Of a stretch of 36,290 bases of DNA, positions 1 to 36,290 are shown piece by piece. Source of the DNA: Syntrophobacteraceae bacterium (GTDB taxonomy: Bacteria > Desulfobacterota > Syntrophobacteria > Syntrophobacterales > Syntrophobacteraceae); contig PLSV01000187.1 of the NCBI GenBank assembly GCA_003165235.1, positions 9,075 through 45,364 on the forward strand. Reading direction: 5' to 3'. Within the stretch, counting starts at the first letter, position 1, and each line of letters begins with the position of its first letter. The position numbers were made by a program, and so were the translations under genes. A model generated the notes under the pieces. That model saw nothing but the letters and a program-made list of their open reading frames with translations. It was not told the origin of the DNA and did not search any database.

Positions 1-12
1 TAAAGTGAAAAA

Positions 13-66
13 TCACTTCCCCGCTCTTTTCGGTTGCTTCAACTTGAGCGCAACTTAGTATTAGGC
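13..66 (-). repeat. Window-edge copy of a dispersed repeat end (TAATACTAAGTTGCGYTCAAGTTGARGC...GCGGGGAAGTGA)
   Basis: The reverse complement matches the last ~50 bp of the window (36241-36290) with only a few mismatches; the core motif ATACNNRGTTGCGTTCAA also occurs at both ends of the 1888-2011 element. Confidence 0.85.
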
Positions 67-852
67 GATTGTTCGGCGCGGCCGCAAATCGCCATAATAA
101 CCTTCCAAATATTCCCTTGTTCGATTGGGGCAGGGATAGCTTTGCCCTTCCAAAACGATCTGTTTCAGCGGAAAAATCATTGACTTGCGAAATTTGACGC
201 CGAAATTGCGGCATTTGGGACAGGGTCCCCACCAGTACATTTTCAGCCAGCGATCGTTGAGTTCATGCCAAAGGCAAATGTCCACAAAGGCGCCATTGCG
301 CTTATCCACCAAAATGCAGGGTATGAAATCGGCGGCCGGAGTAGGATTCCCTAATTTATAGGCCCCCTTCCTGAAGATCAACAGGCAATTCGGATCGGCG
401 AATGGATGTGCGGGCGCTATTTGTAAGAGCCGGGCCAATGCCGGCGCACGGATTGCGACGTCGGCGTCTTCATCCCATGGTATGATTTGCCCGTCGCGAT
501 ACCCGCCGAGCAATGTTCCTCCATCAAGCCAATATTCAATATCGTGTGTCGTGAAATAGTGATGCAAGACTTTCAAAAGGTTCACTAATGTGGGGGAGCG
601 TTTCTCCGGCGGCAAGTCAAGGCCCCGATGCGCAAATTGGCGGCATAAATGATTTTCGGTCATCGATTCGGCATAGGGTTCGGTTTCGATCATGAAATGC
701 GAGGTTACGCCGTGATTATGCTTGCGGCTCATTTCATCGAGGGCGCAGTTGTAATCGAAATACCAGCGGCGCCTGTTTTTCGCCATGCGGCGATGAATTC
801 CAGTGAACAGCGCGGCGGCATTGACCAGTCGATTGAATAGCCGTGGCATCAA
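61..852 (-). CDS. LicD/fukutin-like phosphotransferase family protein
   Basis: 263 aa ORF with the LicD-like motif 'YWLDGGTLLGGYRDGQIIPWDEDADVAI'; its start overlaps the upstream GT25 stop. Confidence 0.75.
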   Translation of the reverse strand: MMPRLFNRLVNAAALFTGIHRRMAKNRRRWYFDYNCALDEMSRKHNHGVTSHFMIETEPYAESMTENHLCRQFAHRGLDLPPEKRSPTLVNLLKVLHHYFTTHDIEYWLDGGTLLGGYRDGQIIPWDEDADVAIRAPALARLLQIAPAHPFADPNCLLIFRKGAYKLGNPTPAADFIPCILVDKRNGAFVDICLWHELNDRWLKMYWWGPCPKCRNFGVKFRKSMIFPLKQIVLEGQSYPCPNRTREYLEGYYGDLRPRRTIA

Positions 853-1631
853 ATAATACCATTCGGGTTTGAAGCAAGATATAAATTCACCAATCGCTTT
901 TTGACGTTATGCAGGAACCAGAGGCAGTCACCCATCCCGGCCCTGGACGGCGGCGCAGGTCTGAACAAGTCTCTATCCGGTATGGTGGTGAAATGAGGAT
1001 CGTCGGCGAATAATTGCCGCATGCAGGGTGGATTGACGCCATAAAGCCGCACTCCGGTTCGAATGCCTCCGCCCGTCAAATGATCCATTGGAAGGCAAAT
1101 CGGATAAGCGATGGAGAGCAGTTTTTGCGCCGCACTCCGCCCGATCAGGTAACCCAGGCCACCATAGGCCACGCCGGCAAATTTTACGCACTGATACTGT
1201 CGATAGAGTCTTTGTCTTTGCCAAAAAGAAACCGGCCCGCCGCCATGGTAAAAAAGAATGAGTTCCCAATCTTCAGGGAATAATGCTTTCCGCTTGATGA
1301 TTTCAAAAAAGTCCGGATGGATAATGACATCATCTTCGAGGATGAGCGCCTCGTCAATATTTTCATCGACCATGCGCCGGTAAAGCTTTAGATGTGAAAG
1401 GGAGCAGCCGACTTCGCCAGGCGCCAACTCTCTACGCATATATGTAATCGCCCGCTCTGCGCCGTATACCGCAGCCAGTTCCTGCGGCGTCAGACTCCAG
1501 CCATCCACGGCTTCGATCAATTCAAACGGGAGGCAGAGTTCATGCAGATGCGCGGTGATATACCTTCTGCGCTCGGGGGACCGCTTTAAGTTGATTACCC
1601 AGGTTGGGGGCATGGAGATTCGATCGAACAT
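849..1631 (-). CDS. Glycosyltransferase family 25 (LPS biosynthesis) protein
   Basis: 260 aa ORF with 'WVINLKRSPERRRYI', 'GCSLSHLKLYRRMV' and 'ALILEDDVII', typical of GT25. The start could instead be the internal Met at about 1613. Confidence 0.85.
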   Translation of the reverse strand: MFDRISMPPTWVINLKRSPERRRYITAHLHELCLPFELIEAVDGWSLTPQELAAVYGAERAITYMRRELAPGEVGCSLSHLKLYRRMVDENIDEALILEDDVIIHPDFFEIIKRKALFPEDWELILFYHGGGPVSFWQRQRLYRQYQCVKFAGVAYGGLGYLIGRSAAQKLLSIAYPICLPMDHLTGGGIRTGVRLYGVNPPCMRQLFADDPHFTTIPDRDLFRPAPPSRAGMGDCLWFLHNVKKRLVNLYLASNPNGII

Positions 1632-1885
1632 GGTTTCTACTGAAAAGCAGCTTTATCGAGCCGCGCCCTGGCGCGCGCCAATCAGCCTGCACAGGCGCCA
1701 TAACGGTCGCGGGCGGAAAAGGACCCTTTCCAAACAGAAACCTCGCGGGGTGTTGAGTTCGCATCGGTGTTTCCGGATGTGCTCTAACTACCCGTGCGCC
1801 TGAAGCACAAAAGCATTCCACCTTTCGATGATACTAAATTCCCGTCTTGTTGTATTCAACAAAATCAACCTTTGCCGGCGGCCTA

Positions 1886-2013
1886 ATACCAGGTTGCGTT
1901 CAAGACCGGGCGGGCCTAAAGCCCGCCCCTACAGCATTGTCGCGCGGGTCGTCCGTAGGGGAGGGCTTTATGCCCTCCCTTGTGGCGCCCGATTTGAACG
2001 CAACTCCGTATGA
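1886..2013. repeat. MITE-like element with ~25 bp imperfect terminal inverted repeats and two internal GC hairpins
   Basis: Left end ATACCAGGTTGCGTTCAAGACCGGGCG; right end, reverse complemented, ATACGGAGTTGCGTTCAAATCGGGCG; internal GGGCGGGCctaaaGCCCGCCC and GGGAGGGCtttatGCCCTCCC. Confidence 0.75.
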
Positions 2014-2106
2014 AGTCCCATGTCATTCGATATATTGAAAACAACAGCCCCCACCCGGATTCCGGATGAGGGCTGTACAACGAAGGAAATCTGCGCGGAA
2101 AGTTCT

Positions 2107-3030
2107 TCAGAAATTCACCTTGTCAATTCCTTTGAGATGAAGGATCTCTCTTGCCTCGTTGGGCGTGGCAGGCGCTATTCCAAGCTCATGGGCTATGCGC
2201 GCGATCTTGGCGACCTGCTCCGCACTACTCTTCGCCATCCTGCCTTTATCGAGATAAAGGTTATCTTCGAGACCTACGCGGACGTTGCCGCCTATAAGCA
2301 GGGACTGAGTGCAGATGGGGAACTGGGCGCGTCCGGCTACGCAGACGGAAAACTCGAAATCCCCGATTATCCTGTTCGCGTAATCGACAAGAAACAGCAG
2401 ATTCTCCGGACTCGGCGTGATGCCGCCCAGGACGCCCATCACGAACTGGATGTAAACCGGCTTCTTCACATATCCCGCCTGGATCATGAAGGCTATGTTG
2501 TTCACCATCCCTGCGTCGTAAACCTCGAACTCAGGCTTTGTGCCCGTCTCATTGAACTTAGCGCAGTATTCCTTCATGGACTTGAATGTATTGGCGAAGA
2601 TGAAATCCTCCGTCATGCCGAGATACTGTTTCTCCCATTCAAACTTCCACTCCTTGTATCTCGGAATCACTGGAAAAAGGGCGAAGTTTATGGAGCCGGC
2701 GTTGAACGATGCAAGCTCGGGCTTGTAGAGGGTCACCGGCGCGACGCGCTGCTCCGTAGTCATCCCGAAGCCCCCGCCCGTCGTAATACAGACGACTATG
2801 TCGCAGCGGCTCTTGATGCTCGTGATGATTTCCTTCATGATATTTACGTCCGGGACAGGCGCCCCCGTCTCGGGATTGCGGGCATGGATGTGGCAGACAG
2901 ACGCCCCCGCCTCCCACGCGCTCACGGCCTCATCGGCAATCTGCCCGGGAGTGATGGGAAGATGATCGGACATCGTTGGGGTGTGAATGGCCCCGGTTAT
3001 GGCGGCCGTTATGATGGCTTTCTCTTTCAT
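2107..3030 (-). CDS. BKACE family (DUF849) beta-keto acid cleavage enzyme, 3-keto-5-aminohexanoate cleavage enzyme-like
   Basis: 307 aa; N-terminus 'KAIITAAITGAIHTPTMSDHLPITPGQIADEAVSAWEAGASVCHIHARNPETG' is characteristic of the Kce/BKACE family. Confidence 0.88.
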   Translation of the reverse strand: MKEKAIITAAITGAIHTPTMSDHLPITPGQIADEAVSAWEAGASVCHIHARNPETGAPVPDVNIMKEIITSIKSRCDIVVCITTGGGFGMTTEQRVAPVTLYKPELASFNAGSINFALFPVIPRYKEWKFEWEKQYLGMTEDFIFANTFKSMKEYCAKFNETGTKPEFEVYDAGMVNNIAFMIQAGYVKKPVYIQFVMGVLGGITPSPENLLFLVDYANRIIGDFEFSVCVAGRAQFPICTQSLLIGGNVRVGLEDNLYLDKGRMAKSSAEQVAKIARIAHELGIAPATPNEAREILHLKGIDKVNF

Positions 3031-3052
3031 ATGCTTTCGCCTTGTGATGGTT

Positions 3053-3958
3053 TTATTTTTTGGGATCTAAAAAGTCCGGCTGTAGAAATTCCGGGTTCGG
3101 ATACGTATAAAATCCTTTTCCGCTCTTAACACCAAGTTCGCCTTTGTTTATTTTCTCCTCGAGGGCATCGGGCGGCTTGTCTTTTGGATCTTTCGAATCG
3201 TTATAATAAACCATTTCGATATTATGGACCGTGTCCAGACCAACTGCATCCATGAGGCCAAAAGGCCCGGCCTTCATGCCTGTGAAGATGCGCCATGCCC
3301 GGTCGATGTCCTGGAAATCGGCCACATCATTGGCCCACATAGATAGGGTTTGTTTCTTTACTGCCCGCCAGACGCTGTTGAAGCAGAAGCCCAGCATCTC
3401 CTTCTTAACCCTCAACGGCACAACACCCAGAGAACGAAGCCATTGCTCACCCTTCTGCATGACATCAGGAAGAGTCTTTGTCCCTGCCATGAGATCCGCC
3501 ATGTTCATTCCCTGGAGCGGAAGATAGAAGTGGGTGTTTATGCACCGTTCCGGCCTGCCGCTGCTCTCTTCCATCCTCGATACGGGAAGAGAGGAGCTGT
3601 TTGTGGCGAATATCGCCCTGGCGGGTGCGTTTTCATTCATCAGTTTGAATACCTTGCGCTTTATTTCCACGTTTTCCGTTATGGCTTCGACCACAAGATC
3701 GGCATCCTTGAGCGCATCGGCGATTTTGGTTGTAAAGGTGATTCTACTTTTGCATTTTGCCCAATCGTCCCAGGGGATGAAGGGATTCGCAACCTTTGCC
3801 TTCAAATCCGCAAACAGTTTGTCGTATGTTTCGTCGAACGCGCCTTCCTTGATGTCGTATATGCTGACTTTGTAGCCGGCATATGCCGACAGCATGGCGA
3901 TCTGTGTGCCTAGAACGCCTGTGCCGATGAGCGCTACATGTTCAAATGGTCTTTTCAT
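3053..3958 (-). CDS. 3-hydroxyacyl-CoA dehydrogenase family NAD-dependent dehydrogenase
   Basis: 301 aa; Rossmann motif 'VALIGTGVLGTQIAMLSAYAGYKVSIYD', 'ADLVVEAITENVEIKRKVF', 'FATNSSSLPVS', and C-terminal 'GVKSGKGFYTYPNPEF'. Confidence 0.88.
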   Translation of the reverse strand: MKRPFEHVALIGTGVLGTQIAMLSAYAGYKVSIYDIKEGAFDETYDKLFADLKAKVANPFIPWDDWAKCKSRITFTTKIADALKDADLVVEAITENVEIKRKVFKLMNENAPARAIFATNSSSLPVSRMEESSGRPERCINTHFYLPLQGMNMADLMAGTKTLPDVMQKGEQWLRSLGVVPLRVKKEMLGFCFNSVWRAVKKQTLSMWANDVADFQDIDRAWRIFTGMKAGPFGLMDAVGLDTVHNIEMVYYNDSKDPKDKPPDALEEKINKGELGVKSGKGFYTYPNPEFLQPDFLDPKK

Positions 3959-4267
3959 AAATCCTCCTTTCCAGGGAAAAATAGTCTATGCGCCGAATAT
4001 TATTCAGTCAACAGGAAACTTACAAAAACAGGTTTCTTCCAGATATGTATAAAGATAGAAACAATTTGATTTACCGGGTTCTAAAGCAGTACGCTTTGCA
4101 ACATAAAAGGAGGCAATACACCGGTCGAGGAGCGCAGCAGAACCAAAGCTGCAGCGAACTGGAGCTTTACCAAAACTAATGCACGGCAAAATCTGGAAAG
4201 GCGCTACCCAACTCAAACGAATTAGGTTGACAATGCACCAGTTGAAAATTTCTAATCCGTCCCGCAT

Positions 4268-4945
4268 TCAAAACAAGCCGGGGACAAATCGCGCCGTCTT
4301 TGCAGCATAGTCGGCATACTCCGGGAAGGCAGCGGTCAGTAGCTTTTCTTCCTGGATAGACCTGTAGACCTGACAGCCGACCAACAGCAAGAAAACAAGA
4401 ATTTTAGGAATGGTGACACGCGCCAGGACCAACCCGAGCAAAGCTGTAATTTCTCCAGCATAGACGGGGTGCCGCACAAGCCGATATGGCCCGCGCACTA
4501 CCAGCTTGCGGACCTGGGGGATGATGCTCCAGCTTTTCCCCAGCGTACCGAGCGCCACCAGGGTAAATGCCATGCCGGACACTACGATGACACTCGAAAT
4601 CGCCAGGATGGCAGGGCGGGGAAAATGGGCCGCGCCGGCCGAGCCCCCGAGAACGGGAATGAGATAGGGAAGGCAAGCTGCCGTCACAGCGACCAGCTTT
4701 GCAGGAAAAGATCGAATGGTCGCACTCGCCCTGTCCCTCATTAAGTAAAGCGCGACGGTCAGGACGTAGAAAGCCGCTACCAGCAGGTAGTGGGCCATGA
4801 CGACGCACTTCATGGCGTCAAAGGGAAAGAATGCCCTCAGGAGTTTTTGTACGGCCAGAATGTTGATGACCATAAAATAGCCGAACACCGCAACGGCCAC
4901 CGGTCTGCCCAAATCGATGCGCAATGATTTACCGGACGTCTTCAT
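4268..4945 (-). CDS. Isoprenylcysteine carboxyl methyltransferase / PEMT-like integral membrane methyltransferase
   Basis: Motif 'LVVRGPYRLVRHPVYAGEI' near the C-terminus and several hydrophobic helices. The ORF extends to 5086, but the first ~47 codons lie in a dispersed repeat, so MKTSGKSLRIDL (4945) is the more likely start. Confidence 0.75.
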   Translation of the reverse strand: MKTSGKSLRIDLGRPVAVAVFGYFMVINILAVQKLLRAFFPFDAMKCVVMAHYLLVAAFYVLTVALYLMRDRASATIRSFPAKLVAVTAACLPYLIPVLGGSAGAAHFPRPAILAISSVIVVSGMAFTLVALGTLGKSWSIIPQVRKLVVRGPYRLVRHPVYAGEITALLGLVLARVTIPKILVFLLLVGCQVYRSIQEEKLLTAAFPEYADYAAKTARFVPGLF

Positions 4946-4974
4946 TCTATATGTAACCTCAAGTGGAATAATGC

Positions 4975-5165
4975 CTGAAGTTGAGCGCGATGCATCCAAG
5001 CCAAATTTTGGGGATGGATTATGCCCTGAAAAACTTTTGGCGCGATTCCGAAGCCCGTAAGAACATAATATCTCCATATCGAACATTCAAGTGAGATGTC
5101 AATGAGACGGGTTCCTGCCTTTCAGGACACACTCATTCCCCGGAGTTGATGCGCTCGATACCGCA
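4975..5165. repeat. Dispersed repeat, copy A (divergent, ~170-190 bp)
   Basis: Aligns with 34436-34625 in the same orientation: GCATCCAA, GCCCtGAAAAACTT, CGAARCCCGTAgAAaC, ATCGAACATkCAAGwGArATG, TTTCAGGACrCA. Confidence 0.75.
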
Positions 5166-5749
5166 CCCTGGCATATTCGATGACGCTCAAGCCGAAACTC
5201 CACGCTCCGCGAGGTGGGCTAGTATATGGCTCTCTGTATCGTTATTACCGCCATTGTTTTTCCGTAAATTAAATAATGAGTTGGCAGACTATACCTTCAG
5301 CAAACAGAGGAAAGAAAGGACAAACAAGAACTTTGCGAGCTTTGGCAGCCCGGTGCGTGTGAGGAACTCGATATTCCATCACTGTCTCAACACCGGCTTA
5401 GGCAGCAAATGTTCCCGGCTATCGCTGCGCAAGTCAGGAAGGCGGACAGCGTGAAAGGAAGCCCGATTGAGCTCAGGGAGCTGAAGCTGGTGAACATTTG
5501 AGTTTGTTGAGCCCAGGGAATTAATTTCATCTCACATTGATTTTTTTGGGGATTCTAAGTTTGAGGCATTATTCGATAAAATGTATTAATTGCACTCTTG
5601 GGTCCGTCCTTTTGCTCAATTCTGCGTTTCTTACAGTTGACAGGGGTTGAAGGCGAATTTAAGTTCTGCCTAACAAAGTTTTGGAAGGCGTACTAAGGCC
5701 ATTGAGGAAACAAAAATAGATTGGCTATCTTGACTTTAAGGAGATTAAA

Positions 5750-5965
5750 ATGAATAAGAAACTGATTCTCGGATTAGCCTTGGCGGTGGTGCTGGTGAGT
5801 GGTTCTTTGTTCAGCGCACAGGCAGACTGTAGCTTTTGTCTGCCCCGCATCACCTTACCCACATGCTTCTCTTGTGCTGTAGACAGGGAGCCGGTAAGAG
5901 ACAGAGATTGCGCTGGCAATTTGATCACTCCGTATGATTTGGGCGGCGTAGGTGGCGCGGGATGA
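5750..5965 (+). CDS. Small secreted Cys-containing peptide (71 aa)
   Basis: 'AAGGAG' Shine-Dalgarno about 7 nt upstream of ATG; signal peptide MNKKLILGLALAVVLVSGSLFSAQA followed by a short CxxC...CxxC mature region. Confidence 0.6.
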   Translation: MNKKLILGLALAVVLVSGSLFSAQADCSFCLPRITLPTCFSCAVDREPVRDRDCAGNLITPYDLGGVGGAG

Positions 5966-6109
5966 GAAAAGGTCCTCGCTATGTCGGCGTAGATAAGCGT
6001 CTTTAACGATTTTGTTCGAAAGCCCGTAACCGGGGCTAGAGAAGGCGCCAAGGGGCCGGACCCCACGGTATCCCGGCGGTAACAGCGACTTTAAAAGCAA
6101 AAAAAGCAG

Positions 6110-6152
6110 TCCCCCTGGGTGAAAGCGCCCCAGGGGGTCGGCTTTTTTTTAA
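6110..6152 (+). terminator. Intrinsic terminator
   Basis: CCCCCTGGG-tgaaagcg-CCCCAGGGGG followed by tcggcTTTTTTTT. Confidence 0.75.
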
Positions 6153-6166
6153 TCTCTGAGGTAGTT

Positions 6167-6480
6167 ATGGCATATCGACATGGACCAGACCGCAAACAGA
6201 TGATGGTGCTGCCGCCGGCCCTGGATCAGTATGTTTCCCAGGAACATCCGGTTCGTGCCTATGGTGCATTTGCCGACGCACTTGACTTTAGAGAGTTGGG
6301 AATTGAACTCGATGACCCGAAGGTGGGCAACGCCGAGTATGATCCCCGATGCATGCGGGATCTCTTATTATATGGCTATTCTTACGGGGTTAGGAGTTCT
6401 CGGAAACTGGAGCGAGAGGTCCACAATAATCTTTCTTTGTCTTCTGGACCCGGGATGTCACCGAGGTGACGGATTTGCTG
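6167..6480 (+). pseudogene. Truncated IS1182-like transposase N-terminal fragment
   Basis: 'MAYRHGPDRKQMMVLPPALDQYVSQEHPVRAYGAFADALDFRELGIELDDPKVGNAEYDPRCMRDLLLYGYSYGVRSSRKLEREVHNNLS' matches the N-terminal region of IS1182-type transposases; the reading frame ends soon after and no catalytic part follows. Confidence 0.75.
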
Positions 6481-6622
6481 AGTTCTGCAAGAGGCTTTTA
6501 ATGATTTCTTTTCATCCACGGAAGCGTCAACATGGTTATTAGGGGTTGAAAAATCACGCGGGGTTGCGTGTCAGTGTTTGGCTCAACGGGGAACTTCGGC
6601 GGTTGCATTGGGGCGAAAATTA

Positions 6623-6685
6623 AGCACGCCGCGCTGAGGCGCGGCGTGCTGTATCGCGGGTTGCGCCCCTGCGGGGCGCAACCGT
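6623..6685 (-). terminator. Strong GC hairpins downstream of the outer membrane protein gene
   Basis: AGCACGCCGCGC-tgag-GCGCGGCGTGCT (perfect 12 bp stem) and GGTTGCGCCCC-tg-CGGGGCGCAACC. Confidence 0.6.
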
Positions 6686-6708
6686 CATTCTTGTGGATCC
6701 TAGTGTGC

Positions 6709-7692
6709 TTATTTGCCAAGCGGGCACAGATTCCCAAGAGGAACTATGAGGCGGGCGTTGAACCATTCGCCGCCGACATCGTTCTTGGTCATAACGTCCC
6801 AGTTGTACATAATCATCAGACTGCACGGGCCGAAATTGTAGCCGAGGAGCGGGCCCAGCCCATAGTTCGTCACCCTGGAGCCGGGAACGGGTGAGCCGTA
6901 TTGCTTATCGGCGCCTGTCTGATTTTCCTGAAATGCGCCAAGGCCAAAGGTCCATTTCTTCCAGGTATAGCTGATAGTGTAGTCGATCGCTAGCTCGTCA
7001 GCGCTTTGGTAGTCGGTGGTGGTGTCCTTAGTGGCGATAGTGTAATTGATATCGGCGCTGATGTTCCATCCGCCGTGCAGCCAGCTTAATCCAATTGTCG
7101 GCGTAAAGGTATAGTACCCGTTGCCGGCTTCAGCGTAAATGCCGCCGTCAGGCTGATAGCGTTGCCCGGTAACTCTATTCGCGGGCGAGGTCGTAGCATC
7201 GTCAAAACCGACCGCAAATGCGAACTTGACGCGGAAATCACAGGGGAGTTTCCACCCCAAAATGACTGGAACCAAAATTGTGTTGAATGCGCCAAACTGA
7301 GAGCCGCCATTCCACTGATTAAGGCCGGGAACGCCGGTCGCGCCGCCCTGGTTCTGTAATCTCAAGTTCGTGTAGTCGAACGGCTGAGCTAAGGCAACGG
7401 CGTAGTCGGCGCAAAGGAACTTGAGTCCGGTGGCCCACACCAGGATAGGAACATCGACGTAGCCGAAAAGCTGGGTAGTGGTCTGTGAGTGTCCCTTGTC
7501 GTCAAAACCATGGTAGGTCGGCGCAAAATAGGAGTCGTGAATGAAGTAAAAGCCTTGAGGCGGCAGCGCCCCAGCGGCCAATCCTTCGTCTACGCCGCGC
7601 AGGTGGTAATCCCACAATTCCTCTGCGTAGGCAGGGGCAACCACCATCACCACTGCCATGCATAAACACATTGCCAATAGAAGTTTCTTCAT
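6709..7692 (-). CDS. Outer membrane transporter of the phenol MetA-degradation (PF13557-like) family
   Basis: 327 aa with signal peptide; 'GFYFIHDSYFAPTYHGFDDKG...', many alternating beta strands and a terminal 'NARLIVPLG'. Confidence 0.75.
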   Translation of the reverse strand: MKKLLLAMCLCMAVVMVVAPAYAEELWDYHLRGVDEGLAAGALPPQGFYFIHDSYFAPTYHGFDDKGHSQTTTQLFGYVDVPILVWATGLKFLCADYAVALAQPFDYTNLRLQNQGGATGVPGLNQWNGGSQFGAFNTILVPVILGWKLPCDFRVKFAFAVGFDDATTSPANRVTGQRYQPDGGIYAEAGNGYYTFTPTIGLSWLHGGWNISADINYTIATKDTTTDYQSADELAIDYTISYTWKKWTFGLGAFQENQTGADKQYGSPVPGSRVTNYGLGPLLGYNFGPCSLMIMYNWDVMTKNDVGGEWFNARLIVPLGNLCPLGK

Positions 7693-8199
7693 CTCTTCCC
7701 CCTCGAATCACAAAAAAGTTAACAATTTTCAAAACAGGCCCAGTGAATCGGACCCCTCCAACTGGTTCTGTTTTGAGCCCCGATGCGGGCGGCCTCGTCT
7801 CATCCACCTCCTTTCAGCCCCGGTATTAGCTTGGTCCCTGCTGAATCGAAGGCCGCCTCGTGAAAATTGCCTTCAAGCATGAGCCAAACTAAGATGCGAA
7901 ACGACAGCAAATTATACCCAAAGTGCTGCCCTTTCGGCAAAAGCCGCCGCACGAGCTTGCCTATAATACATTCACCTTATGTATGTCAAATTAAATTTTG
8001 TAAAAGAAAAATTTTTTCTACGCCCTAAGAAATTTGCTCGAACAAAGGGGTTATTAGCAATTCACGGCCCCTCTTTTGTGAGTAATCGACTCTAATCTGA
8101 ACAACTGATGCGGGATGATTTTAAAACCTTGTCAGGACTGGCTCTCGTCCATTCGGCGATACAGAATGCGTTGCCATGAGCGCATAAAAGAAGAATCGC

Positions 8200-8946
8200 T
8201 CACAAGCGGGATGCCAGGCAGGCCGACAATGTAAAAAGGAGAACTTCCGTAATTTCGTTGACCGCGCCGAGCACATCTCCAGTGATGCCGCCGAGAGACC
8301 GCTGCGCCAGCGCCCGGACCAGAAGCGAGCTCAGTGTGGCTGCTCCCAGGAAAGCCGGAGCTAACTTTGGAACAAGGAGCAGGGTTAGAACGACAGCAAA
8401 TGAGGCAGCGGCGAGGACTGTCCCGCCAGTCACATGTTCGATGCTGGATTTGGCAAGACCTCCGGTTCGAGCGCACGAGCTTTTATACGCGCTGACTACG
8501 ATTGCAAAACGGCCCATGGCCGGAACAACCGCCAGAGCAATCCAACTCTTTGCCACAATGAGACTGTAAATGGCGCTCGTTTTCAACAGTATGGCCAAGA
8601 CCAGGGCGAGGGCGCCGAATGCGCCGGTTGCGCTGTCTTTCATAATTTCAAGCCGTCTTTCGGGAGTGTGCGCTCCACCGATCCCGTCGGCCAAGTCCGC
8701 CAGCCCGTCGAGATGAAACCCTCGCGTAACCAGCGTCATAAAGGCGCAGGCCCAGGCGGCCAGGAGAAGTGGAGGCATAAGGGCCTGGAGCAGCAGGACC
8801 ATTAAACACGTAATCAGGCCAACCAGCAGACCCACAACAGGAAAGCATGCATAACATCTTCCCAGATCGCGGGGGGATATTTCCCCGGAAACAGGCAAAC
8901 GGAAGATGGTCAAAAAAGAGAGAGCAATGGTGAATTGGCGCCACAT
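8200..8946 (-). CDS. cobS: Adenosylcobinamide-GDP ribazoletransferase (cobalamin synthase)
   Basis: 248 aa; 'FLTIFRLPV', 'RGFHLDGLADLADGIGGAHTPERRLEIMKDSATGAFGALALVLAILLK', 'GGITGDVLGAVNEITEVLLF'. Confidence 0.95.
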   Translation of the reverse strand: MWRQFTIALSFLTIFRLPVSGEISPRDLGRCYACFPVVGLLVGLITCLMVLLLQALMPPLLLAAWACAFMTLVTRGFHLDGLADLADGIGGAHTPERRLEIMKDSATGAFGALALVLAILLKTSAIYSLIVAKSWIALAVVPAMGRFAIVVSAYKSSCARTGGLAKSSIEHVTGGTVLAAASFAVVLTLLLVPKLAPAFLGAATLSSLLVRALAQRSLGGITGDVLGAVNEITEVLLFTLSACLASRL

Positions 8947-9042
8947 AACGCCTCTGTTTCTGCAGGCAGACGTGCGATGCCGGCAATATGGGTCAATCAG
9001 GCCCGCGCTAAACCCGGCTCAAAAGTATATAAGGCCGGTTGT

Positions 9043-10113
9043 CTACCGGGGTTGTTTGGAAACCCCGGCATCCTCAAAAGTGAGCACTTCCTTAAAGACC
9101 CGCACTGCACCCTCGATCACCCCCATTGCCAGGGCCCCGCCGGCGCCTTCCCCAAGACGCATCCGCAGGTCGAGTATGGGCTCGAGTCCAAGGTGCTCAA
9201 GCATTTTACGATGTCCGGCTTCTTGCGAACAATGCCCGGCAAAGAGGTAATCCACGGCGGCGGGGCAAAGGGAGTGCGCCACCAGGGCCCCGGCCGTCGA
9301 GATGAACCCGTCAATTACGACGGGACGCCTGTGGTAGGCGCCGGCCAGGATGCACCCTGCGATGCCCCCAATTTCGAACCCTCCCACTTTGGCCAGGGCA
9401 TCGAGACCGTCTCCGGGATTCGGACGGTTTATGTCGATAGCCTGCCGTACGATCTCACGCTTCTTTTCCAGGGAATCCTCATCGATTCCTGTCCCGCGGC
9501 CCACCATCTGATTCACGGGGTTTCCCGTCAGGACCACGCCAAGGGCGGCTGAGGGCGTTGTGTTGCCGATTCCCATATCACCGGTCCCAAGGAGCCGGAC
9601 GCCGGCGGAAAATAGTTCCGAGGCTAAGCTGAAGCCGTGCAGGACTGACTGCTCGGCCTGATGGCGACTCATGGCGGGTCCTTTGGCTATGTTGCCGGCG
9701 CCACGGCCCACCTTGCGCACATGGAACTTATTGCGGCCTTCAAAGTGACCAGGGTCAATGTCCGGGATGATTCCCATGTCAACCACCGACACTTCTGCTC
9801 CAATCTGGCGCGCCAAAACATTGATGCCGGCGCCGCCCCTCAAAAAATTCTTCACCATTTCGCCGGTCACTTCCTGTGGAAACGCACTCACCCCTTCGGA
9901 TACAACCCCATGATCTCCAGCCATGACCAGGAAGGCCTTTATGGCGACGTCGGGTTCGAGGGTCTCTAAAATGCCGCAGATGCGTTCCGCAATATCGTGC
10001 AGCCGCCCCAGGGCGCGAGGAGGAATTGCAAGGTGCGCCGTATGCTCACGGGCCCTCTGCACCCATTCGTTCCGGATTGGTTGAATCTGTTTGACGATTT
10101 CCCCAAGATTCAT
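9043..10113 (-). CDS. cobT: Nicotinate-nucleotide--dimethylbenzimidazole phosphoribosyltransferase
   Basis: 356 aa; 'MAGDHGVVSEGVSAFPQEVTGEMVKNFLRGGAGINVLARQIGAEVSVVDMG', 'LGTGDMGIGNTTPSAAL', 'LRMRLGEGAGGALAMGVIEGAVRVFKEVLTFEDAGV'. Confidence 0.97.
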   Translation of the reverse strand: MNLGEIVKQIQPIRNEWVQRAREHTAHLAIPPRALGRLHDIAERICGILETLEPDVAIKAFLVMAGDHGVVSEGVSAFPQEVTGEMVKNFLRGGAGINVLARQIGAEVSVVDMGIIPDIDPGHFEGRNKFHVRKVGRGAGNIAKGPAMSRHQAEQSVLHGFSLASELFSAGVRLLGTGDMGIGNTTPSAALGVVLTGNPVNQMVGRGTGIDEDSLEKKREIVRQAIDINRPNPGDGLDALAKVGGFEIGGIAGCILAGAYHRRPVVIDGFISTAGALVAHSLCPAAVDYLFAGHCSQEAGHRKMLEHLGLEPILDLRMRLGEGAGGALAMGVIEGAVRVFKEVLTFEDAGVSKQPR

Positions 10114-10125
10114 TGCTGCTTTTCC

Positions 10126-10272
10126 TCGTATGACAGACTTGTTAACAACAAACGATCATTTGGCGAGATGCTCTCGCAGGCATCCCTTATCGACGCGTGA
10201 TGCACAGCCCGGAAGGCGACCGCAGCCTGCGTCTATCATCCGCTTTGGGCGTTCGCGGGATGCCTTCTTGCT
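10126..10272. repeat. Direct repeat flanking the bza/cbiR module (distal copy)
   Basis: Shares CGTATGA..ACTTGTTAACAACA, GTGATGCAyAGCCCGGAArGC and GGGCGTTCGCGGGATGCCTTCT, in order, with 17314-17427. It overlaps the 3' end of the cbiR-like CDS. Confidence 0.75.
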
Positions 10273-11105
10273 ATTTCCTGCATTCTGTTGAGCGAAACGG
10301 TAAGCTCATCGAGCGAAAAAACCTCAAGAGAAAGACTACCGTCATATCTTTCAAGGGCCTTGCAGATGACTCCCCATTCCGCTGGCGGAATGTGATCGAG
10401 ACCGGTGTGGTCTTTTCCGTTATCGACTCCATGCAGATGAACCACCGGGCTCATTTTCAGAAACGACGCCATCTGCTCCGCCACATCATGCCCGTATCGG
10501 AGCAGGTGGCCTATATCGAGGCAAAAGGACATATCAAAGGCCTCCGCAAAGGGAGAAATTCGCTGCATAGGATACTCGAGGTTTTCCACAGCCACCCGCC
10601 GTAGTTCGATCCCCTTCATTTGCATCGTCTGGAGCGACTCGCCCACACGGTTCCTCCATGCCCATCTGTCCTGTTCCACCGTTTCATCAGCCTTCCGGCT
10701 GTCCAGGTGCAAAATGAAGGAGGTGGGCGCAAGGGGAAGAGTCCTCTCGTAAAAGGAGAAAGCCGTTTCACAAAATTTCCGCCGCAAAGCGAGGTCCGGG
10801 TCACCAAAAAACAGGTCTGCGGGCAGATGCACATTATAGGTTAGGTCTAAATCCGAAGCAAGACAGGCCATTTCGCGGATCTCGCCCGGCGTGGGAAGAT
10901 TGTCTTCCTGTCCGCTTTCGAAAAGCACGAGTTCCACCTCATCGAAGTACCGGCCCAGGCGCCGGATGTTAGGAAGAATCTCTGCGGGAAAGATATAGGA
11001 GGTCGTAGCGAGTCGGAAAGGAAAACTTCGCTTGAGCGCCTGGAAAGAAATCTCTTCGATTTTTGGACTCAACAAGCGATCAGCAGGGCCGTTTTGCGCC
11101 TTCAT
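10236..11105 (-). CDS. cbiR: CbiR-like cobamide-remodelling phosphodiesterase (AP endonuclease 2 / sugar phosphate isomerase-like TIM barrel)
   Basis: 'FPFRLATTSYIFPAEILPNIRRL...DEVELVLFESGQEDNLPTPGEI', 'VENLEYP', 'CLDIGHLLRYG', 'HLHGVDNGKDHTGLDHIP', 'LSLEVFS'; embedded between bzaE-like and cobT genes. Confidence 0.75.
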   Translation of the reverse strand: MKAQNGPADRLLSPKIEEISFQALKRSFPFRLATTSYIFPAEILPNIRRLGRYFDEVELVLFESGQEDNLPTPGEIREMACLASDLDLTYNVHLPADLFFGDPDLALRRKFCETAFSFYERTLPLAPTSFILHLDSRKADETVEQDRWAWRNRVGESLQTMQMKGIELRRVAVENLEYPMQRISPFAEAFDMSFCLDIGHLLRYGHDVAEQMASFLKMSPVVHLHGVDNGKDHTGLDHIPPAEWGVICKALERYDGSLSLEVFSLDELTVSLNRMQEIARRHPANAQSG

Positions 11106-12660
11106 GGTTCCTATTTGCCTTACTCTGCTTTTTCTGAACGTGTGGCGCCTGTTGGGCGCAAATTCCTCTAAATGTTCTCTCAATTTCATCCATCAGCCTG
11201 TAAAGCAATCCCTGCGTCCAATTTGCATCCGGTGGGCGATTGAGCTTTTTCGCAAAACCGAGCATCCTTTCGAATATCTCCACCAGTTGAGCGTTCGCTG
11301 TCCGATAGGGCTCGTTTTGCGCAGTCTCTTCCACCCAGTAGACAGGTGATGTAGGTTTTCCCATTTCCTTCAGCAGGAAATGGCATATCCTCTTCATGAG
11401 CCCGGCCAGCCATCCCACCCTGAAATCCTGGTAGAGCAGCAGCCCTTCGAACCCGAACAAGCCCTGTGGCAGGAGCATTTTGCGTTGAAGAGCGGTTTCG
11501 TAGCCGGGGGTCCCCTTAAACGCCACATGATCATGGTAGAGAAGGTTGGCCGTCCTCCCCAGGCGGTCGAGAAGCCTGTTGCGCTGAAGAAACTTCAGGT
11601 TCTGGACAATGTCATCGAGTGTGCTGGCGGCGTCGAACATGATAAAGCCGATCTCCGGCTCAAGACCCGCCTCACGTACAGTCGCGATGGCCTGTTCGTT
11701 GCCGGCGATGCTCGTGTGCTTGCCAAGCCGCTTCAAAACATCCGGCCTGCCGCTTTCAATGCCCAGGAGCAGCCTGGTAAGACCGGCTGACGCCAGTTCC
11801 CGCATAAGGCCATACGTAATGTCGTTCGCCCTTGTCTCCATGCCGAAGGTGATTCCGAGGTCCGCCAACTCACGCGCGAGCCTGGCTGCTGTTTCTTTTC
11901 CAGCCTTGCCGGGGCCGACGAAATTAGGGTCTACGAAGTAAAAGTCCTTTTTCCCCAGGCAAACGAGTTCAGAGATCTCAGCGGCGACGTTTTCCGGCGA
12001 GCGTCCCCGCCACATGGTCTTGCCCTGGTCCAGAGTGGGGACCAGACAAAAAGAGCAGTGATTGTAGCATCCCCGGCTCGCCAGGATGCTTACGGTTTGC
12101 TCCGTGTCCAAAGAGGGTCTCAGAGGAAAAGCAAGCCTGTCGGGCGCTTCGATCGGAACTCGAATGCGGGGAAACGATGTTTTCCCACAGGACCTTAGAG
12201 CAACGCCTTCCACCTGGACATCGATCCCGGCTTCGATGCACCGCGTCAGGTCCACCATGGTTTCTTCCGGTTCCCCAACGATCACGTAATCAACTGCGCC
12301 GGAGTAATCCAGGATTTCTTTCCATACAAGACCGGGAAAAAAGCCATAGAGACAAATCGGCGCTTGAAACCTTTGACTACGCAGATCGGAAAGCATCTGA
12401 AAAAGGGACTCGGTTCCCTCCCAGCAATAGACTGCGTGAATCGCCAGAATATCCGGGGATGGATGATCCACCAGGCGCTGCACGGTTTGCGCAGACGTCC
12501 AGCGCGCTGCATCGACAATGTCCGTCTCGAACCCCGCCCGGACCAGGCTTGCCCCGGCATAGCCCGTCATGAGGCATGACCACAGGGGTGTATTGGCAAT
12601 GTCGTTGAAGTGGGCTTCCGAAGCTTCTCGTGGATGTTCAAGCAACAGGATGCGCATCAT
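11080..12660 (-). CDS. bzaE: B12-binding domain radical SAM protein, BzaE-like (DMB biosynthesis)
   Basis: 526 aa; N-terminal cobalamin-binding-like region and radical SAM motif 'SRGCYNHCSFC' (CX3CX2C); gene order after bzaF-C-D. Confidence 0.75.
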   Translation of the reverse strand: MMRILLLEHPREASEAHFNDIANTPLWSCLMTGYAGASLVRAGFETDIVDAARWTSAQTVQRLVDHPSPDILAIHAVYCWEGTESLFQMLSDLRSQRFQAPICLYGFFPGLVWKEILDYSGAVDYVIVGEPEETMVDLTRCIEAGIDVQVEGVALRSCGKTSFPRIRVPIEAPDRLAFPLRPSLDTEQTVSILASRGCYNHCSFCLVPTLDQGKTMWRGRSPENVAAEISELVCLGKKDFYFVDPNFVGPGKAGKETAARLARELADLGITFGMETRANDITYGLMRELASAGLTRLLLGIESGRPDVLKRLGKHTSIAGNEQAIATVREAGLEPEIGFIMFDAASTLDDIVQNLKFLQRNRLLDRLGRTANLLYHDHVAFKGTPGYETALQRKMLLPQGLFGFEGLLLYQDFRVGWLAGLMKRICHFLLKEMGKPTSPVYWVEETAQNEPYRTANAQLVEIFERMLGFAKKLNRPPDANWTQGLLYRLMDEIERTFRGICAQQAPHVQKKQSKANRNHEGAKRPC

Positions 12661-12702
12661 AACTCCAGTGAATAGCGAACAGTAAAACCATTTTTCCAGT
12701 GA

Positions 12703-14106
12703 CTATTCACCGCACTTGAGCCAGTCACTATTCACCGCGCTTAAAGCGCCCCGGCTCATACAAAATGCCCCCAGTTCATGGCGCAGATTGTCCCAGGGCG
12801 GCGGGTTAAAATAAATTGGGTAAAGCAGGTCCAGTCCGGGATCTATGAGGCGGTCCCGTAGAATTTTTTCCGTAAGCGGTGTTCCAGGATATAGTCTGAG
12901 ATTGTTGATGACTACGGCCCCAAGATTTGCTTTCGAAGCATGAAGCGAAAACAGCTTGTCCAGCAACCTGTAGGTCTGTTCGACCGATCCACGGGTCTCT
13001 CCGGGCAGATTCACGAGGAAATGATATACGCTGAGAATCCCGCTTTGGGCAGCCAGCTTTCCGGCATGGAGCACCTGCTCCAGAGTCAGGTTTTTCCCAA
13101 GAAGTCTCAGCGTGTGGTCTGAAGCCCCGTCGGCGGAAAAGTACAGAGTAAGAAGACCCGCTTTGGTGTATAGGTCCAGTTCTTTTTCTGAAAGAGTGTC
13201 TTCACGGAAAAAACCCGTCCAGCCAATCTCTAGTCCGCGCCTCAAGATTTCCTTGCAGATGGCCCTGAGATGGTCCTCCGGCTGGTTCACTACAGCATCG
13301 GTAAAATGGACGTTGCGGATGCCGAAATCGACCCGAAGCGTTTCGAGTTCATCGACTATTCGCTCGGGGGACCGAAGACGCAGGCGGTGGCCCTGGAGCA
13401 CCGGATAGAGGCAGTAGCGGCAGTTGTTCGGGCAGCCGCGCTTGGTTTCGACCCCCATAAAAGCTACATATCGGTTCTGATTTTGATAATAAGCTGGCGC
13501 AAATACGCGCCAGTCAGGCAGCGGCAGGGAGTCGAGGTCCCGGCAATAGACAATTTGCGGCTCGTTTGCCGTGCAAACCCGACCGTCCCGCCGCCGCAGT
13601 CCAATCTCTATGCTCCGCGAGGCGGGTCCCGGTTCACAGGCCCCATCTGTTCTCCACAAAGCGCCGGCAACCGCACCGGGTGTGTCAAGGTTTTGAAGAA
13701 GCAGGGGAAATGCGGCCTCGGCTTCGCCCGACACAGCGACGTCAACTTCGGGGACCTCCTCCATGAGGCGCTGGGCAAAGAGCGTAAAAGCAGATCCACC
13801 GAGCGCTACGGTAGCTTCGGGGGCGTGTTGTCTGATGAGAATTGCAAGGGTTTTCAGATGGGGAACGAAAGAGATAAGATTGCCTGCCAGCGGGTCGAGG
13901 TTCCGAAAGGAAATACCGACTACATCAGGTTTGAACGCATCAAGTGTGCGCACCAGGCCGGGCCACGGAAAAGGATCGAGGTTAAGGTCAAGGCCCTGGA
14001 CCTCGTGCTCACGGCCGATCGCCGCCGCCAGTCTGGCGAGGCCGAGTGGAAAAACCACCTCACCGCAATCATGCGTCGAGACTGCCTGGACCAGCAGGAC
14101 TCGCAT
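12703..14106 (-). CDS. bzaD: B12-binding domain radical SAM protein, BzaD-like (DMB biosynthesis)
   Basis: Start MRVLLVQAVS; 'KRGCPNNCRYCLYP' CX3CX2C motif; follows and overlaps the bzaC-like gene. Confidence 0.75.
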   Translation of the reverse strand: MRVLLVQAVSTHDCGEVVFPLGLARLAAAIGREHEVQGLDLNLDPFPWPGLVRTLDAFKPDVVGISFRNLDPLAGNLISFVPHLKTLAILIRQHAPEATVALGGSAFTLFAQRLMEEVPEVDVAVSGEAEAAFPLLLQNLDTPGAVAGALWRTDGACEPGPASRSIEIGLRRRDGRVCTANEPQIVYCRDLDSLPLPDWRVFAPAYYQNQNRYVAFMGVETKRGCPNNCRYCLYPVLQGHRLRLRSPERIVDELETLRVDFGIRNVHFTDAVVNQPEDHLRAICKEILRRGLEIGWTGFFREDTLSEKELDLYTKAGLLTLYFSADGASDHTLRLLGKNLTLEQVLHAGKLAAQSGILSVYHFLVNLPGETRGSVEQTYRLLDKLFSLHASKANLGAVVINNLRLYPGTPLTEKILRDRLIDPGLDLLYPIYFNPPPWDNLRHELGAFCMSRGALSAVNSDWLKCGE

Positions 14107-15679
14107 GGCTTCCTTTCTTATCGAAAAGCACCAGTCCCACATACTTTACGTAGCCTTGCGGATGTGAAACCGGGCTGAGGGAAAGACCGGCATTGTGGGC
14201 GGTCCGGTAGACGTCCACGCCGCACGCCTCCAGGGACGGACGCGCCTTTTCCGGAAAACGGCAGCGGCCGTCCTCCGGGCACGTGGGACAAACCGGACAC
14301 GGGCCCGCCCCGAAAGCCAGCGCCTCGGCGTACCCCGCCAGGAAAACCGCCCGTTCGAGGGTTAGGAGCTGTTCATGGAACACATGGGACGGCGGAGCGC
14401 CCTGAACCAGCAGAGCATGCCGATATCCGGAGATTAAGGCGCCCATTTCCTTCTCATTCGGAGAGGTGGGCGGACAGCAAAGCGAGCGGCCATAGCGCGC
14501 GCAGCCGAACCGGCATTTCAGCCGCACCCAGTGCTCGATCGCTATCTCGCCGGCCTCTATGATGCGGGCGAAAGAAAACCCTGAGCGCTTTGCCTGAGCA
14601 GCCAGCATCTCGGGACGAGAAAGATGCCGGTTTTTGCTTTGGTGTCCGGGCTTGGCCAAGAACAGTGACGTGTCGCTTTGAAGGTGAAAAAACCGGATGT
14701 CTTTCAGTCCTGCCCCGTTGAGCATGGCGAGCATTTCTTCCAGCCGGTAAACGCGGCCGTTATAGGTGTTTATAAGCATGTGGAGGTCATAGAGCGCTCC
14801 CTTTACCGGGTCGACATCGTGCAGGTCGGTAAGGTAGTCGTGCACGAGGATAGTCCCTCCGGGAGTCATACAGGCCGTAAAATTTCTTAGAATGTCCGTC
14901 GCCTCGAGGGGGCCGTAGGCATGAATGATGTTCGAAAGCAGAATCACGTCGAAATGTTCTCCCCCGATACATGGCGCCAGAACAGTTCCGGCAACGGTTT
15001 GAATCCCTTCCCATGCTTTGGGGTCCGGGTAGAGTTTACGCGCCGCCCAAATGGTGTTGGGAAGCTCGAAGAGCACCGTGCGAAGGTCCGGCCATTGTCT
15101 TCGCAAAGCACGACACCAGGCGCCGGCCCCGCCGCCGACATCGAGGAGTTGGCGGGGCGCCTGCCCAAACATGGCCTTGAGATATTCAAGGGATTCGGCG
15201 CATTTGAGCTGAGCCTGAATGTCCAATGCTCTTACATACGCCAGGGTCCGCTCGCTGTACTGCTGCGAAGATTCATCCACTGAGCGCTCATTGGCGCGGA
15301 CTCCACCGCGTATTCTTGGTCCGAGCCTTCGCCAGTGAGAGCTAAAGTAACGCCGGTAGAGGAGGAAATCCCCCAAGTAGGCGCTGTTTCCCGGCGTCAG
15401 GCGGCGAGCGGCAAGAGGACCGTTGGAAAACACTCCTTCATGCTCGACGATAAGGTCCAGGGCGACGAGGGAACTCAGAAACCGTGACAACCCATCGGCA
15501 TCGTATCCGGTTTGCGCCGCGAGTCGATCAACCGTGGCGGGACAATCAGCCAGGAGTCCAAAAATGTTCAATTCCAAAGACGTGAAAAGAACCTCGGAGT
15601 ACCAGTATGCCGTCGCCAGATCTTCCAGCCGCTGGAAGCCTTCAGAAGCAATATCAGAGTTTTGGTGTGGCAGCTTCAT
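14069..15679 (-). CDS. bzaC: BzaC-like SAM-dependent O-methyltransferase fused to a C-terminal DUF2284-like Cys-rich domain
   Basis: Start MKLPHQNSD; methyltransferase motifs 'LLDVGGGAGAWCRALRRQWPDLRTVLFELP' and 'MTPGGTILVHDYL'; C-terminal 'LKCRFGCARYGRSLCCPPTSPNEKEM...CPVCPTCPEDGRCRFPEKARPSLEACGVDV'. Confidence 0.8.
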   Translation of the reverse strand: MKLPHQNSDIASEGFQRLEDLATAYWYSEVLFTSLELNIFGLLADCPATVDRLAAQTGYDADGLSRFLSSLVALDLIVEHEGVFSNGPLAARRLTPGNSAYLGDFLLYRRYFSSHWRRLGPRIRGGVRANERSVDESSQQYSERTLAYVRALDIQAQLKCAESLEYLKAMFGQAPRQLLDVGGGAGAWCRALRRQWPDLRTVLFELPNTIWAARKLYPDPKAWEGIQTVAGTVLAPCIGGEHFDVILLSNIIHAYGPLEATDILRNFTACMTPGGTILVHDYLTDLHDVDPVKGALYDLHMLINTYNGRVYRLEEMLAMLNGAGLKDIRFFHLQSDTSLFLAKPGHQSKNRHLSRPEMLAAQAKRSGFSFARIIEAGEIAIEHWVRLKCRFGCARYGRSLCCPPTSPNEKEMGALISGYRHALLVQGAPPSHVFHEQLLTLERAVFLAGYAEALAFGAGPCPVCPTCPEDGRCRFPEKARPSLEACGVDVYRTAHNAGLSLSPVSHPQGYVKYVGLVLFDKKGSHASPAGPGSLDA

Positions 15680-15686
15680 ACCCGGC

Positions 15687-16997
15687 CTACATTTTACTTG
15701 TTCCCTTGAGCAGATGGCCGAAAAGGTCATATGAGCCTTTGTTGGCGCAGAAATCCCCACACATGGTGCATACCTTGCTGTCATGGGGGGAACGGCTGTC
15801 GCGGATGGCTTTGGCCTTCTCGGGGAAAAAGCCATGTGTGAACTGCCCGTCCCAATCGAGGTCCCTGCGCGCCTTGCTCATGGCCATGTCCCTCGCCTTC
15901 ATCCGCTCGGGGTACTTGGCGGTATCTCCGATATATGCGCCGAGGCGCGCCACCCGGACACCTTCTATGACATCCTCTTCGTTCGGCAGGGCAAGGTGTT
16001 CCGCCGGCGTGATATAGCAGATCAGGTCCGCTCCGTAGCGAGCGCTGTGCGCCGCTCCAATGGCCGCCGCCACATGGTCGTAGCCGGCCATCACGTCCGT
16101 TGGAATCGGCCCGAGCATGTAGTAGGGGGCGTTGTTGCTCATTCTCTTTTGCAGAATGATGTTTGCTTCGATTTCGTCAATCGGTACGTGTCCCGGACCT
16201 TCCACCATCATTTGACAGCCCATTTTACGGCCGATTTCAGCCAGTTCGCAGTTGATGAGAAGCTCCTGGACCATGGCGCGGTCGAAGGAATCCCAAATCG
16301 CTCCCGATCTCAACCCGTTGCCAAGGGAGAGGACGACGTCGTATTTCTTTAGAATCTCCACCACACGGTCGAACTTGGCGTAAAGAGGGTTTTCCCGTTT
16401 GTTCTTCCGCATCCAGGCCACCATGGAGGTGCCGCCCTTGCTCACCAGTCCTCCATATCGGTATCCCTGCCGCTCGAGTCGTTCGATTGTGTAAAGATTG
16501 ATCCCGCAGTGGATCGCCATAAAGGAGATCCCGTCTGCGCACTGTTTCTCGATGAGATCGAAAAGCAGTTCTTCATCGAGCTTGTTTGGGTCTCCGTAAC
16601 GGCGTGTGGCCTCACAAAAGGCCTGGTAAAGTGGCACGTTTCCTACCGGAAGAGAAACTGCCGCCAGGACCTCTCGGCGAACCTTATCGAGGTCGCCCCC
16701 AACGGAAAGCTCCATGAGCGTGTCGGCCCCGGCAGCCTCAGCAGCCCGGGCTTTTCGAACCTCGGCCTCGATATCCACGATGTCCGTCGATGTGCCGATG
16801 CTGGCATTGACTTTTGAGCGAAGTCCCATTCCGATGCCCACGATTCGGGCGGGACGGTTCGTATTGAGAGGCGCCACAATCTGGCCTTCGGCGATCCTCT
16901 GGAGAACTAATTCCTGCTCCAGTCCTTCCTGGGATGCGACCTCCCGCATAACATCGGTAAGAATTCCTTTTGTTGCATGTTCGACTTGCGTAGCCAT
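15687..16997 (-). CDS. bzaF: ThiC-family radical SAM enzyme, probable 5-hydroxybenzimidazole synthase (BzaF)
   Basis: Start MATQVEHATKG; 'NASIGTSTDIVDIEAEVRKARAAEAAGADTLMELSVGGDL', 'MVEGPGHVPIDEIEANI', 'PTDVMAGYDHVAAAIGAA', C-terminal 'CTMCGDFC'. Preceded by a cobalamin riboswitch, not a TPP riboswitch, and followed by bzaC/D/E-like genes. Confidence 0.85.
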   Translation of the reverse strand: MATQVEHATKGILTDVMREVASQEGLEQELVLQRIAEGQIVAPLNTNRPARIVGIGMGLRSKVNASIGTSTDIVDIEAEVRKARAAEAAGADTLMELSVGGDLDKVRREVLAAVSLPVGNVPLYQAFCEATRRYGDPNKLDEELLFDLIEKQCADGISFMAIHCGINLYTIERLERQGYRYGGLVSKGGTSMVAWMRKNKRENPLYAKFDRVVEILKKYDVVLSLGNGLRSGAIWDSFDRAMVQELLINCELAEIGRKMGCQMMVEGPGHVPIDEIEANIILQKRMSNNAPYYMLGPIPTDVMAGYDHVAAAIGAAHSARYGADLICYITPAEHLALPNEEDVIEGVRVARLGAYIGDTAKYPERMKARDMAMSKARRDLDWDGQFTHGFFPEKAKAIRDSRSPHDSKVCTMCGDFCANKGSYDLFGHLLKGTSKM

Positions 16998-17070
16998 GGT
17001 TTGTCTCCCAGCTTTATCCCCGCATCTCCAGTCATGGATGCCCGGGAACGTTTTGTTTCGCGCAAGGGAC

Positions 17071-17117
17071 AAAAAAAAATCCTCAAGCGCACAATACCTC
17101 GCGCCGTGAGGATTTAC
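17071..17117 (-). terminator. Intrinsic terminator between cobalamin riboswitch 1 and bzaF (likely expression platform)
   Basis: Minus strand AAATCCTCA...TGAGGATTTTTTTTT: 8-9 bp stem followed by a T tract. Confidence 0.75.
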
Positions 17118-17137
17118 CATCTCCCCAGGTGTACTCC

Positions 17138-17310
17138 GAATGTTAGGTCTTCTGACTCTCGGATCGTCCTACAGGCCGCGCCTTCCCGTCCAATTGGCAA
17201 AGGACAGTGGTCTCGTGCGGCGTTCGTCCCCGATTACAGCGGCGGGTCCGTACCGGAATTTCACCGGGTTTCCCTTTTATGGCCTGGAGGGGCCAACACT
17301 CGGATGCCAA
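17138..17310 (-). ncRNA. Cobalamin riboswitch upstream of bzaF
   Basis: Minus strand: AAAAGGGAAACCCGGTGAAATTCCGGTACGGACCCGCCGCTGTAATCGGGGACGAACGCC...CCACTGTCC...GGGAAGGCGCGGCCTGTAGGACGATCCGAGAGTCAGAAGACC. Confidence 0.95.
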
Positions 17311-17313
17311 ACC

Positions 17314-17427
17314 TCGTATGAGACACTTGTTAACAACACTATGCGACGAGTGATGCATAGCCCGGAAAGCACCTCGCCGCCATTCTCGACGCTCCGCGAG
17401 ACGGGGCGTTCGCGGGATGCCTTCTAA
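17314..17427. repeat. Direct repeat flanking the bza/cbiR module (proximal copy)
   Basis: See 10126-10272; it also contains GCCGCCATTCTCGACGCTCC...GACGGGGCGTTCGCGGGA, shared with the 24428/30895 repeat family. Confidence 0.75.
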
Positions 17428-17510
17428 ACGCGCCTTATAAAAGAATCTGTGCATATTGTCAAGCGAACGATAGCAGGCGACATGGCTGCTATGGCCTGAT
17501 CCGTTGAATT

Positions 17511-18227
17511 TTAAACCCCTGTATGCACAAGCAGGATGGATAGGTAATCTGCTTCCTGCTTTTGCCGCCGCAGTTTGCGCAGGTCGACCTCGACCTGCTG
17601 GCCCTCGAGACCCGCTCGCGCCACATATACCGCGCGGTCCAGAAAACCGGCCTGCTCGATGAAATCAAGGACCTTGTCGAGTCGCCTGCCGACCTTCATA
17701 AGGATTACCGTCCCTGCCTCGGTAAGCGCCTTTCCGATTACATCGAGGTCATCGGAAACAGGGATAATGACCACCATTTGTTTGCCTTCACCTATGGGAA
17801 ATTCAGCCAAAGCGGCCGCAGCGCTGAAGGCCGTGATTCCTGGAACTGTGACCACCTCGAGTCCGGGAAGTTGTTCGCGCAAAGCTCTGACGAGATATAT
17901 GTAGGTGGAATAAAGCAGTGGATCGCCAAGAGTCAGGAAGCAGGCATCCTCGCCCGTGCTGACCACATCCGAAACACTCCGGGCTGCTTCCGCCCAGCGC
18001 CGCGATAGCTCCCCGCTGTCGGCGCTCATAGGGAAAACCAGTTCGTAAATCCGGGAATCCGCTCTCAGGCGCCGGCCGGCAATGGCAAGAGCGATGCTCC
18101 CGTTCTCGCTCCGCGCCTTTGGAACGAAAACATGCCTGCACCCTTCAAGAACTCTCGCCCCTTTCAAGGTCATCAAGTCAGGGTCGCCGGGTCCAACTCC
18201 TATTCCATAAAGCACTCCGAATTTCAT
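17511..18227 (-). CDS. cbiL: Precorrin-2/cobalt-factor II C20-methyltransferase
   Basis: 238 aa; 'YGIGVGPGDPDLMTLKGARVLEGCRHVFVPKARSENGSIALAIA', 'TLGDPLLYSTYIYL', 'VPGITAFSAAAAL'. Confidence 0.93.
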   Translation of the reverse strand: MKFGVLYGIGVGPGDPDLMTLKGARVLEGCRHVFVPKARSENGSIALAIAGRRLRADSRIYELVFPMSADSGELSRRWAEAARSVSDVVSTGEDACFLTLGDPLLYSTYIYLVRALREQLPGLEVVTVPGITAFSAAAALAEFPIGEGKQMVVIIPVSDDLDVIGKALTEAGTVILMKVGRRLDKVLDFIEQAGFLDRAVYVARAGLEGQQVEVDLRKLRRQKQEADYLSILLVHTGV

Positions 18228-18262
18228 TGCGATTTCTTCCCGGTCGGCAAAAAAATCTTCTT

Positions 18263-19138
18263 TTATATCCGTTCGATACGTTTGACGATAAGCTCTTCGG
18301 GTATCAGTTCCATGAGGCGCTTGCGCGCCTCGCCCACTGTCAGCGGCAGACCGTTGATCGGCACTCCATCATAGCGTTTCATCTCGTGCAGCAGCGTGGA
18401 GATATAGGGCAAACGCAGCCCGGCTCTATCCAGCATATCATAATCGCCAAACACCTTTTCCGCCGGTCCATGGCTTAGGACCCGTCCCCTGTTCAGCACA
18501 TAGATGCGATCTGCAAAAAGAGGCAGCATGTCTACGAGGTGGGTTGCGAGAATTACTGTAATCCCCTGCTGGCGGTTGAGCCTGTTCAGGAGACGCATCA
18601 TCGTTTCTTCCCCAGCAGGGTCCAACCCGGAGGTGGGTTCATCGAGGATCAAAATCGCCGGCTTCATGGCAAGCACCCCGGCCATGGCGACACGCTTTTG
18701 CTCTCCAAAGCTCAAGTGATGGATGGCTCGATGCCGCAAATCACTGGCCGCCACTGATTCAAGCGCCTCGGAAACCCGCCGCTCGACCTCCGGATCGGGT
18801 AGGTCCAGGTTTCTTGGGCCGAAAGCCACATCTTCCTCAACCGTGGCTGCGAAAAGCTGATCGTTTGGATTCTGAAAAACCAGCCCAATTCTCTGGTAGA
18901 GTTCCCTGGGCGGAGTGCCGCAGAGCTCGTGTCCGGCAATGCGAACCTGTCCTTTCTGTGGCTTTAAAAGGCCGACAAGCACCTTTATGAGAGTGGTCTT
19001 CCCTGAGCCGTTCGAGGCAAGCATTGCCACAAACTCGCCCACTCTGACTCGAAAGTCCACTTCCGTAAGCGCCTGCGTTCCTTCCTGATAGGTGAAGCAT
19101 ACACCTGAAGCCTCAACGGCCATAGGAACTTCTTTCAT
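18263..19138 (-). CDS. cbiO: Cobalt ECF transporter ATP-binding protein
   Basis: Walker A 'LASNGSGKTTLIKVL', signature 'LSFGEQKRVAMAGVLAMKPAILILDEPTSGLDP'; start ATG overlaps the cbiQ stop. Confidence 0.92.
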   Translation of the reverse strand: MKEVPMAVEASGVCFTYQEGTQALTEVDFRVRVGEFVAMLASNGSGKTTLIKVLVGLLKPQKGQVRIAGHELCGTPPRELYQRIGLVFQNPNDQLFAATVEEDVAFGPRNLDLPDPEVERRVSEALESVAASDLRHRAIHHLSFGEQKRVAMAGVLAMKPAILILDEPTSGLDPAGEETMMRLLNRLNRQQGITVILATHLVDMLPLFADRIYVLNRGRVLSHGPAEKVFGDYDMLDRAGLRLPYISTLLHEMKRYDGVPINGLPLTVGEARKRLMELIPEELIVKRIERI

Positions 19139-19920
19139 AAGGCGCCCCACTCCAGCCGGATGTATGCAACCACTATCGCTCCCGAGGTCAGGCACAAAAT
19201 CCAGAGATCTTTCGAGGAAATGCGCGGCAGAGCGCCAAAAGGCATGTAGCCTTTGTACCCTCTAAGCTCCATGGCCTCATAAGTGCGGATTCCCTGGTCC
19301 ATTGCAACTTTCATCACTGTTCCCGCCAATACGCCTGTAGACGATAAAGAACGCCTGAGGCTGGAATACCCGAGCCGCACTTTTTGGGCGTCCATGACGT
19401 CGGCAGCCTGATCCATGAGCATAAAAATATAGCGGTACATGAGCATGGCCACCTCCACCCAGCCTTTTGGGACACCGAACCAGCGCAGGGCTTGAAAGAT
19501 CTGATGCGCCCTGGCGGTGGAGCTCAAAAGCAGCAGTACGCTGACTGCTCCCAGAACTCGAGTCCCAAGCAAAGCGCCGTGCAGGGCGCCCTCCAGCATC
19601 ACTGCTATCTTCCACCCAAACAGGGAGGTGCTGAAAAGAAGGGTGGAACCAACGAGAAGCGACTGCAGCAGGATTACAACCAGAACAATTCCCAAAGGGG
19701 CCGCAAGTCTGACCAAAATCAGCCTGGCGGGCATTCGGATCGCCAGCATTCCCCCCAGGCCGGCTGCAAGAACTGCGAGCGGAAACACGGGGCGCTTGGA
19801 TACTATAACGCCGATGATCGCCAGAAGGGCAAGCACGAGCTTTACGCGGGGATCAACACGGGTCAGAATGTTGTCCCGATAGGCGAATATATCCGAGAAA
19901 AGCTCAAAAGACGGCTGCAA
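19135..19920 (-). CDS. cbiQ: Cobalt ECF transporter transmembrane protein
   Basis: 261 aa; 'RVDPRVKLVLALLAIIGVIVSK', 'GVPKGWVEVAMLMYRYIFMLMDQAADVMDAQKVRLGY'; adjacent to cbiO and cbiM. Confidence 0.92.
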   Translation of the reverse strand: MQPSFELFSDIFAYRDNILTRVDPRVKLVLALLAIIGVIVSKRPVFPLAVLAAGLGGMLAIRMPARLILVRLAAPLGIVLVVILLQSLLVGSTLLFSTSLFGWKIAVMLEGALHGALLGTRVLGAVSVLLLLSSTARAHQIFQALRWFGVPKGWVEVAMLMYRYIFMLMDQAADVMDAQKVRLGYSSLRRSLSSTGVLAGTVMKVAMDQGIRTYEAMELRGYKGYMPFGALPRISSKDLWILCLTSGAIVVAYIRLEWGAL

Positions 19921-19924
19921 GGCG

Positions 19925-20194
19925 TTAACCTTTATCCTTTGGAGGAAATAAACTCCGAAAATGATAACCAGCCATGAAACCGCCCGCTGCTCCCGCTAAA
20001 AGAAACAGCAAGAGGGGCAAGTCTCCGCGTTCGATATTTATTAGAGGCGCCTGCGGAGGGCGGTTTGCCTCTATAGCGAATTTCTCTACTACCGACTCAT
20101 CGACGCCGGCCCATTTGCAGTCAGAAATCCGCAGGCCGATATACATGCCCAGGGCCAGCAAAAAGATAATGCCCCCTGCAATAGCGATTTTCAT
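19925..20194 (-). CDS. CbiN/PDGLE-like small membrane component of the cobalt transporter
   Basis: About 89 aa from MKIAIAGGIIFLL with two predicted TM segments, located between cbiM and cbiQ; sequence similarity to canonical CbiN is not obvious by eye. Confidence 0.6.
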   Translation of the reverse strand: MKIAIAGGIIFLLALGMYIGLRISDCKWAGVDESVVEKFAIEANRPPQAPLINIERGDLPLLLFLLAGAAGGFMAGYHFRSLFPPKDKG

Positions 20195-20202
20195 AGAGGC
20201 GC

Positions 20203-20937
20203 CTAAACCGCAAAGATTTTCAGCAATTCGGGTCTGCGTGTCAGTATGAACCTGTAAGCCCCTACACACATGAATCCCTCGACAATTCCCAGCGGGACCT
20301 GGGTAGGCACGAACGCAAGAAGCACGGTCAAAAAAAATTTACCCAGTGGAGCATCACCGTGGAGAGCGGCGGCAAGCTGAAAAGAAGTGACCGTATATGT
20401 GGCCCAATCCGATAGAATGCCTGCAATGAAAGCCGCAATCCACCATCTGCCCGACAGCCGTCTGACCAAAATAAATGAGCCGTAGCCTGCCAAGGCGCCG
20501 GCGACCCCCATTGAGGCAAGATTCGCGCCCAGTGTGGTAAGCCCGCCATGCGCCAGAAACAGGGCCTGCAGCACCAGCGCAACGCTGGCCACGACAACCG
20601 TGAGCAGCGGGCCGATGAAAATGGCGGCAATACCCGTTCCGCAGGGATGAGAACAGGAACCCGCAGCAGGGACAGGAATCGGCATACAGGATATTATGAA
20701 CACAGCCGCCCCTACCAGTCCAACCATAGGCTTGAGGTGTAAATTCCGCCGGCCGCGCAAGTGCAATTCACGCAGCCCTAGAAAGAGAAACGGCGCAGAC
20801 GCCGCAAACCACAAAATTGCCCATTGCGCCGGCAGAATTCCCTCGGAGATGTGCATCGCGAAGGCTGGAACGTCCGGGAGCACGAGCAATGACGTGAATG
20901 CAAGAATTGCTGTGATGGAGCGGCGCCTGGCTTTCAT
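20203..20937 (-). CDS. cbiM: Cobalt ECF transporter S component / permease
   Basis: 'MHISEGILPAQWAILWFAASAPFLFLGL' (the MHI motif after a cleavable leader), 'PVPAAGSCSHPCGTGIAAIFIGP'. Confidence 0.93.
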   Translation of the reverse strand: MKARRRSITAILAFTSLLVLPDVPAFAMHISEGILPAQWAILWFAASAPFLFLGLRELHLRGRRNLHLKPMVGLVGAAVFIISCMPIPVPAAGSCSHPCGTGIAAIFIGPLLTVVVASVALVLQALFLAHGGLTTLGANLASMGVAGALAGYGSFILVRRLSGRWWIAAFIAGILSDWATYTVTSFQLAAALHGDAPLGKFFLTVLLAFVPTQVPLGIVEGFMCVGAYRFILTRRPELLKIFAV

Positions 20938-21049
20938 GGCTGCCTCCGCTGATCCGTAAATTCAGTGACGATTTTGAACAGCGCACTCTCGATCCGGATG
21001 GAATGCAGGCCGGCAGGTCTTGAATCGGAGTCCGATAAATCCGATTTGC

Positions 21050-21604
21050 CTATGTGCGATATTTCGCAGCCTCATCCGGAGGCATGGGAACGAACTCGCA
21101 CTGCCCTGACGGGACAGGGTACATTTCTTTTGGGGGCAGCACCATTTGCCTTACGTCCCTGAAACCCCTCGTCTCCTTGATCCTTGTTTGAATCAGGTCA
21201 ACCAGCAGCTCATCGAATCCGAACCCGCGTCCCATTTGAACACTAACACCGGGAAACCTTTGCGCCTGCTCTTGAAGCATTGCAGGCACGTCGAGAATCA
21301 GATGCAGCCCAGAATGCAAAAAATAGGGAATCACCAGCACCTTCGCCGCTCCAAGGTTGACGCATTTTTCAAAGACCTCCGGAAAGTGGGGTCCAAGCCT
21401 TGACATGAAACACACTTCGACGATCGGATAACCGTACTTGTGTCGAAGACGAGCGGCGACCCTCTCCATATCCTTGCCTGCCTCCGGCACTCGGCTTCCA
21501 TGACCCAGAAGTATTATAGCCTCGTCAAGCGCGGCTGCTTTCTGTCCTTCTTCAAAAGTCTCACCCTTTGCCATGCCACTCTCCCAATCTCCATCCGTAT
21601 TCAC
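21050..21604 (-). CDS. cbiX: Sirohydrochlorin cobaltochelatase, CbiX-type
   Basis: 'IILLGHGSRVPEAGKDMERVAARLRHKYGYPIVEVCFM', 'VLVIPYFLHSGLHLILDVP'. Confidence 0.88.
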   Translation of the reverse strand: MNTDGDWESGMAKGETFEEGQKAAALDEAIILLGHGSRVPEAGKDMERVAARLRHKYGYPIVEVCFMSRLGPHFPEVFEKCVNLGAAKVLVIPYFLHSGLHLILDVPAMLQEQAQRFPGVSVQMGRGFGFDELLVDLIQTRIKETRGFRDVRQMVLPPKEMYPVPSGQCEFVPMPPDEAAKYRT

Positions 21605-21636
21605 GCTGTCTGTTATTGGAGGAGCCCGGTTCCGGC

Positions 21637-21670
21637 AAAAAAAAACGGACCGTAATCCTCAGGTCCGGGA
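21637..21670 (-). terminator. Intrinsic terminator between cobalamin riboswitch 2 and cbiX (likely expression platform)
   Basis: Minus strand CCGGACCtgaggattacGGTCCGTTTTTTTTT. Confidence 0.8.
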
Positions 21671-21737
21671 AACCGTTTTCATCCTCGGCTTATCCAACTC
21701 GGGCTCCAATCCGCGGGAGCACGTGCAGCTATGAAGC

Positions 21738-21903
21738 TATGGGCTGGTCTTCTGGCTCTCGGATCACCCTACTCGCCGAGCCTTCCCACCCCATAGGACA
21801 GTGGCGCGCCGGCGGCTTTCGTCCCCGATCACAGCGGCGGGTCCGCAACGGTTTTGCACCGTTTTCCCTTATGCCCCTTTCCGGGACACCCACAGCTTAT
21901 CGC
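21738..21903 (-). ncRNA. Cobalamin riboswitch upstream of cbiX-cbiM-cbiN-like-cbiQ-cbiO-cbiL
   Basis: Minus strand: ATAAGGGAAAACGGTGCAAAACCGTTGCGGACCCGCCGCTGTGATCGGGGACGAAAGCCGCCGGCGCGCCACTGTCC...GGGAAGGC...GGTGATCCGAGAGCCAGAAGACC. Confidence 0.95.
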
Positions 21904-22124
21904 AATCAATTTTGACCCAGTGCAGTCCGCAATGTCAAGGAAATAACGCACGCCTAGGCATGGCCCCACGCATCCCGTCGCCTTATTGTTTCGAGGCGCC
22001 GCTTGACCGCCCCCGGGATGCTCTGATATCCTTTTGCCACAGGCAAGCCTGCGCAGGCAACGCCAAAAGCGAAGCCCGTCCGTGGGCTCCATAGCCTCGA
22101 TTTGGACTGAAAGGGAAAACGCAT

Positions 22125-22592
22125 ATGTTTGATGTGATGAGACGAAAGGATCGGGAGCTGAATCTAACGGAAACAGAAAAGATCCTGGCCAAGGGAACTT
22201 ATGGCGTTCTGTCAATGAATGGAGCAAACGATTATGCCTACGGTACGCCACTGAGCTATGTTTACACCGGTAATAACATATACCTGCATTGTGCTCTCGA
22301 AGGCCGGAAAATCACTAGTATCCGTAATGATAACAGGGTGAGCTTTTGTGTTGTTGGAGAGGCCGTTCCCCTGGTGGACCAGTTCAGCATGAGATATGAA
22401 AGCGCTATTGTGTTCGGAGAAGCATACGAAGTGGACCAGGAAGAAAAGTTAAAAGCGCTGATTCTTTTTGTTGAAAAATACAGCACCAGCGAGCACTTTG
22501 AGAAAGGGAAGGCATATGCCCTTAGTTCCCTTCACAAGACAGCAGTCATAAGATTAGATATCGAACACGTTTCAGGAAAAGCCAGGAGGTAG
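22125..22592 (+). CDS. Pyridoxamine 5'-phosphate oxidase-like flavin-binding protein (NimA-like family)
   Basis: 155 aa; 'MRRKDRELNLTETEKILAKGTYGVLSMNGANDYAYGTPLSYVYTGNNIYLHCALEGRKITSIRNDNRVSFCVVGE'. Confidence 0.85.
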   Translation: MFDVMRRKDRELNLTETEKILAKGTYGVLSMNGANDYAYGTPLSYVYTGNNIYLHCALEGRKITSIRNDNRVSFCVVGEAVPLVDQFSMRYESAIVFGEAYEVDQEEKLKALILFVEKYSTSEHFEKGKAYALSSLHKTAVIRLDIEHVSGKARR

Positions 22593-22793
22593 AATTCTGA
22601 ATTATGCGCGAATTATCCATAAGAGTTACGCTGCATTGTTGCTGAATTTGTAGAATTCCGCCACGGAGAATCGGCCGCAGGCTCGACAAAAAGAGGCCGG
22701 GCGGGATAGTTTCCGTCAGACCGGCTCGAATCTTGAAAGAAGAGAATTTCGGTTTAGAATGCTCACTTTATACAAACCCTGAAGAAAACGGCC

Positions 22794-24392
22794 ATGGAGA
22801 ATACAATAAAAGCAATGCCGAATCATCCGCAGGCTCAAAGAATAATGGACCTGATAGCCGGGAGCGCTTCTCTTCGCCGGGAGAAGCGTCATGAAGAAGC
22901 TCTGAGGAGCCTCGAAGAAGCAATCAGCATCGATCCCAAATTTTTCCCGGTGCTCGTGGAAAAAGGAATTGTCCTGTTCGAATTAGCCCGATATGAAGAA
23001 TCGATCGAATGTTTCGATCTTTTTTTGAAACATATTAGTAACTCCCAGGTGCGCGAGTTGCGCGATGACTGTTTAAGGCATGCCCTGACAAACTATGACC
23101 GGATTCTCGCAGAGAACCGGGCGAATGCAGAAGCGCTTCTCAAGCGAGGCGACATTCTGCAGCGCCTGCACCGTTATGACCATGCTGTGTATGCCTATAA
23201 CCTGGCGTTGGAAATGTACGTAAGCAATGTTGTAGACATTTTGAACAAGCGTGGAAATTCGTTTTTGTGCCTTAATAGACCCGAAGACGCTCTTGAGAGT
23301 TATAATCGCGCCCTGGAACTGGCGCCGCGCAATGCGTCCTTATTATTTAACCGGGCCAATGTCCTGCAACAGGTTGCCCGCATGGATGAAGCCCTGGAAA
23401 GCTATGATCGGGCATTGGCGTACAAACCCGGCTTTGCTGAAGCAAAGATGGAGCAAAGTCATTGCAGGTTGGCCGTGGGGGACTTCAAAAGGGGATTTCG
23501 AGACTATGAATCCAGGTGGGAATACCCTCTGCTAAAATCCGCCAAATTGAAATCATCCGAGCCCTTATGGCTTGGGGAAGAGAGTCTGGCCGGCAAAACT
23601 ATTCTGCTCTGGGCTGAGCAAGGATTTGGAGACACTATTCAGTTTTTGCGCTATGTGCCGATGGTGGCGCGAACTGCAGGGCTGACGATTCTTCGTGTGC
23701 CCCCCCCATTGCGGTCGCTGGCTCAGACGCTCGATTGCCCCATATCGATTATCACCTTCGGAGACGCATTGCCTCCCCACAATTTCAATTGTCCGTTGAT
23801 GAGCCTGCCCCTGGCGTTTGGCGCTACTCTGGAATCAATTCCGTCAGATGTCCCATATTTGAGCGCAAAAGCCGATCGGGTTGAAAACTGGCGCAATCAG
23901 CTTGGACCTCGCGCCAGGCTGAGGATTGGTCTTGTCTGGGCCGGCCGCAGGCACGAACCCGTTAACCATACACGCGACGTGGGATTGGAAGTCCTTGAGC
24001 CCCTGACACGCCTTGACGTAGAGATCATAAGCCTGCAAAAAGAAATTCCCGATCACGACAGGAGGGTGCTCGAGTCCATGCCCAGGATTACTTCTTTGGG
24101 TGAAAATCTGTCGGATTTCGCAGACACGGCTGCCCTGATTGAAAACCTTGACATGGTGATCGCCGTCGATTCGGCTGTTGCTCACCTCGCGGGAGCACTG
24201 GGAAAGCCTGTCTGGATTATGCTAAGACATTCCGGCGAGTGGCGCTGGCTTCTGGAGCGCAGCGACTCCCCCTGGTATCCCACCGTGCGGCTTTTTCGCC
24301 AAAATAAACCTGGCGACTGGGCTGGAGTGGTTAGTGATATAACCCAGCAGTTGCAGGTCTTGATGGTTAGCCGCAAAGATGACAACCCCTGA
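22794..24392 (+). CDS. TPR-repeat protein with C-terminal glycosyltransferase family 9-like domain
   Basis: 532 aa; repeated TPRs ('ALESYNRALELAPRNASLLFNRANVLQQVARMDEALESYDRALAYKPGFAEA') then 'ADTAALIENLDMVIAVDSAVAHLAGALGKPVWIMLRHSGEWRWL'. Confidence 0.82.
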   Translation: MENTIKAMPNHPQAQRIMDLIAGSASLRREKRHEEALRSLEEAISIDPKFFPVLVEKGIVLFELARYEESIECFDLFLKHISNSQVRELRDDCLRHALTNYDRILAENRANAEALLKRGDILQRLHRYDHAVYAYNLALEMYVSNVVDILNKRGNSFLCLNRPEDALESYNRALELAPRNASLLFNRANVLQQVARMDEALESYDRALAYKPGFAEAKMEQSHCRLAVGDFKRGFRDYESRWEYPLLKSAKLKSSEPLWLGEESLAGKTILLWAEQGFGDTIQFLRYVPMVARTAGLTILRVPPPLRSLAQTLDCPISIITFGDALPPHNFNCPLMSLPLAFGATLESIPSDVPYLSAKADRVENWRNQLGPRARLRIGLVWAGRRHEPVNHTRDVGLEVLEPLTRLDVEIISLQKEIPDHDRRVLESMPRITSLGENLSDFADTAALIENLDMVIAVDSAVAHLAGALGKPVWIMLRHSGEWRWLLERSDSPWYPTVRLFRQNKPGDWAGVVSDITQQLQVLMVSRKDDNP

Positions 24393-24427
24393 ACACACCT
24401 GACGATTTGAAATCATATCCACCTGCC

Positions 24428-24562
24428 GCCAGGCCTTCCGCGAACGCCCCGTCTCTGGTCATGGACAGTGATCATAGACAGGTCAGGAAGGGAGAGCGTC
24501 GAGAATAGCGGCGGTCGGCCTGCCCGCTACGCGTTCGCACGACGCAGAGTGGTAATTTTTTC
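24428..24562 (-). repeat. ~130 bp dispersed repeat, inverted relative to 30895-31030
   Basis: Its reverse complement matches 30895-31030 almost base for base (CCACTCTGCGYCGTGCG...CCTGACCTGTCTATGATCACTGTCCATGACCAGAGACGGGGCGTTCGCGG). Confidence 0.9.
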
Positions 24563-24612
24563 TCGGTAGGGTGCTATATCAGTCTATCATACGAGGTTGT
24601 TGCCGCCGTAAA

Positions 24613-26964
24613 TTATAAATTGGCCAGTTGAACGGTCAGGTAACTTTGCATCTCGTCCATCTGGGCCACAGCGACGTCCATGTTCTCAAACTCCGTTTGC
24701 ATATTCGCCATCTGCTGGTTGATATTCGCCTGCATGTTGCTCACTTGCTGATTGAGCCCGGTGATGCTGTTCTGCAGTCCGGTTGTCTGGGCGGCAACCG
24801 TCCCGTTTGCGGCGGTAAATCCACTCACGAGGCCATTGATGAGACTCGCGATTCCTCGGGTTACCGTAATGGTCGCGCTTGCCGGCGCCGTGGTCCCGGT
24901 GTAGCTGACTTCAAGGCCGTTGGCGTTGCTCGCGGTGTTATTAAGCGTCAGGACATTTCCCAGGCCGCTGGCGTCGTAACCGTCAATCTGCCCTGCTACG
25001 TTTTGACCTGTGCCCGCAGGCGTGCTGATATCGATGTTATACGTACCCGATTGGGTGGCGCTGGTATTGTAGACATATTGAAACTGGCTGTTGCTGGAAA
25101 CGCCGGAATCCGAAAGAAGATTAACCACGCCTGAGAAGTTGCTTGAGAGCGCCTGCTCGAATGTGGTCGTATTAAGACTGAGCTGACCGTTGCTGCCTGC
25201 TGTTATTCCGATATCGGCGAGATAGTCCAGACTCCCTGTGCCGACCTTGGTCATTAGAGTGGATTGAAGCTGTGATTTTATCATGTCCAGGGTGGTGTCG
25301 CCGAAAAGCGGCCCGCCTGTTGTATTTGAAGTGGAATTGTAGGTATTCTGGGTGTTGACGTATGAAATGACGGTGTTATAGGCGTTGATCCAGGTGTTGA
25401 TGTTGTTTTCGATTCCCTGCGTATCGGGGCTGACCTTGACCGTCAAGGTCGTTTTCGGGTCCGATCCGAGCAGATTGAACGTAACCCCCTGGATTGCGCT
25501 TGTAACAGTATTGGTCGAGCTTGTCATGTTCATGCCGTCTACCGTAAAGGCGGCGTTGGCGCCCTGCTGCAGGACTTGGCCGAAAGATCCAAAACTCAGT
25601 TCTGAACCGGTATCTCCAATGGAAGGCGTCAGATTAACGGAGAGATCGCTGGAGCCGGTTGCATTGTCGATGACCTGGATTCTCCCGTCTGAAGTGACCG
25701 AAGCCGTGACGTCGCCAAAGTTGCTCCCAATCTGGTTAAGGAGGTCCCCGACCGTCGTGGTCGGGGTTATGGCGAAATCGGTAGCCGCCACTGCAGTCCC
25801 GTCGTGAGCCGTTCCGGAAATGGTGATCTTGTCTCCGGACGTGTAGTTGTATCCATCAATGCTCGTGATGAGCGTATCGGCAGTAATTGGCGACGAACTA
25901 CCGTTCGTTGTCGTTGTATTGGCGGCAGTTCCGGTAACTTCGCGCTCATCGACCCCGTTTCCCTGGATCAGGCCAAGGGCTTGCATCACGTTGTTTTGGT
26001 CAGTATAGTTACCGTTGGCCATGCCGGCGATCGCAAGGCCGTAGGTCGTCTGAGATCCCTTGGTCGACGTGACAATGGAAGCGGAAATGCCGGCTTTGAC
26101 CAGCGTCTGTTGTATTTGCTGCAGGGTGTCGCTCAAGTCGATAGTGGCGGTGTTGCCGCCTATGGTTACAGTCCCGGAAAGGTCATTGTTTTCATTTCCG
26201 AGCATGGCTTCGACCGCGGTGGAAGCGCTCGAAAAAGCATCGCTTTGAGCCCCTCCTCCGGTTATGGGGTTCTTGATGCTTGTTTCAGTTGTGTTGAATC
26301 CAAGGCCGCCGAGCGTATCCGAAGAAGAGCCATTCAGCAGGCTGATGCCGGTGGTTCCTGTATTATCACTGCTGAGCACCAACCGGTAGCTGGTCGCAGA
26401 GGTCTGCATTATTGCAGCCGATACGCCCGAAGCTTGAGCGCCGGTATTTGCATTGTTGACGTTAGACGCTAAATTCTGAAGCGTATCGGTTGCAGCGATG
26501 TGAACGGCGTGACCGTTTACCAGGATTGTCCCTGTCATGTTGAGCGCAGTATTATTTGAGGAAAACGATCCCGAGGCGAGTTGCTCCGCTTGCGCCGTAT
26601 TGGAGATAACTACCTGGTAGCTGCCGTTGCTGGCCGAAGAGGAGGCGGAGGCGGACAGAAGCGTTGAGGCGCTCACACTTGAAGAGGAAGCCACCGTGGC
26701 GCTGTAAAGGTTCAGGCCGGCGCCGCTTGTCGTCAGAGCATTTGAGGCGGTTTGGAGTGCGCTCAGGTCACTGTCGAAGGTTTGCCAGGCGGAGACCTTG
26801 TCGTTGCAGGTTGTTATTTGATTATTGTAGGGAGTCAGACTCTTTTCTGAAAGCGCTTGCAACTGGGTCAGCATGCTCTGCCAGTCGATGCTGGTCCCCA
26901 TGCCGGTAAAGCCCAACTCATTCAATGTGGACGATGAAGACGCTGTAGAAGACACTGAAGACAC
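24613..26964 (-). CDS. fliD: Flagellar filament capping protein (hook-associated protein 2)
   Basis: 783 aa; N-terminal 'GFTGMGTSIDWQSMLTQLQALSEKSLTPYNNQITTCNDKVSAWQTFDSDLSALQTA', internal 'NAAFTVDGMNMTSSTNTVTSAIQGVTFNLLG', C-terminal coiled coil. Confidence 0.9.
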   Translation of the reverse strand: MSSVSSTASSSSTLNELGFTGMGTSIDWQSMLTQLQALSEKSLTPYNNQITTCNDKVSAWQTFDSDLSALQTASNALTTSGAGLNLYSATVASSSSVSASTLLSASASSSASNGSYQVVISNTAQAEQLASGSFSSNNTALNMTGTILVNGHAVHIAATDTLQNLASNVNNANTGAQASGVSAAIMQTSATSYRLVLSSDNTGTTGISLLNGSSSDTLGGLGFNTTETSIKNPITGGGAQSDAFSSASTAVEAMLGNENNDLSGTVTIGGNTATIDLSDTLQQIQQTLVKAGISASIVTSTKGSQTTYGLAIAGMANGNYTDQNNVMQALGLIQGNGVDEREVTGTAANTTTTNGSSSPITADTLITSIDGYNYTSGDKITISGTAHDGTAVAATDFAITPTTTVGDLLNQIGSNFGDVTASVTSDGRIQVIDNATGSSDLSVNLTPSIGDTGSELSFGSFGQVLQQGANAAFTVDGMNMTSSTNTVTSAIQGVTFNLLGSDPKTTLTVKVSPDTQGIENNINTWINAYNTVISYVNTQNTYNSTSNTTGGPLFGDTTLDMIKSQLQSTLMTKVGTGSLDYLADIGITAGSNGQLSLNTTTFEQALSSNFSGVVNLLSDSGVSSNSQFQYVYNTSATQSGTYNIDISTPAGTGQNVAGQIDGYDASGLGNVLTLNNTASNANGLEVSYTGTTAPASATITVTRGIASLINGLVSGFTAANGTVAAQTTGLQNSITGLNQQVSNMQANINQQMANMQTEFENMDVAVAQMDEMQSYLTVQLANL

Positions 26965-27180
26965 TGTGTTCTCCTTTGGGGTGGTTTAGTTGCGCAGGGT
27001 CGCCGGTCCCACCGCCTTGTTGACGGCCTCGATCCGCAAATGTTTCCAAAATGAGCCTATGCTCAATTACAATCGGTAAAATTGAGCCTGAACTGAAGAA
27101 AAAAAACCTGCTCTTTCAAAAAGTTTTGAATGCGGTTGATTGCTGCAACTAGGGGCTTATTGCACGGGGCCGTCCAGGCA

Positions 27181-27573
27181 TTAGGCGCCTGTCAATTTCT
27201 TGTAGGCGAGGTTAATCTGTTTACTCTTTTCTTCCGCGAGTTGTCGAAATTCCGGGGGAGAGCCGGCAAAGTTATCGGGGTGATACTGCTTTATGGCGGC
27301 GAGGTAGGCTTTGCGTATCTGGTCCATTGTTGCGTTTGCGGACAGATTGAGGACTTCATTGTCATTTCCCGCTTGGGTTTGCGGGCAAGGGTTTTCTGAA
27401 GAAGATTCCCCTTTGATGTTAAACCAAAATTCTCTGGATTTCTCCTGCGCCTCCCTGGAGATCTGCACCGTATCCTTGAACGAATTATCCGACAGGCTTC
27501 GCGGTCTTAAACAGGTGTTGGCGCTGGTTGAATAAGCCTGGGCAATTCTGGCGAATTGAACTGGCTCGGGCAT
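27181..27573 (-). CDS. J-domain (DnaJ-like) protein
   Basis: 130 aa; C-terminal 'NATMDQIRKAYLAAIKQYHPDNFAGSPPEFRQLAEEKSKQINLAYKKL' with the HPD motif. Confidence 0.82.
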   Translation of the reverse strand: MPEPVQFARIAQAYSTSANTCLRPRSLSDNSFKDTVQISREAQEKSREFWFNIKGESSSENPCPQTQAGNDNEVLNLSANATMDQIRKAYLAAIKQYHPDNFAGSPPEFRQLAEEKSKQINLAYKKLTGA

Positions 27574-27629
27574 CTTACATCCTGATCCAACAGGTCGTTC
27601 GATAAAAATCCAAAGGCCCTATTACAAAC

Positions 27630-27708
27630 TTCCAGGCAACCCGGCCGTCTCTTGAGAGACCCGTTGGCTTTCCGCCCCCGGCTCACGCCGGGTTTGGCTT
27701 TTTCAGGA
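27630..27708 (-). ncRNA. c-di-GMP-I (GEMM-I) riboswitch-like RNA
   Basis: Minus strand GAAAAAGCCAAACCCGGCGTGAGCCGGGGGCGGAAAGCCAACGGGTCTCTCAAGAGACGGCCGGGTTGCCTGG fits the GEMM-I layout: AAACC, GNRA-capped hairpin, AAAGCC, second hairpin, GGGUUGCC. Confidence 0.82.
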
Positions 27709-27976
27709 ATAGCCAATATGCTAAAAGAACTGGGTTAATTTGTCAACAACATAATTCAAGCTCTTTTTTCCCGCCCCGCAAAGAATGAAGACCTTCCTTC
27801 CGCAGCAATCCTATAAATAAACAAAGCGCCGCCGATAAGGGAAAATAAGCTTTAAGGTCCGCCCGGATATTCCTTTACAAAACTTTACCTGCATTAACTA
27901 ATATTAACTCGATCTTCATGGTGACTTTTTGTATTTACTCATCATCAATTATCATCAAATCATGGGGAGATATCAT

Positions 27977-28519
27977 ATGAAAAAACTATTGGCGGGATTT
28001 GCCGTAACTTTGGTGGCGGTAGTATGGATGACCGGGTCGTGGTTGTTCTTCAACTCTATCGCTGTCGGGGCCCAGGGCTCGGCCGCTCCCGCCGTTGCGG
28101 ACGCCGGCAAGACCGGTCCAAAAGACGAGCCTGCGGCTGAAGGGCATTGCGGGATGCATTGCAAGCATCATAAAGGGCATCGCCATCTCTGGAAAAAGCT
28201 GCATCTGACTTATGAGCAAAAAACCCAAATCCATACAATCATTTCCGAAGAGCGCGCAAAAATGAAACCACTGGTCCAACAACTCAAGGCTGGGCGCGAT
28301 CAGCTCATCGCTCTGCGAAAGAGTGGGCCGTTTGATGAGACGAAAGTTCGGTCCATCGCCAAGGGACAGGCAGATACGATAGTTGAGCTGATTGTGGCGA
28401 AAGAGAGCATGAAATCCAAAATATTTGCGGTCCTGACTCCTGAGCAGCGCACTAAAGCTCAAGAGTTGCGTGAGTCAGGGAAAGCTCGGCGCGAGAAGAA
28501 ACACATGAAAGATGACTAA
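27977..28519 (+). CDS. Spy/CpxP-like periplasmic protein with Cys/His-rich segment
   Basis: Signal peptide; 'EGHCGMHCKHHKGHRH'; 'LTYEQKTQIHTIISEERAKMKPLVQQLKAGRDQL'; 'VLTPEQRTKAQEL' (LTxxQ motif). Confidence 0.8.
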   Translation: MKKLLAGFAVTLVAVVWMTGSWLFFNSIAVGAQGSAAPAVADAGKTGPKDEPAAEGHCGMHCKHHKGHRHLWKKLHLTYEQKTQIHTIISEERAKMKPLVQQLKAGRDQLIALRKSGPFDETKVRSIAKGQADTIVELIVAKESMKSKIFAVLTPEQRTKAQELRESGKARREKKHMKDD

Positions 28520-28610
28520 CCGGAATTCATCCGAAAAACCCCTTTAATCGTTACCGAAGATCCAGGGGAGCCTTCCAGTTCTACTCGATCGGGGCCGGCC
28601 CAAGTGGTCT

Positions 28611-30068
28611 CTATGGGTGGCCCTCTTCCCTTTTTGCCGGAAGATCGATCGTAACGCTGAGCCCCCCGCCAGGGACGTTGGCTGCCCGCACCTGACCGCC
28701 ATGAAGTTTGGCTGCACGCTCTGTGATAGCCAGCCCCAGACCTGTTCCCCCCTGCTTCCTGTCACGGGCGTCCCCCACCCGGTAAAAGGGGCAAAAGAGA
28801 TCGGCCAGTGACTCTTCAGGGACCCCAGGCCCCTTGTCGCGCACCTCGATCACCGCGCGCAAAGACTTTCCCTCCGTTCTGCAGCTCAGTGTGACCATTA
28901 CTTCAGTGTCTTCCGCCGTGTGCCGGACGGCATTCCTCAGGACGTTTTCGATTGCGCTGCGCAACAATTCCCTGGTTCCCGGCACGAAACAATTCTCAGG
29001 TGAGACAAATCGAACCTTACAATTACGTCCTCGAGCCTCGAAGTCGGCGTCGGTCACCAATTCCTCTATTAACTCAGCCATATTGACGAGCGCTCTGTCT
29101 ATTTCCTCTGCACCGCTCTCGAGACGGGCCAGCATGAGCAATTTGCCTATAAGTGCATTAAGCCTCCCAGCTTCCAGTTCGATTCGATCCAGCGCGTTGA
29201 TTGCATCCTGACCGTCGCGACGGCGCGCGATTTCCAGGGCGAGGGTCAACCGTGTAAGCGGCGAACGGAACTCGTGCGAGATATCTCGTAGGAGACGTTT
29301 CTGCGAGCCAATCAAAGATTCGATACGCTCGGCCATCAGGTCGAAATCTCTCCCAAGTTCGGTAATTTCATCACGCCGCCTGCCCAAAACAGCGCCAACG
29401 CGAACTTTGAGATCTCCGTCGGCCAAGTGCCTTGCCGCCGCCCCAAGTTTGCCGATCGGCATGCAAATATAGCGTGCAAGCCAGTAACATACCCCTCCGG
29501 CCGTAATAAGGATGATGAGCAGGTTCATTGCCAGTAAGCTGTAATCACGCGTGAGAAAATGGCGGGCGGGGAGTCTGGCGATCAGTGTGTATTGCTTGCC
29601 GCTCGGATCAATGAGTTGTTGAACCGTAAGAATCGACTCGTCGGATCGCTTGTAATCCAAACCGTCGTGCAGGTGACGCAAAGATAATTCCCTGACCTCT
29701 TCGGGAATCGGCCATCCGGTTAGCTGCACGTTTTGCTCGTCGAACAGATAAAAACGGATGTGAACGGCTCTTTCCAGTTCATTGAAGAAATCCAAAAGGG
29801 TCGTTTTCCCATCACGTTCGTATATCCCAATTGCCGTCTGGCCTGCGAGTCTGAGGGAATTTCCCGCAACGCTCATCCAGTGACCCGAAAACGACCCGGA
29901 TTGCATCTTCAGATGCCCCTCGATAGGCGGGCGCACAAAAAATCTCAGCCAGGGCATGGCGAAAAATGAATGTGACTCTGTAGCCACGGCCGACAAAAAA
30001 GAGGCAAAGCTAATCAGCGCCATTGCCACCCAGAACCAGAGGAAGATTTTTACAAAAAGGCTTCGCAT
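28611..30068 (-). CDS. Sensor histidine kinase, CpxA-like
   Basis: 485 aa; HAMP region, H-box 'LLRDISHEFRSPLTRLTLALEIARR', N-box 'AIENVLRNAVRHT', G-boxes 'VRDKGPGVPEE', 'GGTGLGLAITE'. Confidence 0.92.
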   Translation of the reverse strand: MRSLFVKIFLWFWVAMALISFASFLSAVATESHSFFAMPWLRFFVRPPIEGHLKMQSGSFSGHWMSVAGNSLRLAGQTAIGIYERDGKTTLLDFFNELERAVHIRFYLFDEQNVQLTGWPIPEEVRELSLRHLHDGLDYKRSDESILTVQQLIDPSGKQYTLIARLPARHFLTRDYSLLAMNLLIILITAGGVCYWLARYICMPIGKLGAAARHLADGDLKVRVGAVLGRRRDEITELGRDFDLMAERIESLIGSQKRLLRDISHEFRSPLTRLTLALEIARRRDGQDAINALDRIELEAGRLNALIGKLLMLARLESGAEEIDRALVNMAELIEELVTDADFEARGRNCKVRFVSPENCFVPGTRELLRSAIENVLRNAVRHTAEDTEVMVTLSCRTEGKSLRAVIEVRDKGPGVPEESLADLFCPFYRVGDARDRKQGGTGLGLAITERAAKLHGGQVRAANVPGGGLSVTIDLPAKREEGHP

Positions 30069-30095
30069 TGAAATTTCCCCGCCGCATCGGCCGGA

Positions 30096-30833
30096 TCACT
30101 GTTGCAAAATCTTGTCTTTGTCCGGCTGAGCCGGGTTCACATAAATATATCCGGCCCCTCGCACTGTCTTGATCCGCTCGATTTCGCCTAATTTATGTCC
30201 GAGTTTCTTCCGAAGGCTGCTTAGATGTACATCCACACTGCGGTCGTAAGGGGTCAGAGCACGGCCCAGTACGCCCTCAGCCAGTTGGTCGCGCGTCACC
30301 ACGTGACCGGCCGCCCTGAGCAGCATCTCCAGAAAACCGAACTCAACGGAGGTCAACTCGATCTGCTCGCCGCTGCGGTTCACAACACGGGTCCCGGTAT
30401 CCAGCTCGATATCGCCCACAGAGATCTTTTCGGGCATGGAAAGGGCAGCGTGTTGGTTGTGCCGGTCTTTGGTCCGGCGGAGAATGGCTCGGGCGCGGGC
30501 AATAAGCTCGCGGGGATTGAACGGCTTGGGCAGGTAGTCGTCCGCACCCATTTCAAGCCCCATGATGCGAAGGACTTCTTCATCACGGGCCGTCAACATA
30601 AGGACCGGTGTATCGGATTGCGAACGCAGGTGCTGCAGGACCTCAAAACCACTCATACCGGGAAGCATTACATCGAGCACGATCAGGTCGTATTTGCCCG
30701 CTTCGGAGACGGCCAGCCGCAATCCCTGCTCGCCGTCGTATACCGAGGTGATCTCGAATCCTTCAGGTTTGAGATAATCGGCCAACAATTCACATAACTC
30801 GGTGTCGTCATCTATCACTAAAATGTGGCTCAT
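30096..30833 (-). CDS. OmpR-family response regulator, CpxR-like
   Basis: 245 aa; receiver 'ILVIDDDTELCELLADYL', 'DLIVLDVMLPGMSGFEVLQHLR', winged helix 'RDQLAEGVLGRALTPYDRSVDVHLSSLRKKLG'. Confidence 0.93.
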   Translation of the reverse strand: MSHILVIDDDTELCELLADYLKPEGFEITSVYDGEQGLRLAVSEAGKYDLIVLDVMLPGMSGFEVLQHLRSQSDTPVLMLTARDEEVLRIMGLEMGADDYLPKPFNPRELIARARAILRRTKDRHNQHAALSMPEKISVGDIELDTGTRVVNRSGEQIELTSVEFGFLEMLLRAAGHVVTRDQLAEGVLGRALTPYDRSVDVHLSSLRKKLGHKLGEIERIKTVRGAGYIYVNPAQPDKDKILQQ

Positions 30834-30894
30834 TGCACGTCCCCTGTTAAGCTCATTTATCCGCGTATGATAAACTTATATAAGCACCCTGCCG

Positions 30895-31030
30895 AAAAAA
30901 ATAACCACTCTGCGCCGTGCGGGCGCGTAGCGGGCAGGCAGGCCGCCGCCATTCTCTACGCTCTCCATTCCTGACCTGTCTATGATCACTGTCCATGACC
31001 AGAGACGGGGCGTTCGCGGGAGGCCTGGCT
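30895..31030 (+). repeat. ~130 bp dispersed repeat, inverted partner of 24428-24562
   Basis: See 24428-24562. Confidence 0.9.
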
Positions 31031-31282
31031 CAAACTGCTTCATTCTAACAGAAGTTCCGCTGAGCATGGCAAATCCTTTTGCAAAGAAATGTCAAGCCGC
31101 TGAGACTGGATTTTTAACGATATTTTATATAGATAATTTAAGAAGCCATCAAACTTCGCCTCGAACCGGACAGGAATCATTATTCTGACTGAAGATAAAT
31201 GAGTTTTCTCGGTTGCTTGGAGTGGATCGAGTGACCGTGTCTCGATGGGAAGTGGATTGCTTTGTGTCTGTTCCATTGGCAT

Positions 31283-31379
31283 CCTAACGAGCCGTTAATG
31301 TGACAGATCGATTCCAAATGAGTCTGTAACGATACATGGATGGTTATTTCCGTAAGCTTGAACGCATTGTTAGGCGGCA
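31283..31379 (-). other. attC-like imperfect inverted repeat abutting the MgtC stop codon (tentative)
   Basis: Minus strand GCCTAACAATGCGTTCAAGC ... ATTAACGGCTCGTTAGGATGCC, ~100 bp, with R''-like GCCTAAC and R'-like GTTAGGA. Confidence 0.35.
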
Positions 31380-32056
31380 GAGATATCATGACTGATTTCA
31401 ATTATTCCGGATATTCCACGTAACTTTTCAATTAATTGAATGATATGTTCATTGTTTGCTCTGCTTAGAGTTACCTGAACCTGTTCCTTTTCGATCATGT
31501 CACTCGGTTGAATCACAATGTGGAGCATGTGAAGGTCAACTTGTTCAATGGCCGACTCAATGCTTTGCAAAGATATTGAATTATGATCAAGCAGTAGTGT
31601 AATACATCGGAATCGCTTATTGGCGAACAAACGCCTCTCTATCGGTTTTATGCCAACGAGAATAATTAGAACAACCCCGGTTGCGCATGTAGCTGCAACA
31701 TACTGCCCTCCTCCAACTTACAAACCGATTGCGGCTACGGACCAAAGGCTTGCAGCAGTGGTTAGCCCTCGAATAATTTCCCTTCGAAAAATGATTGTCC
31801 CAGCCCCAAGAAAACCAATTCCACTAACGACTTGAGCAGCGACTCGTGATGGGTAAAGAACAATATTAGGATGACCTGTTAAAACATCCCTAAATCCAAA
31901 AGTAGAAACAAGCATGAACATTGTAGCGCCAACTGGCGCCAGCATGTGAGTGCGCAATCCGGCAACCCAATCCAGACGTTCTCGCTCTATGCCTATGATG
32001 CTGCCCAACAATTCCGACAAAAATAACCGTAAGACAATTTCTTGGTAAATCAGCAT
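31370..32056 (-). pseudogene. MgtC/SapB family protein interrupted by an in-frame TAA
   Basis: ORFs 31718-32056 (...AASLWSVAAIGL*) and 31370-31630 are in the same frame; reading through TAA at 31718-31720 gives 'AIGL*VGGGQYVAATCATGVVLIILVGIKPIERRLF...', the expected MgtC continuation. Confidence 0.85.
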
Positions 32057-32305
32057 TTGTCCCTCTTCACAGTATTTATGTGTAATGTCTTGCTACGCAA
32101 GGGCCAAATCCTCGTCCAGCAATTCAATTTGATTCGTTCTCTTGCACAACTCAAGCCGCCTGTTCCTGCATGAAAAAATCTGACGGTCTGTGTCGTGTCA
32201 ATATTATGTCGTCACCGTCAAAGGATAGATGAGATGATTCCTTTTGTCCAGTCGGTTTACCGAATCCCGCAAGCAGGATCAATACGGCCATCCCCCGGGG
32301 AGTTA

Positions 32306-33520
32306 TTACCGTTGTGCGTGTGGGGGTATCGTGGGCACCGGCAGGTCATAGGCGAAAAGCACACCATTGCCGTATTTCCCACCGTGGGAGGCCAGACCGA
32401 AAAGAGTATTCCCCAGCAGGAGCAGTCGCCCGTCGACCCAGGACCCGTCAGTGCCGTCAAAACGGTGCAACACCGTGTATTGCGATCCGTCGAGTCCGAT
32501 GGAGTAGATCACTCCGAAGGTGTTGTTAGGTCCTCCATTGCCGGTCGTGGCGCCGTAGAGCTTATTTCCCACCAGAATCACGCCTTCGAAGGGACCACTA
32601 TCCTTTTTAGTGAAACTGTGCAAAATCTGGTAATCTGCGCCACCGGGCCGCATGGAGAAGATCACCCCCTCGTTGTAGGCGCCCCCAAAGGTTGTGACCC
32701 CGAAGATCCGGTTATTGGCCAGGATCGGCGTGGCGAAGGAGTTTGTCCCGTCCAAAGCGCCGAAATGGTGCAGGACTTTGAAGTTCGATCCGTTAGTCTC
32801 AATCGAAAACACCGTTCCACGATTATTATCGCCGCCCCAGGAAGTGGCGCCGTAGAGAATGCCGTTCTCCAAGGCCAGGCCGCCTTCGGGCTGCGCCCCA
32901 TCACTCCCGCTGAAGCTGTGCAGGATAGACAAACCGGTTCCGTCCGGTCGAACGGCAAACACCGCTCCATAGTCGGATGCACTACCACCCAGCGACGCTG
33001 TGCCGTACAGTTGTGTCCCGTCGGAAACAAAATGGGCGCAGGGAAGCGCCGCGTAGAGGTCTGCTCCGCTATCTCCGCCGCAACTGAATTCCCAGAACTC
33101 ATTATAATTACTTCCATCGGTTTGGAGCGACAACAGGGCGCCACAGCCGTTGTTATCCAGGTTTACGCAGTTGGTTTGGCTGCATCCCCCTGCCCATGTT
33201 ATTCCGTACAGAGCGCCGCCCTGGTAAAACAGACTCCCATGGGGCCATGCGCCATCACCGGGTTGGCCGGCAAAATGGTGAAGCAGGGTGAAGCCGGAGC
33301 CATCGGAGGCAAGCGAGAAAATCATTCCCATATTGTCGATGGCATCACCGGCAGTCATCCCATAGAGCCTGCCGTCTACCGAGATCAGGTGGCCGTACGG
33401 CGCCGATCCATCGGTCCCGTCGAATTCGTGAATAATCCTGTAGCCTGCCAGAGCCGTTCGGTCAGCGGCAACCAGCAATGCGAACAGGAACAACACCCCT
33501 ACCATCAATCCCCTTCTCAT
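32306..33520 (-). CDS. Secreted GloVer-type tandem-repeat protein
   Basis: About 404 aa; signal peptide MRRGLMVGVLFLFALLVAADRTALA; repeated 'GxVFSxxxDGSxFxxLHxFxGxDGxxPxGxLxxxxxxLYGxTxxGG' units. Confidence 0.85.
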   Translation of the reverse strand: MRRGLMVGVLFLFALLVAADRTALAGYRIIHEFDGTDGSAPYGHLISVDGRLYGMTAGDAIDNMGMIFSLASDGSGFTLLHHFAGQPGDGAWPHGSLFYQGGALYGITWAGGCSQTNCVNLDNNGCGALLSLQTDGSNYNEFWEFSCGGDSGADLYAALPCAHFVSDGTQLYGTASLGGSASDYGAVFAVRPDGTGLSILHSFSGSDGAQPEGGLALENGILYGATSWGGDNNRGTVFSIETNGSNFKVLHHFGALDGTNSFATPILANNRIFGVTTFGGAYNEGVIFSMRPGGADYQILHSFTKKDSGPFEGVILVGNKLYGATTGNGGPNNTFGVIYSIGLDGSQYTVLHRFDGTDGSWVDGRLLLLGNTLFGLASHGGKYGNGVLFAYDLPVPTIPPHAQR

Positions 33521-33621
33521 GGTCTTCCCTTCCCCGGGTAAATTGAGATGGTTGAATTGAAAAGAACAAGAACCGTACGTTTCAAAATCCACATACCGCA
33601 TGAACCGCTCTTCGAATATTC

Positions 33622-34377
33622 TTAGAACTTGTAGTTAACGCCGATGCTGAAGATGTTGGCCGTTGTATTCCATTTGTACCCTTCCGTGTTCGGCGGGTTC
33701 GGTGAAATCGGACCGGCAGTGACGGACTCGCTTCCGAGGTCCATATACAGATACTCAACCTTGACGGTCCAACGCTTCGAAACTGCGTATTCGACGCCTC
33801 CGCCCAAGGCCCAGCCCACCTTTGCAGCGCTAAGGGATGCGGGGTAGCTATTATACCCCTGCCCAAAGTTAGTATTCGCCGAGTAGGACACATCGCCGTA
33901 GGCAAGACCTCCAGTCGCATAGACGAGCACGGTGGGCTGCACAGTGTAGCCCAACCGCGGCCGCAGTGTTCCGTACCAGTTGGTATTCTCATGTGCTGAT
34001 ATGACACCCTGGAAAGTGGCGCCGTTGTTTAAAAGGATAGGGGAGACGCTTTTGGACCCGCTCATTCCTGACCCCGAAAAGTCGGCCTCGATTCCGGCGA
34101 CGAAGCGACTCATTTGATAGTTGTAGCCGAGTTGCACACCACCAACGATCCCGCCCGGATCGGGACTCAGTGTCGACGGCGCCTGGTCAGTGGAGATCCG
34201 AGGAAGGGGCAGCGGGTTAACGTAGGTATCTGCATTGCCCTGGCCGTAGCCGAGGTGGACACCGGCGTAAGGCCCCGTCCAGTCAAAGGACGGTGCACTC
34301 TCCGCCCCCGGAGCTATTTGACTGAAGATCAGCACCCAGGCCAGTGACAGCAAACACGTCAAGCGCGACAATTTCAT
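33622..34377 (-). CDS. Outer membrane beta-barrel (Omp25/OmpA-like) porin family protein
   Basis: Start MKLSRLTCLLSLAWVL (signal peptide); 'FDWTGPYAGVHLGYGQGN', 'VGGVQLGYNYQMSRFVAGIEADFSGSG', terminal 'NIFSIGVNYKF'. Confidence 0.87.
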   Translation of the reverse strand: MKLSRLTCLLSLAWVLIFSQIAPGAESAPSFDWTGPYAGVHLGYGQGNADTYVNPLPLPRISTDQAPSTLSPDPGGIVGGVQLGYNYQMSRFVAGIEADFSGSGMSGSKSVSPILLNNGATFQGVISAHENTNWYGTLRPRLGYTVQPTVLVYATGGLAYGDVSYSANTNFGQGYNSYPASLSAAKVGWALGGGVEYAVSKRWTVKVEYLYMDLGSESVTAGPISPNPPNTEGYKWNTTANIFSIGVNYKF

Positions 34378-34435
34378 GACTTTCCTCCTTTTTCCAAGGT
34401 GGCGCCGGAGGATCTTAAGCCGGGATAATGCATCA

Positions 34436-34625
34436 ACTTCTGCGCTCTGCATCCAAACTGCATGTTGGGATCGGATTTTTGCCCGAAAAACTTCCGTTGC
34501 GCCCCCGAAACCCGTAGAAACCATACGATTTCCCAAATCGAACATGCAAGAGAAATGCCGGTAGGACTGGTTTTTGCGGTTTCAGGACGCAGCACCACTG
34601 AGGATGTTGAATCGCTGATCGATCT
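34436..34625. repeat. Dispersed repeat, copy B (paired with 4975-5165)
   Basis: See 4975-5165; overlaps the spurious 5' extension of the OMP ORF. Confidence 0.75.
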
Positions 34626-34667
34626 CCCTCATGAGAAGAAACCCGGTATCTGCTTCGAAAAGGCCTG

Positions 34668-34697
34668 GTGGGCTGCGCTCCGCTTAGCCCACCCTGA
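34668..34697. repeat. Short hairpin repeat GGTGGGCTgcgctccgctTAGCCCACC
   Basis: Near-perfect inverted repeat in non-coding sequence. Confidence 0.6.
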
Positions 34698-35056
34698 TAT
34701 GGTCCTTTTCATCGTTTAGGGCAGCCCGCAGAGACATGAAATGCTGTGGTGATTTTTGCGCCCTAAAATCGATACTAATGGATTTGTCGAAATCCGGTCG
34801 TATGGTCCCTCCCTGTTTGTCACCAACCGCGCGCATGCAGCCTCCCCTCCCTCTGACAAATTTGCGACATAAAATCAGTTGGTTGGGATGAACGCAGTAT
34901 AATTCTCAGGCCTGCTCAGGCATAATCCAGGCTTGACTTGCTTCAGCATAGTCAGCGCCCTGCGCCGTTAACAGGACCGGTCATAGCACGAACACGCGCA
35001 TTCGTGGAAGATACACGGTTGAGAATCCGGCATGGAAGTAATGGTTCCAGATGAGA

Positions 35057-35079
35057 TGGTGGAGGCGGCGGGAGTTGAA
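35057..35079 (-). other. tmRNA (ssrA) 3'-end-like fragment, possible att-site remnant
   Basis: Minus strand TTCAACTCCCGCCGCCTCCACCA matches the T-loop/acceptor/CCA end typical of tmRNA; no tmRNA body is present upstream. Confidence 0.5.
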
Positions 35080-35327
35080 GCCGAGACCCGGCTCAATCGA
35101 TTGATCCATCAAACCCCGTAACATCCAACATTCCCAACGACATAGTCTCTCTTTCCGGCTGTTTTGAGTCTTTTAAAATTCGTCATGTTTCGCCAGGATT
35201 CACCTCGTTTCGGGAAAGTTTGGGGGAAGTGGTATTTAGAGCCAATTTGGTTTCACACTTTGAACGATTGCTGCTAAAATATAAGCACTGAGCGCAGGCA
35301 TATACTTAATCTAAGAGGAGGGGAAAG

Positions 35328-35903
35328 ATGAAGTCGCCTAAGTTGATGAGCCTGGTAATATTGTTGACTATTGGCGTACTTGCTCTACCTCAGCCTTCAA
35401 CCGCTGATTCTGAGCTTTATAGAGAAAATAAGAGCAAATCAACAAGAGAGACTACAATTAATGCCTATGCAAGACTTATTGCCAAAAATGATGGAAGTGC
35501 AGTAGCGACGCTGTCAGCTTTCGTGAAAAAAAGTGGGCTATCTGGAGTAGGTAAGGGTAGAGCGATGCTTATTTTATACGATATGGACGGGAAAGTTTTA
35601 ATGAACGTTAGCGCAGGTGATACAGTTTATGCAGATCCTAATCATGGCTATGCGGAAAAGAAAGACTCTCAATCAAGTACACTATTGACGCCAATAGCCT
35701 ACAAAGTTGTAGCATGTTCCTTGGTAGTAAGTGTAGATGATAAAGATATCATAACAGACATTGAAGAAACAACAGGAGATACTTTGAACCGTTGGGTGCA
35801 AGATGCGCTGAAACAGGCTAATCTTTCCGCCATTGTTGGTATACCGGTTGGTGGAAGTATACCTTTACCCGGCGTGGATGGTGTACTGAAACGTATAAAG
35901 TAA
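35328..35903 (+). CDS. Secreted protein of unknown function
   Basis: 191 aa; RBS 'AGGAGGGGAAAG' before ATG, N-terminal signal peptide MKSPKLMSLVILLTIGVLALPQPSTA. Confidence 0.7.
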   Translation: MKSPKLMSLVILLTIGVLALPQPSTADSELYRENKSKSTRETTINAYARLIAKNDGSAVATLSAFVKKSGLSGVGKGRAMLILYDMDGKVLMNVSAGDTVYADPNHGYAEKKDSQSSTLLTPIAYKVVACSLVVSVDDKDIITDIEETTGDTLNRWVQDALKQANLSAIVGIPVGGSIPLPGVDGVLKRIK

Positions 35904-36236
35904 TTGTAATGGTTCTAATGAAGACTGCCGGTGCTTCATTCTTGGTTTCATGAACTGACGCGCCTGTCGGACACGGGATAGTTTTTGGAAAGGGAGAACC
36001 CTGGGATAATCAGTATGAGGCAACTTCAGTCGATTGTTATCACCATACACGGTTATCCCCCATCTTTGGGATGATCTTTCCCTCCCCGGAAATTCGATCC
36101 TTGCCATTATCGTATCTGCGCTTTCCCCGCACATACCTGCCGGGCCGGGAAAATTTTTTGTTAACCCTGCCATTTTCCTGCGCTCAGGGAGTTCTCCGCT
36201 CTGCACTTAAAAAAACATACATAATTCCTGAATACC

Positions 36237-36290
36237 CACTTATACTAAGTTGCGTTCAAGTTGAGGCAATCGAAAAGAGCGGGGAAGTGA
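36237..36290 (+). repeat. Window-edge copy of dispersed repeat end
   Basis: ATACTAAGTTGCGTTCAAGTTGAGGCAATCGAAAAGAGCGGGGAAGTGA, inverted relative to 13-66. Confidence 0.85.

What the first reader, a model, noticed from the sequence alone, without database searches (positions are those of the whole stretch)
8200..17310. Compact anaerobic lower-ligand replacement module: riboswitch-bzaF-bzaC-bzaD-bzaE-cbiR-cobT-cobS
Established: BzaF (or BzaAB) makes 5-hydroxybenzimidazole from AIR; BzaC, BzaD and BzaE convert it to DMB; CobT activates DMB; CobS joins it to AdoCbi-GDP; CbiR, described in Akkermansia, removes the nucleotide loop of existing cobamides. Seen here: genes fitting each of these roles lie in one co-directional run with several start/stop overlaps. 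Inference: one transcriptional unit can strip foreign cobamides, make DMB and rebuild them as B12. The physical linkage of a CbiR-like gene directly between bzaE and cobT is the notable part.
Basis: partly seen in the sequence, partly recalled or inferred. Interest (0 to 1): 0.85.

Follow-up and report, generated by a model that had tools for sequence, protein, structure and literature searches.

The report
B12 lower-ligand synthesis fused to remodelling
This stretch of DNA from an uncultured oxygen-avoiding bacterium (Syntrophobacteraceae) encodes, under one B12-sensing switch, the enzymes that make B12's lower ligand plus an enzyme that cuts the lower ligand off existing B12-like cofactors; in six sister species that cutter and the last ligand-making enzyme are one fused protein, which suggests that breaking and rebuilding B12 are deliberately coupled.

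Summary
A cobalamin riboswitch (17315-17125) followed by an intrinsic terminator precedes bzaF-bzaC-bzaD-bzaE-cbiR-cobT-cobS, all on the minus strand. The TIM-barrel protein passes the NCBIfam CbiR equivalog model (253 bits, cut-off 105), lies inside the CbiR clade and keeps the metal ligands. The ThiC-like protein lies in a single-copy, bza-linked BzaF clade, apart from the genome's own ThiC, which has a TPP riboswitch.

(1) In six sister species BzaE and CbiR are one open reading frame (773-826 codons); in the window they are separate genes overlapping by 26 nt, and the window's CbiR is sister to the fused ones. (2) A congener with an unrelated bzaAB-type operon also carries cbiR directly behind bzaE. 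(3) None of 56 other bza loci with enough downstream sequence has cbiR nearby, although 21 of 50 bza genomes outside this genus encode CbiR elsewhere.

Best reading: a riboswitch-gated, oxygen-independent B12 finishing and remodelling operon. Enzyme activities are inferred from homology, not shown. Stripping of foreign cobamides versus editing of the cell's own immature ones cannot be separated here. I found no report of the fusion in the held literature.

The parts
17125..17315 (-). Cobalamin riboswitch aptamer (RF00174) in the leader of the bza-cbiR operon
   Evidence: cmscan 98.7 bits, gathering 31.5; present before bzaF in all five congeners whose contig reaches it and before the bzaAB operon of G016
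17071..17115 (-). Intrinsic terminator (hairpin followed by U9) directly behind the aptamer: expression platform of an OFF switch
   Evidence: fold -19.5 kcal/mol, z -4.5, 0 of 200 shuffles as stable; a hairpin plus T-run follows the aptamer in the other six complete loci
15687..16997 (-). bzaF, ThiC-like 5-hydroxybenzimidazole synthase, 436 aa
   Evidence: PF01964; BzaF clade in tree; 43% identical to the genome's own ThiC; 19 columns fixed differently from ThiC
14069..15679 (-). bzaC, O-methyltransferase with a C-terminal Cys-rich DUF2284 domain, 536 aa
   Evidence: PF00891 and PF10050; the same two-domain protein precedes bzaD in most bza loci
12703..14106 (-). bzaD, B12-binding radical SAM methyltransferase, 467 aa
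   Evidence: TIGR04385 best hit, 407 bits, cut-off 450; CPNNCRYC cluster motif
11080..12657 (-). bzaE, B12-binding radical SAM methyltransferase, 525 aa; N-terminal part of the fusion protein in six congeners
   Evidence: homologous to the bzaE genes behind bzaD in about 70 bza loci; CYNHCSFC motif; fold like OxsB, CysS and TokK (on the fusion L118)
10236..11105 (-). cbiR, cobamide remodelling phosphodiesterase, 289 aa, overlapping bzaE by 26 nt
   Evidence: NF041277 253 bits, cut-off 105; CbiR clade 100/99; H93, H133, E174, D197, H200, H223, E261 kept in at least 98% of 52 CbiR
9043..10113 (-). cobT, nicotinate-nucleotide:DMB phosphoribosyltransferase
   Evidence: TIGR03160 422 bits, cut-off 319
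8200..8946 (-). cobS, AdoCbi-GDP ribazoletransferase
   Evidence: TIGR00317 141 bits, cut-off 110
17511..21604 (-). Upstream cobalt/corrin cluster: CbiX-like chelatase, cbiM, cbiQ, cbiO, cbiL (de novo corrin context)
   Evidence: cbiL also lies upstream of bzaF in four fused congeners
21725..21908 (-). Second cobalamin riboswitch, upstream of the cbiX-cbiM-cbiQ-cbiO-cbiL genes
   Evidence: RF00174 103.6 bits

Best explanation
This is a riboswitch-gated, oxygen-independent operon for finishing and remodelling B12. When cobalamin is scarce the leader terminator is not formed and bzaF-C-D-E, cbiR, cobT and cobS are made. BzaF makes 5-hydroxybenzimidazole from AIR. CobT, BzaC, BzaD and BzaE turn it into the DMB nucleotide. 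CbiR cuts the phosphoribosyl bond of cobamides with other lower ligands, giving AdoCbi-P plus an alpha-riboside. CobU, encoded elsewhere in the genome, converts AdoCbi-P to AdoCbi-GDP, and CobS adds the DMB nucleotide to give B12. Rising B12 shuts the operon off, CbiR included, which limits futile hydrolysis of the product. Coupling CbiR to BzaE, by translational overlap here and by covalent fusion in six sister species, keeps stripping in fixed proportion to DMB synthesis. The genes, switch, terminator, fusion and their distribution are shown; enzyme activities, flux and the purpose of the coupling are inferred.
For: Domain and equivalog hits. CbiR clade and metal ligands. BzaF clade, with a separate TPP-controlled ThiC in the same genome. 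Riboswitch plus terminator in all seven complete loci. Single-frame BzaE-CbiR fusions in six MAGs, with a two-domain model joined by a disordered linker. cbiR behind bzaE in two phylogenetically unrelated bza operons. No BluB over cut-off in the genus, so no known aerobic DMB route. CobU and CbiD elsewhere in the genome. CbiZ absent from all 7 CbiR-bearing congeners but present in 11 of 18 other family members, p = 0.008, not corrected for phylogeny. CbiR chemistry from PMC7733943.
Against: No activity data. A. muciniphila CbiR also cuts cobalamin itself (PMC7733943), so product hydrolysis is limited only by the switch or by the fusion. The host probably makes corrin rings de novo (CbiD, CbiL), so scavenged cobamides need not be the substrate. 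The window's own genome also carries a CbiZ, although that bin is 8.9% contaminated and 7.1 Mb against 3.7-5.5 Mb in congeners. BzaD is under its curated cut-off.
Confidence: 0.72

Rival explanations
1. Proofreading of the cell's own cobamides: CobT and CobS can attach the pathway intermediates (5-OH-, 5-OMe-, 5-OMe-6-Me-benzimidazole) to cobinamide. CbiR cuts these immature cobamides, and the released riboside is methylated onward by BzaC-E, so fusion to the last methyltransferase BzaE puts the cutter where the leftover precursor is finished. (Partly overlaps the best explanation.)
For: The host looks able to make corrin rings de novo. The fusion is specifically to BzaE, the last DMB step, not to CobT or CobS. 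The title of Mathur 2020 (cited in PMC8123684) says CobT and BzaC act in sequence on the activated ligand. CbiR releases an alpha-riboside.
Against: CbiR also cuts finished cobalamin. BzaE acting on a riboside is unproven. Most bza genomes manage without a linked CbiR.
Confidence: 0.3
2. Quality control of BzaE's own cofactor: the CbiR domain removes unsuitable cobamides from the B12-binding domain of BzaE so that only B12 supports DMB synthesis.
For: BzaE is a cobamide-binding radical SAM enzyme and is the direct fusion partner.
Against: BzaD also uses a cobamide and is not fused. The linker is variable and disordered, giving no sign of a fixed hand-over geometry.
Confidence: 0.08
3. Linkage without functional coupling: cbiR commonly sits beside cobT/cobS, and its place behind bzaE and the fusion are neutral results of gene order.
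For: 80% of cbiR genes lie beside cobamide genes (PMC7733943). A one-base change in a non-conserved linker is enough to fuse or split the genes.
Against: cbiR sits behind bzaE in two unrelated bza operons of one genus. The fusion is kept across six species that differ by 20-30% in sequence. In the G016 operon cobT and cobS are on the other side of bzaC, so cobT proximity does not explain the place.
Confidence: 0.15
4. The window's split bzaE/cbiR is an assembly or sequencing indel in what is really a fused gene.
For: 133 nt (44 codons plus 1) separate the conserved ends; one base would join the frames. All six fused relatives are close kin.
Against: The window's CbiR is sister to the fused clade, where an unfused state is expected. 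An ATG at 11105 with an AGGA upstream gives a normal coupled start. G016 also has separate genes, with a TGATG overlap.
Confidence: 0.25

Closest known systems
Anaerobic bza operons (bzaABCDE or bzaF with cobT): Eubacterium limosum, Acetobacterium woodii, Moorella thermoacetica, Geobacter sulfurreducens
   Same: Same gene families and order bzaC-bzaD-bzaE with cobT nearby; predicted to make DMB
   Different: Here a BzaF replaces BzaAB, cbiR follows bzaE, cobT and cobS come last, and in sister species bzaE and cbiR are one gene
CbiR of Akkermansia muciniphila (Amuc_1679)
   Same: Same equivalog family and AP-endonuclease-2 fold; lies beside cobT/cobS-type genes
   Different: A. muciniphila remodels to pseudocobalamin and the genes listed at its locus make no lower ligand; here CbiR is in a DMB-making, riboswitch-controlled operon and can be covalently joined to BzaE
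CbiZ-based remodelling (Rhodobacter sphaeroides)
   Same: Removes the nucleotide loop so that another lower ligand can be fitted
   Different: CbiZ is an amidohydrolase at another bond; within this genus CbiR and CbiZ exclude each other except in the contaminated window bin

Membership tests
CbiR | Match over the NCBIfam equivalog cut-off (NF041277, 105 bits) | tested here: met
   253 bits; two fused domains 246 and 260 bits
CbiR | Falls in the CbiR clade, apart from other AP_endonuc_2 proteins | tested here: met
   100/99 support; generic paralogues of the same genomes fall outside; no A. muciniphila sequence was in the tree
CbiR | Conserved His/Asp/Glu metal ligands of the superfamily | tested here: met
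   H93, H133, E174, D197, H200, H223, E261 at least 98% conserved in 52 sequences
CbiR | Hydrolysis of cobamides to AdoCbi-P | not testable with these tools
   needs enzyme assay
BzaF (5-hydroxybenzimidazole synthase) | Clusters with bza-linked single-copy ThiC paralogues, not with HMP-P synthases | tested here: met
   SH-aLRT 100 clade of 22; TPP-controlled ThiC in another clade
BzaF (5-hydroxybenzimidazole synthase) | Makes 5-hydroxybenzimidazole from AIR | not testable with these tools
   needs enzyme assay; no biochemically characterised BzaF sequence was in the tree
BzaD | TIGR04385 at or over 450 bits | tested here: not met
   407 bits, best family hit; the same holds for the six fused-type congeners (415-430 bits); position and alignment agree with BzaD, so it is called BzaD-like
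Anaerobic DMB pathway | BzaF or BzaAB plus BzaC, BzaD and BzaE together | tested here: met
   homologues of all four present in order
Cobalamin riboswitch (RF00174) | Aptamer over gathering score, with an expression platform | tested here: met
   98.7 bits against 31.5; terminator directly behind
Complete remodelling route | CobU (or CobY), CobT and CobS in the genome | tested here: met
   CobU at G000:C367; CobT and CobS in the window

The most novel reading that the evidence does not exclude
BzaE-CbiR is a bifunctional editing enzyme: its CbiR domain opens immature or foreign cobamides, and the freed benzimidazole riboside (or its ribotide) is methylated by the attached BzaE domain and put back by CobS, so lower ligands are upgraded to DMB instead of being discarded and replaced.
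Probability: 0.15. Interest if true: 0.85.

Novelty: new variant of a known kind. Interest (0 to 1): 0.62.

Why it matters
CbiR is promiscuous and cuts the very cobamide its host makes; its discoverers wrote that it is unclear how a cell stops it from destroying the finished product (PMC7733943). Here CbiR is placed behind a B12-responsive terminator switch and is overlapped with, or fused to, the last DMB-synthesis enzyme. That is a concrete, testable answer: make the cutter only when B12 is short and only together with the means to rebuild. The fusion also appears to be a new domain architecture joining anaerobic DMB synthesis to cobamide remodelling, and it gives a ready-made protein for in vitro tests of channelling.

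Tried and rejected
Frameshift artefact for the split genes: cannot be excluded, but the tree and the coupled start codon make a true two-gene state at least as likely. BzaC-DUF2284 as a special fusion of this window: rejected, since it is the usual form in most bza loci, Firmicutes included. A TIM barrel of another function: rejected by equivalog score and tree. ThiC misread as BzaF: rejected by tree and by the separate TPP-controlled ThiC. CbiR fused to something else in G254 (531-codon frame): no second Pfam domain found. A PDB sequence search with the window's CbiR gave nothing. A model of the window's CbiR alone, from only 7 rows, was of moderate confidence (pLDDT 77) and added nothing to the fusion model. 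Mathur 2020 is not held.
Full report
OBSERVATION. A cobalamin riboswitch (RF00174, 98.7 bits, gathering 31.5) occupies 17315-17125. Directly behind it lies a hairpin followed by nine U (17115-17071; -19.5 kcal/mol, z -4.5, none of 200 shuffles as stable), then an RBS-like GGGAG and the bzaF ATG at 16997. The order is bzaF, bzaC, bzaD, bzaE, cbiR, cobT, cobS; two junctions overlap (bzaC/bzaD about 38 nt, bzaE/cbiR 26 nt).

IDENTITY OF CbiR. The 10236-11105 protein scores 253 bits against the NCBIfam CbiR equivalog (cut-off 105). In a tree of 52 CbiR and 11 generic AP_endonuc_2 proteins it is inside the CbiR side (100/99), while the paralogues of the same and related genomes fall outside. The superfamily metal ligands H93, H133, E174, D197, H200, H223 and E261 are conserved in at least 98% of the 52 sequences. 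The model of the fused homologue matches AP-endonuclease and sugar-epimerase structures over a stretch of this size.

IDENTITY OF BzaF AND PARTNERS. The genome has exactly two ThiC-like genes: one behind a TPP riboswitch on another contig, and the window's behind the cobalamin riboswitch. In a 93-row tree the window protein sits in a 22-row clade of single-copy ThiC paralogues found beside bzaC-D-E (SH-aLRT 100), apart from the family's TPP-type ThiC clade (100) and from the BzaA and BzaB pairs of Acetobacterium, Anaerovirgula and Desulfosporosinus. Nineteen columns are fixed differently between the BzaF and ThiC groups. BzaD is the best hit of TIGR04385 but at 407 bits stays under the 450 cut-off, as do its fused-type congeners. 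BzaE and BzaC have no curated model and were assigned by homology and position across about 70 bza loci. CobT and CobS pass their equivalog cut-offs.

Seven of ten congeners carry both BzaD and CbiR at one place. In six of them (G019-G024) BzaE and CbiR are one uninterrupted frame of 773-826 codons. Pfam finds radical SAM and AP_endonuc_2 in all six, and the B12-binding domain over the reporting threshold in four. AlphaFold on one of them gives two confident domains (mean pLDDT 87) joined by a disordered linker at 500-507. In the window the conserved ends are 133 nt apart and the frames differ by one base. The window's CbiR branches just outside the six fused ones (six together 100/93; all seven 100/96), so an unfused, overlapping state followed by fusion is the simplest history. 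A base-count error in this MAG cannot be excluded.

TWO OPERONS, ONE ADJACENCY. Congener G016 has a different operon, bzaA-bzaB-cobS-cobT-bzaC-bzaD-bzaE-cbiR. Its BzaA/BzaB and BzaE belong with the bzaAB type, and its BzaE groups with Desulfoscipio, but its CbiR is the sister of the window-genus CbiR (99/82) and again follows bzaE directly, with a TGATG overlap. cbiR therefore came to lie behind bzaE in two unrelated bza operons of one genus, by two insertions or by recombination. That argues against a neutral accident.

DISTRIBUTION. Of 70 other bza loci with a BzaE, 56 have at least 900 nt downstream, and none has CbiR anywhere in the fetched locus. Yet 21 of 50 bza genomes outside this genus encode a CbiR elsewhere, nearly all named as Desulfobacterota or deltaproteobacteria, always in frames of at most 363 codons. 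In a phylum sample, 66 of 395 genomes have CbiR over cut-off, none fused to BzaE. Co-occurrence is thus common; physical linkage and fusion were seen only in this genus.

REGULATION. All seven loci complete at that end carry RF00174 before the first bza gene and a hairpin plus T-run behind it, with different stem sequences that still pair. This predicts termination when cobalamin binds, so CbiR and DMB synthesis are switched off together. A. muciniphila CbiR cuts all cobamides tested, cobalamin included, with KM 194 uM and kcat 6.5 per min for AdoCbl, and its discoverers could not say what stops it from consuming the product (PMC7733943).

HOST CONTEXT. cbiX-cbiM-cbiQ-cbiO-cbiL with a second riboswitch lie upstream, CobU is on another contig and CbiD is found in the genome, so de novo corrin synthesis is likely. 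No BluB passes its cut-off in the genus. CbiZ is absent from all seven CbiR congeners and present in 11 of the 18 other family members (p = 0.008, uncorrected for kinship). The window's bin has a CbiZ, but at 7.1 Mb and 8.9% contamination it may be mixed.

MECHANISM. Shown: genes, order, switch, terminator, fusion, distribution. Inferred: enzyme activities, co-transcription, and that the coupling limits futile hydrolysis. The assignment of each Bza step rests on established knowledge of the pathway (Hazra and colleagues 2015, from memory; summary in PMC8123684). The remodelling model (0.72) is preferred for the operon as a whole. Editing of the cell's own immature cobamides (0.3, partly overlapping) fits the de novo context and the choice of BzaE as fusion partner.

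KNOWN OR NEW. bza operons, CbiR and B12 riboswitches are known. In the held literature the CbiR paper does not mention bza genes in its main text, no paper holds CbiR together with bzaF, and none of the few papers naming bzaE describes such a fusion in the passages seen. The CbiR paper's supplementary tables and the 2015 and 2020 bza papers could not be read here. I rate it a new variant of a known kind.

Noticed in passing
14069-15679 and most bza loci: A Cys-rich DUF2284 domain is fused to the C-terminus of BzaC in nearly all bza operons, Firmicutes and Nitrospirota included, but missing in Acetobacterium dehalogenans, an A. woodii MAG and a Eubacteriaceae MAG (L171, L178, L173). Its role in benzimidazole methylation is unknown.
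   Followed up: partly
G000, G015-G024, G001-G014, G025: CbiR and CbiZ exclude each other within the genus and family apart from the contaminated window bin, suggesting replacement of one remodelling enzyme by the other.
   Followed up: partly
L242, L243 (G012, G011): Two family members carry a BzaF-like gene next to cobT without bzaC, bzaD or bzaE nearby, which predicts a 5-hydroxybenzimidazolyl cobamide.
   Followed up: no
21725-21908: A second strong cobalamin riboswitch (103.6 bits) precedes the cbiX-cbiM-cbiQ-cbiO-cbiL genes.
   Followed up: no
27181-27707: A c-di-GMP-I-GGC riboswitch (66.8 bits) lies just upstream of a small DnaJ-domain protein gene on the same strand.
   Followed up: no
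32306-33601: A protein with GloVer choice-of-anchor tandem repeats (TIGR03803, 200 bits).
   Followed up: no
G000 whole genome: The bin is 7.07 Mb with 8.9% contamination, against 3.7-5.5 Mb for congeners, so genome-wide statements about this organism are less safe than those about the contig.
   Followed up: partly
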